A stretch of DNA of 64,000 bases from an uncultured Neglectibacter sp. (GTDB taxonomy: Bacteria > Bacillota > Clostridia > Oscillospirales > Acutalibacteraceae). The notes below the pieces were generated by a model. The model worked only from the letters and a program-made list of their open reading frames with translations, was not told where the DNA came from and searched no databases. The stretch lies in contig CAMNSA010000004.1 in NCBI GenBank assembly GCA_946554335.1, positions 62,001 through 126,000 on the forward strand, given 5' to 3'. The number at the start of each line of letters is the position of its first letter. Within the stretch, counting starts at the first letter, position 1. Below are positions 1-64,000 of the stretch, piece after piece. The position numbers and the translations under genes were made by a program.

Positions 1-134
1 GAAGAAGGCGAGGCATAGTCCGGGAAAGTGATTTTCCGCACCTTTTTTCCCCGGCTTTCCAGCACCTGGTACAACAGCTCGGTCTGCGTTCCCTTCCCGC
101 TGCCGTCCAGCCCCTCCAATACGATCAAGCTCAT
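1..134 (-). CDS. tmk: Thymidylate kinase, N-terminal part (cut by window edge)
   Basis: The first 44 codons of dTMP kinase, which phosphorylates dTMP to dTDP in the cytoplasm. The protein starts MSLIVLEGLDGSGKGTQ; the Walker A motif GLDGSGKGTQ sits at residues 8-17, followed by TELLYQVLESRGKKV and a TFPDYASP stretch, as expected for Tmk. A purine-rich GGGGGA element lies about 8 bases before the ATG. The rest of the gene is outside the window. It lies 36 bp downstream of thyX on the same strand, so the enzyme that makes dTMP and the one that phosphorylates it are probably co-transcribed. Confidence 0.9.
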   Translation of the reverse strand, partial: MSLIVLEGLDGSGKGTQTELLYQVLESRGKKVRKITFPDYASPS

Positions 135-170
135 GATCCATCCCCCTTTTCCTGTGCCCGGAAAGCATTT

Positions 171-944
171 TCAAAGCTTTGAAAACGCCTCTCTGACCTC
201 ACTTGCCTTCCCGCAGCTCATCTTGCCCTCAGGGCAGGCGCCCCGAAGACAGGGCGGACCCGCGCGGCGGAACAGATGAGGCGCCGCCACCTTGGCCTCT
301 TTGAGCATCCTCGTCGCCAGCTCCCGGATCTCCCACTGGGCGCGGCTGCAGCAGCGAAGGGTGAAGAAATTCATCAGTGATCTGGCGTTCATCGTACAGA
401 TCATCTTGGTCGCGCAGGCGTTGGGAAGCACAAAGCGGGCGTCCTCGATGGCCTTTTTCTCCGCCTTTCCGGCGGCGCTTTTCGCCTCTTCCCCCGCGGC
501 CAAAAGCTCCTTTTCGTGCTTTGCCTTCAAAAGCTCCGTCAGGCGCTCATAATGGCGGGCGTCCTCCTCCATGGCGGCCAGGAACTCTTCTTTTGCTTCC
601 GGGATCTTCTCGATCTCCGGAGGCAGGACAAAGGAAAACGCGCCGGAATCATTCTTCCCCTCCCGAACATACCGCTGGCTCTGCACGCTGTAGGAGGCCA
701 GACGGTGCCGGGTGATCTGGGCAAGCAGAGACCTGGAAACGCCCTCGATACCAAAGGTAAAGCTGGCGTGCTCGATGGGGCTTTCGTGGCCGATGGACTC
801 CAGCATATCCAAAAAGGAGGCCGTTTTTTCGTCTGTCAGGCCGTCATACACCGTGTCGATATCCGCGGCGGCATAACAGAGCTTCGCCGCGCAGGCCACT
901 GTTTTCTCAGGTTCTGGAGTAAAGGATAACAACTTTACATTCAT
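171..944 (-). CDS. thyX: FAD-dependent thymidylate synthase ThyX
   Basis: Flavin-dependent synthase that methylates dUMP to dTMP using methylene-tetrahydrofolate and NAD(P)H. 257 residues. The signature RHRLASYSVQSQR is at residues 79-91, matching RHRxxSxxxxSxR, preceded by HESPIEHASFTF. The Cys-rich C-terminus (PCLRGACPEGKMSCGK) resembles clostridial ThyX proteins. The ATG at 944 is chosen because GCGGGGAA precedes it; an upstream in-frame ATG at 977 has no good site. It has its own promoter (1026-1054) and a hairpin in the 5' UTR. tmk follows. Cells using ThyX usually lack ThyA. Confidence 0.95.
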   Translation of the reverse strand: MNVKLLSFTPEPEKTVACAAKLCYAAADIDTVYDGLTDEKTASFLDMLESIGHESPIEHASFTFGIEGVSRSLLAQITRHRLASYSVQSQRYVREGKNDSGAFSFVLPPEIEKIPEAKEEFLAAMEEDARHYERLTELLKAKHEKELLAAGEEAKSAAGKAEKKAIEDARFVLPNACATKMICTMNARSLMNFFTLRCCSRAQWEIRELATRMLKEAKVAAPHLFRRAGPPCLRGACPEGKMSCGKASEVREAFSKL

Positions 945-967
945 AACAATTCCCCGCTTTGCTGGAA

Positions 968-996
968 CCGATGGCAAAAGTCCGTTTCGCCATCGG
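968..996. promoter_or_regulatory. Inverted repeat in the thyX 5' UTR
   Basis: CCGATGGC and GCCATCGG form a perfect 8-bp inverted repeat with a 13-base loop, lying between the predicted thyX transcription start (about 1019) and its ATG at 944. No T-run follows on the minus strand, so it is not a terminator. It could be an operator or an mRNA hairpin near the ribosome binding site; its function is unknown. Confidence 0.4.
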
Positions 997-1025
997 TTTA
1001 CATATAGTTTCCCATAATATTCATT

Positions 1026-1054
1026 ATTATATCAAACAACAGAGCTTATCTCAA
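1026..1054 (-). promoter_or_regulatory. Promoter of thyX
   Basis: Read on the minus strand, TTGAGA and TATAAT are separated by exactly 17 bp. The elements match the vegetative sigma-A consensus at 5/6 and 6/6. The site lies between the terminator of the upstream lipoprotein gene and thyX. Confidence 0.75.
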
Positions 1055-1068
1055 GAAATATTTTCTAA

Positions 1069-1113
1069 TAAAAAGGAAGCCCGCCTCCGCCCTTCGGGGC
1101 AAAGACAGGCTTC
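1069..1113 (-). terminator. Intrinsic terminator of the binding-protein gene
   Basis: On the minus strand GAAGCC and GGCTTC bracket an inner GCCC-CGAA-GGGC hairpin, followed by CTTTTTATT. It begins about 25 bases after the stop codon of the lipoprotein gene and separates it from thyX. Confidence 0.75.
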
Positions 1114-1136
1114 TGCCGGGCGCTCCCGGCACAGTG

Positions 1137-2510
1137 TCATTTTTCTTTCCAGAGCTTTCCTTCCTGCTCATAGGCCTTCTGCCAATAGTCGTCCAGCCAG
1201 GACAGCAGCTCCTTTTCGCTGAGCTCGCCCGAAAGCGTCTGTCTGATCCTGGCGTCCGCTTCCTCCCGGAAACCCTCGTAGGCCTCATAGCGCGCCGGGA
1301 TGGCGGCGGGCTTATACTTTTCTCCCTGAGTTGCCATCTCCACGAACACCTTGCGCCGGGGCTCCTTGAAAAAGCTGTCCACCAGCGGAGCGCTGATATG
1401 AATGGGCATCTCGTCCATGACCTTGGCGAAATGGGTGTTGTTGTCGTCGCTTGACAGGAAAAAGAGGAAATGGGCCGCCGTTTCAGCAGAAGCGCCGGAA
1501 ACGGGGATGCCCCAGCCGGTAAAGCCGCTGGAAAGCACCGCCTTGCCCATGGCTCCCGAAGGATAACCGGTAACGCCCCAGGCGTTTTCCGGAAGCTCTT
1601 GGGAGATCTTTTGGGAAGCAGTTCTGTCCGCCAGCAGCATGGCGGTTTTCCCTTCCAAAAAGGCGTTCAGCGCCTCTTCCTCCGTCCAGGAAAGGGCTTC
1701 GGAAGGCACATCCGCCTTTATCAGAGAGGTAAAAAGGCTCATGGCCTTTTCCGTTCTCTCCAGAGAAAAAATGGTTTTTCCGTCGGCTAAATAATAGGCC
1801 GCGGTGTTGGAGGACTCCACGCCGGAAAGCCCCGCGTTGCTCCACAGCACCGCGTCCAGAAGATCCAAAAGCCCCTCGCCTCCGCTGACGGCCAGCCCGG
1901 CGCAGTCCTCCGGAAGATTTTTCACCGCCAGATCCACCTCTTCCCAGGTGCCGGGCACGGGAAGCTCTACCAGCTTCCCATTGATCGTTACAGCGATCCC
2001 GTCAAACAGGTCCTTTCGATAGTACAGAGCCTCCTGCTTGACCGAGCAGGGCAGCAGGCAAAGCTGTTCCACGGCCTGTTTCGCGGTGGAGGAAAGGGTG
2101 TCCGCTCCCAGCCAGGTTTCGAGATAGGGAGAAAGCTCCTTAATGCTTCCCTGACGCACAAGAGAACCTGCCGTCTCCCCTGTAAGCTCGCAGAGGTCTA
2201 TCTGTTCTCCCCCCTGCAAGCGGGCCAAAAGCGCCTCCTCGTTTTCCAGGGTGAGAATCTCCACCTGCGTTTGGGGATAGTCCGCCCCGTATTTCTCCGC
2301 GATCTCCTCTAGGGCGGAAATACCGGAACGGTCCAGGCTCCATTGGGCTAAAATAAGGGTCTCCTCCTCTCCGGAATTTTCCAGATACGCCTTGCTTTCC
2401 GGTGCAGATTCCACCGGAGCGGAGGCCTCCTTCGGCGTACAGCCTCCCGCCCAAACAAGCAGGCCTGCCATAAACAAAGGCAAGATCTTTTGATATCGCT
2501 GTTTTCTCAT
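1137..2510 (-). CDS. ABC transporter solute-binding lipoprotein (family 1, sugar-type)
   Basis: Predicted membrane-anchored extracellular binding protein of 457 residues. It starts with a basic n-region and hydrophobic core ending in VWAGGC (Cys24), a slightly atypical lipobox, then an Ala/Ser/Pro-rich linker. The body resembles family 1 (MalE/UgpB-like) proteins: LILAQWSLDRSGISAL, GEQIDLCELTGETAGSLV, and FSLERTEKAMSLFTSLI with PSEALSW. The ATG at 2510 follows AGGAAAGGA; longer in-frame starts lack a lipoprotein signal at their N-terminus. No permease or ATPase is adjacent, so the partner transporter must be elsewhere or shared. It has its own promoter (2647-2675) and terminator. Substrate unknown; sugar or oligosaccharide is a family-based guess. 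Confidence 0.75.
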   Translation of the reverse strand: MRKQRYQKILPLFMAGLLVWAGGCTPKEASAPVESAPESKAYLENSGEEETLILAQWSLDRSGISALEEIAEKYGADYPQTQVEILTLENEEALLARLQGGEQIDLCELTGETAGSLVRQGSIKELSPYLETWLGADTLSSTAKQAVEQLCLLPCSVKQEALYYRKDLFDGIAVTINGKLVELPVPGTWEEVDLAVKNLPEDCAGLAVSGGEGLLDLLDAVLWSNAGLSGVESSNTAAYYLADGKTIFSLERTEKAMSLFTSLIKADVPSEALSWTEEEALNAFLEGKTAMLLADRTASQKISQELPENAWGVTGYPSGAMGKAVLSSGFTGWGIPVSGASAETAAHFLFFLSSDDNNTHFAKVMDEMPIHISAPLVDSFFKEPRRKVFVEMATQGEKYKPAAIPARYEAYEGFREEADARIRQTLSGELSEKELLSWLDDYWQKAYEQEGKLWKEK

Positions 2511-2646
2511 TTGCTGATCCTTTCCTGACAATCCATTCTCTTCAAAACCATTTTCCGCGCAGCTTTCCAGCATAACGGGCCTACTGGGATCCTGCTCAAA
2601 GCTCGCGCAAAGTGTTCCATACTCCCTGTCCGCAGGGTCCTTTAGC

Positions 2647-2675
2647 ATTATATCTATCATGGCCGGAAATTACAA
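2647..2675 (-). promoter_or_regulatory. Promoter of the binding-protein gene
   Basis: Minus-strand TTGTAA-17 bp-TATAAT, about 130 bp upstream of the lipoprotein ATG, so a fairly long 5' UTR is predicted. No terminator was found in that leader. Confidence 0.65.
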
Positions 2676-2756
2676 GTAAAACCCTGAAAACCGGCAAGAT
2701 GCTCCAAAGCTCTGTTTTCCTTTCAAAAAAGATGGCGCCAGTTTTCCGTCGTTTCC

Positions 2757-5192
2757 TCAGGCGGAGAATTCCTCCAGGGAGGAAAGGCGAAGCACCAGCT
2801 CTATCGTACCCACGGAATATCCGCAGCAGCTGTAGCGCACCCGCAGACGCCTGTCGGAAAGCAGCACAAAGGGCAGCTGCTCCGGGTCGAGATAAAGCAT
2901 CCTCCCCAGGGCCTCCCGGTCCGAAGAAAAGTCTCCCTTCCAAAAGGAGGCTTCGGGAAAAGCCTTCCGCGCCTTTTCCAGGATGGGGGCTCCGCTCTCT
3001 TCCGCCAGAATAAAGTGAAGGGAAAGCCCGGCGGCCTTCACTGCCTTTTCGTGGGCGATCAGCTCGCTCAGCACATGCTCTGTGGGCTCCCGCCCCGGCT
3101 TCAGCCAAAGGGCAAGAGAGGGGCCGCCCTTCAAGCCCTCCTCAGGGCAGGTGAATTCTCCCAACTTATGGAAGGAGGTGAGTCTCACCGGGGGAAAGGG
3201 GAGATCTTCCAGGAGATCCTTCACCCTCAGTTCGGGGAAAGAAAGAAAAATTTCCCGACGCTCTCCGGGATTCAATGTAAAGTCAATTAACTTGACAAAT
3301 TGATTTCCGTCCGGCTTTCGCGCACAGGTGATCAGCCGGTATTCTCCGGGGAGAAGGGATACCTCTCTTTCCCCATCTTCCGGAGGGAACAGGCTGCGAA
3401 GCTCTCGGAATTCCCCGTTGTGTCTCCTGGCTAAGGACCAGTTTTGCCCGTACAGCGCAGGACGATCCACAGGAAGCTTCACCGAAAGAACGGCGCTTTC
3501 TGCCCCTCCCAGCCTGTGAAAGGCGCCCGCCTGATAGTATTCAGGGGTCAGGTCCTTTTCCGAAAGCCGCGCCGGGATCCCCAACGCCCGGCAGAAGGCC
3601 ACAAAGGCCGCGCCCAGCTGCCCGCGAGGGGCCGCGCTTCTATTTAAAACCCCGCGGACAGAGGCGGGAAGCTGCAAATAGGTCTCCTCCTCTTCCCGGA
3701 GCTGAGCCCTGACCCATTGCCATAAGCGTTCCGGTTCCTGCCGGAAGCTCCTTTGCTCTCCGTCGGGAAGCGCGGACAGAGCCTCACCTCTCCAGGGGAA
3801 CAGGGGCTCCAGCCCGATCCGCTCCGGGAGAAGCCCCGTTTCAAACGCCTCCTTCGGGAGCTCCTGCTCCCAGCGAAACGCGTCTATCGCGTCCTCCAGC
3901 ACGCCCTTTGCAAGGGAGGCGCTTCTGTCCTTTTCTGAAAGACAGGAAAAGGCCCTTCGTTCCCGCTCCCCCGCCGGGGAGGGCGCTTCCCGCACCCGGC
4001 TTTCCCGCAGGCGGGCCGCTCTTTCCAGCAGCTCTTTTCGCCCGGCGGGACGGGGGATCCCGGGCTTTATCAGGTCCGGCGGCGCAAGGAAGGAAAAGCT
4101 TTCCCACTCCCCTTTGGAGAAAGCTGAGCCGCGAAGGACGAGCTCACATTCTCTCTCTCGTTTCGGGCCCAGCAGCACCTCTCCCCATTCCCCCGCAAGC
4201 TCGGCGGAAACCAGCACGCTGCCCGCCCCCAAATACAGGGAGACCCTGCCGTCCGCTCCGGCAGTCAGCTGAGCGATGGGGGAAAACTTCGCCATATTCA
4301 GCACCTGAAAGCAGACCTGAGCCCCGGAGGCCGGAGCCCCCTCTGGCGTTTTGATCCTGACCGTCAGGGGGCGCGGATCTCCATAGCGCCCGGTGACCGT
4401 TTCATAGACCACTCCCTGATTGCGCCAAAGCAGCTTTTCCGGGGTATCAGGGAACAGAAAGTGAAAATCCCCCTCACGCACAAAGGCTCTGGCGTGCTCC
4501 AGCATGGCCCGGGACGCAGCGTGGAGAAACCACCCGAGATCCAGCACCGGTTCCGGCTCGCAGGCTCCGAAAAAACGCCATTTTTCTCCATCATAGGCCT
4601 CCACCCAGGCGTGGTTGTCGTCGCAGTGAGACCAATAAGGCGCGTAGACCTGACGGGCGGCGACGCCCACGCTGCGCAGGGCAGCCACCGCAAAGGCGGA
4701 CTCCTCCCCACACCTTCCGAACCCACATTCAAACACAGCCATTGGGGAGGCGGTACGGTCATCGGTAGAGCGGTAGGTCGCCTGTTCCGCGCACCAGAGG
4801 TTCACCTCCAAAATGCGCTTTTCAAGAGAAAGACCCTCCAGACGCTTTTCCAAAGCGCCGTAAAACTGTTCCCGGCAGGGGCGAAGCTCTTCCGTGTTCA
4901 CCCTGGGGCACAGCACATACAGCAGAAACAGATGCTCCGGAAGCTCTCTGCAGTGGGGAAGCGTTTCCCGCAGCCGCAGGCTGTGGAAAACCTCTCTCAG
5001 AAAGAAGCCGGGGGCATAATCTCCCAGGTCGGAAAGAGGTAAAGTGAGATAAAGAAACCGCAGGAGAAGAGCTTCCTCCTCATTGCAGGAAAGAAGGGTC
5101 TCATTCAGTTCTTCCTGCCTTTTTCCCAGCGGAGGAGGGCACTGCTTCCAGTTTTGGTTTACATAACTTTTAAGCTCCTCAGAGAATCCCAC
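2757..5192 (-). CDS. Large transglutaminase-like protein with a degenerate second TG domain and thioredoxin-like tail
   Basis: 811 residues, no signal peptide. Residues 139-215 are a transglutaminase-like core: Cys161 in GRCGEESAF and His194 in DDNHAWVEAY, with an acidic patch (CEPEP) after it. Residues 270-350 look like an Ig/carboxypeptidase-regulatory-like beta module. Residues 505-545 (PRGQLGAAFVAFCRALGIP) resemble the same core with Gln in place of the catalytic Cys. Residues 665-811 resemble a thioredoxin fold without CxxC. The start is GTG at 5192, set by AAGGAGGTG 8 bases upstream inside cutC, so the genes overlap by 14 bp and are likely coupled. The substrate (protein cross-linking or peptidase-like hydrolysis) cannot be told from sequence. 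Confidence 0.8.
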   Translation of the reverse strand: MGFSEELKSYVNQNWKQCPPPLGKRQEELNETLLSCNEEEALLLRFLYLTLPLSDLGDYAPGFFLREVFHSLRLRETLPHCRELPEHLFLLYVLCPRVNTEELRPCREQFYGALEKRLEGLSLEKRILEVNLWCAEQATYRSTDDRTASPMAVFECGFGRCGEESAFAVAALRSVGVAARQVYAPYWSHCDDNHAWVEAYDGEKWRFFGACEPEPVLDLGWFLHAASRAMLEHARAFVREGDFHFLFPDTPEKLLWRNQGVVYETVTGRYGDPRPLTVRIKTPEGAPASGAQVCFQVLNMAKFSPIAQLTAGADGRVSLYLGAGSVLVSAELAGEWGEVLLGPKRERECELVLRGSAFSKGEWESFSFLAPPDLIKPGIPRPAGRKELLERAARLRESRVREAPSPAGERERRAFSCLSEKDRSASLAKGVLEDAIDAFRWEQELPKEAFETGLLPERIGLEPLFPWRGEALSALPDGEQRSFRQEPERLWQWVRAQLREEEETYLQLPASVRGVLNRSAAPRGQLGAAFVAFCRALGIPARLSEKDLTPEYYQAGAFHRLGGAESAVLSVKLPVDRPALYGQNWSLARRHNGEFRELRSLFPPEDGEREVSLLPGEYRLITCARKPDGNQFVKLIDFTLNPGERREIFLSFPELRVKDLLEDLPFPPVRLTSFHKLGEFTCPEEGLKGGPSLALWLKPGREPTEHVLSELIAHEKAVKAAGLSLHFILAEESGAPILEKARKAFPEASFWKGDFSSDREALGRMLYLDPEQLPFVLLSDRRLRVRYSCCGYSVGTIELVLRLSSLEEFSA

Positions 5193-5937
5193 TGCTCAGC
5201 ACCTCCTTCGCGGCCCTGATCTTTTCCCGGTCCGTGCGGAAGATCTCATATTCGCTCAGGGAGGGAAGCCCCATACTCACCGCCGGGTTTCGATATTTCA
5301 TGCCGCTTTGCACAATCCGCTTTCCGCTCATATGGAATTCTTTCGCCTCGGGAAGCTTCCGCAAAAGCGGCCGGAGACTTTGGGCGTCCACTCCTCCCCC
5401 CAGCAGCAGAGGGACCTTTTCCGCCTTTTCCATCAGCTTTTTGAGCAGGGAAACACCCTTCAGGCAGGTCTCCGCCTGGCCGGAGGTAAGAATCCGATCC
5501 ACTCCCATGCTTTCGCACAGCTTCAAGGCCTCAAAGGGGTCCTGACACACATCAAAGGCCCTGTGCAGCGTGAAGGAGGCCTTATACCGGTGAGAAAGGG
5601 ACAAAAGCTCAAAAAGCCGTTCCTCGTCTAAGCCTCCGTCAGGGTTCAGGCAGCCGCACACTACTCCCTGGGCGCCCTCCTCCAAAAAGCGTTTTGCTTC
5701 CTCCAGCAAAAGGGAGAATTCCTGCTTTGTATAGAGAAAGTCGCCGAAGCGGGGGCGCAGCAGCACATGGACTCTAAGCCCCGTTTCCCGCTTTACCGCC
5801 CGATAGAGACTGAGGCTTGGGGTGGTGCCGCCGATCACCAGATTGGCGCACAGCTCCAGTCGGTCCGCTCCTCCCGCCTTTGCTTCCTGAGCAGATTCCA
5901 CACTGTCCACACAGACTTCCAATATCCTTTCGCTCAC
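5179..5937 (-). CDS. cutC: CutC family TIM-barrel protein
   Basis: 252 residues covering the whole CutC family. It begins MSERILEVCVDSVESA and continues AGGADRLELCANL-IGGTTPSL, the conserved N-terminal signature, with a later LLGGGVDAQSL phosphate-loop-like segment typical of TIM barrels. CutC is described as a copper-homeostasis protein, but its enzymatic role is not settled. It lies 4 bp downstream of the GH29 fucosidase gene and overlaps the transglutaminase-like gene, so the three form an operon. A metabolic role linked to sugar release is as plausible as a copper role. Confidence 0.9.
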   Translation of the reverse strand: MSERILEVCVDSVESAQEAKAGGADRLELCANLVIGGTTPSLSLYRAVKRETGLRVHVLLRPRFGDFLYTKQEFSLLLEEAKRFLEEGAQGVVCGCLNPDGGLDEERLFELLSLSHRYKASFTLHRAFDVCQDPFEALKLCESMGVDRILTSGQAETCLKGVSLLKKLMEKAEKVPLLLGGGVDAQSLRPLLRKLPEAKEFHMSGKRIVQSGMKYRNPAVSMGLPSLSEYEIFRTDREKIRAAKEVLSSGIL

Positions 5938-5941
5938 CGTG

Positions 5942-7243
5942 TTACTCCTTTAATGTCACTTCCAGCACCGTGTCCGCTGCGTCCGGCAAAACGGGATCCG
6001 GCCCCAGGTCCACAAAGGTGATATCCGGATAATCGTTGTGGACCCAACTGGTTGAGATGGGGACATAGGCCCCGGTTGAAAGCATCCGCACCCGTTCGAT
6101 CTCCTCCTCTTTCACGCCCGGCAGCGGAAGAGGACCCACCGTGTTTTCAAACACATGGAAGAAGAGCCGGTTTCCCTTTTTCGTCACTCTGCCCCACTCC
6201 GGCTTTTCCAACCCGGATTTGGTGGAGCCGTAAATGCTCTCCCCATTTTTCTTCATCCATTTTCCCATCTGACGCAGGATCTCCACGGACTCCTCCGGAA
6301 TATTTCCCCTGGCGTCCGGCCCCACATTGAGCAGGAGATTGCCTCCCTTGGAAACACATTCCACCAGCTTCTTGATGAGCATGGGAGCAGGCTTGAAGCA
6401 GGTGTCCTCCCGGCAGTAGCCCCAATGGTTGTTCATGGTGACGCAGGCCTCCCAGTAGAGGTCTCTTCCATTCACATCCTTAAGACCGTGGGGGGGAATG
6501 ATCTGCTCGGGGCTGACGAAGTCTCCGTGGTAAGGGGTGGGATTCCCCGCTGCCAGAGATCCAAAGCCCTCGCCGCTGACCTCCAGGCGGTTGTCAATGA
6601 TCACATCCGGCTGATAGGAGCGCACCATCTTCACCAGCTCCGTGGCCTTCCAGGCCTCTCCCCGCAGGTCGCCGTAAGAGAAGTCAAACCACAGGACATC
6701 CAGCTTTCCGTAGTTGGTGCAGATCTCCCGCACCTGGTTGTGCAGGAAGGTGAGATACCGGTTAAAGTCCCGGTTCTCGTTGCTGTAGGCGGGGTCGTCC
6801 CGCATGGGATGGTTCTGGTCGCCATAGTGGGGATAGTCCTCGTGATACCAGTCAAGCAGCGAGAAATAAAGGCCTACCTTCAGTCCCTCCGTCCGCACGG
6901 CTTCCACATATTCCGCCACCAGATCCCTCCCGCATTTGGTGTTGGTGGATTTAAAACCCGTGTACTTGCTGTCAAACAGGCAAAAGCCGTCATGATGCTT
7001 GGCGGTGAGCACCACATACCTCATTCCCGCCTCTTTGGCAAGCCTTGCCCACTTTTTGGGATCGTAGTCCACGGGGTCAAACTCCCGGAAAAACTCCATA
7101 TAGTCTTCCTTGGGGATGCGCTCCTGACTTCGAACCCATTCTCCCCTGGCGGGGATAGCGTACAGCCCCCAGTGGATAAACATGCCAAACCGGGCGTCCT
7201 GATACCACCCCATCCGCTTCTCATAAGCCTCTCTGTCAAACAT
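5942..7243 (-). CDS. Alpha-L-fucosidase, glycoside hydrolase family 29
   Basis: 433 residues, no signal peptide, so predicted cytoplasmic. It hydrolyses alpha-L-fucosides released from host or plant glycans. GH29 landmarks: GWYQDARFGMFIHWGLYA at 12-29, VVLTAKHHDGFCLFDS near 77-92, and the nucleophile Asp187 in LWFDFSYGD. NHWGYCRED and a GGNLLLNVGPDARG segment follow, as in the family. The ATG at 7243 is preceded by GGAGG; the longer in-frame start has no family similarity. First gene of the fucosidase-cutC-transglutaminase operon and divergent from an AraC regulator with a shared 289-bp intergenic region. Confidence 0.93.
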   Translation of the reverse strand: MFDREAYEKRMGWYQDARFGMFIHWGLYAIPARGEWVRSQERIPKEDYMEFFREFDPVDYDPKKWARLAKEAGMRYVVLTAKHHDGFCLFDSKYTGFKSTNTKCGRDLVAEYVEAVRTEGLKVGLYFSLLDWYHEDYPHYGDQNHPMRDDPAYSNENRDFNRYLTFLHNQVREICTNYGKLDVLWFDFSYGDLRGEAWKATELVKMVRSYQPDVIIDNRLEVSGEGFGSLAAGNPTPYHGDFVSPEQIIPPHGLKDVNGRDLYWEACVTMNNHWGYCREDTCFKPAPMLIKKLVECVSKGGNLLLNVGPDARGNIPEESVEILRQMGKWMKKNGESIYGSTKSGLEKPEWGRVTKKGNRLFFHVFENTVGPLPLPGVKEEEIERVRMLSTGAYVPISTSWVHNDYPDITFVDLGPDPVLPDAADTVLEVTLKE

Positions 7244-7401
7244 TTTCCTGCCTCCTCTGTCCCGCTTTGCCGAAAGGACAAAGCTATTTTTAAGGGCGCG
7301 GATTTCGCGCCCTTGCGCCGGTCCCTCGCCCGTTTTTCTGCCCTTATCATACCTCTTTCCGGAAAAAAATTCCACCGTTTTTTCTCGAGGTGTACAGCGA
7401 T

Positions 7402-7415
7402 ACCAAGCGCTTCCA
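7402..7415 (-). promoter_or_regulatory. Candidate catabolite-repression (cre-like) site
   Basis: Minus-strand TGGAAGCGCTTGGT matches the CcpA operator consensus TGWAARCGYTWNCW except at two positions and has a palindromic AGCGCT core. It lies between the divergent fucosidase and araC genes, just upstream of the araC -35 element. Functional use is an inference. Confidence 0.35.
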
Positions 7416-7424
7416 AAGTTTTTA

Positions 7425-7453
7425 TTGACTTTAAAGAAGTCCTCCCCTAAAAT
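7425..7453 (+). promoter_or_regulatory. Promoter of the AraC regulator
   Basis: TTGACT-17 bp-TAAAAT on the plus strand, 80 bp before the regulator ATG. Confidence 0.65.
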
Positions 7454-7532
7454 TTAAAAAAAGAGAAGAACATCCCTGCGGGCTTTGCTCTTCCCGAAAG
7501 CCCCATATCAAAAAAGCAGAGGATCTGAAGCC

Positions 7533-8408
7533 ATGAGACAGGAGATCGGAAAGATCAAAATTTCCTTCAGCGAACCGGTGATCCATATGTGGAGCGTTGC
7601 CGTAGAGCCCGGAAAGCGGCCCCTGCGCCGGCACGGCCATATCAATTTCGAGATCATGCTGGTAGACTCCGGCTCCGGCCTTTACACCACAGAGCGCTGC
7701 CGATACCCCATTAAGCCCGGGGATCTGTTTGTCTTTATGAGCGGCGAGCGCCACTGTATCACCGATGTGGGAGAAGAGGGCCTTTGCATCGTCAACCTGC
7801 ACTTTGACCCCATCCAGCTGCTGGGAAGTCTCTCCGAAGAACTGAGCGACGAGAACGCGAACTTCTGCTTTTCCCACAGCAAGAGCTTTGAAAACCGCAT
7901 CCCGGCCGAAAGCACTGGAGAACTCCCCGCGCTTTTCCGGCAGATCCGCCGGGAATTTGAGCAGTGCCGCCCGGAGTACGCCCTCTCCGTCTTCTCTCTT
8001 TTAAAGCTCATCATTGTAGAGCTCATCCGGAATTATAACTATGCGGAGCAAGGCCCCCAGGTCAAGCGCCGCCATATCCACTCAGTCCGGAAGGCGGTGA
8101 GCTTTATCGACGCCCACCTGGCCGAGCCCTTGTCTCTATCCCTGCTCTCGCAGGCCGCCGGGATCAGTCCCAACTATCTTTCCAGCGTTTTTCACCAGGT
8201 CAGCGGTACGACTTTATGGGATTATGTAAACTCAAGAAGGATCGACAGAGCCCTGCGCAGGCTAATCTCTGACCCGGAGGAAAATATTCTCAGCATCGCC
8301 CTCTCCTGCGGCTTCAACAGCACGGCAAGCTTCAACAAGGCCTTTAAAAAGGTGACCGGCATGACTCCCACCGAATTCCGGGAATCCGGGGATATCCTCA
8401 CCATTTAG
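7533..8408 (+). CDS. AraC-family transcriptional regulator
   Basis: 291 residues. The N-terminal half is a cupin-like sensing domain (RRHGHINFEIMLVDSGSG, IKPGDLFVFMSGERHCI). The C-terminal 100 residues are the double helix-turn-helix AraC domain (EPLSLSLLSQAAGISPNYLS; SIALSCGFNSTASFNKAFKK), ending GMTPTEFRES. The start at 7533 is chosen for the AGAGGA element upstream and the family-like beginning. It is transcribed away from the GH29 fucosidase, so it probably senses a sugar and controls the fucosidase operon. It ends at a strong terminator shared with the convergent ade gene. Confidence 0.9.
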   Translation: MRQEIGKIKISFSEPVIHMWSVAVEPGKRPLRRHGHINFEIMLVDSGSGLYTTERCRYPIKPGDLFVFMSGERHCITDVGEEGLCIVNLHFDPIQLLGSLSEELSDENANFCFSHSKSFENRIPAESTGELPALFRQIRREFEQCRPEYALSVFSLLKLIIVELIRNYNYAEQGPQVKRRHIHSVRKAVSFIDAHLAEPLSLSLLSQAAGISPNYLSSVFHQVSGTTLWDYVNSRRIDRALRRLISDPEENILSIALSCGFNSTASFNKAFKKVTGMTPTEFRESGDILTI

Positions 8409-8446
8409 AAGCCGCAAAACGGCCGTCAGACTTCTCCGCAGTCCGT

Positions 8447-8496
8447 CAAAAACAGAGCCGCCGCAAAAGGAAGCTTTTGCGGCGGCTCTGTTTTCT
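8447..8496. terminator. Bidirectional terminator between araC and ade
   Basis: A 16-bp stem (CAGAGCCGCCGCAAAA with its complement) with a 5-base loop, flanked by A-run and T-run so that it can work on both strands. It separates the convergent araC-type and ade genes. Confidence 0.9.
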
Positions 8497-8514
8497 GTCG
8501 ATCCTATCGCCCGG

Positions 8515-10323
8515 TCATACCTCGATCTCAGTAAAGGAAAACTTCGTACAGTCTACTAAGCCCCGGTCCGTCAAACGCAATTCCGGCAGGCATGCCAGGG
8601 GGATCAGCGCCATAGTCATAAAGGGGGAGGGCATCGTGCAGCCGATCTCCTTCCAGGCCTCCTCCAGCCTGGCCACCTCTTCGGCCATTTCCTCCATGGG
8701 GCGCTCACCCATCAGTCCGGCGATGGGCAGAGCGACCTTGCCCAGCACCCTCCCGTTCTGCACCGCGCACATGCCTCCTCCGCACCGGATCAGGGTGTTG
8801 GCGGCCAGGGCCATATCCTCGTCGTTGGTGCCGATCACCAGAAGGTTGTGGGCGTCATGGGCAACGGTGGAAGCCATGGCCCCCGAGCGGATCCCAAAGC
8901 CCTTGACAAAGCCGAAGCCCTTTTTGCCGGTGTTGTGGTGACGCTCGAACACCACGGTTTTCAGCACATCCTGCTTCACATCCGATTCCAGAAGCCCGTT
9001 TTTCACAGAGAGCTTCACCTGGCGTTCATAGTCGCCTACCCGGGCGGGGATCACCTCGATCGCCCGCACGGTGACGGAACCGTCGGGCGAGACCTTCTCC
9101 TGACGGGCCTGCAAACGGAAGGTTTCCGGCGTGATCTCATCTTTGATATGGATGGAGTTTGTCGCCCACTGAGGATAGGTGTAGGGGGCGTACTCTCCCA
9201 CGATCTTCCCGTTTTCCGCAGTGAGGCTGCCGTCGATCCACACCTTTTCCACCCGGAGGCTCTCAAGGTTATCCAACAGCACCATATCGGCGCATTTTCC
9301 GGGAGCGATGCTGCCCAGCTCGTGATCCATCTGGAAGCACTGGGCGCAGTTGATGGTCACCATCTGGATGGCGGTAATGGGATCCACGCCCTCCTCCACC
9401 GCCCGGCGGACGATATGGTCCAGATGTCCCTGAGAGATCAGAGTATGGGGATGGAGGTCGTCAGAGATCAGCACGGCGAAGCGGCTGTCCACCTGATGCT
9501 CGGTAATGCTTTTCACCACTTCCTTCAGATCGTGCCAGGCCGATCCCTCCCGGAACATGGCGTACATCCCCAGCCGCATTTTCCAAAGGGCGTCCTCCGC
9601 CCGGGTGGATTCATGGCAGCAGCGCACGCCGGAGGCGATATAGCCGTTGAGTCCCTTGCCGTTTTCCGGCAGAGAATAGTGGCCCGTTACGATCTTCCCG
9701 GCCTTCAGGGTATTCCCCACGATGGCGTGGGTCTCTTCGGCGGCGGAAAGAACGCCGGGGAAATTCATCATCTCGCCCAGGCCCACGCAGGAGTCCCAGG
9801 CCATAGTCTTTTCCACATCCTCAGGCCCGATATGGGAGCCGGTGTCCTCAAAGCCGGGCACAGCCGGCACACAGGAGGGGGTGGTGAGCATGGTCTTCAG
9901 AGGTGTGCGGGCTGCGTCCTCCAACAGGCAGTTCACTCCCTCCAGTCCCAGCACATTGCAGATCTCGTGGGGGTCCATATAGATCCCGATGGTGCCGTGG
10001 GGGATCACCGCCTTGGCGTATTCCCCCGCGCCCATCATGGAGGACTCCACATGGATATGGCCGTCCATAAATCCGGGCGCCAGATACTTTCTCTGGGCGT
10101 CCACCACCTGGGTGTTTTCGCCGATGCAGTGGGAAGCGTCCCCTACCAGCGCGATCCTGCCCTCAGTCACCGCCACCGAAACATCCTCTAAAATCTCTCT
10201 TGTGCACACATTGACCAGATTGGCGTGGGTGATGACCAGCTCGGCGGCCTCTTTGCCGGAGGCCACAGCAGCCAGGCGGCGGCTCACTTCCCACAAGGGC
10301 TTCTTGCAAAAATGATTGATCAT
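8515..10323 (-). CDS. ade: Adenine deaminase
   Basis: 602 residues, the normal length for Ade, which converts adenine to hypoxanthine and ammonia in purine salvage. An amidohydrolase metal-site motif is visible (PGFMDGHIHVESSMM), then PHGTIGIYMDPHEI and GHYSLPENGKGLNGYIASG, all typical of this family, with the Ade C-terminal domain (TVAHDAHNLLVIGTNDEDM, ALPIAGLM). The ATG at 10323 is preceded by AAGGGGAAG. It is transcribed alone, with a possible weak promoter at 10366-10394 and a strong terminator. No purine riboswitch is visible in its short leader. Confidence 0.95.
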   Translation of the reverse strand: MINHFCKKPLWEVSRRLAAVASGKEAAELVITHANLVNVCTREILEDVSVAVTEGRIALVGDASHCIGENTQVVDAQRKYLAPGFMDGHIHVESSMMGAGEYAKAVIPHGTIGIYMDPHEICNVLGLEGVNCLLEDAARTPLKTMLTTPSCVPAVPGFEDTGSHIGPEDVEKTMAWDSCVGLGEMMNFPGVLSAAEETHAIVGNTLKAGKIVTGHYSLPENGKGLNGYIASGVRCCHESTRAEDALWKMRLGMYAMFREGSAWHDLKEVVKSITEHQVDSRFAVLISDDLHPHTLISQGHLDHIVRRAVEEGVDPITAIQMVTINCAQCFQMDHELGSIAPGKCADMVLLDNLESLRVEKVWIDGSLTAENGKIVGEYAPYTYPQWATNSIHIKDEITPETFRLQARQEKVSPDGSVTVRAIEVIPARVGDYERQVKLSVKNGLLESDVKQDVLKTVVFERHHNTGKKGFGFVKGFGIRSGAMASTVAHDAHNLLVIGTNDEDMALAANTLIRCGGGMCAVQNGRVLGKVALPIAGLMGERPMEEMAEEVARLEEAWKEIGCTMPSPFMTMALIPLACLPELRLTDRGLVDCTKFSFTEIEV

Positions 10324-10365
10324 GCTTTTCTTCCCCTTTCTATTTTACGGCTGTGCTTTCTAAGG

Positions 10366-10394
10366 ATTATACACCCGTCCGGGAATTTTTTCCA
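10366..10394 (-). promoter_or_regulatory. Possible promoter of ade
   Basis: Perfect minus-strand TATAAT with a weak -35 (TGGAAA, 4/6) at 17 bp. The -10 is convincing, the -35 is not. Confidence 0.45.
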
Positions 10395-10452
10395 CCGGAA
10401 TTTCCCGCCTTTTTGCTTTTTTCTCCCGGCGTTTTAAAAGGACAAAAACACC

Positions 10453-10481
10453 TTGACAAATGGAAAATTTTGTCCGATAAT
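10453..10481 (+). promoter_or_regulatory. Promoter of the zinc-ribbon membrane protein
   Basis: TTGACA-17 bp-GATAAT, a near-perfect vegetative promoter, 38 bp before the start codon. Confidence 0.8.
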
Positions 10482-10518
10482 GTTTTTTACGAGGGAATTT
10501 TTTAAGGAGGTCTTTTTT

Positions 10519-11112
10519 ATGAATCCCATGGTTGCTGTTGTACTGGGGCTGATCGCCGCGATTGCCTGTACGGTGCTCGCGCTGATTTTTATCACCCCCG
10601 CAAAGAAGAGGGATACGCTCAATCCTTTTCTTCGTTTTCTGCACGATCTGTTCAACTTCAAGTATCTGGTCATTGAGAAAGTCCTAAAGGCGCTCTATAT
10701 CCTGAGCACCGCTTTCTGCCTGGTGTGCGGCTTCTTCCTGCTGTTCTCCGGCTATCAGACCTACGGCGGCTGGTTTGGCGGCGGTGGGTTCCAGAGCCTC
10801 GCGGGCACGGGACTTCTTGTGATGATTCTGGGGCCGATCCTGGTTCGGATCTCCTATGAATTCATGATGATGGCGGTATTGGCCGTCAACAATATCATTC
10901 AGATCAACGCGAAGCTGAAGAACCAGAACCCCACTCCTGTGCAGACTCCTCCTCCGGCGCCTGTTTATCAGGCTCCGGTACAGCCGGCTCCTGTTGCTGC
11001 TCCCTCCCCGGAGAACTATGTGTTCTGCACCCGCTGCGGGACCAGATATGACGAGAGCAAGGGCGGCTGCCCCAACTGCGGCGCGGCTGAGCAGCCCGGC
11101 GATCAGCAGTAA
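10519..11112 (+). CDS. Membrane protein with C-terminal zinc ribbon, function unknown
   Basis: 197 residues. An N-terminal transmembrane helix (3-26) is followed by a conserved-looking segment (FLRFLHDLFNFKYL), two further hydrophobic helices (about 57-76 and 90-115), a Pro-rich linker (residues 130-165) and a C-terminal CTRCGTRYDESKGGCPNCGA with two CxxC pairs, a zinc ribbon. The start is fixed by TAAGGAGG 8 bases before the ATG. It is a single-gene unit with its own consensus promoter and terminator. I recognise the architecture from clostridial proteins but no assigned function. Confidence 0.8.
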   Translation: MNPMVAVVLGLIAAIACTVLALIFITPAKKRDTLNPFLRFLHDLFNFKYLVIEKVLKALYILSTAFCLVCGFFLLFSGYQTYGGWFGGGGFQSLAGTGLLVMILGPILVRISYEFMMMAVLAVNNIIQINAKLKNQNPTPVQTPPPAPVYQAPVQPAPVAAPSPENYVFCTRCGTRYDESKGGCPNCGAAEQPGDQQ

Positions 11113-11127
11113 ATTCAGGAACAAGCA

Positions 11128-11166
11128 AGAGCGTTTCAGGCAAAATGTCTGAAACGCTCTTTTTTC
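11128..11166 (+). terminator. Terminator after the zinc-ribbon protein gene
   Basis: AGAGCGTTTCAG and CTGAAACGCTCT form a 12-bp stem with a 9-base loop followed by TTTTTC. It lies between convergent genes and serves the plus-strand gene. Confidence 0.9.
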
Positions 11167-11185
11167 GTTCTTTTTTTGAGATGCG

Positions 11186-12643
11186 TTACCGCTCCTGCGT
11201 CAGCGCCTTCACATAGTGATAGATCGTGCTTACGCCAAAGCCGGTGGCGCCCACAGGCTGGCAGTCTCCGGGGGTCCCGGTGAACACCACCGTACCGAAG
11301 TCGATGTGCATAAAGGGCGTATCCTTCTTAAAGGCGTCGATAAACATACCCGCCGTGATGGAACCGGCGGAGTCCACGGAATTGCACAGGTCCGCGATAG
11401 AGGTTTTCAGCATTTCCTGATACTCTTCCAAATAGGGCATCTCCGCGTAGTTTTCTCCGGTAACCTGGGCAAGGGAACGCAGACGCTGGTACATTTCCGG
11501 GGTGGCGGTCAGCGCCGCCGCGCAGGCCCTGCCGTAGAAGCGGGTCAGCGCGCCTGTCAGCCCGGCCACGCACACAACGGAGGAGGGCTTCTCATACTTC
11601 ACGATATAGGAAAGAGCGTCCGCCAGCGTCAGGCGTCCCTCTGCGTCCGTATTGGACACATAGACCGTAGTCCCATCCATGGCGGTGAGCACATCGCCGT
11701 TGCGGTAGGCCTTTTCGCTGATCATATTTTCACAGGCCGCCACTACAGCCACCACATTTATCCTGAGCCCCATCCCGGCGATGGCGCACATAGCGCCGAT
11801 GGCTGCGGCCGCCCCATTCATATCATAGCGCATGAGGTGCATGGAGCCGCCGTCCTTCAAGGCAAGACCGCCGCTGTCATAGGTAAGGCCCTTGCCGATC
11901 AGCCCGAGGGGCGCCTCATCCCCGCCTCCATGGTAGCGCATCACAATGAGCTTGGGAGGCTTCGTGCCGCCCTTCGCCACGGCGAGAAAAAGATTCATCC
12001 CGATCTTCTCACAGTAGTCTTCCTCCAGGACCTCCGTCTCAAAGCCGTATTCCCGCCCCAGGTCGTAGCAGGTCTGCGCCAGTACGGCAGGGGTCAGATC
12101 GTCCGCCACCCGGTTTACCAGGTCTCTCGTGATCCTGTTGGCCCGTGAGAGCAGTCCTCCCTCGCACAGCGCCTCGTCGTCCCATTTTTCCGAGACGGAA
12201 AGGGTCTTCTCCTCTTTCTGCTTCCGGTCGCTTTTATAAAGGTCAAAGGTGTATTCGCACAGAGGGAAAAGGCTGCAAAACTGCTTGAGTCCTTCCCTTT
12301 CGCCCGCAAAGCTCAAGGCGGAAAAGCCGTCCGCAAAGATCCTTGTGCTGCGCTGCACCGGCGCGCTGGCCCCCAACTTCAAAACGAGCTTGCGAAAGGC
12401 GTTGTAGGGGGACTTGCAGGAACTGTCAAAGCCGCACAGCAGCACACTCTGATAGCTTCCTCCCACAGGGATCCGAAGCTCCTTGCTTTCGCAGTGCTCT
12501 ACCGTGACCGGATCCTGTTTCAAATATTCCTGAAGGGCAAGGCCCAATTCTCCGTCCGCGCAGCGGGGTGTTCCGTCCTTGGGAAGGAACACCAGCGACA
12601 GCTCACAGCCGGAAGGCATCTTGTTGACACGCTCTATTTTCAT
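11186..12643 (-). CDS. M17 (leucyl aminopeptidase family) metallopeptidase
   Basis: 485 residues; removes N-terminal residues from peptides in the cytoplasm with two metal ions. Catalytic-domain ligands are intact: Lys251 in GKGLTYDSGG (250-259, with Asp256), Asp274 in MRYDMNGAA, and NTDAEGRLTLADAL at 331-344 with the Asp, Glu and Arg of the active site. The N-terminal domain is divergent, as usual. The ATG at 12643 follows GAGGAG. It is the last gene of a three-gene minus-strand operon (deacylase, PLP enzyme, peptidase) divergent from a RidA/PLP/peptide-ABC operon, so peptide breakdown is the likely job. Confidence 0.9.
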   Translation of the reverse strand: MKIERVNKMPSGCELSLVFLPKDGTPRCADGELGLALQEYLKQDPVTVEHCESKELRIPVGGSYQSVLLCGFDSSCKSPYNAFRKLVLKLGASAPVQRSTRIFADGFSALSFAGEREGLKQFCSLFPLCEYTFDLYKSDRKQKEEKTLSVSEKWDDEALCEGGLLSRANRITRDLVNRVADDLTPAVLAQTCYDLGREYGFETEVLEEDYCEKIGMNLFLAVAKGGTKPPKLIVMRYHGGGDEAPLGLIGKGLTYDSGGLALKDGGSMHLMRYDMNGAAAAIGAMCAIAGMGLRINVVAVVAACENMISEKAYRNGDVLTAMDGTTVYVSNTDAEGRLTLADALSYIVKYEKPSSVVCVAGLTGALTRFYGRACAAALTATPEMYQRLRSLAQVTGENYAEMPYLEEYQEMLKTSIADLCNSVDSAGSITAGMFIDAFKKDTPFMHIDFGTVVFTGTPGDCQPVGATGFGVSTIYHYVKALTQER

Positions 12644-12672
12644 TTCGATCTGCTCCTCTCTTTTTCGGGTCC

Positions 12673-13854
12673 TTAAAGCAGCTTCAGCTCTTTCACCGCC
12701 GCTGTCACGCGCTCCATGGCCTGCTCCAAAACCTTTCGGGGCGTGGCGATGATCATCCTCGTACACAGCGGACAGCGCTCATCATACTGAGCGCCTCCAT
12801 CCATCACCAGCCTGGCCTTTTCCTGAAATTCCTTCAACACCTCTGCTGTGGGACACAGCCCGCTCCAATCGATCCACAGCATATAGCCGCCCTGGTGAGG
12901 CGCCACCCGTACCATGGGCAGATTCTGTTTCAGAAACTTTACAACATACCTGGCGTTTTCCGCCACAAAGCGGCCCTGGGCCTCGATCCAGTCCAGCCCC
13001 GCCGGGGTATAGGCGCTGCGCAGCGCGGTATACAGGAACCCCTCCACGCCGGTAGCGAAATCCTTTTTCTGCTGAGCAATGAATTTTTCCCGCAGCTCCG
13101 GGTTGGGGATCAGGTAGTTGGCATGGGACCCTCCCTGAATACAGAAGTCCTTGCCCAGAGAGATGGAGGAGAAGCACCGGTTCCGAGCCTTGGGGAGCTT
13201 TGCCGTGGGGACCGCGCAGAATTTTTCCTCCGTCACCGTACCGAACACCTCGTCAGAGATGAGCAGCACATCATACTTTTCCGCCAATTCCGCAATGCGG
13301 GCAAGCTCTTCCTCCCCATGCACCCGTGCCAGGGGATTCTGGGGGTTACAGAGGATCAAAAGCTTGGCGTCCGGGCGCTTCATCAGCTCCTCCAGCCCCT
13401 CAAAATCAAAGCGGTACTCCCCGTTCTCACAGATCATATTGTTTCTCAGCACCACCCGGTTCTGGGTTTCGATCACCTCTTGATAGCCCTGATAGACGGG
13501 AGGCTGGATAATCACCCCATCTCCCTCTTTCGTAAAGGCCCGCATAATGGTAACCATGGAGTAGATGGTGCCCCGGGTGGGGACGATCCACTCTTTCTCT
13601 ACCTCAAAGTTTCTCGCGTGCTTTTCCCACCAGACCACCGCCTCAAAATAGGGGTCGTCCGGGATCGTGTAGCCCCAGGTGCCGGAAAGGGCCTTCTTCG
13701 CGATGCCCTCTATCACGCAGGGAGCGGTTTTGTAGTCTGTTTCCGCCCCAAACAGCGCCGGGAGCCCCATTTCGTTGTTTTCCGGCATATTTCTCAGATA
13801 CTTTACGCTTCCGCAGTCACTGCGGTCTACCAGCGTTTCAAAATCATAGGTCAT
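12673..13854 (-). CDS. PLP-dependent aminotransferase, MalY/PatB (C-S lyase) type
   Basis: 393 residues, fold type I. Seen: GTWGYTIPDD, CNPQNPLARVH near 169, SDEVFG at 200-205 and the PLP lysine Lys235 in SLGKDFCIQGGSHAN, ending with a GGYMLWIDWSGL segment. The GYTIPDDPYFEAVVWW block matches the MalY/PatB group, many of which are cystathionine beta-lyases, though D-amino-acid or other beta-eliminating activity is possible. Two in-frame ATGs occur: at 13860 the GGGAGG site is only 1 base away, at 13854 it is 7 away, so 13854 is preferred. It lies 29 bp upstream of the M17 gene. Confidence 0.88.
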   Translation of the reverse strand: MTYDFETLVDRSDCGSVKYLRNMPENNEMGLPALFGAETDYKTAPCVIEGIAKKALSGTWGYTIPDDPYFEAVVWWEKHARNFEVEKEWIVPTRGTIYSMVTIMRAFTKEGDGVIIQPPVYQGYQEVIETQNRVVLRNNMICENGEYRFDFEGLEELMKRPDAKLLILCNPQNPLARVHGEEELARIAELAEKYDVLLISDEVFGTVTEEKFCAVPTAKLPKARNRCFSSISLGKDFCIQGGSHANYLIPNPELREKFIAQQKKDFATGVEGFLYTALRSAYTPAGLDWIEAQGRFVAENARYVVKFLKQNLPMVRVAPHQGGYMLWIDWSGLCPTAEVLKEFQEKARLVMDGGAQYDERCPLCTRMIIATPRKVLEQAMERVTAAVKELKLL

Positions 13855-13872
13855 TTTCATTCCTCCCGTTTC

Positions 13873-15663
13873 TTATTTCAGGTCCGCCGCTTCATAGACC
13901 TGTCCTCTTTTGGCCCCTGTGAGAACGCCCTTTTCCAAAGCCGCCTCGCCGTTTACAAACACATACTCCACACCGGAGGGAGAGCGCATGGGGGCAGCAG
14001 GGTTCTCTTCGATCTGTAAGCTTTTGGGATCCAGAACCACGAGATCGGCCTTGTACCCCTCCTGCAAAAGGCCCCGGTTGCAAAGGCCCAGGATCTCCGC
14101 GCCCCGGCCGGTCATCCGGCGGATGGTGTCCTCCAGCCGCTTCTCTCCGAAGCGCAGGAGGTACTTGATCTGCCCGTTAAAGGTGTTGGAATTGACCACC
14201 TCCAAAGGCATATCCTCCAAGGCCGCGTCAAACCGGTCGTTGGCCGTCACGGTGTCAAAGCCCACACAGGCCTCCGGATGATGAAGGAACACCATTTCCC
14301 CGCAGTTTTGCACGGTTTTGTCCAGATTGGCAGTGCAGGCGTGTACATCCCTGGACAGCACGAACAGCATGGCTCCGATGCTGCCAAGGCCCTGCTCCTG
14401 CGCAATTTCATAGATGGTCTTTCCCTCTAAACCGCGATCCAGGCACCTGGTCACTGTCATGGCTTTATCCCCGTCGGAAAGCTCGTCTGTGGCTTTGAGA
14501 AAAGCCGGAGAGCCACGGAAAATTTCTGCCTGCCTTCCCGCTTTGACAGCCTCAAGCAAAGAGGCCCTGTACTCTTCCGTTTTTACCTTTTCCCCGAAGG
14601 CGTTGAGTCCCCCCGCGTGCTTCACTGCCGCCAGAAACCGGAAGGCAAGCTCCGGGAAGCAGAAAGGCCCTGCGCAGTCCGGCGGGATCACATCGAAGGT
14701 GACTCTCAGCCCTTGGGCCTTGTACTGCTCAACCAGATCTACGATATCCTGTGCCCGCCGGTCCGCCTCTTCGCTGGTGACGCCGCCCGCGTGGCTGATA
14801 CTCAAATGGCTCAGATGGGTCCTGGCGCCGGAGGCTTTGCCGATCTCCAAAAACTCCCGCACGCCGTCGATGGCCATATGATCCGGGTCTTCCTTGCCCA
14901 TGCGCACGTTCCTGGCCTGCCAGTGGGCCGTCATGATCGCGTCAAAGGGCACAAGGCATTTTGCCAGCTCCACCGCCTCCTCAAAGGTGGTGTAGAGATT
15001 GGGGTGATAGTCGAAACCGAAGTCAAGCCCCAGCGCGCCGTTTTCCAGCTCGGAAATGAGGATCTTTTTCATCTCTTCAATCTCCGACTTCGTGGAGGGG
15101 CGCTTATAGTCTAAGCCCATCACCTGATAGCGGATATTGCCTGCGGAAACCAGAGAAAAGATGTTGCAGCCCACTCCTTCCCTTCTCAGGTGCTCTCTGA
15201 ACTGAGCATGGGTGCTCCAGTCCAGCTCATAGCCCATAGTCTTAGGAAACACCGGGCGCAGCTTCTCTGTCTCCACCACCACCGGAACGCCGGGAATATG
15301 CCCTCCGATAGGATCCGCTCCTACCGCGGCAAAGGGCTTGCTCTCATAGATCTGAAAGCTGTAGTATTTGTCAATGGGCGCCACCCCCAAGGCGCAGTGC
15401 CCTGTGAATACTGTGGTTGTCCCCTGAGCAATATAATTTTCCATTTTGGGAAAAGAGGCGACTGTGAGATCCGCGTGAGAATGCATGTCGATAAAGCCCG
15501 GCGTCACATAGCGGCCTGCGGCGTCGATCACGCGGGCAGCTTCCTCCCCCTCGCAGTCTCCGATCTTGACGATCCGCTCCCCCTTTACCGCCACATCCGC
15601 CGAAAAAGCGTCCTTTCCGGTACCGTCAATGACCGTACCGCCCCTTATAATAAGATCATACAT
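13873..15663 (-). CDS. N-acyl-D-amino-acid deacylase family amidohydrolase
   Basis: 596 residues. It begins MYDLIIRGGTVIDGTGKDAF and has the metal-site segment GFIDMHSHADL, then IAQGTTTVFTGHCALG, NGALGLDFGFDYHPN, and a long HADLTV-to-MTGRGAEILGLCNRG amidohydrolase body, ending with KADLVVLDP and a C-terminal beta domain (MRSPSGVEYVFVNGE). This matches D-aminoacylase/dihydroorotase-like enzymes that hydrolyse N-acyl-D-amino acids. The ATG at 15663 has GGAGGG about 11 bases upstream. First gene of the minus-strand arm of the peptide/D-amino-acid island; its promoter faces that of the Nif3-like gene. Exact substrate not determinable. Confidence 0.85.
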   Translation of the reverse strand: MYDLIIRGGTVIDGTGKDAFSADVAVKGERIVKIGDCEGEEAARVIDAAGRYVTPGFIDMHSHADLTVASFPKMENYIAQGTTTVFTGHCALGVAPIDKYYSFQIYESKPFAAVGADPIGGHIPGVPVVVETEKLRPVFPKTMGYELDWSTHAQFREHLRREGVGCNIFSLVSAGNIRYQVMGLDYKRPSTKSEIEEMKKILISELENGALGLDFGFDYHPNLYTTFEEAVELAKCLVPFDAIMTAHWQARNVRMGKEDPDHMAIDGVREFLEIGKASGARTHLSHLSISHAGGVTSEEADRRAQDIVDLVEQYKAQGLRVTFDVIPPDCAGPFCFPELAFRFLAAVKHAGGLNAFGEKVKTEEYRASLLEAVKAGRQAEIFRGSPAFLKATDELSDGDKAMTVTRCLDRGLEGKTIYEIAQEQGLGSIGAMLFVLSRDVHACTANLDKTVQNCGEMVFLHHPEACVGFDTVTANDRFDAALEDMPLEVVNSNTFNGQIKYLLRFGEKRLEDTIRRMTGRGAEILGLCNRGLLQEGYKADLVVLDPKSLQIEENPAAPMRSPSGVEYVFVNGEAALEKGVLTGAKRGQVYEAADLK

Positions 15664-15702
15664 AAAATCACGATCCCTCCTATCTTTTTTCACGACTTTT
15701 TC

Positions 15703-15731
15703 ATTATCCGGCAAACCCGGAGAAAAGTCAA
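15703..15731 (-). promoter_or_regulatory. Promoter of the deacylase operon
   Basis: Minus-strand TTGACT-17 bp-GATAAT. Directly upstream of its -35 is GAACCCATT, which recurs in inverted orientation at the facing promoter. Confidence 0.75.
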
Positions 15732-15733
15732 TA

Positions 15734-15820
15734 GAACCCATTCGCTTTTTTGCAGTGGAAATGTACCGCTTTAAAGCACTGTCTCTTGAAAAGCCAAATG
15801 AGGGGTGATATAATGGGTTC
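15734..15820. promoter_or_regulatory. Inverted GAACCCATT pair spanning two divergent promoters
   Basis: GAACCCATT at 15734-15742 touches the -35 of the minus-strand promoter; its exact complement AATGGGTTC at 15812-15820 overlaps the -10 of the plus-strand promoter. The 9-bp match and placement suggest a shared operator for one regulator. No regulator gene is adjacent. Confidence 0.4.
15786..15814 (+). promoter_or_regulatory. Promoter of the Nif3-like/RidA/PLP operon
   Basis: TTGAAA-17 bp-TATAAT, 40 bp before the start codon; divergent from the deacylase promoter 54 bp away. Confidence 0.8.
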
Positions 15821-15853
15821 GTTTTCCGAATTTATTTTTATGAGGTGAGGAAT

Positions 15854-16675
15854 ATGAACACAACGGAAATGATGAAAATCGCTCTGGACTTAGCCGGGCT
15901 CAAGGAGGAGACCCTGGACGCAGAGATCTGCTATCCCTGCGAGGATGTACACAAGGTCGTGTGCGGCATCGATATGGACTGCGCCGCTCTGGTGGCCGCC
16001 AAAATGAAAGGATACGACTGCGTTGCGGAACATCACGGCATCAACACCAAATGCGTCAATATCAATACGCTGATGGCTCACGACCAGACCATGCGGATGT
16101 ATGAGTTCGGCGTGCCCATTGCCGCCGCTCAGAAGGCCATCACGCCCAAGGCTCAGGCCGTCTATGACAGCTTCCATGCCAGAAACATGGCCAACAAACG
16201 GGATATGGCCCGCTTTCTGGAGATGCCCTACATGGGAATCCACACCCCCGCGGATATGATCGGCCAGATGACGGTACAGAGCCATCTGGACAAGAAGCTG
16301 GGCAGCGATCCCTTTGCCAAGGTGCAGGATATCATCGACGCCCTGTATGAGATCGACGAGTACAAGAAGGCCCTGCAGCCCCCCGTTATCAAGGTGGGTT
16401 CCAAAGAGGATTACTGCGGAAAGATCGCCGTGCTGTTTGCAGGCTGCACCGGCGGCGGACCTGATGTTTACCGCGCTTACTTTGACGCCGGTGTGGGCAC
16501 TCTGGTGCTGATGCACATTGACGAGGAGTCCGAGAAAGCGATCAAAGAGCAGAACAAGGGCAATGTGGTGGTGGCAGGTCATATGGCCAGCGATTCCATC
16601 GGCTTTAACAAGATCCTGGACGCCTGGGAGGCAAAGGGACTGGAGATTACAAGAATCGGCGGTATCGTCCGCTGA
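15854..16675 (+). CDS. Nif3-like dinuclear-metal family protein
   Basis: 273 residues. VVCGIDMDCAALVAAKMKGY-DCVAEHHG near the N-terminus and VVVAGHMASDSIGFNKILDA near the C-terminus resemble the metal-binding halves of the Nif3/YqfO family, whose members bind two metal ions but have no firm enzymatic role. The first residues (MNTTEMMKIALDLAGL) also fit. The ATG at 15854 is preceded by GAGGTGAGG; a GTG at 15845 would lie within that site. It is co-transcribed with a RidA-family gene and a class V PLP enzyme, so a hydrolase role in amino-acid or imine handling is possible, but unproven. Confidence 0.75.
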   Translation: MNTTEMMKIALDLAGLKEETLDAEICYPCEDVHKVVCGIDMDCAALVAAKMKGYDCVAEHHGINTKCVNINTLMAHDQTMRMYEFGVPIAAAQKAITPKAQAVYDSFHARNMANKRDMARFLEMPYMGIHTPADMIGQMTVQSHLDKKLGSDPFAKVQDIIDALYEIDEYKKALQPPVIKVGSKEDYCGKIAVLFAGCTGGGPDVYRAYFDAGVGTLVLMHIDEESEKAIKEQNKGNVVVAGHMASDSIGFNKILDAWEAKGLEITRIGGIVR

Positions 16676-16693
16676 GAAGGAGCTGAAATCGCC

Positions 16694-17155
16694 ATGAAAG
16701 TGGAAGAAAGAATCAAAGAGCTGGGCCTTGTGATCCCTGACAGCTCTCCTGCGGGGGGCAGCTACACCCCGGTGACCCAGGAGGGGAACATCCTCTTTGT
16801 GGCAGGGCAGATTCCCATCCGCAATGGGGAGTTCGTCTACACCGGGAAGGTGGGAAAAGAGCGGGACTTCAACTATGCCTGCGACGCGGCCAGACTGTGC
16901 ATCACCAATCTGGTAGCCGCCCTCAAGGCTTATCTGGGAGATCTTGACCGGGTAAAGCGGGTGTTGAAGCTCCAGGTCTTCGTCAATTCCGAGGTGGGCT
17001 TTATGAAGCATCATCTGGTGGCTAACGCCGCCTCCGAGCTTCTCTGCGATATTTTCGGAGAAAAGGGCCAGCACGCGAGGACCGCCGTGGGCACGAACCA
17101 GCTTCCTATGGACGTCACGGTGGAGATCGAGGCCATCGTGGCGGTGACTCAATGA
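16694..17155 (+). CDS. RidA (YjgF/YER057c) family protein
   Basis: 153 residues. LFVAGQIPIRNGEFVYTGKVG and the C-terminal HARTAVGTNQLPMDVTVEIE-AIVAV block with its conserved Arg match RidA-family proteins, which hydrolyse reactive enamine/imine intermediates released by PLP enzymes. It is somewhat longer than archetypal RidA (about 130), like the YjgF paralogues that carry an N-terminal extension. The start codon overlaps nothing; the stop overlaps the next gene by 4 bp (ATGA). Its place directly before a PLP enzyme supports a clean-up role. Confidence 0.9.
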   Translation: MKVEERIKELGLVIPDSSPAGGSYTPVTQEGNILFVAGQIPIRNGEFVYTGKVGKERDFNYACDAARLCITNLVAALKAYLGDLDRVKRVLKLQVFVNSEVGFMKHHLVANAASELLCDIFGEKGQHARTAVGTNQLPMDVTVEIEAIVAVTQ

Positions 17156-18342
17156 GCGCCGTCATGGAGGAAGGCTGGGTAGAGGAGCTGAGGCGGGAGT
17201 TTCCGGTAGCGCAGAACTACGCCTTCTTCGACGTGGCCTATGAGAACTGCGGGGCGAATTTTCTCCGCAAGGCCCTGGAAGAGTTTTTTGACGCCAAGGC
17301 GGATATCTACCCCGGCATCAGAAAGGCGGGCGGCGCGGGAAAGGGCACCATGATCGGCGTGATCGCTCACGCCAGAGAGCTGTGCGCCCAGCTGGTAGGC
17401 GCTTCTTCTGTAAAGAACATCGCCTTTACAAAGAATACAAATGAAGGCATCAATATTGCGCTGCACTCCTATGCGTTTCAGGAAGAGGACACGATCCTCA
17501 CCAGCGCAACCGAGTACTCCTCCGTACTGCTTGCCTGCCTCAACATGAAGCGCTTCGGTGTTTCCTGCAAGGTGATCGAGAACCACAAGCCCTTTACCAC
17601 GGCGGAGGAGTATATCGCCGCCATGGACGAGCATACCCGGATGGTGGTGGTCAGTTTTGTGCAGAGCGCCACCGGGTATCAGCTGGACCTGAAAAAGCTC
17701 TCTGCCGCCTGCCGGGAAAGAGGCGCTTTTCTCATCGTGGATGTGATCCAGGCCCTGGGCCTTCGTCCGGTAGATGTTAACGAGCTGGGCATCGACCTGC
17801 TCACCACCTCCGGCTACAAGGGGCTTCTAGCCACGGAAGGGCTGGGCTTTCTCTGCTGCAGCGACCGTCTGCTTCCAAAGCTTTGGCCCGCTTTCCTCGC
17901 GGACAACGACGCGGTGAGCATCAACGCCGGAACCTGGGAGGCCGTGTGTCTGGACCCAATGGACGCCCGGAAATTTGAAAACGGCACAATCTCCTTCCCT
18001 GCCATCTATGCTCTGGAGGCGGCCCTGAGCCGTATTCTCGCCATCGGTGTGGAGAAGATTTACGCCCATGTGTCCTCGATCTGGGAAAAGGCCTATCAGT
18101 TTTTCCGGGAGGAGGGCTTTGAGATCATCACCCCCTGGGATCCCGCCTGCCGCTGCGGCAGTCTGGTGGTCTATTTTGGGGACGACAACCGGGAGGCGGC
18201 AGACTTTCTGCTGAGAAACGGCGTTTTCCTCAGCCCGGCGAAAAACGGCTGTGTGCGCGTCTCCGTAGGTCCCTGGAATACGACGGAAGATGTTTCAAAA
18301 CTTGCAAAAGCTGTTCGGCTGTACAAGGACTCTGTCTCTTGA
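17152..18342 (+). CDS. Class V aminotransferase / cysteine-desulfurase-like PLP enzyme
   Basis: 396 residues. NTNEGINIALHSY (cofactor-phosphate region), VDVIQALG with Asp197, and the PLP lysine Lys223 in TTSGYKGLLATEGLGF define fold-type I class V enzymes such as isopenicillin-N epimerase, kynureninase-like and SufS/IscS-like proteins. There is no obvious SufS active-site Cys loop (the C-terminus reads NGVFLSPAKNGCVRVSVGPW, typical of the epimerase/lyase branch). It overlaps the RidA gene by 4 bp. The reaction is not identifiable; amino-acid epimerisation or elimination would fit the neighbours. Confidence 0.85.
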   Translation: MSAVMEEGWVEELRREFPVAQNYAFFDVAYENCGANFLRKALEEFFDAKADIYPGIRKAGGAGKGTMIGVIAHARELCAQLVGASSVKNIAFTKNTNEGINIALHSYAFQEEDTILTSATEYSSVLLACLNMKRFGVSCKVIENHKPFTTAEEYIAAMDEHTRMVVVSFVQSATGYQLDLKKLSAACRERGAFLIVDVIQALGLRPVDVNELGIDLLTTSGYKGLLATEGLGFLCCSDRLLPKLWPAFLADNDAVSINAGTWEAVCLDPMDARKFENGTISFPAIYALEAALSRILAIGVEKIYAHVSSIWEKAYQFFREEGFEIITPWDPACRCGSLVVYFGDDNREAADFLLRNGVFLSPAKNGCVRVSVGPWNTTEDVSKLAKAVRLYKDSVS

Positions 18343-18420
18343 ACCCCTTTCTCCGGGGCCCTTCGTCAAAGCCTTTGGGATCTCCTTTTTTTCCCTTCCC
18401 ATTTGGAAGAAAAAAGGCTA

Positions 18421-18449
18421 TTGACAAGGACTTTCCCTAGTGATATGAT
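18421..18449 (+). promoter_or_regulatory. Promoter of the peptide ABC operon
   Basis: TTGACA-17 bp-TATGAT, 79 bp after the PLP-enzyme stop and about 290 bp before the binding-protein ATG. Confidence 0.75.
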
Positions 18450-18455
18450 AACAGA

Positions 18456-18743
18456 GTGTTCCAAATGGGACACAAGTTAGGGAATGGCAAAACTGAATAG
18501 GGTTTCCACGATGCAACTTTAAAGGTAAGACAAGGGCGTCTGCCGGCTGCGTGCATAATTTTTCTTGACAGGCGTCATTTTGCTTGTTGCCCTCCCGGAT
18601 TTCAGGATCAAGTGAGGAATCGAATGAAAATGAAAGCAGAACGCAGCGCGTTCTGCTTTTCCTTTCACATGCTAAATGGAAAAACTGTTTTGTACCCGTT
18701 TCCTTTCTGTCAGCAGTGAAAAATATGCAGAGGTGAAAACAAA
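18456..18743 (+). promoter_or_regulatory. Long leader of the peptide ABC operon with an internal terminator
   Basis: From the predicted transcription start to the ATG there are about 288 bases without a convincing gene. It opens with a hairpin (GTGTTCC/GGGACAC, 18456-18473) and carries a terminator-like hairpin at 18632-18665. I checked for T-box, TPP, lysine, guanidine and purine riboswitch signatures by eye and found none. An unclassified attenuator or riboswitch is possible. Confidence 0.45.
18632..18665 (+). terminator. Terminator-like hairpin in the peptide ABC leader
   Basis: AAGCAGAACG and CGTTCTGCTT form a 10-bp stem around CAGCG, followed by TTCCTTTC. It lies between the promoter and the first gene, so it would act as an attenuator, 79 bases before the ATG. 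The T-tract is imperfect. Confidence 0.55.
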
Positions 18744-20549
18744 ATGAAGAAGAAAACCCTGATGGGCGCGCTGTCTCTTATGCTGGTGCTCCTGCTGGTA
18801 GCAGCGGGATGCGGAACCGGCACCGGCTCCAGCACGCCTGCGTCCCAGAGCCCGGCCTCTTCCACGGCCACCGGCTCTTCCGAGGCTTCCTCCGCGACTA
18901 CCGGAGGAGAGAACCTGGCAGCCACCCAGGAGATCCAGCTGGACTGGCCCGCCACCAATTTCTATTCCTTTGATATCAACGCCACTTACTGTGCTGAGGA
19001 GAGCATCGTATTCAGCCATGTGCTAGAAGGACTGTTCCGCTCCTCCGCCGATGAAAACGGCAAGCAGATCTATGTGGAGTCCGGCTGTGAAAGCTATACC
19101 GTTTCCGACGACGGTCTGGTCTACACCTTTAAGCTGAGAGACAACAAGTGGAGCGACGGTCAGAAGGTCACTGCTCAGCAGTATGTAGATTCCTTCCGCC
19201 GTCTGGGCGATCCGAGAAATGCCTTCGACTACTCCTACTTTATTGACGACATGGTGGGCGGCAAAGAGCTTTATACCATGAGCGCTGAGGACGGCGACGC
19301 CGCCATTGAGGCCGCCATGGAAAACCTGGGCGCCAAGGCCATCGACGACAATACACTGGAGATCACCCTTCATTCTCCCGCCCCTCAGATCATTTCCAAG
19401 CTTGCGAACATCCAGATGTTCCCCATTCGTCTGGACATTATTGAGAAGCTGGGCGAGACCTACGCTTCCGATGTGAACGGCCATGTGTTCAACGGTCCTT
19501 TCATCATTACAAACTATGTGAAGGACAACAGCATGATCCTGGAGAAGAATCCTGACTACTGGGATGCCGAGAATGTGAAACTCACCAAGGTGACGCTGAC
19601 CAATGTGGAGGATCCCTCTACCGAGGACATCATGTTCAAGAACGGCGAGCTGGTGTGCATCAATCCCGACGGTGATTACGCCAAGGCCTACCGCGACGGC
19701 TCTGACGCCGGTGATTACACGGTGGTCACCCCTGCCAGCGCGGGCGTGGAGTACTTCTTCTTCAACCGCCGTACCGCTTCTCCCTCCGGCGTGATGGAGA
19801 GCCAGAAGTGCCGTTTGGCCCTGTCTCTGGCGGTAGACCGCGTGGAGTACACCGGAAGTGTGCTGGGTTCTGATATCCCGGCTTACGGCTATGTGAACAA
19901 TGCATTCGATGTGGGCACCACCAACTATCGTGAGAATGTTCCGGAGCCGCTGCTGGATCTGCAGAACGAGTACAACTGCGATCCCGAAAAGCTGCAGGCT
20001 CTCTTCAAGGAAGGCCTGAAGGATCTGAACGATACCCGCGAGCTTTCCGACATCACCATCAAGATCATCGCCACCGGCACCACTGCCAGACATAAGCAGA
20101 AGCAGGAATACTTCAAGCAGATCTGGGAGCAGAAGCTGGGCGTCAAGATCGACATGACCGTCTTCGGCGACAACACCCTGTATCGGGAGGCCAGAAGCAA
20201 CGGCGAATACGATATGGGCTATATCTCCTGGGCGGGCGACTACAACGACCCCATGACCAACATGGATATGTTCCTCACCACCGGCCAGGGCACCAAGTTC
20301 GCCGGCTGGTCTGATGAAGGCGCTGCCGAGTACGACAAGCTGATGGCTCCTCTGAGCACCACCGTGGATCCCCTGGAGCGTATCAAAATCTACGGCGAAG
20401 CCGAGAAGTGGCTGGTGGCGGAAGAGGTCGCCTTGATCCCCTACCTGTACACGGAAGAGGTGTTCTGCCTGAACAACAAGGTGAAGGACTTCAAGTTCCC
20501 CTCCTTCGGCCTGCGGTATGATTTCACTCACGCCTATGTGACGGAGTGA
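18744..20549 (+). CDS. Oligopeptide ABC transporter, substrate-binding lipoprotein (family 5)
   Basis: 601 residues. Signal peptide with lipobox LLVAAGC (Cys23) followed by a Ser/Thr-rich linker, then a family 5 (OppA/DppA) binding protein: VFSHVLEGLFR, DDGLVYTFKLRDNKWSDGQ, VTAQQYVDSFRRL, NGPFIITNY, LEKNPDYWDAENV and a C-terminal YDMGYISWAGDYNDP, LIPYLYTEE. The Opp-type AQQYVDSFRRLGDP motif suggests oligopeptide binding. RBS is GAGGTG. First gene of an A-B-C-D-F transporter operon that follows the RidA/PLP genes; a partial terminator after it would favour high binding-protein levels. Confidence 0.92.
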   Translation: MKKKTLMGALSLMLVLLLVAAGCGTGTGSSTPASQSPASSTATGSSEASSATTGGENLAATQEIQLDWPATNFYSFDINATYCAEESIVFSHVLEGLFRSSADENGKQIYVESGCESYTVSDDGLVYTFKLRDNKWSDGQKVTAQQYVDSFRRLGDPRNAFDYSYFIDDMVGGKELYTMSAEDGDAAIEAAMENLGAKAIDDNTLEITLHSPAPQIISKLANIQMFPIRLDIIEKLGETYASDVNGHVFNGPFIITNYVKDNSMILEKNPDYWDAENVKLTKVTLTNVEDPSTEDIMFKNGELVCINPDGDYAKAYRDGSDAGDYTVVTPASAGVEYFFFNRRTASPSGVMESQKCRLALSLAVDRVEYTGSVLGSDIPAYGYVNNAFDVGTTNYRENVPEPLLDLQNEYNCDPEKLQALFKEGLKDLNDTRELSDITIKIIATGTTARHKQKQEYFKQIWEQKLGVKIDMTVFGDNTLYREARSNGEYDMGYISWAGDYNDPMTNMDMFLTTGQGTKFAGWSDEGAAEYDKLMAPLSTTVDPLERIKIYGEAEKWLVAEEVALIPYLYTEEVFCLNNKVKDFKFPSFGLRYDFTHAYVTE

Positions 20550-20576
20550 TCCTGCCGGAAATAAGCATATGACTGA

Positions 20577-20613
20577 AAAGGGCAGATTGCTGACGGAATC
20601 TGCCCTTTTCTCT
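20577..20613 (+). terminator. Intra-operon terminator between binding-protein and permease genes
   Basis: GGGCAGATT and AATCTGCCC form a 9-bp stem (extended by A-T pairs) followed by TTTTCTCT. It sits in the 173-bp gap after the binding-protein gene and probably lowers downstream expression. Confidence 0.75.
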
Positions 20614-20722
20614 AAAAAACGAGACGCTCTTTGAAATCCCCTTCCAAAACGGCGCAGAGCCTTTTGAAAACGGGAACTGTTGTATAGAACCACGGAATAC
20701 ATGCTGAAAGAAGAATAAAATC

Positions 20723-21676
20723 ATGCTGAAATATATTGTACGGCGGTTTCTGGAGATGATCGTCACCCTCTTTGTGATCGCCACCGCTACCTTTTTCCTG
20801 CTGGCCGCGGTGCCCGGCGATCCGCTGTCAGACCGGGTGGAAAAGCTGCCGGAGGAAACCCGGATCAACATGTATAAGAAGTACGGTCTGGATCAGCCCG
20901 TGCTGCAGCGCTATGTCACCACCATGAAAAGCATGCTCAAGGGAGATTTTGGCGAATCCATCCGTATGCCGGGATACGACATTACCCGTCTGATCCGGGA
21001 AACCATGCCCATTTCCGCCCGCCTTGGGATCCAGACCATCCTGGTGGGCGTTCTGGTGGGACTGCTTCTGGGGATCCTGGCCGCTCTATTCCGAGGCAGC
21101 TGGGTGGATTATACCATCATGTTCTTTGCCATCCTGATGATCTCGGTGCCCATCCTGATTTTCGCCCTGCTGCTGCAGAAATATGTGGCGGGCGACCTGG
21201 GGCTTTTGCCTGTCATCGGCTGGCCCAGCGGATCGGAGCAGTGGTTCGGCGGCTGGGAGTATACTGTCCTCCCCACCCTCTCCGGATGCTTTACCTATAT
21301 TGCCATGTACGCAAGGCTCCTGAAGACCTCCATGCTGGATGTGGTGAATCAGGACTATATCCTCACCGCCCGCTCCAAGGGCTTGAGCGAGCCTAAAATT
21401 GTTTTCCGCCATCTGCTGCGCAATTCCTTTATCCCGGTGATCACGGTGCTTCCCATGAGCATTGCCGGGGCCATTACCGGCTCCTTCTTTATTGAGCGGG
21501 TGTTTTCCATCCCGGGCTTCGGACGCTATTTCATTGAGGCTGTACAGGCCAGAGATGTGTCCATCGTCCTGGGGCAGACCGTGATCATGTCCGCCATCTA
21601 TGTGGTCCTGATCTTTTTGGTGGACATTCTCTACACGCTGCTGGATCCCAGGATCCGCCTTTCCGGAAAGGGGTGA
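20723..21676 (+). CDS. Oligopeptide ABC transporter permease (OppB type)
   Basis: 317 residues, six predicted transmembrane helices. The N-terminus MLKYIVRRFLEMIVTLFVIA and the AVPGDPL segment are typical of OppB/DppB permeases. The EAA loop that contacts the ATPases reads YILTARSKGLSEPKIVFRHL, followed by the conserved ERVFSIPGFGRYFIEA motif. The next gene follows closely in the same operon. Confidence 0.93.
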   Translation: MLKYIVRRFLEMIVTLFVIATATFFLLAAVPGDPLSDRVEKLPEETRINMYKKYGLDQPVLQRYVTTMKSMLKGDFGESIRMPGYDITRLIRETMPISARLGIQTILVGVLVGLLLGILAALFRGSWVDYTIMFFAILMISVPILIFALLLQKYVAGDLGLLPVIGWPSGSEQWFGGWEYTVLPTLSGCFTYIAMYARLLKTSMLDVVNQDYILTARSKGLSEPKIVFRHLLRNSFIPVITVLPMSIAGAITGSFFIERVFSIPGFGRYFIEAVQARDVSIVLGQTVIMSAIYVVLIFLVDILYTLLDPRIRLSGKG

Positions 21677-21684
21677 GTACATCG

Positions 21685-22602
21685 ATGGAAAAGATACTGG
21701 AAGAAGACTTTCGGATCGTAGGCTGTGAGGACTCGGACAAAAACGCCGTCGTCACCCCCACCATCACCTACATGAAGGACGCCTGGCGCAGGCTCAAGAA
21801 AAATCCTGTGGCCATGATCTCCATCCTTGTGCTGATCCTCATTGCCCTTGTGGTGATCATCGGCCCCTTTATCCAACAGTATGACTACACCTTCATCGAT
21901 CCCGCCGGGAAGAACCAGCTGCCCAATGCAGAGCACTGGTTCGGCACGGATTCCATGGGGCGCGACCTGTTTACCCGTGTGTGCATCGGCGCCAGGGTCT
22001 CCCTGCTCATCGCCGTGGTGTGTACCGCCGTGCAGGTGATCGTGGGAGCGGCTTACGGCGGGATCATGGCCTATTTCGGCGGGATCGTGGACAACATCAT
22101 GATGCGCATCATCGAGGTTCTGGTCTCCATCCCCTATCTGCTGGTGGTCATTCTGGTGATGATGGTATGCGGAAACAGCAAGGGAAGCTTGCTGCTGGCC
22201 TTGTGCCTGACCTCCTGGTGCGGTACCGCCAGAACCATCCGCGGCGTGATCTTACAGCTGAAAAGCTCTGAGTATGTCATGGCGGCAAGGGCTTTGGGAA
22301 CGCCCGCAAGCAAGATCATCTTAAAGCACCTAATCCCCAACACTCTGGGAATTCTGATCCTCAACACGGCCACCTCCCTGCCCAGCTATATTTTTCAGGA
22401 ATCCACCCTGGGCTTCCTGGGAATGGGGCTACAGCCCCCCGAGACTTCTCTGGGCGTGCTGATCTCCCTGGGACAGACCTCCATGCAGTTCTATCCCTAT
22501 CAGCTGCTTTTCCCGGCAGGAATTCTGGTACTGATCGTACTGGCCTTCAACCTCTTCGGCGAGGGTCTGCGCGACGCTCTGGATCCGAAACTGAGAAAGT
22601 AG
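21685..22602 (+). CDS. Oligopeptide ABC transporter permease (OppC type)
   Basis: 305 residues. An N-terminal cytoplasmic extension precedes the first helix (WRRLKKNPVAMISILVLILI). HWFGTDSMGRDLFTRVCIGAR and the EAA loop YVMAARALGTPASKIILKHL with LGFLGMGLQPPETSLG are signatures of OppC/DppC permeases. The ATG at 21685 is chosen because AGGGGTG ends 9 bases upstream; a GTG at 21673 that overlaps the previous stop would sit on top of the site. Confidence 0.92.
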   Translation: MEKILEEDFRIVGCEDSDKNAVVTPTITYMKDAWRRLKKNPVAMISILVLILIALVVIIGPFIQQYDYTFIDPAGKNQLPNAEHWFGTDSMGRDLFTRVCIGARVSLLIAVVCTAVQVIVGAAYGGIMAYFGGIVDNIMMRIIEVLVSIPYLLVVILVMMVCGNSKGSLLLALCLTSWCGTARTIRGVILQLKSSEYVMAARALGTPASKIILKHLIPNTLGILILNTATSLPSYIFQESTLGFLGMGLQPPETSLGVLISLGQTSMQFYPYQLLFPAGILVLIVLAFNLFGEGLRDALDPKLRK

Positions 22603-22612
22603 GTGAAGAGAA

Positions 22613-23632
22613 ATGGCTAAGAAATTATTGGAAGTGAACTCTCTTAAGGTAACCTACCACACCTACGCCGGGGCAGTCCAGTCCGTGCGGGGCGTTTCCT
22701 TCGATGTGGAGGAGGGGGAGACCGTGGCCATCGTGGGAGAATCCGGCTGCGGGAAAACCGTGACGGCCAAAAGCGTCATGGGCCTCATTATGGACCCGGG
22801 AAAGATCTCACCGGATTCCCAGATCCTCTACAACGGCGTGGATATCACCAAGTTTAACAAAAAGGAATGGGCAAAGTACCGGGGCGGCGAGTGTTCCATG
22901 ATCTTCCAGGATGCTCTTACAAGCCTCAATCCCACCATGAAGGTGGGCAAGCAGATCGCGGAGAACATCAGGGCTCACCGGGATCTGAAGGGGAAGGCCC
23001 TTCAGGAGGAGGTCGTCAATCTGCTGCGCATGGTGGGGATCCCCAATCCGGAGAGCAGAGTCAACGAGTATCCCCATCAGTTCTCCGGCGGCATGCGCCA
23101 GAGGGCGATGATCGCCATCGCTCTGGCCTGCAACCCCAAGCTTTTGATCGCGGACGAGCCCACCACCGCTTTGGATGTTACCATTCAGGCCCAGATCCTG
23201 GACCTGATCAAGGATCTGCAAAGCAAGCTGGGCACCGCCGTGATCCTCATCACCCACGATCTGGGCGTTGTGGCAGGGATCGCCAAGCGCGTGTTTGTCA
23301 TGTACGCCGGAAAGGTGGTAGAAAAGGGCACGGTGAGAGATATTTTCTACTCTCCCAAGCATCCCTACACGGCGGCTCTGCTCAACGCGGTACCTCGCCT
23401 GGACCTTTCCAACAAGCAGACCCTGGCCACCATTGAGGGAACTCCTCCCAATCTGCTGGCCCCTCCCAAGGGCTGCCCCTTCTCTTCCCGCTGCTCTTAC
23501 TGCATGGGGATCTGCAAAAAGGAAATGCCTCCTGTCACCTCCTTTGAGGGGATCCACGAGGCCTATTGCTGGCTTCACGATGAACGGGCGCCCAAGGTGG
23601 ACATCACATCAAACGGCGTCCAGTCTCTGTGA
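22613..23632 (+). CDS. Oligopeptide ABC transporter ATPase (OppD type)
   Basis: 339 residues. Walker [15 protein letters not shown]-loop [18 protein letters not shown], signature [16 protein letters not shown], Walker [14 protein letters not shown] and H-loop [12 protein letters not shown]. The C-terminal oligopeptide/dipeptide extension holds a Cys cluster ([19 protein letters not shown]) that in this family can bind an Fe-S cluster. It starts 10 bp after the permease gene. Confidence 0.95.
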
Positions 23633-23649
23633 GACAGGAGGGAAACACA

Positions 23650-24618
23650 ATGAATGAGAAAAAAACTCCACTTTTAGAAGTGAAGGATCTGAAAAAGTAT
23701 TTCGTCAATTCCAAAAATTCTATCGTCAAGGCAGTGGACGGCGTGTCCTTCACCATCTATAAGGGCGAGACCCTGGGAATGGTGGGAGAATCCGGCTGCG
23801 GAAAAACCACCTGCGGACGCACCTGCATCGGCCTTTACGAGCCTACCGAGGGAAGCGTTCTGTATGACGGGAACGATATCCACAAGCTTTCCGGAAGCGC
23901 GCGGACCGCTTTTACCAAGAAGGTTCAGGTGATCTTCCAGGATCCCTACACCTCCCTGAATCCCCGCATGACCGTAGCGGACATCATTGCCGAAGGCCTT
24001 GATAACCACAAGCTGGTGAAAAACCGGCAGGAAAGGACCCAGCGGATCTATGAGCTGTTAGAACTGGTGGGGCTCAATAAGGAACATGCCAACCGCTTCC
24101 CCCACGAGTTCTCCGGCGGCCAGCGCCAGAGGATCGGCATTGCCAGAGCTCTGGCAGTGGAGCCGGAATTCATCATGTGCGATGAGCCGATCTCTGCTCT
24201 GGATGTCTCCATCCAGGCCCAGATCGTCAATCTGCTCATCAAGCTGCAAAAGGAAATGGGGATCACCTATCTCTTTATCGCCCACGATCTTTCCATGGTG
24301 AAGCATATTTCAGACCGCATCGCCGTCATGTACCTGGGGACCATGGTGGAGCTTACCGATTCGGAAGAGCTTTACGCCAACCCTCTGCACCCCTATACCA
24401 AGGCGCTGCTCTCCGCCATTCCCATTCCGGACCCGGATGTGGAGGAAGAGCGCAGGCGCATCATGTTAAACGGTGAGATTCCCAGCCCCATCAATCCCCC
24501 CGCCGGATGCCGCTTCGCGGGGCGCTGCGCCTATGCGACAGATCGCTGCCGCAGCGAGATGCCCGCCTTGAAGGAACAGGAAAAAGGGCATTTTGTAGCC
24601 TGTCATCTCTATGAGTGA
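23650..24618 (+). CDS. Oligopeptide ABC transporter ATPase (OppF type)
   Basis: 322 residues. Walker [15 protein letters not shown]-loop IFQDPYTSLNPRMTV, signature FSGGQRQRIGIARALA, Walker B FIMCDEPISALDV and H-loop IAHDLSMVKHIS; C-terminal CRFAGRCAYATDRCRSEMP cluster. The ATG at 23650 is set by CAGGAGGG 8 bases upstream; earlier in-frame codons overlap the OppD stop. It is the second ATPase of the transporter. Confidence 0.95.
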   Translation: MNEKKTPLLEVKDLKKYFVNSKNSIVKAVDGVSFTIYKGETLGMVGESGCGKTTCGRTCIGLYEPTEGSVLYDGNDIHKLSGSARTAFTKKVQVIFQDPYTSLNPRMTVADIIAEGLDNHKLVKNRQERTQRIYELLELVGLNKEHANRFPHEFSGGQRQRIGIARALAVEPEFIMCDEPISALDVSIQAQIVNLLIKLQKEMGITYLFIAHDLSMVKHISDRIAVMYLGTMVELTDSEELYANPLHPYTKALLSAIPIPDPDVEEERRRIMLNGEIPSPINPPAGCRFAGRCAYATDRCRSEMPALKEQEKGHFVACHLYE

Positions 24619-25000
24619 TCTGGGAAAGAAGCTTTTAAAGCTTCTGGGCCTGTATCTGGCCGGAGGCTTATCCGGAATTGTTCTGGGGCTGATCCCCTTC
24701 TTTATCGGGACCCTGATCTTCGGCGTGCCTTCCGGGCTGGCGGCGGCCCGCTCTGTCACGCTGATCGCCTGCGGGGTTTCCTTTTTCCTGGTGGCCTCTC
24801 TGCTGCTCAAGCGAGGCAGCCTTCCGGAAAAGTCCTTTTCTTTTTCCCTTTGGACCGGCAGGGAACGGGGAGCGAAGGAGGAGGGAAAGCGGATCCGCTT
24901 TACACTCAGCCAAACTTTTTTCTTTGCCCTGGGGCTGACCACCGCAGCCGGTCTGATCGACTATCTGGTATGGTCTCTCTCCAAAAGCGGTATTATTTAA
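24611..25000 (+). CDS. Small membrane protein, function unknown
   Basis: 129 residues with three predicted helices (about 9-36, 46-65 and 103-120) and a basic loop between the second and third (KRGSLPEKSFSF...ERGAKEEGKRIRF). Its ATG overlaps the end of the second ATPase gene by 8 bp, so it is probably translated by coupling and expressed with the transporter, and it ends just before a strong terminator. I recognise no family. Confidence 0.65.
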   Translation: MSDLGKKLLKLLGLYLAGGLSGIVLGLIPFFIGTLIFGVPSGLAAARSVTLIACGVSFFLVASLLLKRGSLPEKSFSFSLWTGRERGAKEEGKRIRFTLSQTFFFALGLTTAAGLIDYLVWSLSKSGII

Positions 25001-25013
25001 AGAACTCCATAGA

Positions 25014-25050
25014 AAAAGAGCTCCGATCAAAAATCGGAGCTCTTTTTTCT
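25014..25050. terminator. Bidirectional terminator between the peptide ABC operon and the Mrp gene
   Basis: AAAGAGCTCCGAT and ATCGGAGCTCTTT form a long stem with an AAA-rich loop and a T-run on both strands. It separates convergent operons. Confidence 0.9.
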
Positions 25051-25070
25051 ATTTCGGGCTCTGTCTGCTT

Positions 25071-25907
25071 TTATTTTTCCGGCAGGCTCTCCGCCAGATC
25101 GGCAGCTTTCTCCAGCCAATCGCCCTCGAACAGCTCGATCACGCCCTTGTCGCACATGGAGGCGAGATTGGGGTCAATGGGCATTTTGCCCAGCACCTTC
25201 AAGCCGTACTTCGCTGCCACCTCGTCGATATGGCTCTCTCCAAACACGGAGATCCTCTTCTTGCAGTCGGGGCACTCCAGATAACTCATGTTTTCGATCA
25301 GCCCCAGCACCGGCACATTCATCAGCTTCGCCATTTCCACCGCCTTGGAGACGATCATGGAGACCAGCTCCTGAGGAGAGGTGACGATCACGATACCGTC
25401 TAAGGGAAGAGACTGGAACACCGTTAAAGGCGCGTCTCCCGTTCCGGGAGGCATATCCACAAACATATAGTCCACATCGCCCCATACCACATCCGTCCAG
25501 AACTGCTTGATGGCTCCGGCGATCACAGGGCCGCGCCAGACGACGGGAGCCGTTTCCTCTTCCAGCAGCAGATTGATGCTCATCACCCGGATGCCCGTTT
25601 TGGTCTCTACGGGATACAGGCCGTTTTCATCGGAGACCGCCCGCTGCTTGAGCCCAAAGCACTTGGGGATAGAGGGGCCGGTAACGTCCGCATCCAGCAC
25701 CGCCGTGGACAGGCCTCTGCGCTGCAGGGTGACTGCCAGCAAAGAGGTGACGAGAGATTTTCCTACGCCGCCCTTACCGCTGACAACCCCGATCACCTTT
25801 TTCACATGGCTCAAATGATTCTGCGGCTCCAAAAAGCTTTGAGGGTCTGTGCGGGAGGGACAGTTTTCCCCGCAGGAAGCGCAGTCATGGGTACAAGTTT
25901 CGCTCAT
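25071..25907 (-). CDS. Mrp/NBP35-type P-loop ATPase (Fe-S cluster carrier)
   Basis: 278 residues. A Cys-rich N-terminus (CTHDCASCGENC) precedes the deviant Walker A VVSGKGGVGKSLVT, followed by DADVTGPSIPKCFG, DYMFVDMPPGTGD and a ECPDCKKRISVFGES segment, the hallmarks of the Mrp/NBP35/ApbC family that assembles or carries [4Fe-4S] clusters. It is preceded by AAGGAG. It lies 26 bp downstream of the S66 peptidase gene and may be the last gene of a response-regulator/kinase/S66/Mrp unit. Confidence 0.92.
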   Translation of the reverse strand: MSETCTHDCASCGENCPSRTDPQSFLEPQNHLSHVKKVIGVVSGKGGVGKSLVTSLLAVTLQRRGLSTAVLDADVTGPSIPKCFGLKQRAVSDENGLYPVETKTGIRVMSINLLLEEETAPVVWRGPVIAGAIKQFWTDVVWGDVDYMFVDMPPGTGDAPLTVFQSLPLDGIVIVTSPQELVSMIVSKAVEMAKLMNVPVLGLIENMSYLECPDCKKRISVFGESHIDEVAAKYGLKVLGKMPIDPNLASMCDKGVIELFEGDWLEKAADLAESLPEK

Positions 25908-25933
25908 TTTAAAAACTCCTTTTTATAAAAATC

Positions 25934-26842
25934 TCAAAAATATTGAAGCGTTTGGCTGATCGTGTCGATTCTGCTGCTTCTTCCGATAGGCAAAACAGCG
26001 TGATTGTCTCCGTGCCCGAAATCGTCGCAATAGGCTACGGGGATCCCATTTCTCTCCCCTAAGAGCTTCAGTCTGGCGTACAGCTCCGGGAAAGATCTCT
26101 CCGAATAATGGCCAAAGAGCAGCGCCTTTACGGAGCCCATGAATTCGCTTTGCTCCAAACAGGCAAGCAGTGCGCTGACACGCCCCAGGTCACTGAATTT
26201 CTCGTGATCCTCCAAAAAGAGGATATGGGGCTCATTGAGGTCTACCGGGAAATATTTTGTACCCAGCAGCAGGCAGAAATTCATAAGATATCCGCCCACA
26301 AGCACTCCTTCCGCCACGCCGGAGGTCAAGGTGCGCCAGGGCCCGCTTTTCTCGTGCAGCTTCATGCTGTCACTTAAAATATGCCCTTCAAAGTGGCGGC
26401 GGTCATACTCTTTCCAATCCGCGAACAGTCCGGGAGTCTCGCCGTAGTAGGTCTCCAAGCCCGTCTTGGCCCAGATGGCGTTGAGCAGCGTCGTGCCGTC
26501 GCTGTAGCTTGCGATCCGCTTGGGGTTCTTCCGGAACAGCTCAAAGTCCAGATAGGGCAAAAGCTCCGGGCTTCCCTCTCCGCCGCCGAAGAGGATAAAG
26601 TCTACGCTCTCATCCCCCGCAAGCTGGTTGAGGTCCTCGGCCCGGTGAACATCCGAAGCGAGATAGCCCCAGTCTGACGCAAACATATTCTCTGCCGTCA
26701 CTACCCGGAAGCCTTCCTGCCTCATCTTTTCCATCAGGTACTTGTACTGCCGGTCTGAAGGACGCTCCCCCTCATAAACAGGGATATGGCTGGGAGAACA
26801 CAATCCGATACAGCCTCCCGGCTTAAGACAGGGCGCGATCAT
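25934..26842 (-). CDS. S66 family LD-carboxypeptidase (MccF-like)
   Basis: 302 residues, no signal peptide. It has the S66 nucleophile Ser114 in RIASYSDGTTLL, an oxyanion region FGGGEGSPELLPYLD, the catalytic Glu in HILFLEDHEKFSD and His in FGHGDNHAVLPIG. Family members cleave the LD bond of murein tetrapeptides during cell-wall recycling or inactivate microcin C-type antibiotics; the sequence cannot choose. It lies 39 bp downstream of the sensor kinase gene on the same strand. Confidence 0.88.
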   Translation of the reverse strand: MIAPCLKPGGCIGLCSPSHIPVYEGERPSDRQYKYLMEKMRQEGFRVVTAENMFASDWGYLASDVHRAEDLNQLAGDESVDFILFGGGEGSPELLPYLDFELFRKNPKRIASYSDGTTLLNAIWAKTGLETYYGETPGLFADWKEYDRRHFEGHILSDSMKLHEKSGPWRTLTSGVAEGVLVGGYLMNFCLLLGTKYFPVDLNEPHILFLEDHEKFSDLGRVSALLACLEQSEFMGSVKALLFGHYSERSFPELYARLKLLGERNGIPVAYCDDFGHGDNHAVLPIGRSSRIDTISQTLQYF

Positions 26843-26881
26843 TCTTCTCCCCCTTTGGATTCACAAATTGTCCTTATTCTA

Positions 26882-28318
26882 TCAGCTTTCTTCCTCTTTT
26901 GCAAGCTCCAGCTCGAACCAGAAGGTGCTGCCCTCTCCCAGCCGGCTCTGCACGCCGTAGCTTCCCCCGTGAAGGTCCAGGATATTTTTTACGATGGACA
27001 GCCCCAGCCCGGTACCCACCTGGGCCCTGCGATGCTCCTTATCCACCTTGTAGTACCGCTCCCAGATGTCCCGAAGCTTCTCCTCCGGAATCCCCTCTCC
27101 GGTGTCCGAAACGAAAATGCGCACCCGTCCGTTTCCCACCTCCTGCCGCAGGGTGACGGTTTTGTCCTCGCCGGCATAGGTGACAGCGTTGTTGACGAGA
27201 TTATAGACTACCTGAGAAATTTTCAGCTCATCGGCAAACACGAAGACGTCTTCCCCCGCCTCAAAGGGGAACCGGTAGTCTGCCAGCTTGTCATAGCGGG
27301 TCAAGATCCCGCGGATGCTGGCTGTCAGATTAAAACGGGTCCGGCTCAAAGACACCACTCCGGCCTCCAGACGGGAGATATCCAGCAGATCGTTGACCAG
27401 GTCCGTGAGCCGCTGGGCCTCGTCGATGATCGTCTGAACATTTTCCGGCGTATTTTCTCCGGGAAGATCCCGCATGACCTCCGCGTAGCCCTTGATCATG
27501 GTAAGGGGGGTGCGCAGGTCGTGAGACACATTGGCAAGCAGTTCTCTGCGAAGCCCCTCCACCTTGGAAAGCTCCCCGGCAGCGTAGTTGAGGATCCCGG
27601 AAAGCTCCTCCACCTCCCGGCTGCCCTCGGCGGGGAACCGGATCTCATAATTTCCCTGGGCGAGAGCTTTGGCGGAATCGCTCACCGCCACAATGGGCTT
27701 AGCGATCCTTCTGGCCAGGAACAGCGCCAGCAGCGACCCTGACAGGATCATCACCAGCGTCAGGCACAGCAGCTGGACCTTCAGGGTCTCCACCGTGGCC
27801 TCTACCGGGGTCAACTCCGATTCCAGGAGGATCAGCCGGTTAGAGCCCCCCGGGGTCCTTACGGTTTTCGCGTAGAGGATCTCCTCCGCCTCTGAACCGA
27901 AGGAGCCATTTTCCCCAGAACGGTAGGTTTCCATCCGGGTGCCGCCGGAAAGGTTCACCCCCTCAAAGATCTCTCTCAGGTCCCGGGTGGTGATCTGCTC
28001 CAGGCGCACATATTTGTCCGAGGCCTTCAGCGCCACATAGGGTCTCCCCAGCTCGTCGGAGATCACGAGACTGGTATTGGTGGAACTCACCAGCCTTCCG
28101 GCTATCTCCTCCAGCTGATCGCTTTCCAGATACCGTTCCAGCGTCTGGGCGCTGGACTTGACCTCCGCGATCTTGATGGTCCGGTAAAAGGGGCCCAGTA
28201 AAGCGATTTGAAACACCCACAGCAGAATGAGGATCACCAGAATAAACCCGCCGAAGCCAAGAAAGATCTGTCCGCGAATCCCAAGGACCCGCCTGCTCTT
28301 TTCTTTCCTCTTCTTCAT
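26882..28318 (-). CDS. Membrane sensor histidine kinase
   Basis: 478 residues. Two transmembrane helices (about 16-44 and 181-202) flank a 135-residue extracytoplasmic sensor. Then come HAMP (203-255), the dimerisation/phosphoacceptor domain with His266 in NVSHDLRTPLTMIKGY, and an ATPase domain with NLVNNAVTYAG, DTGEGIPEEKLRDIWERYY and GTGLGLSIVKNI. Its ATG overlaps the response-regulator stop by 4 bp. The architecture resembles PhoR/VicK-like kinases without a PAS domain. The signal is unknown; the downstream murein peptidase hints at cell-envelope sensing. Confidence 0.93.
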   Translation of the reverse strand: MKKRKEKSRRVLGIRGQIFLGFGGFILVILILLWVFQIALLGPFYRTIKIAEVKSSAQTLERYLESDQLEEIAGRLVSSTNTSLVISDELGRPYVALKASDKYVRLEQITTRDLREIFEGVNLSGGTRMETYRSGENGSFGSEAEEILYAKTVRTPGGSNRLILLESELTPVEATVETLKVQLLCLTLVMILSGSLLALFLARRIAKPIVAVSDSAKALAQGNYEIRFPAEGSREVEELSGILNYAAGELSKVEGLRRELLANVSHDLRTPLTMIKGYAEVMRDLPGENTPENVQTIIDEAQRLTDLVNDLLDISRLEAGVVSLSRTRFNLTASIRGILTRYDKLADYRFPFEAGEDVFVFADELKISQVVYNLVNNAVTYAGEDKTVTLRQEVGNGRVRIFVSDTGEGIPEEKLRDIWERYYKVDKEHRRAQVGTGLGLSIVKNILDLHGGSYGVQSRLGEGSTFWFELELAKEEES

Positions 28319-28998
28319 CGCGCTTCAAACCGGTAGCCCACGCCCCGCAGGGTGACGATGAATTTGCTGTAGGGGCCCAGGCTCTTTCGCAAAAGCTTGA
28401 TGTGGGTGTCCAATGTGCGGTCGTCTCCATAGAAATCATACCCCCACACATTGGTGATCAGCTGTTCCCGGGTCAAGGCGATATTCCGGTTCTCCACCAG
28501 GTAGACCAGCAGGTCATATTCCTTGGGGGAAAGCTCTGCCCGCTCGTTGTCCACCGTGACGATCCGTCCGTCAAAGTCGATGGAAAGCCCCTCAAAGCTT
28601 GCCGCCCGACGGGCCGGAGCGGATTTCAGCGCCCCCACCCGGTTCATAACCGCGTGGATCCTGAGCATCAGTTCTTTGGGAGAAAAAGGCTTTACCACAT
28701 AGTCGTCCACGCCCAGCTCAAAACCGTGAATTTTATCGTATTCCTCACCCCTGGCGGAAAGCATCAGCACCGGAACGGAGGAGAGCTTCCGGATCTCCGC
28801 CACGGCGGAAAAACCGTCTAATTCCGGCATCATCACATCCATGATAACCACCTGGAAGCGGTCGGGGTCCTCACGGAACAGCGTGACCGCTTCCATGCCG
28901 TTTTCCGCCTCGGTGACCTGATGCCCTTCAAACTCCGCATATTTCCGGATCAAAGTGCGTATTTTTTCTTCGTCGTCCACTACTAAAATATGATACAT
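28315..28998 (-). CDS. OmpR/PhoB-family response regulator
   Basis: 227 residues. Receiver domain (1-118) with Asp9/Asp10 acidic pocket, phosphoacceptor Asp54 in VIMDVMMPELDGF and Lys in YVVKPFSPKEL; winged-helix DNA-binding domain (130-227) ending DDRTLDTHIKLLRKSLG and VTLRGVGYRFEAR. The ATG at 28998 is preceded by AAGGAAAG. A direct repeat with the spacing used by this family lies upstream (29083-29102), so autoregulation is likely. Confidence 0.94.
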   Translation of the reverse strand: MYHILVVDDEEKIRTLIRKYAEFEGHQVTEAENGMEAVTLFREDPDRFQVVIMDVMMPELDGFSAVAEIRKLSSVPVLMLSARGEEYDKIHGFELGVDDYVVKPFSPKELMLRIHAVMNRVGALKSAPARRAASFEGLSIDFDGRIVTVDNERAELSPKEYDLLVYLVENRNIALTREQLITNVWGYDFYGDDRTLDTHIKLLRKSLGPYSKFIVTLRGVGYRFEAR

Positions 28999-29082
28999 TC
29001 CGGTCTTTCCTTTCTCTTTCTCCTTTTGGGGCAAGCCCCAAAAGCCGGACCTTACTTTTTCGCTATTTAGAATATCCCTATT

Positions 29083-29102
29083 GTGTGAACTTCCTGTGAC
29101 AA
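29083..29102. promoter_or_regulatory. Direct repeat, candidate response-regulator box
   Basis: TGTGA occurs at 29084-29088 and again at 29095-29099, an 11-bp period (minus strand TCACAGGAAGTTCACA). OmpR/PhoB proteins bind tandem half-sites on one helix face at 11-bp spacing. It is about 85 bp upstream of the response-regulator ATG. I could not define a convincing promoter next to it. Confidence 0.35.
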
Positions 29103-29171
29103 GAAAATAATTCTTTTCCCAAAAAGAAAGATTTCCGAGAGAAACCCTTTTGTCTGAAGGAAAGATTCCTC

Positions 29172-29209
29172 TGAGAAAAAGCCGCCGGGCATTTTTGCCG
29201 CGGCGGACT
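29172..29209 (-). terminator. Terminator of the sugar-phosphate isomerase gene
   Basis: On the minus strand GTCCGCCG and CGGCGGC pair around CGGCAAAAATGC, followed by TTTTTCTC, starting a few bases after the stop codon. Confidence 0.85.
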
Positions 29210-29215
29210 TATACC

Positions 29216-30088
29216 TTATTGGGTGATCTGACTGATGAGATAGCGTCCTACCTTCTCCATCAACCTTAATCCCTCCGGGTAGGCACATTTAGGAAGCTTC
29301 TTCAAAAACTCATCACACTCAAAGGTAAAGTTGCCCTCGTACCCGGACTCCTTCAAGGCGCCGCACAGAGCGGAAAAATCGATCTTCTCCACAAAGGGCA
29401 TGGTGTGGCTGTCGCTATGCAAATCGTTGTCGTGCACATGCAAAGCTTTCAGCCGGCTTTTTCCCAGAGTGCGGATCACGTGCCCCAGGTCCTGATCCGT
29501 CAGCACCACATGGCCCACATCCAGGCAGCCTACGATCCAGGGGCTGTCAAGCTCGTCCAGATACTCGCAGAACTCCTCCGGGGAAGCGCAGGTGCTTTCG
29601 ATGATCCGCCCCGCTTCCTTGTTATACTGCCACATATTTTCACAGGCCACCCGGATCCCGAACTTTTCGCAGTAAGGAATGAGCCGCCGGTAGAAGCCGA
29701 GATTCAGCTTTTTCAGCTCTTCCTTACAGGTGTTGTAGGACAGGTGCTGCTTGGGATGCACCACAATGATCTCAGCCCCCACAAGAGAGGCCGCTTCCAT
29801 AGAGCGCACGATACACTCAAAGATCTCCTCATCCTGCCCGGGGTTCTCCGTACTGGAGGGGAAGGGGGCGTGGGCCTGGCTGCACACAATACCGCAAGCC
29901 GAAGCCGTCTCCCGCAGCTTCTTCGCGTAGTCCCGGAAATCGGGGCGGTTCATCGCATAGTCCTTTTCGGCGTTCATACGAAACAGGCTCAGGTCAAAGG
30001 CGTCAAAGCCCGCCTCCTTCAGCATCCGGATCGCCTGCTCTTCTCCGTAAGCAGCGGCCAGCACTTCGGTTTGCGTACATAACAGCAT
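29216..30088 (-). CDS. Sugar phosphate isomerase/epimerase (xylose-isomerase-like TIM barrel)
   Basis: 290 residues of the AP endonuclease 2/IolE-type fold. Metal-site segments are visible: SQAHAPFP, EIIVVHPKQHLSYN, RVACENMW, VGCLDVGHVVL, LKALHVHDNDL and the final NFTFECDEF. Family members isomerise or epimerise sugars or their phosphates; substrate unknown. GGGAGGG precedes the ATG by 7 bases. It is a single-gene unit with its own promoter (30124-30152) and terminator. Confidence 0.85.
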   Translation of the reverse strand: MLLCTQTEVLAAAYGEEQAIRMLKEAGFDAFDLSLFRMNAEKDYAMNRPDFRDYAKKLRETASACGIVCSQAHAPFPSSTENPGQDEEIFECIVRSMEAASLVGAEIIVVHPKQHLSYNTCKEELKKLNLGFYRRLIPYCEKFGIRVACENMWQYNKEAGRIIESTCASPEEFCEYLDELDSPWIVGCLDVGHVVLTDQDLGHVIRTLGKSRLKALHVHDNDLHSDSHTMPFVEKIDFSALCGALKESGYEGNFTFECDEFLKKLPKCAYPEGLRLMEKVGRYLISQITQ

Positions 30089-30123
30089 AGTAAGACCCTC
30101 CCGCTAATACATTACTTAGGCTC

Positions 30124-30152
30124 AGTATATTCCTCTCCCCCTCCCCTGTCAA
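30124..30152 (-). promoter_or_regulatory. Promoter of the isomerase-like gene
   Basis: Minus-strand TTGACA-17 bp-TATACT. The spacer is a pure purine tract rich in G (GGGGAGGGGGAGAGGAA), which is unusual. Confidence 0.8.
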
Positions 30153-30239
30153 GAATCGAAAAAAGATTGGTTCCCCGCTCCGTAATTGTAAAATTCCGGG
30201 CCTTTTCCGGCAGAATTTCAGTTTTTCCCAGAAAATCCC

Positions 30240-30268
30240 TTGACTTTTCCCGCTAATTAAGCTATGCT
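30240..30268 (+). promoter_or_regulatory. Promoter of the cytidylate-kinase-like gene
   Basis: TTGACT-17 bp-TATGCT, about 80 bp before the ATG and divergent from the isomerase promoter. Confidence 0.6.
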
Positions 30269-30346
30269 TTGATTGTATCGATAATATATAGTTTTACTGA
30301 TATACTCCTGATTGATATTATATTCTTTGCACAAGGAGGAGTGACC

Positions 30347-30967
30347 ATGCTGCCGATCATCACGATTGCCCGTCAATTTGGAAGCGGAGGCCATGAAGCA
30401 GGAGAAAGACTGGCGGAGAAGTTAGACATTCCCTTTTATGACAAGGCGCTGATCGCTATGGCCGCCAAAGAAAGCGGATTTTCGGAGGAGGTTTTCGCCG
30501 CCGCTGACGAGAAGGCCACCAGCAGTCTGCTCTACTCCATGGTAATGGGGAACTATGCCTTCGGCTCCCGCTTTACCGGTCTCAATGAAATGCCTCTCAA
30601 TGACAGGCTGTTCATCATTCAGGCCGACATCATCAAGAAGGCCGCCGCAGAGGGTCCCTGCGTGATCATCGGTCGGTGCGCAGACTATATTCTTCGGGAG
30701 ACAGACAACTGCCTGAATGTATTTATCCATGCAGATAAAGCGGCGAGAGTCCAGCGTATTCTGGACCGGAAGCTTTGCGACGATCCCAAAAAGGCCCCGG
30801 ACTTTGTTACCAAAAAGGACAAACAGCGGGCAAACTACTACAATTTCTACACCAACAACCGGTGGGACGATCTGCTGAATTACGACCTGACTATCGACAG
30901 CTCCAAGTTCACTATGGAGAAAACCATAGAGTTGATCGCTGACGCGGCGAGGCAGCTGGACCGCTGA
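30347..30967 (+). CDS. Cytidylate kinase-like family protein
   Basis: 206 residues. It starts MLPIITIARQFGSGGHEAGE, the modified P-loop of the cytidylate-kinase-like family (distinct from Cmk), and continues with GPCVIIGRCADYIL, NVFIHADKAARVQRIL and RANYYNFYTNNRWDD, which correspond to the lid and nucleotide-binding regions. The substrate of this family is not established. AAGGAGGA lies 6 bases before the ATG. Single-gene unit with promoter and terminator. Confidence 0.88.
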   Translation: MLPIITIARQFGSGGHEAGERLAEKLDIPFYDKALIAMAAKESGFSEEVFAAADEKATSSLLYSMVMGNYAFGSRFTGLNEMPLNDRLFIIQADIIKKAAAEGPCVIIGRCADYILRETDNCLNVFIHADKAARVQRILDRKLCDDPKKAPDFVTKKDKQRANYYNFYTNNRWDDLLNYDLTIDSSKFTMEKTIELIADAARQLDR

Positions 30968-30980
30968 AATTCTGTTCCTT

Positions 30981-31015
30981 TAGCCCCGGAGGATTCCGGG
31001 GCTTTTCATTTTTTC
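30981..31015 (+). terminator. Terminator after the cytidylate-kinase-like gene
   Basis: AGCCCCGG and CCGGGGCT form an 8-bp stem with loop AGGATT, followed by TTTCATTTTTT. Confidence 0.88.
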
Positions 31016-31034
31016 CGCATCATGATAAAATGGA

Positions 31035-31155
31035 TGCAGAATTCTTCTGCAATCATATAATGGTCCTTCCGGGGCCATATGAGAGAATCCCTAACCGCGA
31101 AGCGGTTTCCTTTTCCCGCAAGCTCGAAAAGAACAACGGCGGAGCCGTTGTTCTT
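31035..31155 (+). promoter_or_regulatory. Leader of the apbE cluster: palindrome, -10 element and two tight hairpins
   Basis: TGCAGAATTCTTCTGCA (31035-31051) is a perfect inverted repeat next to TATAAT (31056-31061), which lacks a good -35 and may be activator-dependent. Two 3-base-loop hairpins follow: ACCGC-GAA-GCGGT (31094-31106) and a 12-bp stem around GGA (31129-31155) with no T-run. The ATG is at 31194. Regulatory meaning unknown. Confidence 0.35.
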
Positions 31156-31193
31156 GCGAAGCAGCATCTCTATCCCACAAAACAGGAGACCTT

Positions 31194-32258
31194 ATGAAAA
31201 AACTCTTTCCGCTTTCCCTGAAACAAAAGAAGCTTACGACCCTTCTTTTTCTTATACTGGCCGTGATCCTCTTGTGCCTCACCTTCTTCCTTTTCAAAGG
31301 CACGGAGGAAGGCTATCAGATCACCACCTATTCCATGGGCTCCTATGTCCAGCAGACCGTCTACGGGAATAACCGGGAAGAGGCGGCCGCTGGGGCCGCC
31401 CAGGCGGTGGACGCCCTGGACCGCCTCATCTCCTGGCGGGTGGAGGGCAGCGATATTCAAAGGCTGAACGCCCATGCCGGCGAGGACTTTATTTCCATCG
31501 ACCCCACCACCTGGGAGATCCTTCAGGACTCCCTTTCCGTGTGTGAGAAAAGCGGCGGGGCCTTCGATATCACCATCGCCCCTTTAAGCCAGCTTTGGCG
31601 CTTCGATGAAACGCCTCATCTGCCGGAGGACAGCATGATCCAAAGCCTGCTCTCCCAGGTGGATCACCGCGTGCTCTCCCTCCCGGAGGAATATGAAGCG
31701 GCCCTTCAAAAAAGCGGGTTTGCCATCGACCTGGGCGCGGTGGGAAAGGGAGCGGCCTGCGACGCCATCATAAAGGTCTATGAGGAACAGGGCGTGGACC
31801 GGGCCGTGGCGGCCGTGGGGGGAAGCGTGGGTTTTTGGGGGCAAAAGCCCTTTGGGACTCCCTGGAAGGTGACCGTGCGGGACCCCGATTCCCCCGGCGG
31901 GCTGGGGATTCTCTCCCTTCACAGAGGCTTTGTGTCCACCTCCGGGAGCTATGAGCGCTCCTTTGTGGACGAGGAGACCGGAAAGACCTATCACCACCTT
32001 CTGGATCCCAAAACGGGCTATCCCGCCGAAACCCATTTGGTTTCCGTCACTGTGCTCAGCAATAAAGGAAGCCTCAGCGACGCCCTTTCCACCGCCTGCT
32101 TTGTGCTGGGAATGGAGGAAAGCGTTTTCCTTCTCAGGGAATTTCAGGCCGACGCCGTCTTTGTCACCGACTCGAAGGAGGTCTATCTGACAGAGGGATT
32201 GGAAGAAAGCTTCGAACTCACCTCCTCCGGGTATCAACTGGGAGGGGTGGTCTCATGA
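31194..32258 (+). CDS. apbE: FAD:protein FMN transferase ApbE
   Basis: 354 residues with an N-terminal membrane anchor (residues 12-35), so it acts outside the membrane, attaching FMN to Thr residues of flavoproteins such as Rnf/Nqr subunits. Family motifs: TTYSMGSYVQQTVYG, DALDRLISWR, GGAFDITIAPLSQLW, IDLGAVGKGAACDAI, AVGGSVGFWG, VSTSGSYERSF and the metal site HHLLDPKTGYPA. RBS is CAGGAG. It overlaps the next gene by 4 bp. No FMN-binding-domain substrate is encoded in the window. Confidence 0.95.
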   Translation: MKKLFPLSLKQKKLTTLLFLILAVILLCLTFFLFKGTEEGYQITTYSMGSYVQQTVYGNNREEAAAGAAQAVDALDRLISWRVEGSDIQRLNAHAGEDFISIDPTTWEILQDSLSVCEKSGGAFDITIAPLSQLWRFDETPHLPEDSMIQSLLSQVDHRVLSLPEEYEAALQKSGFAIDLGAVGKGAACDAIIKVYEEQGVDRAVAAVGGSVGFWGQKPFGTPWKVTVRDPDSPGGLGILSLHRGFVSTSGSYERSFVDEETGKTYHHLLDPKTGYPAETHLVSVTVLSNKGSLSDALSTACFVLGMEESVFLLREFQADAVFVTDSKEVYLTEGLEESFELTSSGYQLGGVVS

Positions 32259-32656
32259 AAAAGTCAGAGCCCGCTCTGGAGCGGCCGCTGCTGCGGAAAA
32301 AAGAGCTCATTTTTCTGCTGATCCTGCTTTTGTGTTCCCTGGGCCTATCCCTTTTCTTTCTCTTCTCCCCTGTCTCCCATATCGCTGTGGTAGAGCTGGA
32401 GGGAGAAGTCGTCCTGAAAGAGGACCTCTCTGAGCTCACCGCCCCAAAGCAGGTGGAGCTGGAGGGGAAAAACGGGATTGCCCTCACTCTGCTTTTTTCC
32501 CCGGACGGGGCGCAGATCCTTAGTTCCGGCTGCCCGGACAAGACCTGTGTGAAAACAGGCCTGCTCAGTCGGCAAGGGGAGTGTGCCGTCTGCCTGCCCG
32601 CCAGAGTCACGCTGCGGATGGAAGGGAGCCCCGGGGCCGACGCCGAAACCTATTGA
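32255..32656 (+). CDS. Membrane-anchored NusG domain II protein
   Basis: 133 residues: one transmembrane helix (about 18-38) then an extracytoplasmic NusG-II-like beta domain with SSGCPDKTCVKTGLLSRQGE and a CAVCLPARVTLRM segment holding four conserved Cys. This family is commonly found next to ApbE, Gx transporters and Rnf-type genes, which holds here: it overlaps apbE by 4 bp and precedes the Gx gene. Its role, perhaps as an electron-transfer or maturation partner, is not established. Confidence 0.85.
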   Translation: MKKSEPALERPLLRKKELIFLLILLLCSLGLSLFFLFSPVSHIAVVELEGEVVLKEDLSELTAPKQVELEGKNGIALTLLFSPDGAQILSSGCPDKTCVKTGLLSRQGECAVCLPARVTLRMEGSPGADAETY

Positions 32657-32672
32657 AGGAAGGAGACAAGCC

Positions 32673-33239
32673 GTGAAAAACCGTGCCGGCAAAATGGCCC
32701 TTCTGGGGCTTTTATCCGCTTTGGCTCTCTGCCTTTCCTTTCTGGAAACGCTGCTGCCCCCCATTCCCCTGCTGCCTCCGGGGGCGAAGCTGGGGATTTC
32801 CAATATTGTTTCCATGTACGCGGCAGGCTCCCTGGGCCTCGCCTCAGCCTTGTTTCTCGCGGTGCTGAAGGGCGCCTTTGCCTTTTTTACCCGAGGGGTG
32901 ACGGCGGGGATGATGAGCCTTTCCGGCGGGCTTCTCAGCTCTTTTCTCATGTGGCTGTTGTGGAAAAGGACCGGCGCCTCCTTCCTGATGACCGGAATCT
33001 GCGGGGCCTTGTCTCACAATTTTGCGCAGTTCCTCTGCGCCTTGCTTATCAGCGCCTCCGGGGTGTGGTTTTATCTTCCCTCCCTCCTGTTTTTCGGCGT
33101 CGCCTCCGGCACGCTCACCGGCCTGCTCCTCCGGCTTACCCTGCCGCCGCTTCAGCGGCTTTCCTTGTTTTTCCCCCATTTCTCTGCCTCAAAAAAGCCC
33201 GGAGAGGCTGCATCTAAATACAATAAATCTGACTTTTAG
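32673..33239 (+). CDS. Gx transporter family membrane protein
   Basis: 188 residues, about five hydrophobic helices. KMALLGLLSALALCLSFLE and the segment GAKLGISNIVSMYAAGSLG followed by SGGLLSSFLMWLL match the Gx transporter family (formerly labelled heptaprenyl diphosphate synthase component I). GTG start at 32673, set by AAGGAAGGAG upstream; the same region is the tail of the previous gene's coding sequence only up to 32656. Third gene of the apbE cluster. Proposed to import a small molecule such as a quinone or flavin precursor; this is not proven. Confidence 0.85.
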   Translation: MKNRAGKMALLGLLSALALCLSFLETLLPPIPLLPPGAKLGISNIVSMYAAGSLGLASALFLAVLKGAFAFFTRGVTAGMMSLSGGLLSSFLMWLLWKRTGASFLMTGICGALSHNFAQFLCALLISASGVWFYLPSLLFFGVASGTLTGLLLRLTLPPLQRLSLFFPHFSASKKPGEAASKYNKSDF

Positions 33240-33375
33240 AGAAAGAATTTTGATTTTTTTTGCCTAAAATTCATGTTTTCTACCGGCAAATATGTTAAGA
33301 TAGACTTCAAGAGAAGCCGGAAAGCCGTTTTTAGACCTGCAAAGCCGGCTTTCACGGTAAAAGGGAGGAACTGCC

Positions 33376-35382
33376 ATGTCCATTATCAAAGCAGAGGGCG
33401 GGATGCTCACCGTCCGCTACAACAACGAGCTTCTGTGGGTCGAGCCCTGGGGGGCAAACGCCCTGCGTGTGAGAGCCTGCAAACAGAGCAAAATGCCCTC
33501 GGAGGACTGGGCTCTGGGGAACAAGGGCACAGCCACGCCCCAGATCAAAGCCGGAGACGAGGGCGGCGAGATTACCAACGGAAAGCTGACCGCCAGGGTG
33601 ACCAGGGCTGGAGCGCTGAGCTTTTACAATCAAAAGGGAGAGCTTTTGCTGGAGGAATTTTTCCGCAACCGAAAGGACGTCACCTCCCCGAAATGCAGCG
33701 CGCTGGATATTGACGCCAGAGAGTTCAAGCCCATTTTAGGCGGCGACTATACCCTGACCGCCCGTTTTGAATCAGACCCTGCGGAAAGGCTTTACGGCAT
33801 GGGACAGTATCAGCAGCCCTATCTGAACCTGAAGGGCTGCGAGCTGGAGCTTGCCCAGCGCAACTCCCAGGCCAGCGTGCCCTTCCTGCTCTCCTCCAAG
33901 GGCTATGGCTTTTTGTGGAATAACCCGGCGGTAGGCTCCGTCACCTTCGGCAAGAATATCACCTCCTGGCACGCCCAGTCCACCAAGGTGCTGGATTACT
34001 GGATCACCGCCGGAGACACTCCCGCCGAGATCGAGGAGGCCTACGCCGGCGTTGCGGGCACCGTCCCCATGATGCCCGATTACGGCATGGGCTTCTGGCA
34101 GTGCAAGCTGCGCTATCAGACCCAGGACGAGCTTTTGACGGTAGCCAGAGAGTACAAGAAGCGCGGGCTGCCCATCTCCGTGATCGTGGTGGACTATTTC
34201 CACTGGCCGCTGGAGGGCGAGTGGAAGTTCGACCCGGAATACTGGCCGGACCCGGACGGGATGATCAAGGAGCTCAAGGAGATGGGGATCGAGTTGATGG
34301 TATCCATCTGGCCCACGGTGGATTACAACAGCGAAAACTTCCAGGAAATGAAGGAAAAAGGCTATCTGATCAATTCGGAGCGAGGCGTTCCTATCGGGTT
34401 GAGATTTCTCTCCGACACCCTGCATTACGACGCCACCAACCCGGAGGCCAGAGAGTTCGTCTGGCAAAAGGTGAAGCAGAATTACTACGATAAGGGCGTA
34501 AAGATCTTCTGGCTGGACGAGGCCGAGCCGGAATACAGCTTCTACGACTTTGATCATTACCGCTACCATCTTGGTCCCAATGTGCAGATCGGCAATATCT
34601 ATCCCAGATGCTACGCCCAGACCTTCTATGAGGGCATGGAAAAGGAGGGCCAGACCAATATTGTGAACCTCCTGCGCTGCGCCTGGGCGGGGTCCCAGAA
34701 ATACGGCGCGCTGGTGTGGTCCGGCGACATTCATTCCAGCTTCGGAAGCCTGCGCAACCAGTTCGCAGCGGGACTCAATATGGGGATCGCCGGAATTCCC
34801 TGGTGGACCACGGACATTGGCGGCTTCCACGGCGGAGATCCTACCGATCCCGAATTCCGCGAGGTGCTGGTGCGCTGGTTCGAGTACGGCGCCTTCTGCC
34901 CCGTCATGCGCCTGCACGGCGACAGAGAGCCCCACAAGCCTCCCATGAGCGATGTGCGGGGCGGGCGCTGTGTGTCCGGCGCAGATAACGAGGTGTGGTC
35001 CTTCGGTGAGGAGGCCTATGAGATCTGCAAGAAGTACCTCTTCCTGAGAGAGCGGATGCGCCCCTATACCCAATCGGTGATGCGCGAGGCCCATGAAAAG
35101 GGCAGCCCCGTCATGCGTCCTCTGTTTTACGGCTTTCCGGAGGACAAAAAGGCCTGGGAGATCGAGGACCAGTATCTCTTCGGCGGCGATATTCTGGTGG
35201 CCCCCATTCTCTATGCCGGGCAGCGCCAGAGAGAGGTTTACCTTCCCCGGGGAGCAGCCTGGACCGAGGTATGGACAGGAAAACGATTTGACGGCGGCGT
35301 GACCGTCACGGTGGACGCCCCCATCGATCAAATCCCTCTGTTTGTGAAAGACGAAAGTCTGCTCTCTATGCTCAATCCGTAA
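33376..35382 (+). CDS. Glycoside hydrolase family 31 (alpha-glucosidase/alpha-xylosidase type)
   Basis: 668 residues, no signal peptide. An N-terminal galactose-mutarotase-like beta domain (1-215) is followed by the catalytic barrel: YGMGFWQCKLRYQTQDELL, ISVIVVDYFHW, nucleophile Asp381 in IFWLDEAEPE and acid/base Asp451 in VWSGDIHSSF; WWTTDIGGFHGG and MRLHGDREP follow. WLDEAEPE and the wide YFHW loop resemble alpha-xylosidases of the YicI group more than maltases, but specificity needs testing. RBS GGGAGGA. Ends at a strong terminator. Confidence 0.93.
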   Translation: MSIIKAEGGMLTVRYNNELLWVEPWGANALRVRACKQSKMPSEDWALGNKGTATPQIKAGDEGGEITNGKLTARVTRAGALSFYNQKGELLLEEFFRNRKDVTSPKCSALDIDAREFKPILGGDYTLTARFESDPAERLYGMGQYQQPYLNLKGCELELAQRNSQASVPFLLSSKGYGFLWNNPAVGSVTFGKNITSWHAQSTKVLDYWITAGDTPAEIEEAYAGVAGTVPMMPDYGMGFWQCKLRYQTQDELLTVAREYKKRGLPISVIVVDYFHWPLEGEWKFDPEYWPDPDGMIKELKEMGIELMVSIWPTVDYNSENFQEMKEKGYLINSERGVPIGLRFLSDTLHYDATNPEAREFVWQKVKQNYYDKGVKIFWLDEAEPEYSFYDFDHYRYHLGPNVQIGNIYPRCYAQTFYEGMEKEGQTNIVNLLRCAWAGSQKYGALVWSGDIHSSFGSLRNQFAAGLNMGIAGIPWWTTDIGGFHGGDPTDPEFREVLVRWFEYGAFCPVMRLHGDREPHKPPMSDVRGGRCVSGADNEVWSFGEEAYEICKKYLFLRERMRPYTQSVMREAHEKGSPVMRPLFYGFPEDKKAWEIEDQYLFGGDILVAPILYAGQRQREVYLPRGAAWTEVWTGKRFDGGVTVTVDAPIDQIPLFVKDESLLSMLNP

Positions 35383-35411
35383 AAGTAGTGTAATTTTTAA
35401 TTTAACCACTC

Positions 35412-35443
35412 AAAAGCTCTGCGCAAACGCGCAGAGCTTTTTG
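35412..35443 (+). terminator. Terminator of the GH31 gene
   Basis: AAAGCTCTGCGC and GCGCAGAGCTTT form a 12-bp stem with loop AAAC, followed by TTT. Confidence 0.88.
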
Positions 35444-35447
35444 CTGC

Positions 35448-35558
35448 TTAGTTGTTAGGTTTCAGTCGTTAGTTGTTAGAGAAAAGCAAGGGAAAGGGCA
35501 CTCCCTTTCCCTTGACCTTCTCTAACGACTAATATCTAACATCTAACATCTAACAACT
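35448..35558. mobile_element. Small MITE-like inverted-repeat element
   Basis: The left end (TTAGTTGTTAG ... GTTAGAGAA) recurs as its complement at the right end (TTCTCTAAC ... CTAACAACT), with internal partial copies of the CTAACAT repeat. The centre is a perfect 12-bp stem (CAAGGGAAAGGG, 35487-35514) with loop CACT. It encodes nothing. The same end sequences flank the larger element at 44552-44961, which is why I treat it as a repeated, possibly mobile, family. Confidence 0.6.
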
Positions 35559-35570
35559 GCCTTCGTCGCA

Positions 35571-35609
35571 AAGAACCACTTAGGCGGCTTTGCCGTCCGT
35601 TCTTTTTTG
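35571..35609 (+). terminator. Terminator-like hairpin upstream of the PBP gene
   Basis: AAGAAC and GTTCTT bracket a GG-CGGC-TTT-GCCG-CC hairpin followed by TTTTT. It would stop read-through from the repeat element into the PBP gene. Confidence 0.6.
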
Positions 35610-35664
35610 TTTATAAATCGGAAAGCTTTGGTCCATACTTTTACTACGGGAAAGGAGCGATCTC

Positions 35665-37269
35665 ATGAAAAGAAAGGCCTACGGGATTTTCGTCTGTTTG
35701 CTGCTGCTTCTCTGCGCCGCCGTTTTTTCCCTCCGGGATGTGCTGGGCGGGGCGGAGTATGTCACGGCGGCGGGGAGACAGAGTATTTACGAATTGAATG
35801 TAGCCAAAACCAGGGGCGCCATCTACGACTGTCATCTGGTCCCGCTCACCGGCGCCGAAACAGTCCAGGTAGCTGCGGTCGCTCCCACGATTGAATCCAT
35901 CGGTGTGCTGGAAAAGGCCACTGAGGGAAGAAACCGCAAAAGGCTGGCTGCCGCTTTGGAAAACGGGAAGCCCTTTTCCATGGAGCTTACCGAGCCGGTG
36001 GAAGACAACTGCATTGACCTTTTTCGGGTGCAGAAGCGCTATGGAGTGGATCAGCTTGCCCCTCACATCATCGGCTATACAGACGCCGGAGGCAACGGGG
36101 TAAGCGGGATCGAATATGCGATGGACGATCTTCTCAGCCAGTCGAGCGGTGAAATCACCCTTTACTATCGGGTAGACGCTCTGGGAAGAGTGATCGCCGG
36201 AGCAAACCGGCGGATTGTGAACACTGTGGAGGAGTCTCAGGCCGGAGTCGCCCTGACACTGGACAGCGAGATCCAAAAAATCGTGGAAAAAGCCTCCAAA
36301 CGGCTTCAAAAGGGCGCTGTAGTGGTCACCGAGGTCCCAAACGGAGAGATCCGGGGAATCGCCAGTGTTCCAAGCTTTTCTCCCCATGATCTGGGAAAAG
36401 CCTCCAAAGACCCGGACTCTCCCCTTTTAAACCGCGCCTTCTCTGCCTACAGTCCCGGTTCCGTTTTTAAGCTGGTAACTGCCGCCCAGCAGATCGAACA
36501 GCACGGCGACACCTACGACTTCGTCTGCACCGGTTCCATCAACGCAGGAGGGATGCTGTTCCACTGCTTTGACGGGGATCCCCACGGCAAAGTCAATTTA
36601 CAGACCGCCCTGGAAAAATCCTGCAACTGCTATTTTATTTCCGCGGCCAGAGCCATGGGAGGTCAATCCGTGCTGGAAATGGCCTACAACCTGGGCTTTG
36701 GAGCCTCGGAGGAATTCGGGCGGGGGCTTTATTCTGACCAGGGGGTCCTGCCCGAGCCGGATTCTCTGGAAAACTCCCGGGCCCTGGCAAATTTTTCCTT
36801 CGGCCAGGGGGAGCTTACCGTCACACCTTTACAGGTGGCAGGAATGATGAACGCCATCGCCTCCGGAGGAGAATACTCCAGCCCCAAGCTGATCGAGGGC
36901 ACAGTGGACCGTGAACAGAGACTCACTCCCATCGCTCCGGCGAATCAAAAAACGCTGCGGGTCATGAAGCGGTCTACCGCCCTGAAGCTTCAGGAATACC
37001 TGGAAGGCACCGCCCGGCAGGGCACCGGGCAGGACGGCGCTCCGAAAACCTCAGTCTGCGGCATCAAAACCGGCACGGCCCAAACCGGCAGCTTTCAAAA
37101 TGGACAGGAGCTGCTCCACTTCTGGTATACCGGATATCTCTCCGACGAGGAGGGTCCCCGCTACACCATCACCGTGCTGCGGGAATCCGTCCTGGAGGAT
37201 AACGGCGTTACCGCCGGCGTGTTCCGGGAGATCGCTTCCTCTCTTTCCGAGCTTTCCCGGGAGGAGTGA
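35665..37269 (+). CDS. Class B penicillin-binding protein (peptidoglycan transpeptidase)
   Basis: 534 residues. An N-terminal transmembrane anchor (6-29) is followed by a short dimerisation domain and the transpeptidase domain: Ser266 in AYSPGSVFK (SxxK), SCN at 319-321 (SxN) and GIKTGTAQTGSF (KTG box), plus FGQGELTVTPLQVAGMM. Closest in style to the small SpoVD/PbpA-like clostridial PBPs, lacking PASTA domains. It cross-links peptidoglycan in elongation, division or sporulation; which cannot be told. RBS AAAGGAG. The gene stands alone between GH31 and GH125. Confidence 0.92.
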   Translation: MKRKAYGIFVCLLLLLCAAVFSLRDVLGGAEYVTAAGRQSIYELNVAKTRGAIYDCHLVPLTGAETVQVAAVAPTIESIGVLEKATEGRNRKRLAAALENGKPFSMELTEPVEDNCIDLFRVQKRYGVDQLAPHIIGYTDAGGNGVSGIEYAMDDLLSQSSGEITLYYRVDALGRVIAGANRRIVNTVEESQAGVALTLDSEIQKIVEKASKRLQKGAVVVTEVPNGEIRGIASVPSFSPHDLGKASKDPDSPLLNRAFSAYSPGSVFKLVTAAQQIEQHGDTYDFVCTGSINAGGMLFHCFDGDPHGKVNLQTALEKSCNCYFISAARAMGGQSVLEMAYNLGFGASEEFGRGLYSDQGVLPEPDSLENSRALANFSFGQGELTVTPLQVAGMMNAIASGGEYSSPKLIEGTVDREQRLTPIAPANQKTLRVMKRSTALKLQEYLEGTARQGTGQDGAPKTSVCGIKTGTAQTGSFQNGQELLHFWYTGYLSDEEGPRYTITVLRESVLEDNGVTAGVFREIASSLSELSREE

Positions 37270-37313
37270 GCTTCTCTTCCCGGGAAAATATTCCTCTTTC
37301 TCCTCCCTGCCGC

Positions 37314-37342
37314 TTGCTCCTTGTTCCGTTCCATGCTACAAT
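37314..37342 (+). promoter_or_regulatory. Promoter of the GH125 gene
   Basis: TTGCTC-17 bp-TACAAT, 33 bp before the ATG. Confidence 0.6.
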
Positions 37343-37375
37343 GGAGGAAAGAACTTCTCAACAAGGAGGAATTCC

Positions 37376-38650
37376 ATGAAAATGCCTAAGATCCTGGTGG
37401 AAAAGGCCCAGGAGCTGGAGCGCAGAACAGCGGCAAAATACCCTGCTCTCGCGCCCCTTGCCAAACAGTGCTTTTTAAACACCATGGAAACCACCGTAAC
37501 ACAGCTTCCCGACGGGAGCTGCTTTGTCATCACCGGGGACATCCCCGCCATGTGGCTTCGCGACAGCGCCGCCCAATTAAAGCCCTATCTGCCCTATGCA
37601 AACGAAGACATGGACCTCAAAAGCATTTTGCACAGCGTCATTGAGAAATACACATTTTATGTAAACCTGGACCCTTATTCCAACGCCTTCAACAGCGAAG
37701 TCCTTGCAAAAGGCTACAGCGAAAATGACCGCTCCGATTTTCAAAGCGGGTGGATCTGGGAGAGAAAATATGAGGTAGATTCTCTCTGCGCCCCCCTGTA
37801 CTTCTCTCATGAATACTATTTCGTCACCAAGGACGCTTCCATTTTCACGGAGGAGTTTCGGCTGATGATCGAGAAGATCGTCACCACCTTCCGCACAGAA
37901 CAGCGTCACGGGGAGAGGTCTCCCTATTGGTTTGTCCGGGAAAATGCCTGGGCCCCCAGCGATACGCTGCCCATGAACGGCAAGGGCAGGCCCGTAAACT
38001 TTACCGGCATGACCTGGTCCGGCTTCCGTCCTTCAGACGACTCCTGCAAATTCGGCTACCTGATCCCCTCCAACATGATGGCGGTGGTAGCGCTGAAAAA
38101 AGCGGCCGAGCTGGTGGACGCCGGATATCAGGACCAGGCGCTGAAGGAAGCCTGCCTTTCTCTTGCTTCGGAAATCGAGGACGGGATCGAGGCCTACGGC
38201 ACGGTGCTGCACCCCAAGTTTGGGAAGATCTACGCCTATGAGACAGACGGCTTCGGAAATTACAACCTGATGGACGACGCCAATTCCCCCAGCCTGCTGG
38301 CCATTCCCTATCTGGGCTACCGGAGCGCGGAGGACCCTGTTTATCAGAACACCCGCCGCTTCGTGCTGTCTGAGGAAAACCCCTACTATTACAGCGGCAA
38401 GGCGGCAAAGGGCGTGGGCAGCCCCCACACCCCGCCCCGGTACATCTGGCATATCGGCCTTTGTATGCAGATCCTCACCAGCCTCGACCAGAAGGAAAAA
38501 GAGGAATGTCTCGATATGATCGCAAGGACCCACGCGGGCACCAATTTCATGCACGAGGGCTTCCATGTGGACGATCCCTCCAAATTTACCCGTCCCTGGT
38601 TTGCCTGGGCCAACACGCTCTTCGCCCAGATGCTTTCCGGTGAGGTCTGA
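37376..38650 (+). CDS. Exo-alpha-1,6-mannosidase, glycoside hydrolase family 125
   Basis: 424 residues, no signal peptide. VITGDIPAMWLRDSAAQLKPY, SGWIWERKYEVDSLCAP, TWSGFRPSDDSCKFGYLIPSNMM, NLMDDANSPSLLAIPYLGY and GSPHTPPRYIWHIGL are hallmark blocks of GH125, metal-independent exo-alpha-mannosidases acting on N-glycan or yeast-mannan ends. AAGGAGGA precedes the ATG by 5 bases. It has its own promoter and a terminator shared with the convergent esterase gene. Fits a glycan-foraging role with GH29, GH31 and GH2 in this window. Confidence 0.94.
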   Translation: MKMPKILVEKAQELERRTAAKYPALAPLAKQCFLNTMETTVTQLPDGSCFVITGDIPAMWLRDSAAQLKPYLPYANEDMDLKSILHSVIEKYTFYVNLDPYSNAFNSEVLAKGYSENDRSDFQSGWIWERKYEVDSLCAPLYFSHEYYFVTKDASIFTEEFRLMIEKIVTTFRTEQRHGERSPYWFVRENAWAPSDTLPMNGKGRPVNFTGMTWSGFRPSDDSCKFGYLIPSNMMAVVALKKAAELVDAGYQDQALKEACLSLASEIEDGIEAYGTVLHPKFGKIYAYETDGFGNYNLMDDANSPSLLAIPYLGYRSAEDPVYQNTRRFVLSEENPYYYSGKAAKGVGSPHTPPRYIWHIGLCMQILTSLDQKEKEECLDMIARTHAGTNFMHEGFHVDDPSKFTRPWFAWANTLFAQMLSGEV

Positions 38651-38667
38651 TCCCTTTGAAAACCAAA

Positions 38668-38715
38668 ACAGCCGCCCTGGAGAGCTTTGAGCGCTCTCCC
38701 GGGCGGCTTTCTTCT
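38668..38715. terminator. Terminator between GH125 and carboxylesterase genes
   Basis: GCCGCCC and GGGCGGC close a hairpin with an inner GGAGAGC/GCTCTCC-like stem, followed by TTTCTTCT on the plus strand and TGTTTTGG on the minus strand. Probably bidirectional. Confidence 0.75.
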
Positions 38716-38733
38716 ATCCTTACAGGATATTTC

Positions 38734-40233
38734 TCATATATTGTTCTTTAAAAAATCGATCCGCGATTGAAACCGGGTGGATTCACATCCCAGCTCTTCG
38801 GCCTCAAAACGCAGATACCGGTCTCCCGCCTCCTGAATACTCTTCCACTCCGGAAGCCCGGGGCCGTTGGGATCTCCCTTTCCCGCAAAGTTTGTCCAAT
38901 AGCTTCCCATCCGGTCAGAAAGGGTATACTGCCCAAGTCCCAACCGGGGCTTCATGGGTTCTCCGTCCACCGTGCTGGCTCCCAGGCGGTGCAAAGTGTA
39001 GAACACATAGAAGATATCGGTGGAATGGGTAGCGCCGATAAAGGTGCCGTCCTCCAAAATAATGGGCTCCGCAAAATAATACTGGTACACCGGGCAAGGG
39101 TGCACACGGGAAAGCTTTTGCAGCACGGTCTGCACATTCAAAAAGCCCCAATCCCGCTGGGCGTCCAATGCGCACCGGGGGAAGGTCTCCTCCCGGATAT
39201 CGTAAAGGGAGAAGAAGGTTTCTGCCTGATCTCCGAAAACCTTTTTGGAATTCGTGAGAAAGCTTTCATAATCCTTCCCGCCGAAGGGTGCAAACAGACC
39301 CTCATCTGAGGTGCTGCCGATCATCACAGGAACCGCGCCGATCCTGCCGGAAGCAATGGCGTCATAGGGATCCTCCATGAGCGCATAGCCGTCCACCACC
39401 GGCTGATAGGCAAGGGCTTCGCCGGGCTGGGGGCAGGAGACCTCTAAAATCTTCTCCGGGGGCAGGGCCCGCATTTCCGTGACGCTTTTGCAGCCCAGCT
39501 TCTCCATAAGCTTCACGCCCGTCTGCTGGGCGTCCGAAAGGGAGGGGATTCGCCCCTTGGTGGGGCCGCCGCTTTGCACGATAGCACCGGAATACAGAGA
39601 ATTGGTCAAAGGACTTGCCAGCAGCGCGCACACGCTCATGCCTCCCGCCGACTGACCGTCAATGACGATGCGGTTGGGATCTCCCCCAAAGGCCCTGATG
39701 TTTTCCTTGACCCAGCGCAGGGCACAGATCTGATCTAAAAGCCCATAGTTGCCGCTGACGCCCGCCTGAGATTCCAAGGAAAGCTCCGGATGGGCCAAAA
39801 AGCCCAGAGCGCCCAACCGGTAATTGATGCTCACCACCACGGTATTTTTCGCCGCGAGACTCCAGCCGTGATACAGCTTTTCATCCCCCAGGCCGCCTTG
39901 AAAGCCGCCGCCATGGATCCAGAACAGCACCGGAAGGTCCTTGCCGGGGCCTTCAGCCGGCGTCCAGATATTGAGATAGAGGCAGTCTTCACTGTGGGGG
40001 TGATTCAAAAAGGCCTCCATCCCCACCCAGCCCTGATTCTGGATGCACATATCGCCGAATTTTACACATTCCCGAACGCCTTCCCAGGGCTCCGGAGGCT
40101 CAGGCGCCTTCCAGCGCAGCTCTCCCACCGGCGGCTTAGCATAAGGAATTCCGGCAAACAGAGCAATTCCATCCTTCTGTGTTCCGGACACTCTCCCATA
40201 CCTGGTATTCGCTTCTGAAATCAGCTCTCTCAT
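38734..40233 (-). CDS. Type B carboxylesterase/lipase
   Basis: 499 residues of the alpha/beta hydrolase fold: GIPYAKPPVGELRW, EDCLYLNIW (82-90), oxyanion HGGG at 107-110 and nucleophile Ser195 in IDGQSAGGMS; later ATHSTDIFYVF carries the catalytic His region. No signal peptide, so an intracellular esterase, perhaps removing acyl groups from sugars. The ATG at 40233 is preferred: GAGGAG lies 8 bases upstream, while for the GTG at 40242 it would be too close. Single gene with promoter TTGCTG-17-TATACT. Confidence 0.9.
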   Translation of the reverse strand: MRELISEANTRYGRVSGTQKDGIALFAGIPYAKPPVGELRWKAPEPPEPWEGVRECVKFGDMCIQNQGWVGMEAFLNHPHSEDCLYLNIWTPAEGPGKDLPVLFWIHGGGFQGGLGDEKLYHGWSLAAKNTVVVSINYRLGALGFLAHPELSLESQAGVSGNYGLLDQICALRWVKENIRAFGGDPNRIVIDGQSAGGMSVCALLASPLTNSLYSGAIVQSGGPTKGRIPSLSDAQQTGVKLMEKLGCKSVTEMRALPPEKILEVSCPQPGEALAYQPVVDGYALMEDPYDAIASGRIGAVPVMIGSTSDEGLFAPFGGKDYESFLTNSKKVFGDQAETFFSLYDIREETFPRCALDAQRDWGFLNVQTVLQKLSRVHPCPVYQYYFAEPIILEDGTFIGATHSTDIFYVFYTLHRLGASTVDGEPMKPRLGLGQYTLSDRMGSYWTNFAGKGDPNGPGLPEWKSIQEAGDRYLRFEAEELGCESTRFQSRIDFLKNNI

Positions 40234-40261
40234 GGCGTACACTCCTCACTTCGTTTTTTTC

Positions 40262-40290
40262 AGTATACGGCAAAAAGCGAAGGACAGCAA
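40262..40290 (-). promoter_or_regulatory. Promoter of the carboxylesterase gene
   Basis: Minus-strand TTGCTG-17 bp-TATACT, 29 bp upstream of the ATG. Confidence 0.65.
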
Positions 40291-40345
40291 GGGCACAAAG
40301 TCATAATTTTCTGGAAAATTTTACGGTTTTCCCCCCGTGAAAAGG

Positions 40346-41902
40346 CTATTCCCGGAGCTCCGGCTTTTGCAGCTCGCCGCGCACGATCTTAGGCTTTCCC
40401 ACATATTCCATATGGGGGTAGATGATCTCCAAATACTCATCGGGAAAATATTCGTCAAAAAAGCTCTGGATCCCGTTTCCCGCCGGGATCCCGTTGATCC
40501 GCTCCGACTGGCGGTATACGGCGCCGGCGGAAAGGGCCATATCCACTGTGATGAGCAGCGCTGTGATCACAGTCAGAATTCTGCCCGCTTTTTTGGGGAT
40601 CCTTTCGATCTGCCTGGAAATCACAGGGTACAGGTCTTTGACCCAAATGAGCCCCAGGATCCCCCAGAAAAAGGAATACATTAGGTTTGTTCTCCCGCCG
40701 ATATTCAAAGCAGAGCCGCTGTATTCCCAGGACACGGTTCCGAATACAGCCTGCTGAAACAGGCTGCACAAATACTCAAAGCCGCCCCCGATGACAAAGC
40801 TGGCCAAAAAGATCATGATGTCTCTTTGGCTGTAAAGCTTATAAAGGCATAAAGTGATGACCACCGCCCCAAACCCGTACACCAGGATAAAGGGACCGAA
40901 CACCACGCTGACCCGCAGCTCGAAATGATGGGGCGGCGTAACAAGCGTGTATGCCGTTTCCAGCAGGAAGCCCACCACGTTTCCGATCATAAAGATCCAG
41001 AAAAGCTTGGAAAAGCAAAGCCCACAGGCAAAGGGCTTCTCCTGCCCCTCCGGGACCTTCACCTCATAGGCGGCGATGGCCGCCTCATTATGCCGGCGGA
41101 TCGCCTCGGAGGATCTGCGCCGGAACACATTCACATTCTGTCTCAAAGCCTCCAGCTGCTCGTTATGCTTGAGAGAGCGCAGGTCCGGAAAGGCCTTCAA
41201 CAGCCGCCTGTGCAGGTGATTGGCCCGAAGGGCCGCCTCGTACTTTTCCTTTAGGCGGGCCGCCTCCTTCTGCCATTCCTTTTCAAAGCTCTCCCGCTTT
41301 TCCCCGGCGGCCATAGCGCCCTCAAACAGCCGCTCTCCCAATTTGTCAGAACCGGCCTTCAGCTTTCCGGACACATATTCCAGATTCTTCAGCTTCCGGT
41401 TGAGCCCGGCAATGGCCACGATGGTGACAATAAAGTCCGCAAGCGCAAGAGAAATGAGAACAATTAAGAGCGCTATTCCCACCGGCTTTGGTAAAAGAGC
41501 CGTCAGGCGGCGGGTATGAGGCACTACGAAACGCACCACCGCCATGCCTGCCACTGCCCACAAAAGGGAAAACCGAAGACAGATATAGCCGTTCAGATTA
41601 TGAGGCTGGTTCGAATAATCCCACCATTTCTGATGAAACAGCTTTTCCAGCAGAAATCCCGCCAGCCATTCCAGGGCAGAGCCCAGGACCATAGAGCCCA
41701 CCATCAGCACGGCGATATTCCTGCCGAAGGGGCGCATGACAAAATCGATCAGCACCACGCCGAAGCCGTAAATAGGACAAAGGGGCCCGTTTAAAAATCC
41801 CCGGTTCACAAACCGCTTTTCGCAAATGGCGGCAAATACCACTTCGCCGCACCAGCCCAAAAAGGAAAAAATAAAAAAACACCAGACATATCCGTACAGC
41901 AT
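40346..41902 (-). CDS. CmpB-type (putative ABC permease) membrane protein with two tandem domain copies
   Basis: 518 residues. The N-terminal half (FFIFSFLGWCGEVVF..., GFLNGPLCPIYGFGVVLID) and the C-terminal half (FWIFMIGNVVGFLLETAY, FGPFILVYGFGAVVI) are two versions of the CmpB/putative ABC-transporter type IV membrane domain, each with four to five helices. A charged, coiled-coil-like cytoplasmic linker (about 175-290) joins them. Function of the family is unknown despite the name; there is no ATPase nearby. The ATG at 41902 gives the family-like N-terminus; a GTG at 41929 is an alternative. Promoter TTTACA-17-TATAAT. Confidence 0.8.
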   Translation of the reverse strand: MLYGYVWCFFIFSFLGWCGEVVFAAICEKRFVNRGFLNGPLCPIYGFGVVLIDFVMRPFGRNIAVLMVGSMVLGSALEWLAGFLLEKLFHQKWWDYSNQPHNLNGYICLRFSLLWAVAGMAVVRFVVPHTRRLTALLPKPVGIALLIVLISLALADFIVTIVAIAGLNRKLKNLEYVSGKLKAGSDKLGERLFEGAMAAGEKRESFEKEWQKEAARLKEKYEAALRANHLHRRLLKAFPDLRSLKHNEQLEALRQNVNVFRRRSSEAIRRHNEAAIAAYEVKVPEGQEKPFACGLCFSKLFWIFMIGNVVGFLLETAYTLVTPPHHFELRVSVVFGPFILVYGFGAVVITLCLYKLYSQRDIMIFLASFVIGGGFEYLCSLFQQAVFGTVSWEYSGSALNIGGRTNLMYSFFWGILGLIWVKDLYPVISRQIERIPKKAGRILTVITALLITVDMALSAGAVYRQSERINGIPAGNGIQSFFDEYFPDEYLEIIYPHMEYVGKPKIVRGELQKPELRE

Positions 41903-41975
41903 CGCTTCCGAAAAACTCCCCTTCCCCACGGAGCCAAACGCTCCATATCGTCAAATTCCCATCATTCTGCGGGGT

Positions 41976-42004
41976 ATTATAACAAAGAAAAAATGGCCTG
42001 TAAA
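41976..42004 (-). promoter_or_regulatory. Promoter of the CmpB-type gene
   Basis: Minus-strand TTTACA-17 bp-TATAAT, in the gap after the NAD(P)HX repair gene. Confidence 0.75.
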
Positions 42005-42043
42005 CAGCGAAAGAGGTTCTTAAAGGAAGTCGTAAGAATTTCC

Positions 42044-43537
42044 CTAAAACACTCTGGGAAGCTCCTCGATCAGGTCAGTGGGGAGCATCGTGCGCTGAGA
42101 AAGACGCGTTTTGCACAGATCCCCCGCCTTCCCGTGAAAATAGGCGGCGGCCTTTGCCGCCTCAAAGGGCGGGAGGCCCTGGGCGAGGAGGGATGCCATA
42201 ATCCCCGCTAACACATCGCCGCTTCCGCCCTTGGCCATTCCGGGGTTTCCGGTGGGGTTTACCGCGCACCTTCCCTCGGGAGAGGCCGTTATGGTGGCGG
42301 CCCCTTTCAGCACGGTGACGGCCCGGAACCTTGCAGCCGCAAGCTTCGCCGTCTCCAGCCTGTTTGCCTGAATGGAAGGAACGCTTTCGCTAAGCAGCCT
42401 GGAAAGCTCCCCCGGATGGGGCGTCAGCACCAGCGGCGCTTTACAGCGGGAGAAAAATTCGGGATGCTCAGAGAGAAAATTCAGAGCGTCAGCGTCCGCC
42501 AGCAAGGGAACTTCGCAGTGGGAGAACACCGTAGGGCAAACCATTTCCCGCAGCTCTCCCAGCCCGCAGCCTACAAGGCAGGCGGAGGCGCCCTCCATGG
42601 CTTTTTTCAGCTTCTCTTCGCTCTCCTCACGGCTTTCCTCCCAGCGAAGCACAGTGAATACCGCCTCCGGGACCGCCCCCGCCAGAATGGGATAAATGCT
42701 CTCATCCACGGCCAGCTGCAAAAGCCCTGCGCCGCTTCTCAGGGCGGCCCTGGCGGCCATCATACAGGCTCCGGCCATGCCAAAGCTGCCGCACACCAGC
42801 AAAAGCTTCCCCCTGCTCCCCTTGTGGCTCTGCACCGGGGCCGCGGGCAAAGCGACCTCCCCGGTTTCCTCCAGAGGACTTTCTGAAAGGGCCTTTTGAA
42901 GCAGCTCCCACGGGATCCCCACATCGGCGATTTTCACCTGTCCGCAGTATTCCTTAGAAGGATAAGAGACACAGGCGGGCTTCTTTGCCGTGAAGGTCAC
43001 CGTCACATCGGCCCGGAAAGCATGGGGGCTCACCCTGCCTGCGTCGCACTCCGCTCCGCTGGGCAGATCGCAGGCGATCTTCAGGCCGGGAGCTTGATTC
43101 GCCGCCTCCAAAAGGGTAGCGGGGATCCCGGTAAGCTCTCCCCGGAACCCAAACCCGTACACCGCGTCCAGGATCAGCTGGGCATTTTGAACGACGGAAA
43201 GGCTTCTTTTCTCTTCCCCACTCATGACCTCCACCCCGGAGGGCATGGCGGAAAAGGCGTTTTGGGCAAGCTGTGTTTTCGCAGGACCCTCGGCGAGGAT
43301 CACCTGCACCCTTGCCCCCTTTTCCCAAAGCAGCCGGGCTGCCACGAACCCGTCTCCCCCGTTATTTCCCTTGCCGCAGAGGATCAAGATCCTTTTCCCC
43401 TCCAAAGAGGAAAGCTGCTCCTTGCTTTCATAGAACAGCGCCTTCCCCGCGTTTTCCATCAGCTGTGCAAAGGTCACTCCCTGTTCGGAAGCGGCCTGTT
43501 CCAGATTTTTGACCGCCTCTTTGCTCATCAGCTTCAT
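42044..43537 (-). CDS. nnr: Bifunctional NAD(P)H-hydrate epimerase / ADP-dependent dehydratase
   Basis: 497 residues. The N-terminal YjeF domain (1-205) has KGNNGGDGFVAARLLWEKGA and epimerises NAD(P)HX; the C-terminal ribokinase-like domain (220-497) has CGSFGMAGACMMAARAALRSG, PLVLTPHPGELSRLL and NPTGNPGMAKGGSGDVLAG, and dehydrates the S-epimer back to NAD(P)H. The ATG at 43537 follows AAGGAG. It is divergent from the FMN riboswitch-ribU unit and may be driven by a promoter that overlaps the riboswitch. Confidence 0.95.
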   Translation of the reverse strand: MKLMSKEAVKNLEQAASEQGVTFAQLMENAGKALFYESKEQLSSLEGKRILILCGKGNNGGDGFVAARLLWEKGARVQVILAEGPAKTQLAQNAFSAMPSGVEVMSGEEKRSLSVVQNAQLILDAVYGFGFRGELTGIPATLLEAANQAPGLKIACDLPSGAECDAGRVSPHAFRADVTVTFTAKKPACVSYPSKEYCGQVKIADVGIPWELLQKALSESPLEETGEVALPAAPVQSHKGSRGKLLLVCGSFGMAGACMMAARAALRSGAGLLQLAVDESIYPILAGAVPEAVFTVLRWEESREESEEKLKKAMEGASACLVGCGLGELREMVCPTVFSHCEVPLLADADALNFLSEHPEFFSRCKAPLVLTPHPGELSRLLSESVPSIQANRLETAKLAAARFRAVTVLKGAATITASPEGRCAVNPTGNPGMAKGGSGDVLAGIMASLLAQGLPPFEAAKAAAYFHGKAGDLCKTRLSQRTMLPTDLIEELPRVF

Positions 43538-43587
43538 AAAGGCTCCTTTCCCGCCTTGCGGCGCTTTCCCCAAAATTCTCCCCCCTC

Positions 43588-43616
43588 TTGACAGGAAGGA
43601 GACCGCGTACTAAAAT
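43588..43616 (+). promoter_or_regulatory. Promoter of the FMN riboswitch-ribU unit
   Basis: TTGACA-17 bp-TAAAAT immediately upstream of the riboswitch. Confidence 0.8.
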
Positions 43617-43643
43617 AATATCAGCAAATGAACTTCGGGGCAA
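43615..43643 (-). promoter_or_regulatory. Possible promoter of the NAD(P)HX repair gene
   Basis: Minus-strand TTGCCC-17 bp-TATTAT, overlapping the ribU promoter and the 5' edge of the riboswitch. Weak -35; alternative sites may exist. Confidence 0.35.
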
Positions 43644-43749
43644 GGTGAAAATCCTTACCGGCAGTAAAAGTCTGCGAACGAAAGCTTTCCGCTTTCGCCG
43701 ATCCGGTGAAATTCCGGTACCGACGGTCAAAGTCCGGATGGAAGAAGAT
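43632..43749 (+). ncRNA. FMN riboswitch (RFN element)
   Basis: Conserved RFN blocks in order: CTTCGGGGCAAGGTGAAAAT, CCTTACCGGCAGT, AGTCTGCGA, a variable stem, GATCCGGTGAAATTCCGGTA, CCGACGGTCAAAGTCCGGAT and the closing GAAGAAGAT that pairs with ACTTC at the start. It binds FMN and controls the downstream riboflavin transporter by premature termination at 43777-43807. Confidence 0.95.
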
Positions 43750-43776
43750 TCGTTGAGCCGTTTTTCGCGCGCTCTG

Positions 43777-43807
43777 CCCCTGAACGCTTTGCGTTCAGGG
43801 GTTTTTC
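43777..43807 (+). terminator. Riboswitch expression-platform terminator
   Basis: CCCCTGAACGC and GCGTTCAGGGG form an 11-bp stem with loop TTT, followed by TTTTTCT, between the RFN element and the ribU start codon. FMN binding is expected to favour it. Confidence 0.92.
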
Positions 43808-43855
43808 TGTCTCTTTGCAGTCATTTGCAAATCTATTCAGAAAGGTGCGACCTCT

Positions 43856-44542
43856 ATGCAAAGCTCTTCCCAACCGAAAAAGGTGGACCTCAGAAAGCTG
43901 TGTGTCACCGCTGTGCTGGCCACTCTGGCCTACGTTTCCCTGTTGTTTCGCATCCCCATCGTCCTGTTTTTAAGCTACGAGCCCAAGGATGTGCTCATCG
44001 CCCTGGGCGGGTTCCTGTTCGGACCTTTGACCAGCGTCGTCATGTCAGTGCTGGTCTCTCTTCTGGAGATGGTCACCATCTCCAGCACGGGGATCATCGG
44101 CTGTGTGATGAACATTTTGGGCACCTGCGCCTTTGCCTGCACAGCCTCCGTCATCTACCAGAAAAAGCGCTCTCTTTCCGGCGCGGTGATCGCTCTGGTT
44201 TCCGCCTGTCTGGTCATGACGGCCACCATGCTTCTGTGGAACTACTTTATCACGCCCTTCTATATGTGCCCGCCTGACATGACCGTGGGACAGATGCGTG
44301 GGCAGGTGGCGGGGATGCTGATTCCCATCTTTTTGCCCTTTAATCTGTTAAAAAGCGGGCTCAACAGCGCTCTGCTGCTGCTTCTGTATAAGCCTCTGGT
44401 CACTGCCCTGCGCAGGGCCAAGGTCCTGCCCGGCTCTTCCGAAGGGGAAAAGGGAAAGGTCAACCTCTGGATGATCCTTGTGTCTCTTTTGCTTCTGTGC
44501 GTGCTGATTTTAGGCTTTTTGAAGCTCAGTGGAGCGATTTAA
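43856..44542 (+). CDS. ribU: Riboflavin ECF transporter S component (RibU type)
   Basis: 228 residues, six predicted helices. LFRIPIVLFLSYEPKDVLIALGG contains the YEPKD segment characteristic of RibU, followed by FGPLTSVVMSVLVSLLEM, IIGCVMNILGTCAF and a LLWNYFITPFYM segment with the FLPFNLLKSGLNSALLLLLY end. RibU captures riboflavin and works with a shared EcfAAT module, not encoded here. Control by the FMN riboswitch supports the assignment. The long hydrophilic insert (GSSEGEKGKVN) precedes a last helix. Confidence 0.93.
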   Translation: MQSSSQPKKVDLRKLCVTAVLATLAYVSLLFRIPIVLFLSYEPKDVLIALGGFLFGPLTSVVMSVLVSLLEMVTISSTGIIGCVMNILGTCAFACTASVIYQKKRSLSGAVIALVSACLVMTATMLLWNYFITPFYMCPPDMTVGQMRGQVAGMLIPIFLPFNLLKSGLNSALLLLLYKPLVTALRRAKVLPGSSEGEKGKVNLWMILVSLLLLCVLILGFLKLSGAI

Positions 44543-44551
44543 GCCGGATAG

Positions 44552-44961
44552 TTATTAGTTGTTCGTTATTAGTCGTTAGAAAAAGCCTTGGCTCCCCCTT
44601 TGGGGTGAGCGCGTCCCGGTGGGACGCTGGTGCGAACTGGTCTACGCTTCCGCTCCGGGTGATGGCCTCCGGTGGAGGCCGTTCATCACTGACCGAACCG
44701 GCAGGTGAGACCGTTGCTGGGCGTGCCCCACCGGGGCACAGCAACCGAGGCGGCAGCCGAGAGAGCGCGTCCCGGTGGGACGCTGATGCGAACTGGTCTC
44801 CGTTTCCACTTCGGGTGCAAAGCGCCGGTGGCGCTTGTTCCGCATCGACCGAGTTGGCAAACGAGAACATTGCTGGACGCATGCCACTGGCATGCAGCAA
44901 CCGAGCCGGTAGGCGAGAAGAGCGTCCTTTCTAACCACTCACGACTAAAAACTAACAACTA
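44552..44961. mobile_element. MITE-like element with terminal inverted repeats and two structured units
   Basis: The left end (TAGTTGTTCGTTATTAGTCG then TTAGAAA, 44556-44582) matches the complement of the right end (44928-44961) with a small gap. Inside are a CTCCCCCTTTGGGG hairpin and two tandem 156-bp units. There is no protein I can support. The ends match the element at 35448-35558. Confidence 0.6.
44609..44920. repeat. Two tandem 156-bp units with covarying three-base-loop hairpins
   Basis: Unit A is 44609-44764, unit B 44765-44920, aligned without gaps, 114 of 156 positions identical by hand count. Each holds three 7-bp stems with 3-base loops: H1 (44611-44627; 44767-44783) is identical in both; H2 (44664-44680; 44820-44836) and H3 (44723-44739; 44879-44895) each differ at eight bases that form four compensating pairs, with no pair broken. 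H1 and H2 have CC-GGT-GG tips; H3 of unit A has the complement. A stem such as GATGCG/CGCATC encloses H2 in unit B. Structure, not coding, seems to be under selection. A start of a third unit (AGCGTCC) follows. Confidence 0.8.
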
Positions 44962-45139
44962 GAAAGCCTCCCTCTCCGTCATGGCTTCGCCATGCCACCT
45001 CTCCCAAAGGGAGAGGCAAGATGGAATTTGCAGTCCCCAACTTGGTTCCCCCTTTGGGGTGAGTACGCCCCAGAAGGAGAGCCAAGAGGGAGAACAAGTC
45101 TGCGGGCTAAAGAAAAGCAAGCCACTTTGAATCAGGCGT
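44962..45139. repeat. REP-like composite repeat region between ribU and GH2 genes
   Basis: No gene. Contains the tight hairpins ATGGC-TTC-GCCAT and CCTCTCCC-AAA-GGGAGAGG, and at 45041-45062 a second copy (TTGGTTCCCCCTTTGGGGTG) of a motif seen at 44588-44606. It resembles the dispersed hairpin repeats common in gut Bacillota genomes; I recall that pattern but cannot verify it here. Near 45195-45217 the CATCTAA repeats resemble the ends of the MITE-like element. Confidence 0.45.
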
Positions 45140-45142
45140 GGC

Positions 45143-45175
45143 AAAAAAGGGTTCCCAAATAGGGAACCCTTTTTC
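45143..45175. terminator. Terminator of the GH2 gene
   Basis: AGGGTTCCC and GGGAACCCT form a 9-bp stem with loop AAATA, with A- and T-runs on both sides, so it can stop transcription from either direction. Confidence 0.85.
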
Positions 45176-45219
45176 TGTCAAAATGCCCTTTCCCAGCATC
45201 TAATATCCAGCATCTAAAA

Positions 45220-46938
45220 TCAGTCTTCAATCGCTGCTTTCCTGCTGTTCACCCTGCGGAAAAACTCCACATCCATTTTGGGTGTGCGGTCGTAGTAGTA
45301 GACGCCGTTCTGTTCCTGCTCCACATCGGTAAGCTGGGTGTAGCAGAATCCCAACATTCTGGGGTTGCCCAGCAGGGCGTTTGTGAGCTTCTCGTAGCGC
45401 TCCTGATACTCCTCGATGGTCTTGGGGCCGTCTCCGTATCCCCAGGCCGTCTTGTCAGAGGATTCCTTCGCCCACTTGATCCCGCCATACTCGCTGACAA
45501 ACATAGGCATCCCTTCCCGGTACTGCTGGCGCTCTTCAAACCGGTCGTAGAAGGGTCCTGTCCCCTCGGAAAACGGGCGGTAGGTCTCGGCAAATTTCTC
45601 CGGGTCCTGCTCGTAGTCGTGCACATCGAAAATATCGGTCTCCACATGGAAGTTCCCGCTGGTATCGATGCAGGGACGGGTGGGGTCCCACTGCTTCGTC
45701 AGCCGGTAGACCGTTCGCAGAAGGGAATCCAGCTGCCTCCTGCCCTCATAGTCCCAGGTCTCGTTAAAGGGACACCAGCCGATGATGGCGGGGTGGTTAA
45801 AGTCCCGCTCCATGGCCTGCATCCACTCCGGCAAAAAGGCCTCCAGGGCTCCCTGAGAGGAAATATCCAAACCCCAGCTTGCCATCTCGCCCCAGACGAG
45901 GTAGCCCATCCGGTCGCAGTGATAGAGGAATCTGGGCTCAAACACCTTCTGGTGCAGTCTCGCGCCGTTGAATCCGGCCGCCATGGAAAGGCGGATGTCG
46001 TTTGCCAGCGCCTCGTCGTCGGGGGCGGTGTAGATTCCGTCCGAATAAAAGCCCTGGTCCAGGACCAGGCGCTGAAACACAGGGCGGCCATTTACGAGGA
46101 AGCGATACCCGTCCAGGCGCACCTCTCTCAGGCCGAAATAGCTGTTCACCTGATCTTCTCCAAAGGAGAGCCGCAGATCGTAAAGTCTGCCCGCACCCGG
46201 CTCCCAAAGATGCGTTTCCGAAAGGGGCAAGGTCAGGCATACGACGCCGCCCTGAGTCTTTGCCCGGGCTTTTCCGCAGAGGCGCCCCTCAAAGGAAGCC
46301 TCCACGCAAAGCGTGCCCGCTCCCCGCACCTTTGCCTCTACCGTCACTGTGCTTTCTTCGATATTGGGGAAATACCGGACACTTTCCACATAGGCCTCGG
46401 GCACGAACTCCAGCCACACCGTCTGCCAGATCCCGATGGTCCTGGTGTAGAAGCAGCCGTAGGAAGCGTAGCGGTCGCTCTGTTTGCCTGTGGGCTGAAG
46501 CGGGTCACGCTCGTCATCCTCTGCATATACCGTGAGGTGATTCTCTCCCGGATGCAGGAAAGAGGTGACCTCCAGCGCAAAGGACACATATCCCCCCTGA
46601 TGCTCCCCTGCCTTTTCCCCGTTTACGAACACACGGCAGCGATAGTCCACCGCGCCGAAATGCAGGATCACTCTGCCCAAAAGCTCTTTCTCGGAAAGGA
46701 CAAGAGTGCGATGATACCACACCGCCGGGATAAAATCCCGATACCCGATGCCGCTGAGCCTGCTTTGGGGGCAGAAGGGAACCACAATGCTCTCCTCCCA
46801 CTGCTCTCTGTTTTGATAGTCCTTTTCCAGGCCGCTTTTGTTCATGTCAAAAGCGAAATCCCAGGTTCCGTTTAAATTTCGCCAGCTCTCCCGCTGAAAC
46901 TGTGGGAAAGGATGCTCCGCTCTTCTGATCTCCGCCAT
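45220..46938 (-). CDS. Glycoside hydrolase family 2 enzyme
   Basis: 572 residues, no signal peptide. Sugar-binding jelly-roll (1-180: NLNGTWDFAFD, YRCRVFVNGEKAGEHQGGY, RTIGIWQTVWLE), Ig-like domain (180-275) and catalytic barrel with acid/base Glu393 in WCPFNETWD and nucleophile Glu482 in FVSEYGGI. It is short for the family and lacks the extra C-terminal domains of LacZ. The activity may be beta-galactosidase, beta-glucuronidase or beta-mannosidase; the sequence alone does not settle it. GGGAGG precedes the ATG by 8 bases. Stands alone with its own promoter and terminator. Confidence 0.9.
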   Translation of the reverse strand: MAEIRRAEHPFPQFQRESWRNLNGTWDFAFDMNKSGLEKDYQNREQWEESIVVPFCPQSRLSGIGYRDFIPAVWYHRTLVLSEKELLGRVILHFGAVDYRCRVFVNGEKAGEHQGGYVSFALEVTSFLHPGENHLTVYAEDDERDPLQPTGKQSDRYASYGCFYTRTIGIWQTVWLEFVPEAYVESVRYFPNIEESTVTVEAKVRGAGTLCVEASFEGRLCGKARAKTQGGVVCLTLPLSETHLWEPGAGRLYDLRLSFGEDQVNSYFGLREVRLDGYRFLVNGRPVFQRLVLDQGFYSDGIYTAPDDEALANDIRLSMAAGFNGARLHQKVFEPRFLYHCDRMGYLVWGEMASWGLDISSQGALEAFLPEWMQAMERDFNHPAIIGWCPFNETWDYEGRRQLDSLLRTVYRLTKQWDPTRPCIDTSGNFHVETDIFDVHDYEQDPEKFAETYRPFSEGTGPFYDRFEERQQYREGMPMFVSEYGGIKWAKESSDKTAWGYGDGPKTIEEYQERYEKLTNALLGNPRMLGFCYTQLTDVEQEQNGVYYYDRTPKMDVEFFRRVNSRKAAIED

Positions 46939-46991
46939 TTTCTGCGCCTCCCGAACGCTTGTTTTCCTGCGAAAGCAGGGTTCTTGCCTAC

Positions 46992-47020
46992 AGTATACCG
47001 CAACCGGAGGGAAAGGTAAA
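46992..47020 (-). promoter_or_regulatory. Possible promoter of the GH2 gene
   Basis: Minus-strand TTTACC-17 bp-TATACT, 54 bp before the ATG. Confidence 0.45.
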
Positions 47021-47104
47021 TGGGCGAACCACGCAAAATTTGAAGAATCCAGACTTAAAAAGAGCATTGTCCCTTTTGCCGGGGCAGTTTGCGGGCAAAA
47101 GCCG

Positions 47105-47136
47105 GGAGCCTCTCCGGATCATGCCGGAAAGGCTCC
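47105..47136 (-). terminator. Hairpin ending the lar/nickel-transporter operon
   Basis: GGAGCC and GGCTCC close a stem with inner TCCGG/CCGGA, beginning at the stop codon of the last gene. The T-run afterwards (CTTTTG) is weak, so termination may be partial. Confidence 0.5.
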
Positions 47137-47756
47137 TAAAGCTCTATCGATTCGCCCTTTTCCAGGTCGTACCCACGGGTGCAGACCTGCTTTGCCAGGA
47201 ACAGATTGTGGGTGATGACGATCATTCCCAAGGGCTGTCTTTCCCCCTCCTCCAGGATCCTCCGCCAAAGCTGGGCCTGGGTCACCGTGTCCAGCATGGC
47301 GCTGATCTCGTCGCAGATCAGGAATTTAGGTCCACTCAAAAGCGCCCTTGCCACGCAGAAGCGCTGCAATTCGCCCCCGGAAAGCTCCCTTGGGAACCGG
47401 GAAAGCCAATCGGGCTCGATGCCAAAGGAGGAAAGGGTCTCCTCGGAAAACGCCCCCGCCTCCTCCAACACCTTTCGCAGCCGCCAGCGGGGATTGATGG
47501 CCTTTTCCGGATGCTGATAGATCAGCTGCACCGGGCAGACGCCCTTTTGGGGCAGAGGCTTCCCATCCAGCAGGATCTCTCCCTCCTGCGGCCTCAGGTA
47601 TCCCGCCAGAAGCATCGCCAGGGTGGTTTTCCCATAGCCGCTTGGGGCAAGCAGGGCCAGGCGCTCTCCCTCGTTTACCGAAAGCTCCAGGTTTTCTAAA
47701 ACCCAGGGGCGCTTCCTGTCATACCGAAAGCTCACCTTTTTCGCCTCAAGCTTCAC
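47136..47756 (-). CDS. Nickel/peptide ABC transporter ATPase, second subunit (NikE/OppF-like)
   Basis: 206 residues, short because it lacks the C-terminal peptide-ABC extension. Walker A LAPSGYGKTTLAMLLAG, Q-loop region VQLIYQHPEKAINPRW, signature ELSGGELQRFCVARALL, Walker B FLICDEISAMLD and H-loop VITHNLFLAKQV. Last gene of the lar operon; its start overlaps the preceding ATPase gene by 11 bp. Substrate assigned as nickel from operon context only. Confidence 0.85.
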   Translation of the reverse strand: MKLEAKKVSFRYDRKRPWVLENLELSVNEGERLALLAPSGYGKTTLAMLLAGYLRPQEGEILLDGKPLPQKGVCPVQLIYQHPEKAINPRWRLRKVLEEAGAFSEETLSSFGIEPDWLSRFPRELSGGELQRFCVARALLSGPKFLICDEISAMLDTVTQAQLWRRILEEGERQPLGMIVITHNLFLAKQVCTRGYDLEKGESIEL

Positions 47757-48681
47757 GCCAGCACCTCACTTCCCCTCCCCGAACCTCCCGGACCGGGGGC
47801 AGCGTTTCCTTACATTTTTCCGTACAATAGGGACACCGGGGCGCGAACAGACAGCCCTTGGGCAGATTCCCCGCGTAGGGCTGCACCCCCTCGATCAGGT
47901 GAAACCCATTTTGAGGCAGGGCGCTCCACAGGGCCTTGGAATAGGGGTGTCTAAGTGCGTCCGGACCGGCTTTGAAATCCGAAGCAGGAGCGGTCTCCAC
48001 GGTGGTCCCGGCATAAAATACAGCGATCCTGTCTGCAAATTCAAAGGCGAGGTCGATATCATGGGTGATGAGGATCACCGCCTTTCCTGTGTCCGCCATC
48101 TCTCGGAACATTCTGAGAGCCGCCAAAGCCTCCTTCAGGCTCATGCCCGGGGTAGGCTCGTCGGCGATGATCAGCTTTGCGTCTGTGATCAGGGCGGTGG
48201 ACACCAACACCCGCCTTGCCATACCTCCGGAAAGCTGGAAGGGGTAAAGGCGCTCTGTCCGATCCGGCAGTCCCAGCCGCCGGAATAGATTCTTCCGCTT
48301 CGCAATAGGCCTGGGCTTGCGATGGCCGTCTGCCTGCCTTCCCACCTTCATCAGCGGGTCCAGATAGGCGACGGACTGAGGCACTAAAGCGATCTCTGTT
48401 CCCCGAAGCCGCTCCTGCCGGTCATGGTCCAGCTTCTCTCCTTCATAGTACATTTCACCCTGCACCTGGGCGTTTTCCGGCAAAATGCCCAGAATGGCGG
48501 AGGCCAGCAGGCTTTTCCCCGATCCAGAGGATCCGGCCACTGCCACGATCTCTCCGGGAAACACCTTTAAATGCAGGTCGGAGATCACCTGCAGATCTCT
48601 TTGCTCCAGGCCGTGACTGTACATGGAAAAGGAGACGGACAGGTCCCGGATCTCCAAAAGAGGTCTTTTTTTCTCTTCCAT
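47746..48681 (-). CDS. Nickel/peptide ABC transporter ATPase, first subunit (NikD/OppD-like)
   Basis: 311 residues. Walker A AGSSGSGKSLLASAILG, Q-loop ALVPQSVAYLDPLMKVG, signature QLSGGMARRVLVSTALI, Walker B LIIADEPTPGM, H-loop LITHDIDLAFEF and a C-terminal Cys motif (CLFAPRCPYCTEKCKETLP). The helical domain between the Q-loop and signature is about seven residues shorter than in the peptide ATPase at 22.6 kb. It pairs with the shorter ATPase encoded downstream. Confidence 0.88.
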   Translation of the reverse strand: MEEKKRPLLEIRDLSVSFSMYSHGLEQRDLQVISDLHLKVFPGEIVAVAGSSGSGKSLLASAILGILPENAQVQGEMYYEGEKLDHDRQERLRGTEIALVPQSVAYLDPLMKVGRQADGHRKPRPIAKRKNLFRRLGLPDRTERLYPFQLSGGMARRVLVSTALITDAKLIIADEPTPGMSLKEALAALRMFREMADTGKAVILITHDIDLAFEFADRIAVFYAGTTVETAPASDFKAGPDALRHPYSKALWSALPQNGFHLIEGVQPYAGNLPKGCLFAPRCPYCTEKCKETLPPVREVRGGEVRCWREA

Positions 48682-48691
48682 AGCCGCCTCC

Positions 48692-49516
48692 CTATTCCTG
48701 GGCGCTGTAGGGGTCCAGCACCGTGCGCAGGCGCTCCCCCAGCCGGTCTACCAACAGCACAATGAGCACTAAAGAAAGCCCCGGCAGCATGGCGCTCCAC
48801 CACATTCCCGCCGAAAGATACCGCATGCTCTCCGAGAGGATGATCCCGATGGCGGACTGCTCCGGCGGCAGACCGAACCCCAGAAAGGAGATGGCCGCCT
48901 CGTGGAGAATGGCGTGGAGCAGCATGAGGATCAGCCCGATGAGAAATTGGGGCAGCAGGTGGGGCAGCAGATGGTGGATGAGGATCCATCCGCTGGACTT
49001 CCCCAGCTTGCGGGAAACCGCCGCGTACTGCTGAGAGCGCAGCTGCAAAACCTCTCCCCGGATCAGGCGGGCGAGGCTGCACCAGTGAGTGGCCGCAATG
49101 CCGATCAAAAGGCCCTTGAGACCTCTGCCCATGGCGAAGGAGATGAGGATCACCAGAATGGTATGGGGAACGCTCATCACCAGGTCGATCACCCAGTTGA
49201 TCACGGCGTCTGCCCGTTTGGAGCCGGTAGCCGCGATCACCCCCACCACCACGGCGATCACCGCACTGATCATGGAGGCGGAAAAGCCTACCGTCAGGCT
49301 CAGGGACATTCCCTTGAGCGTTCTGAGAAACAGGTCCCTCCCCAGCGAATCCGTACCGAAGAGGTGCTTCCGGGAGGGCGGCTGACCGGCCTCCAAAAAG
49401 CTTCCGGCCACGGCGCTTTCCGGGATCAGGCTGCCTAAGGCATAGAGAAACACCAGGATCACGATCAGCGCCGCCGCTAAGATCACCGCCTTTGTGCGGT
49501 AGTTCAGTCTCTTCAT
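48692..49516 (-). CDS. Nickel/peptide ABC transporter permease (NikC/DppC type)
   Basis: 274 residues, six helices. KHLFGTDSLGRDLFLRTLKG and the EAA loop YAAVSRKLGKSSGWILIHHL with ISFLGFGLPPEQSAIGI identify a DppC/NikC permease. Start codon overlaps the end of the DppB-type gene by 4 bp. Confidence 0.9.
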   Translation of the reverse strand: MKRLNYRTKAVILAAALIVILVFLYALGSLIPESAVAGSFLEAGQPPSRKHLFGTDSLGRDLFLRTLKGMSLSLTVGFSASMISAVIAVVVGVIAATGSKRADAVINWVIDLVMSVPHTILVILISFAMGRGLKGLLIGIAATHWCSLARLIRGEVLQLRSQQYAAVSRKLGKSSGWILIHHLLPHLLPQFLIGLILMLLHAILHEAAISFLGFGLPPEQSAIGIILSESMRYLSAGMWWSAMLPGLSLVLIVLLVDRLGERLRTVLDPYSAQE

Positions 49517-50511
49517 TCCTTGTCCCCCTCCCGGATCTGCGGGTCAACGACCCTATAAAGCAGATTGGCAATGAGGTTCCCAACGCACACAAAAAGGGCG
49601 GAGAACAGAGTCACTCCCAGCAGCAGGGGAACATCGCCGTTTAATCCCGCGGCGGAGGCCGCGCTGCCAAGACCGGGGTAGCTGAACACATTCTCCGCCA
49701 GCACGGATCCGCCGAACAGCTCCGCGAAGGACGCGAACTGCAGGGTCATGGCAGGGAGCAGGGTACCCCGCAGCCCATGGCGGCGCAGGACCGTCCATTT
49801 TCCTTCCCCTCTGGCCCGCGCAAACAGGACATACTCGCTGTTCAGCACATCAATGAGCTTTTGACGGGTGTGCAAAGCGATATTGGGAAAGGACATCATC
49901 CCCAGGGTGAGAGCGGGCAGGATCAGGTGATGGAGCCTCTGCCAGAGGCTCACATCCTCGCTGAGGACCCCGATAGGGCTGGAAAAGCCCACGGGGAACC
50001 ACCCCAGCCACACGGAAAAGAACAAGAGAAACACCAGTCCCACCCAGAAGGTGGGCACGGCGCTTAATACATAGCAGAGCTTTTTCAGGATCCTGTCCGG
50101 CCACCGGTCCCGATAGGTTCCCATGACGCAGCCCAGAGTAAAGCCGATGAGCCCTGCCAGCGCCCAGGCGCAGAGCATCAGTGCAAGAGAATTTAAAAAC
50201 CGCTGCGCGATCACATCGGCAACTGGCCGGCGGTAGATGGAGGATTCTCCCAGGTTCCCCCGCAGAACCTCTGAAAGCCATCCTAAATACCGTTGTACCG
50301 GAGGCTTGTCCCCCCCCCAGTAGTCCTCTATCTCGACGCGCTGCTCCGGAGAGACGGCGGTTCCAAGCCCCAGGATATACTGCTGCACCGGATCCACCGG
50401 AGAGGCGCACACCAAAGCGAAGGACAGAATGGTCACTGCCAGCAGCAAAGAGAGCATCTTGATCCCGTATCCGGCAAGGACGCGGACAAATCGCCCCAGA
50501 GTTCCTTTCAT
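49513..50511 (-). CDS. Nickel/peptide ABC transporter permease (NikB/DppB type)
   Basis: 332 residues, about six helices; VLAGYGIKMLSLLLAVTILS, CASPVDPVQQYI, a LSAVPTFWVGLVFLLFFSVW block, EAA loop YVLFARARGEGKWTVLRRHG and LAENVFSYPGLGSAASAA. The ATG at 50511 is preferred over a GTG at 50520 because GAGGTGA lies just before it at proper distance. It follows the binding-protein gene by 43 bp. Confidence 0.9.
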   Translation of the reverse strand: MKGTLGRFVRVLAGYGIKMLSLLLAVTILSFALVCASPVDPVQQYILGLGTAVSPEQRVEIEDYWGGDKPPVQRYLGWLSEVLRGNLGESSIYRRPVADVIAQRFLNSLALMLCAWALAGLIGFTLGCVMGTYRDRWPDRILKKLCYVLSAVPTFWVGLVFLLFFSVWLGWFPVGFSSPIGVLSEDVSLWQRLHHLILPALTLGMMSFPNIALHTRQKLIDVLNSEYVLFARARGEGKWTVLRRHGLRGTLLPAMTLQFASFAELFGGSVLAENVFSYPGLGSAASAAGLNGDVPLLLGVTLFSALFVCVGNLIANLLYRVVDPQIREGDKE

Positions 50512-50554
50512 AAAGTTCACCTCGAAGCCTTCGGTTTGAGAGGAGAGCCCCGGT

Positions 50555-52225
50555 TTATTCCGTCCAGGCCCATTCCTGCAAATTCTGGATCAGGGGCAGG
50601 CCATGTCCATGACCGTGGATGGGCTGCGACCCGATGGAGAGGCCGTCGCGCACATAGGTGACATGGCTGAGATTGACGATCCACACCCAGGGGCACTCCC
50701 CCTTCATGGCCGTTCCATCCGTGCCGTCCCACTGGACCTTTTTCCAGTTCTCATTGGCCTCTTCGGCGGTGAGAGACTTCATGGCCGCGTCCAGATAGCT
50801 GTCAGTCAGCTCGCTCTGATAGCCCTCCGGATTGTAGAAATCGTCCAGCAGGGCCCCCTCAGAGCGGTAGAGATAGTAGGTCTCGTTGGGAATGGCGGAG
50901 CCCCAGCCCATCATGACCGCCTCAGAGAACATCCGCTGAGTGATTTCATCCCAGCTGACGCCCTCCACCTGGATCCCGATACCCAGCCCCTTTACCTGCT
51001 GGGCAGCAGCCATAGCCACAGCCTGGCGCACGGAATCACCGGCGGGATAGATACAGGTAAACTCGGCCTTCAGTCCGTCTTTTTCCACGATGCTGTCTCC
51101 ATCCGTATCCTTCCATCCGGCGTCGGAAAGCAGCTTCTTCGCGTATTCCACATCGGTCTCGATGACGGTTTCCGGATTGTTCCAGGGCATTCCGTCATTT
51201 TCGGAATAGGCGGGCCGTCCGAAGCCGTTTAAGACCGCATCTGCCACCTGCTGGCGGTCGATACCATAGGCAATGGCCTTGCGGATCTCCAGATTGCAGG
51301 TGACATTGTTGCCGATGGGAGCGCCGCTTTCCGTGGTCTTGCCCTCATCGGGCAGCACCGGCAGGGTAAAGCCCCGGTTATCCGCGGAGGTAATGGCCTC
51401 CACATGGTAGCCCTCTACCTCCGTCTTGCCCAATGCCGCGGAGGAATAGGCCACATCCACCTGGCCCGCCTGGACGGCGGCCAGGGCGGCGTCCTCGGAC
51501 ATGAACACCACCGTCACCTGCTTGATTTTGGGAGCGCCGCCGTAATAGTCCTCGTTGGCGGTGAAGATAATCTGCTCCTGGGGCTTCCACTCCACGAACT
51601 TAAAGGGGCCGGAGCCCACCGGATCCACTCCATAATCCTCCCCATAGGCGTCCTTCGGCACGATCCCCACAGAGGCCAGAGTGTTCAAAAAGATGGAGGT
51701 GGGACGGGAAAGGGTGATGACCACCGTGGCGTCGTCCTGAGCCACAGCGCTTTCCATATAGGTGAGGTCCACAGAGCCCTGAGCCGCCTTGGCGGTCTCC
51801 AGGGTAAAGGCCACATCCTGGGCAGTGAGCTTGTCCCCATTGGTGAAATAGGCGTCGTCCCGGATGGTAAAGGTCCAGGTAAGCCCGTCCTCGGACAGCT
51901 CGTAGGAGGTCGCCAGGTCGTTTTCAAAGCTCAGATCCGCGGTATACCGCACCAGCGTGCTCTGTACGATGGGAGAGTTTCCATGCCCCCAGCCCTTGGT
52001 TGGGTCCAGGGTCTCCGGCTCGGAGCCGATGGCGATCACCACGCTGTCCTTAGCTGCGGCAGTGCTTTCAATGCTTTCTACGCTTGCGCTGCTCACCGCG
52101 CCGGAGGAGGGCTGTTCTTCTTTCTCACTGCTCGTATTGCTCTGCCCGCTTTGGCAGGCGGCCGTGCCCAGCAGCAAAGTCATCATCAAAAGACAGGCCA
52201 AGGCCTTTCTCATTCTTTTCTTCAC
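50555..52225 (-). CDS. Nickel/peptide ABC transporter binding lipoprotein (NikA-like, family 5)
   Basis: 556 residues. Signal peptide with lipobox LGTAAC (Cys24), Ser-rich linker, then family 5 landmarks: SEPETLDPTKGWGHGNSPIV, LVRYTADLSFENDLATSYEL, DGLTWTFTIRDDAYFTNGDK, LTAQDVAFTLETAKAA, VGSGPFKFVEWKPQEQI. The C-terminus has GSQPIHGHGHGLPLI, a His-rich stretch suited to metal binding that I take as support for nickel. It follows larC by 75 bp in the same operon, so it likely feeds nickel to the LarC step. Confidence 0.85.
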   Translation of the reverse strand: MKKRMRKALACLLMMTLLLGTAACQSGQSNTSSEKEEQPSSGAVSSASVESIESTAAAKDSVVIAIGSEPETLDPTKGWGHGNSPIVQSTLVRYTADLSFENDLATSYELSEDGLTWTFTIRDDAYFTNGDKLTAQDVAFTLETAKAAQGSVDLTYMESAVAQDDATVVITLSRPTSIFLNTLASVGIVPKDAYGEDYGVDPVGSGPFKFVEWKPQEQIIFTANEDYYGGAPKIKQVTVVFMSEDAALAAVQAGQVDVAYSSAALGKTEVEGYHVEAITSADNRGFTLPVLPDEGKTTESGAPIGNNVTCNLEIRKAIAYGIDRQQVADAVLNGFGRPAYSENDGMPWNNPETVIETDVEYAKKLLSDAGWKDTDGDSIVEKDGLKAEFTCIYPAGDSVRQAVAMAAAQQVKGLGIGIQVEGVSWDEITQRMFSEAVMMGWGSAIPNETYYLYRSEGALLDDFYNPEGYQSELTDSYLDAAMKSLTAEEANENWKKVQWDGTDGTAMKGECPWVWIVNLSHVTYVRDGLSIGSQPIHGHGHGLPLIQNLQEWAWTE

Positions 52226-52300
52226 AATTCCCGTTCCTCTCTGTTTTCATTTCACGGAGCAGATCCGCCCGTTTCTCATTTCAGGCTGTTTCCCGGCTTC

Positions 52301-53614
52301 TTACAGTTTTAGCTCGTCCAATAACGCGGCCGCCTGGGAGACGCTGGTCTCCTTTTCCGCAGCGATCCGGGCGAGGTCCTCGTACTCGTATTTTGAGCGG
52401 ATCACGCCGTAACCGGAGCTATCCTTGCGGCGCACCGTCCCATAGGGCGTTTCCAGCTCTGTGACGCTTCGTTCCAAGGTGTAGCGCCGGGTCTTCACTT
52501 CCCGGATCCCGATGGTGGTGGTGTACCGGAAGATAAGCTGTACCATCTTTTCCCGGTCCTCTTCCGGACACATCACCCGGATCAAAAGCCCCGGCCGGGA
52601 TTTTTTCATGCCGATGGGCACCGTGTACACATCCAGGGCTCCGGCCTCCAACAGCTGCCTGGTGGCAAAGCCCACGGCCTCACCCGTCATGTCGTCCACA
52701 TTGCAGGACAGTTCCAGCACCTGACCCTTTTGGTCGTCGCTTTCTCCCAACAGAGCCCTCACGCAGTTGGCGGCCTCAAATTCCTTTTTCCCCATGCCGT
52801 AGCCGATCTTCTCCACCCGCATCACGGGAGAAGGGCCGAAGGAGGACACAAAGTGCTTCAAAAGAGCCGCGCCGGTAGGCGTGCAAAGCTCTCCCCTGAC
52901 GGTCCCGCCGTAGATGGGGACGCCTTGCAGGATATGGGCGGTGGCCGGAGCGGGCACAGGCAGGATCCCGTGAGCGCAGCGCACCTGTCCGCTTCCCACA
53001 TGGATGGGAGAGGCCAGGATCCGGTCAGGACTAAGCTCTTCTATGAGCATACAAACCGCCGTCACATCGGCGATGGCGTCCATGGTTCCCACCTCGTGGA
53101 AGTGGATCTCTTCCACCGGCCTTCCGTGGGCCCGGCTCTCCGCCTGGGCGATCAGCTCATACACCGCGACGGCGTCCGACCGTACCTTTTGAGAGACTGG
53201 AAGCCGCTCTAAAATGCCGCGGATATCCCCCATCCCCGCATGGTGATGGCTATGGGCGTGGTCGTGATGATGGTCGTGCTCATGCTCATGTTCATGTTCA
53301 TGTTCATGTTCATGGGTATGTTCGTGGTCATGCTCGTGTTCATGGGCATGGTGGTGCTCATGGTCATGGCCATGATCGTGGTGGTGCCCATGGCCGTCCA
53401 TGCTCTCCTCCTCTTTTCCGAACACGGAGACAGACACATGTGTGCCGGTGATGCCGCAGGACACCGCCGGAGCGGCCTTCATCTCAACGCCCGGGATCCC
53501 AAGAGCAGCGAAACGACGAAGAAAGTCCCGCGGGTCCGGATGGAGCTCCAACAGGGCCGCCGTCAGCATATCCCCCGCCGCGCCCATATTACATTCCAGA
53601 TAAAGTGTTTTCAT
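52301..53614 (-). CDS. larC: Nickel-pincer cofactor insertion protein LarC
   Basis: 437 residues. LarC inserts nickel into the pincer nucleotide in a CTP-dependent step. It starts MKTLYLECNMGAAGDMLTAAL, the family signature; EEIHFHEVGTMDAIADV, HGILPVPAPATAHIL, ELCTPTGAALLKHF and ELSCNVDDMTGEAVGF follow. Residues 75-125 hold 30 His in 51 residues, mostly HE/HD alternation, a probable nickel store. Some LarC proteins are made by ribosomal frameshift from two ORFs; this one is a single continuous frame. It lies 15 bp after larB. Confidence 0.95.
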   Translation of the reverse strand: MKTLYLECNMGAAGDMLTAALLELHPDPRDFLRRFAALGIPGVEMKAAPAVSCGITGTHVSVSVFGKEEESMDGHGHHHDHGHDHEHHHAHEHEHDHEHTHEHEHEHEHEHEHDHHHDHAHSHHHAGMGDIRGILERLPVSQKVRSDAVAVYELIAQAESRAHGRPVEEIHFHEVGTMDAIADVTAVCMLIEELSPDRILASPIHVGSGQVRCAHGILPVPAPATAHILQGVPIYGGTVRGELCTPTGAALLKHFVSSFGPSPVMRVEKIGYGMGKKEFEAANCVRALLGESDDQKGQVLELSCNVDDMTGEAVGFATRQLLEAGALDVYTVPIGMKKSRPGLLIRVMCPEEDREKMVQLIFRYTTTIGIREVKTRRYTLERSVTELETPYGTVRRKDSSGYGVIRSKYEYEDLARIAAEKETSVSQAAALLDELKL

Positions 53615-53629
53615 CCTGAATTCCTCCCC

Positions 53630-54379
53630 TTATGAAAGATGATTGATCATGCTGGCCAGATACCCGGCGCCGAAGCCGTTGTCGATATTCACCACGCTGA
53701 CCCCGCTTGCGCAGGAGTTGAGCATGGAAAGAAGGGCCGCCAGGCCCCCAAAGGACGCGCCGTACCCCACGCTGGTGGGAACCGCGATCACGGGGCAGTC
53801 CGCCAGGCCTCCGATGACGCTTGCCAAAGCGCCCTCCATCCCGGCGATGGCGACGATGACCCGGGCGCTCATGATCTGATCCAGATGGCTGAGGGTTCGG
53901 TGCAGCCCGGAAACGCCCACATCGTACAGGCGGGTCACCTGGTTTCCCAATGCCTCGGCCGTCAGCGCGGCCTCCTCCGCCACGGGCATATCGCTGGTGC
54001 CTCCCGTGGCCACTACGATGTCCCCTTTGCCGGTAGGCTCCGGCAGCTCTCCCACGATCCCCACTCCGCTGAGCCGGTGATAGGAAAGGGGAAGCTTTGC
54101 ACCTACAAAGTCCGCCGCCTCCTGAGACATGCGGGTGATGAGGATGGTCTTTTCCCCGTCGTCGCGCATGGAGGCCGCGATCTCCCGGATCTGCTCCTTC
54201 GTTTTTCCCGCTCCGTAGATCACCTCCGCCGTGCCCTGGCGCAGGCCGCGGTGACGGTCCACCTTGGCAAAGCCCAGATCCCGGAAGGGCTCTGTCTTCA
54301 GTTGAAGCAGCGCTTCCTCCACAGAGCGCTCCCCTGTCTGTACCTGTTCCAAAAGCTTTCTGACTGCTTCCTTATCCAT
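53630..54379 (-). CDS. larB: Pyridinium-3,5-biscarboxylate synthase LarB
   Basis: 249 residues. LarB carboxylates and hydrolyses nicotinate adenine dinucleotide, the first step of nickel-pincer cofactor synthesis. FAKVDRHRGLRQGTAEVIYG and the AIR-carboxylase-like core GDIVVATGGTSDMPVAEEA, LYDVGVSGLHRTLSHL, VAIAGMEGALASVIGG, VPTSVGYGASFGG and NIDNGFGAGYLA match the family throughout. The start overlaps larE by 8 bp, so the two are likely coupled. Confidence 0.95.
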   Translation of the reverse strand: MDKEAVRKLLEQVQTGERSVEEALLQLKTEPFRDLGFAKVDRHRGLRQGTAEVIYGAGKTKEQIREIAASMRDDGEKTILITRMSQEAADFVGAKLPLSYHRLSGVGIVGELPEPTGKGDIVVATGGTSDMPVAEEAALTAEALGNQVTRLYDVGVSGLHRTLSHLDQIMSARVIVAIAGMEGALASVIGGLADCPVIAVPTSVGYGASFGGLAALLSMLNSCASGVSVVNIDNGFGAGYLASMINHLS

Positions 54380-55127
54380 TTCCTTTTCTCTCCTCCAAAT
54401 CTAAAAGCACGGTGGAAAACACCGGGGCAAGCGTCTTTCTGATCTCTTCCCTGCGGGAAAAGCCCTCGCCGATCTGCTCCTTGGAAAGCTGGAGCCTGGC
54501 GGCGTCCCCCAGAAGTCTGACCCGGAAATCCGTAAAGCCCAGCCGGAACAAGGCGTCCTCTGCCGTCTCCACACGCCGCAGGGCTTCTTTTGTGATCCGC
54601 ACCCCGGTGGGGATGCGGGTGGCAAGGCATGCATAAGCGGGCTTATTCCAGGTAAAGAGCCCCGCCTCTTTGGAGCGGGCACGGACCTGCTCCTTGGTGA
54701 CGCCACATTCCCTGAGAGGCGAACGCACGCTAAGCTCCGCTAAAGCCCGCATGCCGGGCCGATCGTTTCCGTCGTCGGACGCGTTGGTGCCGTCTATCAG
54801 AACTGTAAAGCCATCTGCCTTTACTCTATCCAGCAAGGCGGAAAACATGGCTTTTTTGCAGTAATAACACCGGTCCTTGGGGTTTTCCGCCGTCTTTGGA
54901 TATTCCAGCACCGGAAGCTCTATCACGGCAAGAGACACATTCAGCTGGTCCGCAAGGCGTCTGGCGTCCTGAAATTCAAATTCCGGCTGAAACGCGGTTT
55001 TCACATAATAGGGCTGCACCTTCGCGCCGCTGTTCACCGCGGCCCAAAGAAGATAGGCGGAGTCACAGCCCCCGGAGAAGGCCAGGGCCACTTGGGGATT
55101 TTCCGAAAAAAACTGTGAAAGCTCCAA
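54372..55127 (-). CDS. larE: ATP-dependent sacrificial sulfur transferase LarE
   Basis: 251 residues when started at TTG (55127), which has AAGGAGGG seven bases upstream; this start matches the usual LarE beginning a few residues before the PP-loop. A longer open frame to 55307 would run through the leader hairpin. PP-loop AFSGGCDSAYLL at residues 16-27, then CYYCKKAMFSALL, LIDGTNASDDGNDRPGMRAL, SVRSPLRECGVTK and the sacrificial-cysteine region NKPAYACLATRIPTG (Cys167). LarE adenylates the carboxylates and converts them to thiocarboxylates using a cysteine sulfur. First gene of the operon, behind an attenuated leader. Confidence 0.9.
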   Translation of the reverse strand: MELSQFFSENPQVALAFSGGCDSAYLLWAAVNSGAKVQPYYVKTAFQPEFEFQDARRLADQLNVSLAVIELPVLEYPKTAENPKDRCYYCKKAMFSALLDRVKADGFTVLIDGTNASDDGNDRPGMRALAELSVRSPLRECGVTKEQVRARSKEAGLFTWNKPAYACLATRIPTGVRITKEALRRVETAEDALFRLGFTDFRVRLLGDAARLQLSKEQIGEGFSRREEIRKTLAPVFSTVLLDLEERKGNG

Positions 55128-55151
55128 AAAACTTCCCTCCTTACGAAAAGC

Positions 55152-55211
55152 TTCAGAAAAAGAAAAAGAAACAAACGCAAAACCGCTTCGGCGGCTTTCC
55201 CGTTTGTTTCT
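55152..55211 (-). terminator. Terminator in the larE leader (attenuator)
   Basis: On the minus strand AGAAACAAACG and CGTTTGTTTCT form an 11-bp stem containing a GCCGC-CGAA-GCGGT inner hairpin, followed by TTTTTCTTTTTCTG. It lies about 25 bases before the larE start, inside the 5' leader, so it can switch expression on or off. Confidence 0.85.
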
Positions 55212-55234
55212 GCTTCCTGCAAAAAATAAAATCT

Positions 55235-55312
55235 GTATCCGGTTTTCCTCTTGTAAAACTGTCCCGGATCCTTTCCGGATCTTTCCGTTCTCTTCCTGAG
55301 AACACACGGTAC
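55235..55312 (-). ncRNA. Structured larE leader, candidate riboswitch aptamer
   Basis: The leader folds by hand into a four-way junction: P1 pairs 55307-55312 with 55235-55241 (6 bp, one bulge), P2 55287-55292 with 55298-55303, P3 55267-55271 with 55277-55281 and P4 55242-55246 with 55255-55259. It sits directly before the terminator at 55152-55211. Ligand unknown: nickel or a cofactor precursor would suit the operon. I compared it by memory with the NiCo riboswitch and did not find its conserved bases. Confidence 0.45.
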
Positions 55313-55319
55313 GATATTT

Positions 55320-55350
55320 ATTATAGGGGTTAGACCATACTTTAAGTCAA
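55320..55350 (-). promoter_or_regulatory. Promoter of the lar operon
   Basis: Minus-strand TATAAT (55320-55325) with TTGACT (55345-55350) at a 19-bp spacing, longer than optimal. The -35 overlaps the stop of the broken membrane-protein gene. Confidence 0.6.
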
Positions 55351-55838
55351 GCCTTTTTTCTGCCGGTTTCCAATTCTTTTTTGTGTCCCAGATGGATCCC
55401 GATATGCCCTGTCGCCAGCACTGCGGCTGAAAGAAGCATCCACACCACTCGCCCGTAGATCCCCAAAAGGAGAAAGGCCGCGACAGGCAGTGTTGCTCCC
55501 GCAAGGGGGATGCCCAGGAAACTGCTGTAAAAATCCTCCAGTCTTTTGCGGCTTCGAAAGTAACGAACCCACCAAAGCTCATACAGAACCATGAGGAAAG
55601 CGGCCCCGATCAGCCAAAGGGTCCGAAGGGAAAATCCTTTGGGGTCATAATCGGAAAATACCAGCGCGCAGCAGCAGATGAGGATCTCTCCCAGCCGTTC
55701 CAGGCATTATAGGATCCTGTTCTCTCCCTGAGCCGTATAGCCCTTTGGTCGGTTTTGGATCCAGAATAGATTGGGGAGGAAGAGCAGCAGAAGGAACCCC
55801 GCTCCTACATAAGAAAATCCCGGTTTTCCCACCGTCAT
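55347..55838 (-). pseudogene. Small membrane protein gene interrupted by one in-frame TAA
   Basis: 163 codons would be open except for TAA at codon 44 (55707-55709). Before it: a short N-terminus with a hydrophobic helix (YVGAGFLLLLFLPNLFWIQN). After it, in the same frame: LERLGEILICCCALVFSDYD, then LWLIGAAFLMVLYELWWVRY and three more helices to HIGIHLGHKKE. The ATG overlaps the RCC1 gene stop (ATGA). Reading continues perfectly on both sides, so this is a single recent nonsense change, a sequencing error, or stop-codon read-through. The protein family has no known function to me. Confidence 0.7.
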
Positions 55839-57001
55839 TCTTCCTCTTTTCTCTCTCCTGGGAGCCGGATCTGTGTAAAGGATTCGACAGAGCATTGTAC
55901 ATCGTCATTCCAACCCAGCGCGATCAGTGTCCCGTCTGTGCGAAGTCCTACCGTGTGCGAGGCGCCGCACACAAGATCTGTCAGGTTTTCCCATTTGGAA
56001 ACATGACACTGCCAATCGCTGTCAGCCCCAACGGCAACTGCCGTTCCATCCCTGCGAAGCCCGGCCGTGTGATAATGTCCGGCGGATAGGGAAACCACAT
56101 CATCCCAATTGGACACCCTGCACTGTCCGCAGTCATTTTCTCCTACAGCCACCACGGTCCCGTCCGCCCGAAGCCCCACGGTGTGATAATAGCCGCAGGC
56201 AACGGCGCAAATGTCTCTCCACTGAGAGATCTCACACTGTCCCCAACTGTTGTCGCCTGCTGCCACCAGAGTCCCGTCCTTTTTCAGTCCCACCGCATGC
56301 CGGGCCCCGGCGGCAATGGCCGTGATCTCGCTCCAATCGGAAACTTCGCACTGTCCCAAAGCGTTTTCTCCGGCTGCCTCCACGGTGCCGTCTGAACACA
56401 ATCCCAGGGAAAAATTCCCACCGGCGGCGATCATGGTGATCTCCCTCCACCGGGACACATCACATTCCCCGTTGCCGCTTTTCCCGGCTGCCGCCACAGT
56501 GCCGTCTTCCCTGAGACCCAAAGTATGATCTTCTCCCGCAGACACAGCGGCGATGTTTTGCCATTGGGAAACATCGCACTGGCCATTGACCCGTTTTCCC
56601 ACAGCCAGAACGGTTCCGTCCTCTCTGACGGCTGCGGTATGCCGTTCTCCTGCCGCAATCGTTCCGGAGGAGCTTCGAAGCTCCCCCCACAGAGCCTCGC
56701 TGCGCTGTGCCGCGTCCCGGAAACCTCCGGCCTTGCCAAACAGCGCCGCGGCCTGGAAGAGGTTTCCGGCCTGCTGCTCGCTTTCCGCCTCGTGATACTG
56801 ATAACAGGGGATCAACAGCTTTACCGTGAGCAAGCTTCCCACTGCTGCCGCTCCGAGGAAGCTCCAACAGATCACCTTTTTCAGCTTCCGCCTCTTTTTT
56901 GCCCTGGCCTCTTTCTGGAACCAGGACTCGAGAAAGCTGTCCTGAACGGACTTCCCCTCCGATGGCCCTCCGCTTTTCTGTAAATTCTTCTGCTTTTTCA
57001 C
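55835..57001 (-). CDS. Membrane-anchored RCC1-repeat (seven-bladed propeller) protein
   Basis: 388 residues, GTG start preceded by GGGGAG. A basic N-terminus and a transmembrane helix (about 43-65) precede a short helical region, then seven repeats of about 37 residues (107 to the C-terminus), each with an HTxGLxxDGT core, a VAVG strand and a final C-V/I-W element such as NGQCDVSQW. Seven repeats make a complete propeller; each has one conserved Cys. The domain faces outside by the positive-inside rule. Partner unknown. It is in the purL-alr gene string, 53 bp after alr, and coupled to the broken membrane gene. Confidence 0.85.
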   Translation of the reverse strand: MKKQKNLQKSGGPSEGKSVQDSFLESWFQKEARAKKRRKLKKVICWSFLGAAAVGSLLTVKLLIPCYQYHEAESEQQAGNLFQAAALFGKAGGFRDAAQRSEALWGELRSSSGTIAAGERHTAAVREDGTVLAVGKRVNGQCDVSQWQNIAAVSAGEDHTLGLREDGTVAAAGKSGNGECDVSRWREITMIAAGGNFSLGLCSDGTVEAAGENALGQCEVSDWSEITAIAAGARHAVGLKKDGTLVAAGDNSWGQCEISQWRDICAVACGYYHTVGLRADGTVVAVGENDCGQCRVSNWDDVVSLSAGHYHTAGLRRDGTAVAVGADSDWQCHVSKWENLTDLVCGASHTVGLRTDGTLIALGWNDDVQCSVESFTQIRLPGERKEEE

Positions 57002-57054
57002 AAGCCTCTCCCCTTCCTAAAAGGCGACCGTAAACTTTCGTTCACGGCCCTCCT

Positions 57055-58266
57055 TCAGATCCCCTTGTCATCGGGAAACAGCAAAAGCTGATGATAGATC
57101 CCATCCGGCTTACCGTTTCTCATATATACTCTGGGCACCCGCCTGGACAGGGCGCACACTACCTCGTAATTGATGCTGTGCTCCCAGGAGGCCAGATCGT
57201 CCGCGCTCACCAGTTCTTCCCCGTCCCGACCGATCAGCGTGACCCCATCCCCCACCTCGACTTTTTTAAGCTCTGTGACATCCGCCATCAACTGATCCAT
57301 GCAGATCCGCCCCAAAATCGGGCAGTGTTTTCCATGGATCAATACCTGGGCGCCTCCCGGAGACAGGCTTCTGGGATAGCCGTCCGCATAGCCGATGGGA
57401 ATGGTAGCCACCCGCATTTCACGGGGTGCAGTAAACTCTCTTCCATAGCTCACCGTGGCCCCTGGCAGAATCGTTTTCACATGGGATACCACCGAACGCA
57501 GGGACAGCACCGGCAGAAGCTGAGGCCTGTTTCGCACCTGAGAGGAGGGGTACAGCCCATAGAGGATGATCCCCGCCCGCACCATATCCAAATGGGAAAG
57601 GGGATAATCGAAGATCCCCGCGCTGTTCGCGCAGTGGCGAACGGGAAAGGTGATCCCTTCTCTCCCCAGCATTTCCAGAAGCTCCTTAAAGCAGCCGAAT
57701 TGGCGCATGGTAAAGCTGTCCCCATCCCGTCCCTCATCGGAAACGGCAAAATGGGTAAAGATCCCCTCCGGCTCAAGGCCCTCTAAAGCGCAGGCTGCTT
57801 TTATCTCTTCGGCGGCGTCCAGGTCCCTGCTGATGTCCTGGAAGCAGAAGCCCAGCCGCCCCATACCGGTGTCCACCTTGATGTGGATCTTCACTTTGCA
57901 CCCGGCACGCTTAGCCCAATGGGAAAGCTCTTTCGCGTATTCCAGAGAGTAGACGCATTGGGAGATCTGATTCAGCGCCAGCGAGGCGGCCTCCTCCGCC
58001 GGCGTGTAACCCAAAATCAAAATGGGCTTCTGGATCCCGGCGTTTCTCAGCTGCAAGGCCTCCTCCAAGTTGGACACGGCAAACCAGTCCGTCCCCAAAG
58101 CCTCCAGCTCCTGGGCCATGCGCACGGCCCCATGGCCATAAGCGTCCGCTTTGATCACACAGCAGACCTGAGCCTTTGAGTCCGTCGCTTTTCTCACCTG
58201 AGAAAAATTGTGAGAAAGGGCGTCCAGATCAATCTCCGCCCAGGTGCGCCTTAAAATCTCTTTCAT
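57055..58266 (-). CDS. alr: Alanine racemase
   Basis: 403 residues. PLP lysine Lys39 in VIKADAYGHGAV; RTWAEIDLDALSHNF at the N-terminus; KVDTGMGRLGF; the C-terminal barrel with TVSYGREFTAP carrying the second catalytic Tyr, VATIPIGYADGYPR and GRICMDQLMADVT. It makes D-alanine for peptidoglycan. GATGAGG lies before the ATG. It follows purL by 54 bp, probably in one operon. Confidence 0.96.
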   Translation of the reverse strand: MKEILRRTWAEIDLDALSHNFSQVRKATDSKAQVCCVIKADAYGHGAVRMAQELEALGTDWFAVSNLEEALQLRNAGIQKPILILGYTPAEEAASLALNQISQCVYSLEYAKELSHWAKRAGCKVKIHIKVDTGMGRLGFCFQDISRDLDAAEEIKAACALEGLEPEGIFTHFAVSDEGRDGDSFTMRQFGCFKELLEMLGREGITFPVRHCANSAGIFDYPLSHLDMVRAGIILYGLYPSSQVRNRPQLLPVLSLRSVVSHVKTILPGATVSYGREFTAPREMRVATIPIGYADGYPRSLSPGGAQVLIHGKHCPILGRICMDQLMADVTELKKVEVGDGVTLIGRDGEELVSADDLASWEHSINYEVVCALSRRVPRVYMRNGKPDGIYHQLLLFPDDKGI

Positions 58267-58320
58267 CTGCGCCTCATCCCTTTCAAAGGTTTTCTTCGGC
58301 TAAAGATTCAACGCCCGGGA

Positions 58321-61300
58321 TCACTTGAAATACTCTACGCCGGATTCAAAGAGAAGCTGGTCCTTTTCTCCGGGAACATTTTTGTAAAGGTTATTGCCTT
58401 TACGCTCGGAATGGCCCATCTTCCCGAAGATCCTGCCGTCCGGGCTGGTAATCCCCTCAATCGCGCATACGGAGCCATTGGGATTCCACTGAATATCGCC
58501 GCTGGGCTCCCCTTCGGGCGTCACATACTGCGTAGCGATCTGGCCATTTGCGATCAGGCGGGAAAGCGCCTCATGATCCGCCACGAACCGCCCCTCGCCG
58601 TGAGAGACGGGAATCGCGTATACCTCTCCCGCTCTGGTTTTTTGCAGCCAGGGAGAGCGGTTGTTCACCACTCTGGTATAGACCATGCGGGACACATGGC
58701 GTCCCAGGGAATTGAAGGTCAAGGTAGGATCGTTCTCTTTTAAGACCGTGATCTTTCCATAGGTAACTAAACCCAGCTTGATGAGCGCCTGGAAACCGTT
58801 GCAGATGCCCAGCATCAGGCCGTCGCGCTGCTCCAGAAGCTCTGAAACCGCTTCGGCGATCCGCGGGTTGCGGAAGGTGGTGGCAATAAACTTGCCGGAG
58901 CCCTCCGGCTCGTCGCCGCCGGAAAATCCGCCGGGCAGCATGACAATCTGGGAATTGCGGATGGAGCGCTCCATCCGGCTGATGGTCTCTTCAATATCCG
59001 CCGGAGAAAGGTTCTTGACCACCAGGATCTCCGCCTGGGCTCCCGCCTTTTCAAAGGCTCTGGCCGTATCTACCTCGCAGTTCGTGCCGGGAAAAGCGGG
59101 AATAAAGACTCTGGGCTTTGCCTGCTTGATAGCAGGAGCCTTTCCGTAAGCTTCCTCATGCAGCGGGACCTCCGCGGAAACGGGAACTGGCTTTGAAAAA
59201 CTGGGGAACACCTTTTCAAGAGTATTGCTCCAGGCGTCGATCAATTCCTCGATGGGGCAGGTCTCTCCCTGGATCGTCACAGCGCCGCCCTCACAGGTGT
59301 CGCCCAAATGGATCATCTTAAGATCGGAAAGCTGTGCGCCCTCTTTCAGCTCCACCACAAGGCTTCCCGCCTTGGGCGCAAAGAGGATCTCCTGGGAAAG
59401 CCCCTCGGTGAAGGAGAAGCCCCTGTGGTTTCCAAAACACATCCTCATGACTGTGGCAGCCGCGCCGCCTTCCCGCACCACACCGGCGGAAAGGATATCT
59501 CCTGTCTGGATATGTTTCAATGTCTCTTTATAGTAGACCTTCAGCTTCTCCCAATCGGGCATCCCGTCTTCCGTTTCCGGGACAGGCAGCAGCGCCACCC
59601 GGGAATCGGACTTCTGAATGGCCGCGGAAAGAGTGGAGCTGGCCTTGGTCATGGCCACGGCAAAGCTCACCAGCGTGGGCGGCACATCCAGTTGCTCGAA
59701 GGAGCCGGACATACTGTCTTTTCCGCCGATGGCCGGAAGCCCCAGCTTCAGCTGAGCCGTCAACGCGCCCAGCAGCGCGGCGGCAGGCTTCCCCCAGCGA
59801 GCGGGATCCTCATACAGCCGCTCGAAATACTCCTGGAAGGTAAGGCGCGCCTTCAGGGGATCCGCCCCCACGCAGAGAAGCTTGGAAAGGCTTTCCACCA
59901 CCGCGTAGGCCGCCCCCAGGAAGGGCGAGAACTTGGCAATCCCGGGCACATAGCCATAGCTCATGGCCGTGGCGTCGTCCGTCTCGCCGGAAAGCACGGG
60001 AATCTTCGCCACCATGGCCTCCTCCGGCGTCAGCTGATAGGCGCCCGCAAAGGGCATCAGCACACTGCCGGCCCCGATGCTCGCGTCAAACCGCTCGCAC
60101 AGGCCCTTCTGGCTGCACACCTCCAGGCGGGACAAATCCGCCTTCAAAGCCGCAATTCCCTTTTTATCCCGTAAAAGCTCCGGGACCTTTTCCCGGTAAT
60201 TCTCCCCTCTGGGCGCCTGGATCTTTGCCCTGGCGTGCTGAGTGACGCCGTTGGTATCCAGAAAAGCCCGGGAAAGATTCACGATCTCATCCTGCCGCCA
60301 GCTCATTTTCAGCCGGGGTGTTTCGGTGACCACCGCCACCCTTTGAGCGTCCAGATTTTCCTCCGCCGCCTCCTTGCAGAACTCCTCCACATCCTCAGGG
60401 GCAAGCACCACGGCCATTCTTTCCTGAGATTCCGAGATAGCCAGCTCCGTCCCGTCCAACCCCTCGTATTTTTTTGGCACCCGGTCGAGGTCGATCTCTA
60501 AGCCCGGGGCCAGCTCGCCGATGGCTACGCAGACGCCTCCCGCGCCGAAATCGTTGCATCGCTTGATGAGCTTCGCCACCTGCTCCTTCCGAAACAGCCG
60601 CTGGATCTTCCGCTCGGTGGGCGGATTGCCCTTTTGCACCTGAGCGCCGCACACCTCCACAGACTGCTCGGTGTGGGCCTTGCTGGAGCCTGTCGCCCCT
60701 CCGATGCCGTCCCGTCCGGTGGCGCCGCCCAAAAGCACGATCACATCTCCGGGCTTTGGCTCTTCGCGCTTTACATTTTTCTTGGGAGAAGCGCCGATCA
60801 CCGCGCCAATTTCCATGCGCTTAGCCACATAGCCGGGGTCATAGAGCTCTGTCACCTGACCGGTGGCAAGGCCCACCTGGTTGCCGTAAGAGGAATAGCC
60901 TGCCGCAGCGCCGGTGGTGATCTTTCTGCTGGGAAGCTTGCCATGGAGCGTTTTCTCAAATGGCACGGTGGGGTCTCCGCTGCCGGTGACGCGCATGGCC
61001 TGATACACATAAGCTCTTCCGGAAAGGGGATCCCGGATGGCTCCGCCCAAACAGGTGGCGGCCCCGCCGAAGGGCTCGATCTCCGTGGGATGGTTGTGGG
61101 TCTCATTTTTAAACTGGATCAGCCAGGTCTCCGTTTTTCCATCGATGGTGACAGGGGCCTCAATGGAGCAGGCGTTGATCTCGTCGCTCACATCCAGATC
61201 GGGCACCAGACCCTCCCGGCGCAGATATTTTCCTCCGATGGTGGCCATATCCATCAGGGATACCGCCTTTTTCTTTTGGGTGTAAAGCTTTTCCCGCACA

Positions 61301-62070
61301 CTGAGGTAGTCCTTCAGGGCCGCCTCTACCGCCTCGCTCAGCGCGCCCTTTTCCACCTCGATCTCAGAAAGCTCCGTCAAAAAGGTGGTGTGACGGCAAT
61401 GGTCGCTCCAGTAAGTATCAATGACCCGAAGCTCCGTGACGCTGGGATCCCGCTTTTCCTCATCCCGGAAATAGTCCCGGCAGAAAAGCAAATCAGAGAG
61501 GGTCATGGCAAAGCCCATGGAATCAAAATAGGCCTTCATCTTCTCTTCATTCCAGCTGGTGAACCCGGTGACGCGCTGTACATTTTCAGGCTTCTGGACT
61601 CTGAGCTCCAGGCTTTCCGGCTTGGAGAGGGCGGCGATGCGGGACTCTACGGGGTTTACCAGATACGCCTGGATCTTTTGAAACTCTTCCTCACTCACCG
61701 CTCCCTTAACTGCGATCACCTTAGCTGTCAGAACAGCCGGCCGTTCTCCCTGGGTTAAAAGCTGTACGCACTGGGCGGCGGAATCCGCCCGCTGGTCATA
61801 CTGCCCGGGAAGATATTCTGTGGCAAACACGCGGTATTCCGGGGGAAGGACCGCCTCCTCCCGATAGACTCTATCCATATTGGGCTCTGAAAGGATCGTT
61901 TCCGCCGCAGCCTCAAACTGCTCCTCGGAAAGCCCCGACACATCATACCTGTTTAAGATCCTGACCTCCTCCACGCCGGAGATCCCCAGGTTCTCTCTGA
62001 TATCCTCCGTCAGCTTTCCGGCCTCGATATCAAAGCCCTCTTTCTTTTCCACAAAAACTCTCGTTACCAT
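58321..62070 (-). CDS. purL: Phosphoribosylformylglycinamidine synthase (single-chain PurL)
   Basis: 1249 residues, the size of the fused enzyme with a C-terminal glutaminase. It makes FGAM from FGAR, glutamine and ATP in purine synthesis. Visible: SDHCRHTTFLTELSEI, NETHNHPTEIEPFGGAATC, GGATGRDGIGGATGSS, SFEQLDVPPTLVSFAVAM and the amidotransferase end IPAFPGTNCEVDTARAFE (nucleophile Cys in GTNCE), VMLPGGFSGGDEPEGSGKF, GICNGFQALIKLGL and PVSHGEGRFV. The ATG at 62070 has AAAGGA about 10 bases upstream; a longer frame to 62148 lacks similarity. Confidence 0.96.
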   Translation of the reverse strand: MVTRVFVEKKEGFDIEAGKLTEDIRENLGISGVEEVRILNRYDVSGLSEEQFEAAAETILSEPNMDRVYREEAVLPPEYRVFATEYLPGQYDQRADSAAQCVQLLTQGERPAVLTAKVIAVKGAVSEEEFQKIQAYLVNPVESRIAALSKPESLELRVQKPENVQRVTGFTSWNEEKMKAYFDSMGFAMTLSDLLFCRDYFRDEEKRDPSVTELRVIDTYWSDHCRHTTFLTELSEIEVEKGALSEAVEAALKDYLSVREKLYTQKKKAVSLMDMATIGGKYLRREGLVPDLDVSDEINACSIEAPVTIDGKTETWLIQFKNETHNHPTEIEPFGGAATCLGGAIRDPLSGRAYVYQAMRVTGSGDPTVPFEKTLHGKLPSRKITTGAAAGYSSYGNQVGLATGQVTELYDPGYVAKRMEIGAVIGASPKKNVKREEPKPGDVIVLLGGATGRDGIGGATGSSKAHTEQSVEVCGAQVQKGNPPTERKIQRLFRKEQVAKLIKRCNDFGAGGVCVAIGELAPGLEIDLDRVPKKYEGLDGTELAISESQERMAVVLAPEDVEEFCKEAAEENLDAQRVAVVTETPRLKMSWRQDEIVNLSRAFLDTNGVTQHARAKIQAPRGENYREKVPELLRDKKGIAALKADLSRLEVCSQKGLCERFDASIGAGSVLMPFAGAYQLTPEEAMVAKIPVLSGETDDATAMSYGYVPGIAKFSPFLGAAYAVVESLSKLLCVGADPLKARLTFQEYFERLYEDPARWGKPAAALLGALTAQLKLGLPAIGGKDSMSGSFEQLDVPPTLVSFAVAMTKASSTLSAAIQKSDSRVALLPVPETEDGMPDWEKLKVYYKETLKHIQTGDILSAGVVREGGAAATVMRMCFGNHRGFSFTEGLSQEILFAPKAGSLVVELKEGAQLSDLKMIHLGDTCEGGAVTIQGETCPIEELIDAWSNTLEKVFPSFSKPVPVSAEVPLHEEAYGKAPAIKQAKPRVFIPAFPGTNCEVDTARAFEKAGAQAEILVVKNLSPADIEETISRMERSIRNSQIVMLPGGFSGGDEPEGSGKFIATTFRNPRIAEAVSELLEQRDGLMLGICNGFQALIKLGLVTYGKITVLKENDPTLTFNSLGRHVSRMVYTRVVNNRSPWLQKTRAGEVYAIPVSHGEGRFVADHEALSRLIANGQIATQYVTPEGEPSGDIQWNPNGSVCAIEGITSPDGRIFGKMGHSERKGNNLYKNVPGEKDQLLFESGVEYFK

Positions 62071-62258
62071 GTTCCGCCATCCTTTCCTTCCTGAAAATGA
62101 CCCGCCGTTTCCAACCGCTCCGCCGAAAAAAAGAAGCCCCTGTGACAAAACTCGGTTTTACCCCATTCTATCACAAGAGCCTCATTTTATAAAGTTCTCT
62201 TTTTTATTTCTTCTTTATTTTCTGCATTTTCCCTAAAGTTTTTCCACGGCCATCTCTT

Positions 62259-63635
62259 TTACTTGCGGGGGCGGTCGCCCAAGTCTCCGATGGAAAGAGC
62301 GGCCGTATGCTTGATGGGCTTCCACTGAACCGTCCCGAACACGGCCACCAGCATGGCGATGCCGAAGGAGAACAAAAACAGAGGGAAGGTAAAGGAATAC
62401 CGGATCTTCTTTGCGCGGCCGCAGGGGATCTTTTTCCACTCGGTGAGCAGTGTCACAAGGCCCAAAAGGTACATCATCGCGTAGGAATTCACCGCTCCGA
62501 TCAAAACAGAGGCAAAGAAGATCCCCATTTCCTGCCTTGCGCTGGTGATTCCCACAATAAACATAACAGTGTTGAGCAGGATCCCCAACACGGTGAGCAC
62601 CACGATGGGAATGGTATTCATCAGCATATCGTAGCAGGCGAAGTTGCCGGTGTTGAGCATGGTCTTTACAAGGCCACCGCCCCGTTTGGCCACCACCTGC
62701 AAATACCCCTTCACCCAGCGGGCCCGCTGGGCAATGGACTGGCTAAAACCCACGGGCTGCTCGTCATAGATTATGGCGCTGCCGCAGTAGGCGATCTTCT
62801 CCCCTCTGGCGATCATATCCGCGGAAAACTCCAGATCTTCAGTGAGGAGGAAATAATTCCAGCCTCCCGCCTTTTCCAGGATCTCATCCGAAAACAGAAA
62901 ACCGGTGCCGGAGACTGCGCAGCTGGTCTTCAAATAATCCCGCGGCCGATTCAAATACTCCGACTCTCTCAAAAAGTAGAGCCCATACCCCGCCGTGATC
63001 CAGTTGTCCCCGAAATTTTTGGTATTCCGATAGCTGGTCACGATCTGGTTCCCATTGGAAAAGATCTTGTTCATCTCTTCCACATAGTGAGGATCCAAAA
63101 GGTTATCCGCATCAAACACGAAATATCCGTCGTACTTTTCTCCCGGAAGCTCTTTCTTGATCTTTTCCAGCAGGAAGCGGAGAGCATAGCCCTTACCGAC
63201 CTGAGCCCTATTCTCCCGGGAAAATACCACCGCTCCACGCTTGGCCGCCACCGAGGCAGTCTGATCGGTACAGTTATCCGCCACTACAAAAATATCCAAA
63301 AGCTCTTCCGGATAGTTTTGGGCGCGGATGCTGTCGATCAGCTGGCCGATCACAGTCTCCTCGTTCCTCGCCGCGATCAGGGCAGCGTACCGGCAAAGCT
63401 TTTTTGCCTGAAAGGTTCTCTTCTTCTTTAGCAGACGAAGAATGAGAAAGACAAATTGATAGCAGTAACAGACGACAAAAATAGCCGCAAACACAAAGTT
63501 GAAATAGGAAAGGGTCTTCACCCTCAGGTCACCTTCCTTTCCCGAAAAGCCATCCCTGATTTTCACCTGGAGGAAGCGCTTTCCGGATTCAGCAAAAAAA
63601 CGTTTCTTTATTTCCAACGCCCTTACAGCGTGCAT
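62259..63635 (-). CDS. Membrane glycosyltransferase family 2
   Basis: 458 residues from the ATG at 63635; a GTG at 63521 with a strong AAGGAAGGTGA site would give 420 residues starting just before the first helix and is a serious alternative. A transmembrane helix (about 45-70), then the GT-A domain: AALIAARNEETVIGQLIDSI, VVADNCTDQTA, YFVFDADNLLDPHY, LTEDLEFSADM and IAQRARWVKGYLQ (D,D,D,QxxRW), then four C-terminal helices. Resembles processive beta-glycan synthases such as PgaC-like enzymes. No partner genes are next to it, so the product is unknown. Confidence 0.88.
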   Translation of the reverse strand: MHAVRALEIKKRFFAESGKRFLQVKIRDGFSGKEGDLRVKTLSYFNFVFAAIFVVCYCYQFVFLILRLLKKKRTFQAKKLCRYAALIAARNEETVIGQLIDSIRAQNYPEELLDIFVVADNCTDQTASVAAKRGAVVFSRENRAQVGKGYALRFLLEKIKKELPGEKYDGYFVFDADNLLDPHYVEEMNKIFSNGNQIVTSYRNTKNFGDNWITAGYGLYFLRESEYLNRPRDYLKTSCAVSGTGFLFSDEILEKAGGWNYFLLTEDLEFSADMIARGEKIAYCGSAIIYDEQPVGFSQSIAQRARWVKGYLQVVAKRGGGLVKTMLNTGNFACYDMLMNTIPIVVLTVLGILLNTVMFIVGITSARQEMGIFFASVLIGAVNSYAMMYLLGLVTLLTEWKKIPCGRAKKIRYSFTFPLFLFSFGIAMLVAVFGTVQWKPIKHTAALSIGDLGDRPRK

Positions 63636-63680
63636 GATCCATTCCTGAAGTTTCTTACAGCTTCTTATATCGCAAGGTCT

Positions 63681-63709
63681 ATTATAACATGGAATTATGA
63701 TATTGTGAA
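63681..63709 (-). promoter_or_regulatory. Promoter of the GT2 gene
   Basis: Minus-strand TTCACA-17 bp-TATAAT with an extended -10 (TGTTATAAT), about 45 bp upstream of the ATG. Confidence 0.7.
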
Positions 63710-63798
63710 CAAATTAATAACAACAGAATAATTTCCTTACAAATTCATAACGGAATTTCCGTTTCAAAAAAATTTTTTAAGCATTTTTGGAATATGGC

Positions 63799-63827
63799 TT
63801 GCTTTTTCCGAAAAAATCATTTAGAAT
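63799..63827 (+). promoter_or_regulatory. Promoter of tRNA-Val
   Basis: TTGCTT-17 bp-TAGAAT, 15 bp upstream of the tRNA. Confidence 0.6.
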
Positions 63828-63842
63828 AATGAGGCTGTATTT

Positions 63843-63919
63843 GGGCGCTTAGCTCAGCTGGCTAGAGCACCTGCTTGACGTGCAGGGGGTCAGCGGTTCA
63901 AGTCCGTTAGCGCCCACCA
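63843..63919 (+). tRNA. tRNA-Val (GAC anticodon)
   Basis: Acceptor stem GGGCGCT/AGCGCCC, D-arm AGCTCAGCTGGCTAGAGC, anticodon stem CCTGC/GCAGG with loop TTGACGT, so the anticodon is GAC. T-arm contains GTTCAAGTC. The CCA end is encoded (63917-63919). It reads valine GUC/GUU codons. Confidence 0.97.
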
Positions 63920-63924
63920 CAAGA

Positions 63925-63961
63925 AACCCGCATGAATACTGGATTCTTGCGGGTTTTCTCT
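63925..63961 (+). terminator. Terminator of the tRNA-Val gene
   Basis: AACCCGCA and TGCGGGTT form an 8-bp stem followed by TTCTCTTT. Confidence 0.85.
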
Positions 63962-64000
63962 TTGGGAATAACACACTTTCGATTTTTTAACGGTCTTTTT

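Follow-up and report, generated by a model that had tools for sequence, protein, structure and literature searches.

The tandem repeat at 44609-44920 of the window (the whole stretch of 64,000 nt from an uncultured Neglectibacter sp. that was analysed) had been described in an initial annotation as two 156-bp units with covarying hairpins. Its basic repeating unit is a module of about 53 nt, not the 156-bp unit, and the 156-bp units are probably nests of non-autonomous, small-palindromic mobile DNA (REP/RPE-like) that is new in sequence and fold. On the best reading, the modules constitute a Clostridia family of mobile hairpins that would act as folded single-stranded DNA and whose stems would be rewritten by template switching, the mobiliser and the mechanism being the parts that we infer. 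Comparison shows modules, apparently inserted, within their own copies, within other dispersed palindromes and, in frame, within two phage genes.

The two gapless copies, 44609-44764 and 44765-44920, differ at 42 of 156 positions, the figure given before (40 if the register starts at 44607), and TRF called a period of 156 with 2.1 copies at 44607-44927, in agreement with the claimed tandem repetition. All six hairpins do have a 7-bp stem, a 3-base loop and a CC/GG tip. H1 (44611-44627 / 44767-44783) has the same sequence in both copies, while H2 (44664-44680 / 44820-44836) and H3 (44723-44739 / 44879-44895) each differ in four pairs, all of them compensating. The assertion that no pair is broken holds within the 7-bp stems and fails in the outer arms, where one T-A pair has become A.C, one T-A has become A.A and one G-C has become G.T. 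Beyond the pairs described earlier, three pairs in hairpin B of the inner module and one in the outer arm of that module covary, as does, judged by eye from the sequences, one extra pair in each of two other B hairpins. By arithmetic, a random placement of the 42 differences would leave about 9 of the 21 stem pairs broken and about 0.5 compensated, whereas 0 and 8 are observed. The structure of the 7-bp stems has indeed been kept while the sequence changed. Minimum-free-energy folding of the whole region gave other, longer pairings (z -2.5 and -3.6), hence the local hairpins rest on covariation and not on folding energy.

Each 156-bp unit has the composition M1[M4[M3]], that is, three copies of one module nested in each other, and three modules of about 52-53 nt account for the 156-nt period. 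The first outer module (M1, 44605-44762, plus strand) consists of hairpin A at 44605-44639, with the H1 stem at 44611-44627, and hairpin B at 44744-44762. It is interrupted by the first middle module (M4, 44640-44743, minus strand; hairpin A within 44705-44743 with the H3 stem at 44723-44739, remainder of hairpin B at 44640-44658), which is interrupted in turn by the first inner module (M3, 44659-44711, plus strand; H2 stem at 44664-44680), a complete 53-nt module matched by the covariance model with 74.5 bits. The second unit repeats this arrangement with an outer module (M1, 44761-44918, plus strand; hairpin A 44761-44795, stem 44767-44783, hairpin B 44900-44918) whose first two bases overlap the end of the first one, a middle module (M4, 44796-44899, minus strand; stem 44879-44895, hairpin B remainder 44796-44814) and an inner module of M3 type (44815-44867, plus strand; stem 44820-44836), in which the stem and hairpin B differ from the first copy by compensating changes. 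The nest sits inside a dispersed host palindrome, or shell (CTTGGCTCCCCCTTTGGGG), which also flanks modules elsewhere in the genome and whose left part (44587-44605, plus strand) ends in GG.

Uninterrupted copies of M1 (L002, L006) and M4 (L009, L012, L016) are found elsewhere in the genome, and the M3 module also occurs in L003 and L005. Interrupted and uninterrupted versions read CTCGG[module]CAGTTCG versus CTCGG T CAGTTCG, and CTCCGG[module]CGTTGCTG versus CTCCGG T CGTTGCTG. L002 (C1:88.6 kb) also holds an M1[M4[M3]] nest, and L003 (C10:53.1 kb) holds M4[M3]; since the same nests occur at other loci, composite nests seem to be copied as well. The tandem array itself probably arose by duplication of the triple nest, after which the copies would have diverged. 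A DNA search of the same genome gave 87 matches, the majority of them partial over the query. Several other repeats were observed in the window: an adjoining copy of a larger host palindrome at 44963-45063 (CCCTCTCC..CATGGCTTCGCCATG..GGGAGAGG), which belongs to a separate dispersed family that often hosts modules; short tandem or dispersed repeats (TCTAACAACTAACA-like; CCAGCATCTAAAAT) at 35521-35558, 44552-44578, 44936-44962 and 45193-45221, which also flank hairpin nests elsewhere in the genome; and an 18-bp/6-bp tandem repeat (TGGTCATGTTCATGGTCA) at 53239-53382.

The module reads, in order, a 5-nt arm, a 7-bp stem ending in CC-RGT-GG, a 4-nt linker (mostly GTTC, GTCC or GCCC), the complementary arm and then xGACCGA-NNN-GGCA-NNN-GAGA. 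Hairpin A comprises a 5-bp arm, a 7-bp stem, an RGT loop and a 4-nt bulge. Hairpin B has three Watson-Crick pairs flanked by tandem G.A pairs and a GNNA loop; in an alignment of 97 distinct rows G.A was found in 95, A.G in 90 and the GNNA loop in all 97. The outer arm has GA opposite GA in 16 of the 97 rows and is mostly paired in the remaining ones. Tandem G.A pairs can form in RNA and DNA alike, and, as they occur on one strand only, they mark the likely functional strand. When the inner module was folded as DNA, both strands folded about equally (z -2.0 and -2.5), and hairpin B as drawn was not predicted, so that folding energy does not single out a strand. A route to an autonomous version was sought among B hairpins without hairpin A (32 of 202), where no gene-carrying version was recognised; by eye, most of the 32 are B halves that an oppositely oriented nested insertion has displaced. 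At two loci of one genome (L160 and L162, G026) hairpin B lies beside a different hairpin, of the GAGTTGAC-TTT-GTCAACTC type, in place of hairpin A, and hairpin B may thus join several hairpin types.

Covariance-model searches found the element in many copies, in numbers that vary between genomes of a group of gut bacteria. With model R1 the genome of the window yielded 100 matches at E<=0.01. More than half of these (54) reached E<1e-10, and among the weaker ones some are a hairpin read a second time from the opposite strand. At E<=0.001 the model was positive in 31 of 60 genomes, namely in 26 of 29 of the same genus (own genome included) and in 5 of 31 outside it. Its matches per genome within the genus, all lower bounds on copy number because at most 97 candidates were scored in each genome, range from none (G009, G017, G019) and one (G002, G003) up to at least 107 (G013). 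A broader model, R2, with 14 candidates scored in each genome and copy numbers that are likewise lower bounds, was positive at E<=1e-6 in 24 of 391 genomes and 19 of 223 genera of a class sample, and in 4 of 398 genomes of a phylum sample, three of which are shared with the class sample. A single R2 match (G842:C4:11131-11184, E 1.5e-9) lies in a genome listed in the same phylum and another class, where horizontal transfer or contamination is possible. An exact-pattern scan of GTDB found modules in Blautia, Coprococcus catus, Lachnoclostridium, Acutalibacter, Anaeromassilibacillus, Caccousia and Neglectibacter, among others; its pattern fixed a 16-nt spacer and missed the commoner 15-nt class, so that the 23 matches are not a census. 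By exact pattern, at least 5 of 150 genomes of the family were positive, and the copy-bearing genome G023 is Candidatus Acutalibacter pullistercoris (stretch L136 is identical, letter for letter, within L072). In eight Lachnospiraceae loci (L051, L056, L058, L062, L064, L068, L071, L073) the module forms part of a longer dispersed sequence, conserved over some 200 nt or more as judged by eye, with another long imperfect palindrome. No match was obtained by blastn in plasmid and phage collections, and a pattern scan of IMG/VR returned five contigs; in two of them, L183 and L186, the match falls in coding sequence and seems to be due to chance.

Covariation was also scored over many copies. In the 97 distinct rows from several families, 95.6% of cells were paired and the covariation score was 0.658 against 0.165 for shuffled and at most 0.060 for slid alignments, in an alignment that was fitted to the model structure and so leans towards it; every one of the three helices has a pair position that uses all four Watson-Crick types. 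In 30 gapless modules of the own genome, found by perfect-stem detection and biased accordingly, 93.1% of cells were paired; here the score was 0.695, compared with 0.184 after shuffling and no more than 0.142 after sliding. For two of the five measures of covariation the excess over shuffles is not clear. Pairs changed on both sides numbered 13 versus 11.3 in the 97 rows (reached by 43 of 500 shuffles) and further pair types 38 versus 35.3 (58 of 500), neither of which is convincing; in the 30 modules the corresponding values were 12 versus 10.7 (106 of 500) and 23 versus 25.5 (486 of 500). Because these sets had been found by pairing or by a structural model, the test was repeated with a pattern that required the tip and hairpin B only. 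The first such set of 129 modules, which includes the two probable chance matches L183 and L186, had 630 of 645 variable stem cells in Watson-Crick pairs, 4 G-T, 2 A-C and 9 other, and the Watson-Crick share fell to 45.9% when the 3' arms were shuffled. A larger set of 176 distinct modules, from which those two had been removed, had 869 of 880 variable stem cells in Watson-Crick pairs, 5 G-T, 3 A-C and 3 other, with 165 perfect stems and 37 different ones. The number of G-T pairs (5) thus does not exceed that of all other mismatches (6), a result that speaks against a selected RNA helix and for perfection at the level of DNA.

When the 176 modules were grouped by their sequence outside the 17-nt hairpin, 136 groups resulted, 22 of which had more than one stem. 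In 31 of 37 within-group comparisons the stems were perfect on both sides and differed at 2 (10 comparisons), 4 (14), 6 (6) or 8 (1) positions; the other six had a broken stem, with five single changes and one triple. Comparisons within one genome gave nine perfect cases (three in G026 and one each in G000, G020, G021, G023, G025 and G152) and four broken ones, two of which are one place in two overlapping loci. With 31 of 37 comparisons perfect yet different, changes in the body and in the stem are separate, and most changes of the stem involve it as a unit. According to PMC8794818, several compensating changes can arise in one step through template switching during replication. The earlier claim that the compensating pairs would be very unlikely without selection on structure was consequently too strong, since one such event can account for several of them and since the stems here change as a unit with the rest unchanged. 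The stems could stay perfect and yet diversify if template switching, at replication or at insertion, copied one arm anew from the other; alternatively, recombination that exchanges whole hairpins between copies would resemble such rewriting. A bolder version, possible if doubtful, is a mobile hairpin with an actively rewritten 5-bp variable stem, in which each mobilisation would open or copy the hairpin and put in a new self-templated stem while the CC...GG tips and the body stay fixed. If this were true, the element would carry a diversifying barcode under a constant fold, it would represent mobile DNA of a class for which shape is the only recognition signal, and compensatory covariation of several pairs would be a mutational signature and not a proof of RNA function.

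Filled and empty sites were compared, in every case between paralogous repeats, different species or different phages. GG precedes 147 of 166 modules, and in the filled/empty pairs examined the module lies 3' of GG, 1-3 target bases are lost and there is no target site duplication. G026 and G020 each contain 42 exact copies of the host repeat CCACCTTTGAAAAGG^TGGACG in the empty state, against seven filled ones in G026. The empty palindrome of G026 reads CCACCTTTGAAAAGG-TGGACGAAAC (42 exact copies, two with C for T), and the filled one AAAAGG-[module]-GGACGAAAC or -TGACGAAAC, in seven contexts and with three kinds of stem. In L217, the same place as L185, a module lies in a phage (or prophage) gene belonging to the DUF7768 / nucleoside-deoxyribosyltransferase family. 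The site reads GAAGG[module]TTTTGAC, against GAGGGATATTTTGAC in its nearest relatives, L218 (95% protein identity) and L219 (90%), a net gain of 51 nt that keeps the frame. Among the best 80 of 148 relatives of this gene, 77 of the 79 others have no module there and two are too short to tell; a crude motif flag was positive in 25 of the 80, the full module pattern only in L217. The second phage gene is a portal gene (PHROG 156) in G007, open over 774 codons with an in-frame module in a stretch that is variable between relatives. Its aligned orthologues in G000 and G028 are without the module, and none was found in the five orthologous portal loci L330-L334, three of the six loci having been aligned and the other three checked by pattern. 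In parA (L054, L061, L069) the module brings a stop and interrupts the gene. This parA fragment with its module (L054:2473-2527, L069 near 5754-5796, L061:5171-5225) was seen in two genomes, twice in one of them, and may, with its downstream part still open, mark a mobile region.

From these observations, the mobile form would be the folded single strand of the orientation that bears the tandem G.A pairs and the GNNA and RGT loops, and a putative enzyme would recognise the fold rather than the stem sequence. Most likely, a fold-recognising activity acts on single-stranded DNA, and template switching both keeps and changes the stems. The right junctions vary, with 1-3 bases lost, which is untidy for a dedicated transposase and counts against this explanation. 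The main rival, which we consider unlikely, is dispersal without a dedicated enzyme, in which replication template switching primed at GG microhomology spreads the modules and the same process rewrites the stems; it gains its place from the left junction, fixed at GG, together with the loose right one. Insertion near other hairpins and the missing correlation with the two enzyme families considered below agree with it, as does the capacity of template switching to make compensatory multibase changes, as described in PMC8794818. Against it, copies at distant loci agree at both ends to a base or two, a sign that the ends are recognised, and related species have very different copy numbers.

A structured regulatory RNA or small RNA at the locus, with hairpins kept by selection on the transcript, is less probable still. 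Strong covariation in three helices and the strand-specific tandem G.A pairs and GNNA loop speak for it, as does the position of the array after a gene for the substrate-specific component of an ECF transporter (43856-44542, Pfam PF12822), probably the riboflavin transporter ribU, with an FMN riboswitch (43627-43753) upstream. However, the module is absent from the spacer downstream of ribU, where the array of the window lies, in both genomes with an orthologous ribU (G007, G028). At gathering score Rfam matched only that FMN riboswitch and one tRNA in the window, both outside the array, within which the best match at a permissive threshold was NiCo (20 bits versus a gathering score of 37, E 0.09). 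The modules are dispersed and nested, they have no orientation preference towards neighbouring genes (36 same, 31 opposite), and they are found inside coding genes. By crude longest-ORF gene calls, 10 of their 20 clusters are flanked by tandem ORFs, 6 by divergent and 4 by convergent ones, and a role as transcription terminators was rejected on the same counts. Almost no G-U pairs are present, and compensatory change in RNA is commonly thought to go via G-U, as stated in PMC8794818; it is mainly the lack of G-T pairs that makes us prefer DNA over RNA. Thus, of the structured RNA or DNA-hairpin substrate proposed initially, the DNA hairpin is the better half, and a locus-specific RNA is unsupported given dispersed, nested modules on either strand relative to genes, in variable copy number and inside coding genes.

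Two enzyme families that suit the anatomy of the module were tested as mobilisers. Mobilisation of a GTAG-type REP by an IS200/IS605-like Y1 transposase (RAYT) would suit a small, high-copy palindrome that inserts beside a short fixed motif without target duplication and probably as a single-stranded substrate; we regard it as very unlikely, because Y1_Tnp occurs in 9 of 29 genomes of the genus and is absent from the copy-rich G000, G013, G021, G023 and G025, the zero-copy G009 has two, and the aligned modules carry GTAG at neither end. A resident Y1 enzyme as mobiliser is therefore largely refuted, and it is possible that such an enzyme was lost in the past or missed in incomplete genomes. 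A reverse transcriptase was rejected as well, RVT_1 being found in 12 of the 29 genomes and missing from G021, G023, G025 and G026. Over the 29 genomes of the genus, copy number correlated neither with Y1 transposase nor with RVT_1. Finally, a protein-coding repeat has practically no chance of being the explanation, even with an array open in several frames and two copies read in frame inside phage genes, as both bases of many stem pairs change, copies lie on both strands, 48 of 70 own-genome hairpins are outside crude ORF calls (of the 22 inside ORFs of >=120 aa, at least 13 belong to two ORFs, each of which runs through an entire hairpin array), and no sign was seen of the coding repeat that the initial annotation had named as one outcome that would overturn it.

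Functional RNAs are usually recognised by their covariation. In this case a strong covariation signal has its source in an apparent mobile DNA hairpin in which several pairs changed at once and nothing else did. Structured-RNA screens of human microbiomes, one of which reports 250 palindromic candidates (PMC8040213), might count such elements as RNAs. The family also offers many natural replicate events for measuring template switching in hairpins, displays deep nesting of mobile units of about 53 bp and suggests that Clostridia have some enzyme or process by which hairpins are inserted 3' of GG. We found no published description of it among open-licence PubMed Central papers searched by title and the start of the abstract, a coverage that makes this only weak evidence of novelty.

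The modules may be compared with several known systems. Like bacterial MITEs (PMC10969869, PMC2229807), they are non-autonomous, dispersed and small; unlike them, they have no target duplication and no terminal inverted repeats, since the 5' ends (e.g. GCGCT) and the 3' ends (GAGAC) are not complementary. The small two-hairpin elements cited in PMC7218506, for which mobility was argued, are similar by description only and belong to another domain of life. The attC site of integrons is a folded single strand recognised by its structure, with a variable stem and unpaired bases, and resembles the proposed form of the module in being a folded single strand with these two features; by inspection, its GTTRRRY core is not found at the corresponding place, where the mostly GTTC, GTCC or GCCC linker is followed by the arm. 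The GTAG REPs, REPINs and BIMEs with RAYT (PMC3733652; PMC3116915, PMC2817692) are likewise high-copy extragenic palindromes in mosaics with a possible single-stranded DNA substrate. The modules differ from them in having no correlation with RAYT, no GTAG at the hairpin foot at either end of 38 aligned modules, and unlike hairpins that are not arranged as an inverted pair.

Together with the REPs, the closest kinds on record are the RPEs (Rickettsia palindromic elements) and their CGTC-tagged relatives. The GTAG and CGTC tags are defined in the survey PMC3733652, which also reports in-frame copies inside genes and whose main text contains neither 'Firmicutes' nor 'Clostridi-'. According to this source, CGTC repeats apparently have no dedicated transposase; like the modules, RPE and CGTC repeats are short palindromes with heterogeneous stems, are patchy between species and insert into ORFs in frame with no dedicated transposase known. 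The modules end in GAGAC, GAGAA or GAGAG and have no invariant CGTC on the other strand, nor the tag at one end with a short CCA-like tail. As expected of small palindromic mobile repeats in general, they are dispersed hairpins that are present or absent between relatives and have filled and empty sites, and, in line with the in-frame insertion of RPEs, two phage genes stay open through the module, with parA as a third gene that is interrupted. Unlike RPE and CGTC repeats, they combine two dissimilar hairpins in one unit, carry tandem G.A pairs with RGT and GNNA loops, insert after GG and nest deeply in one another.
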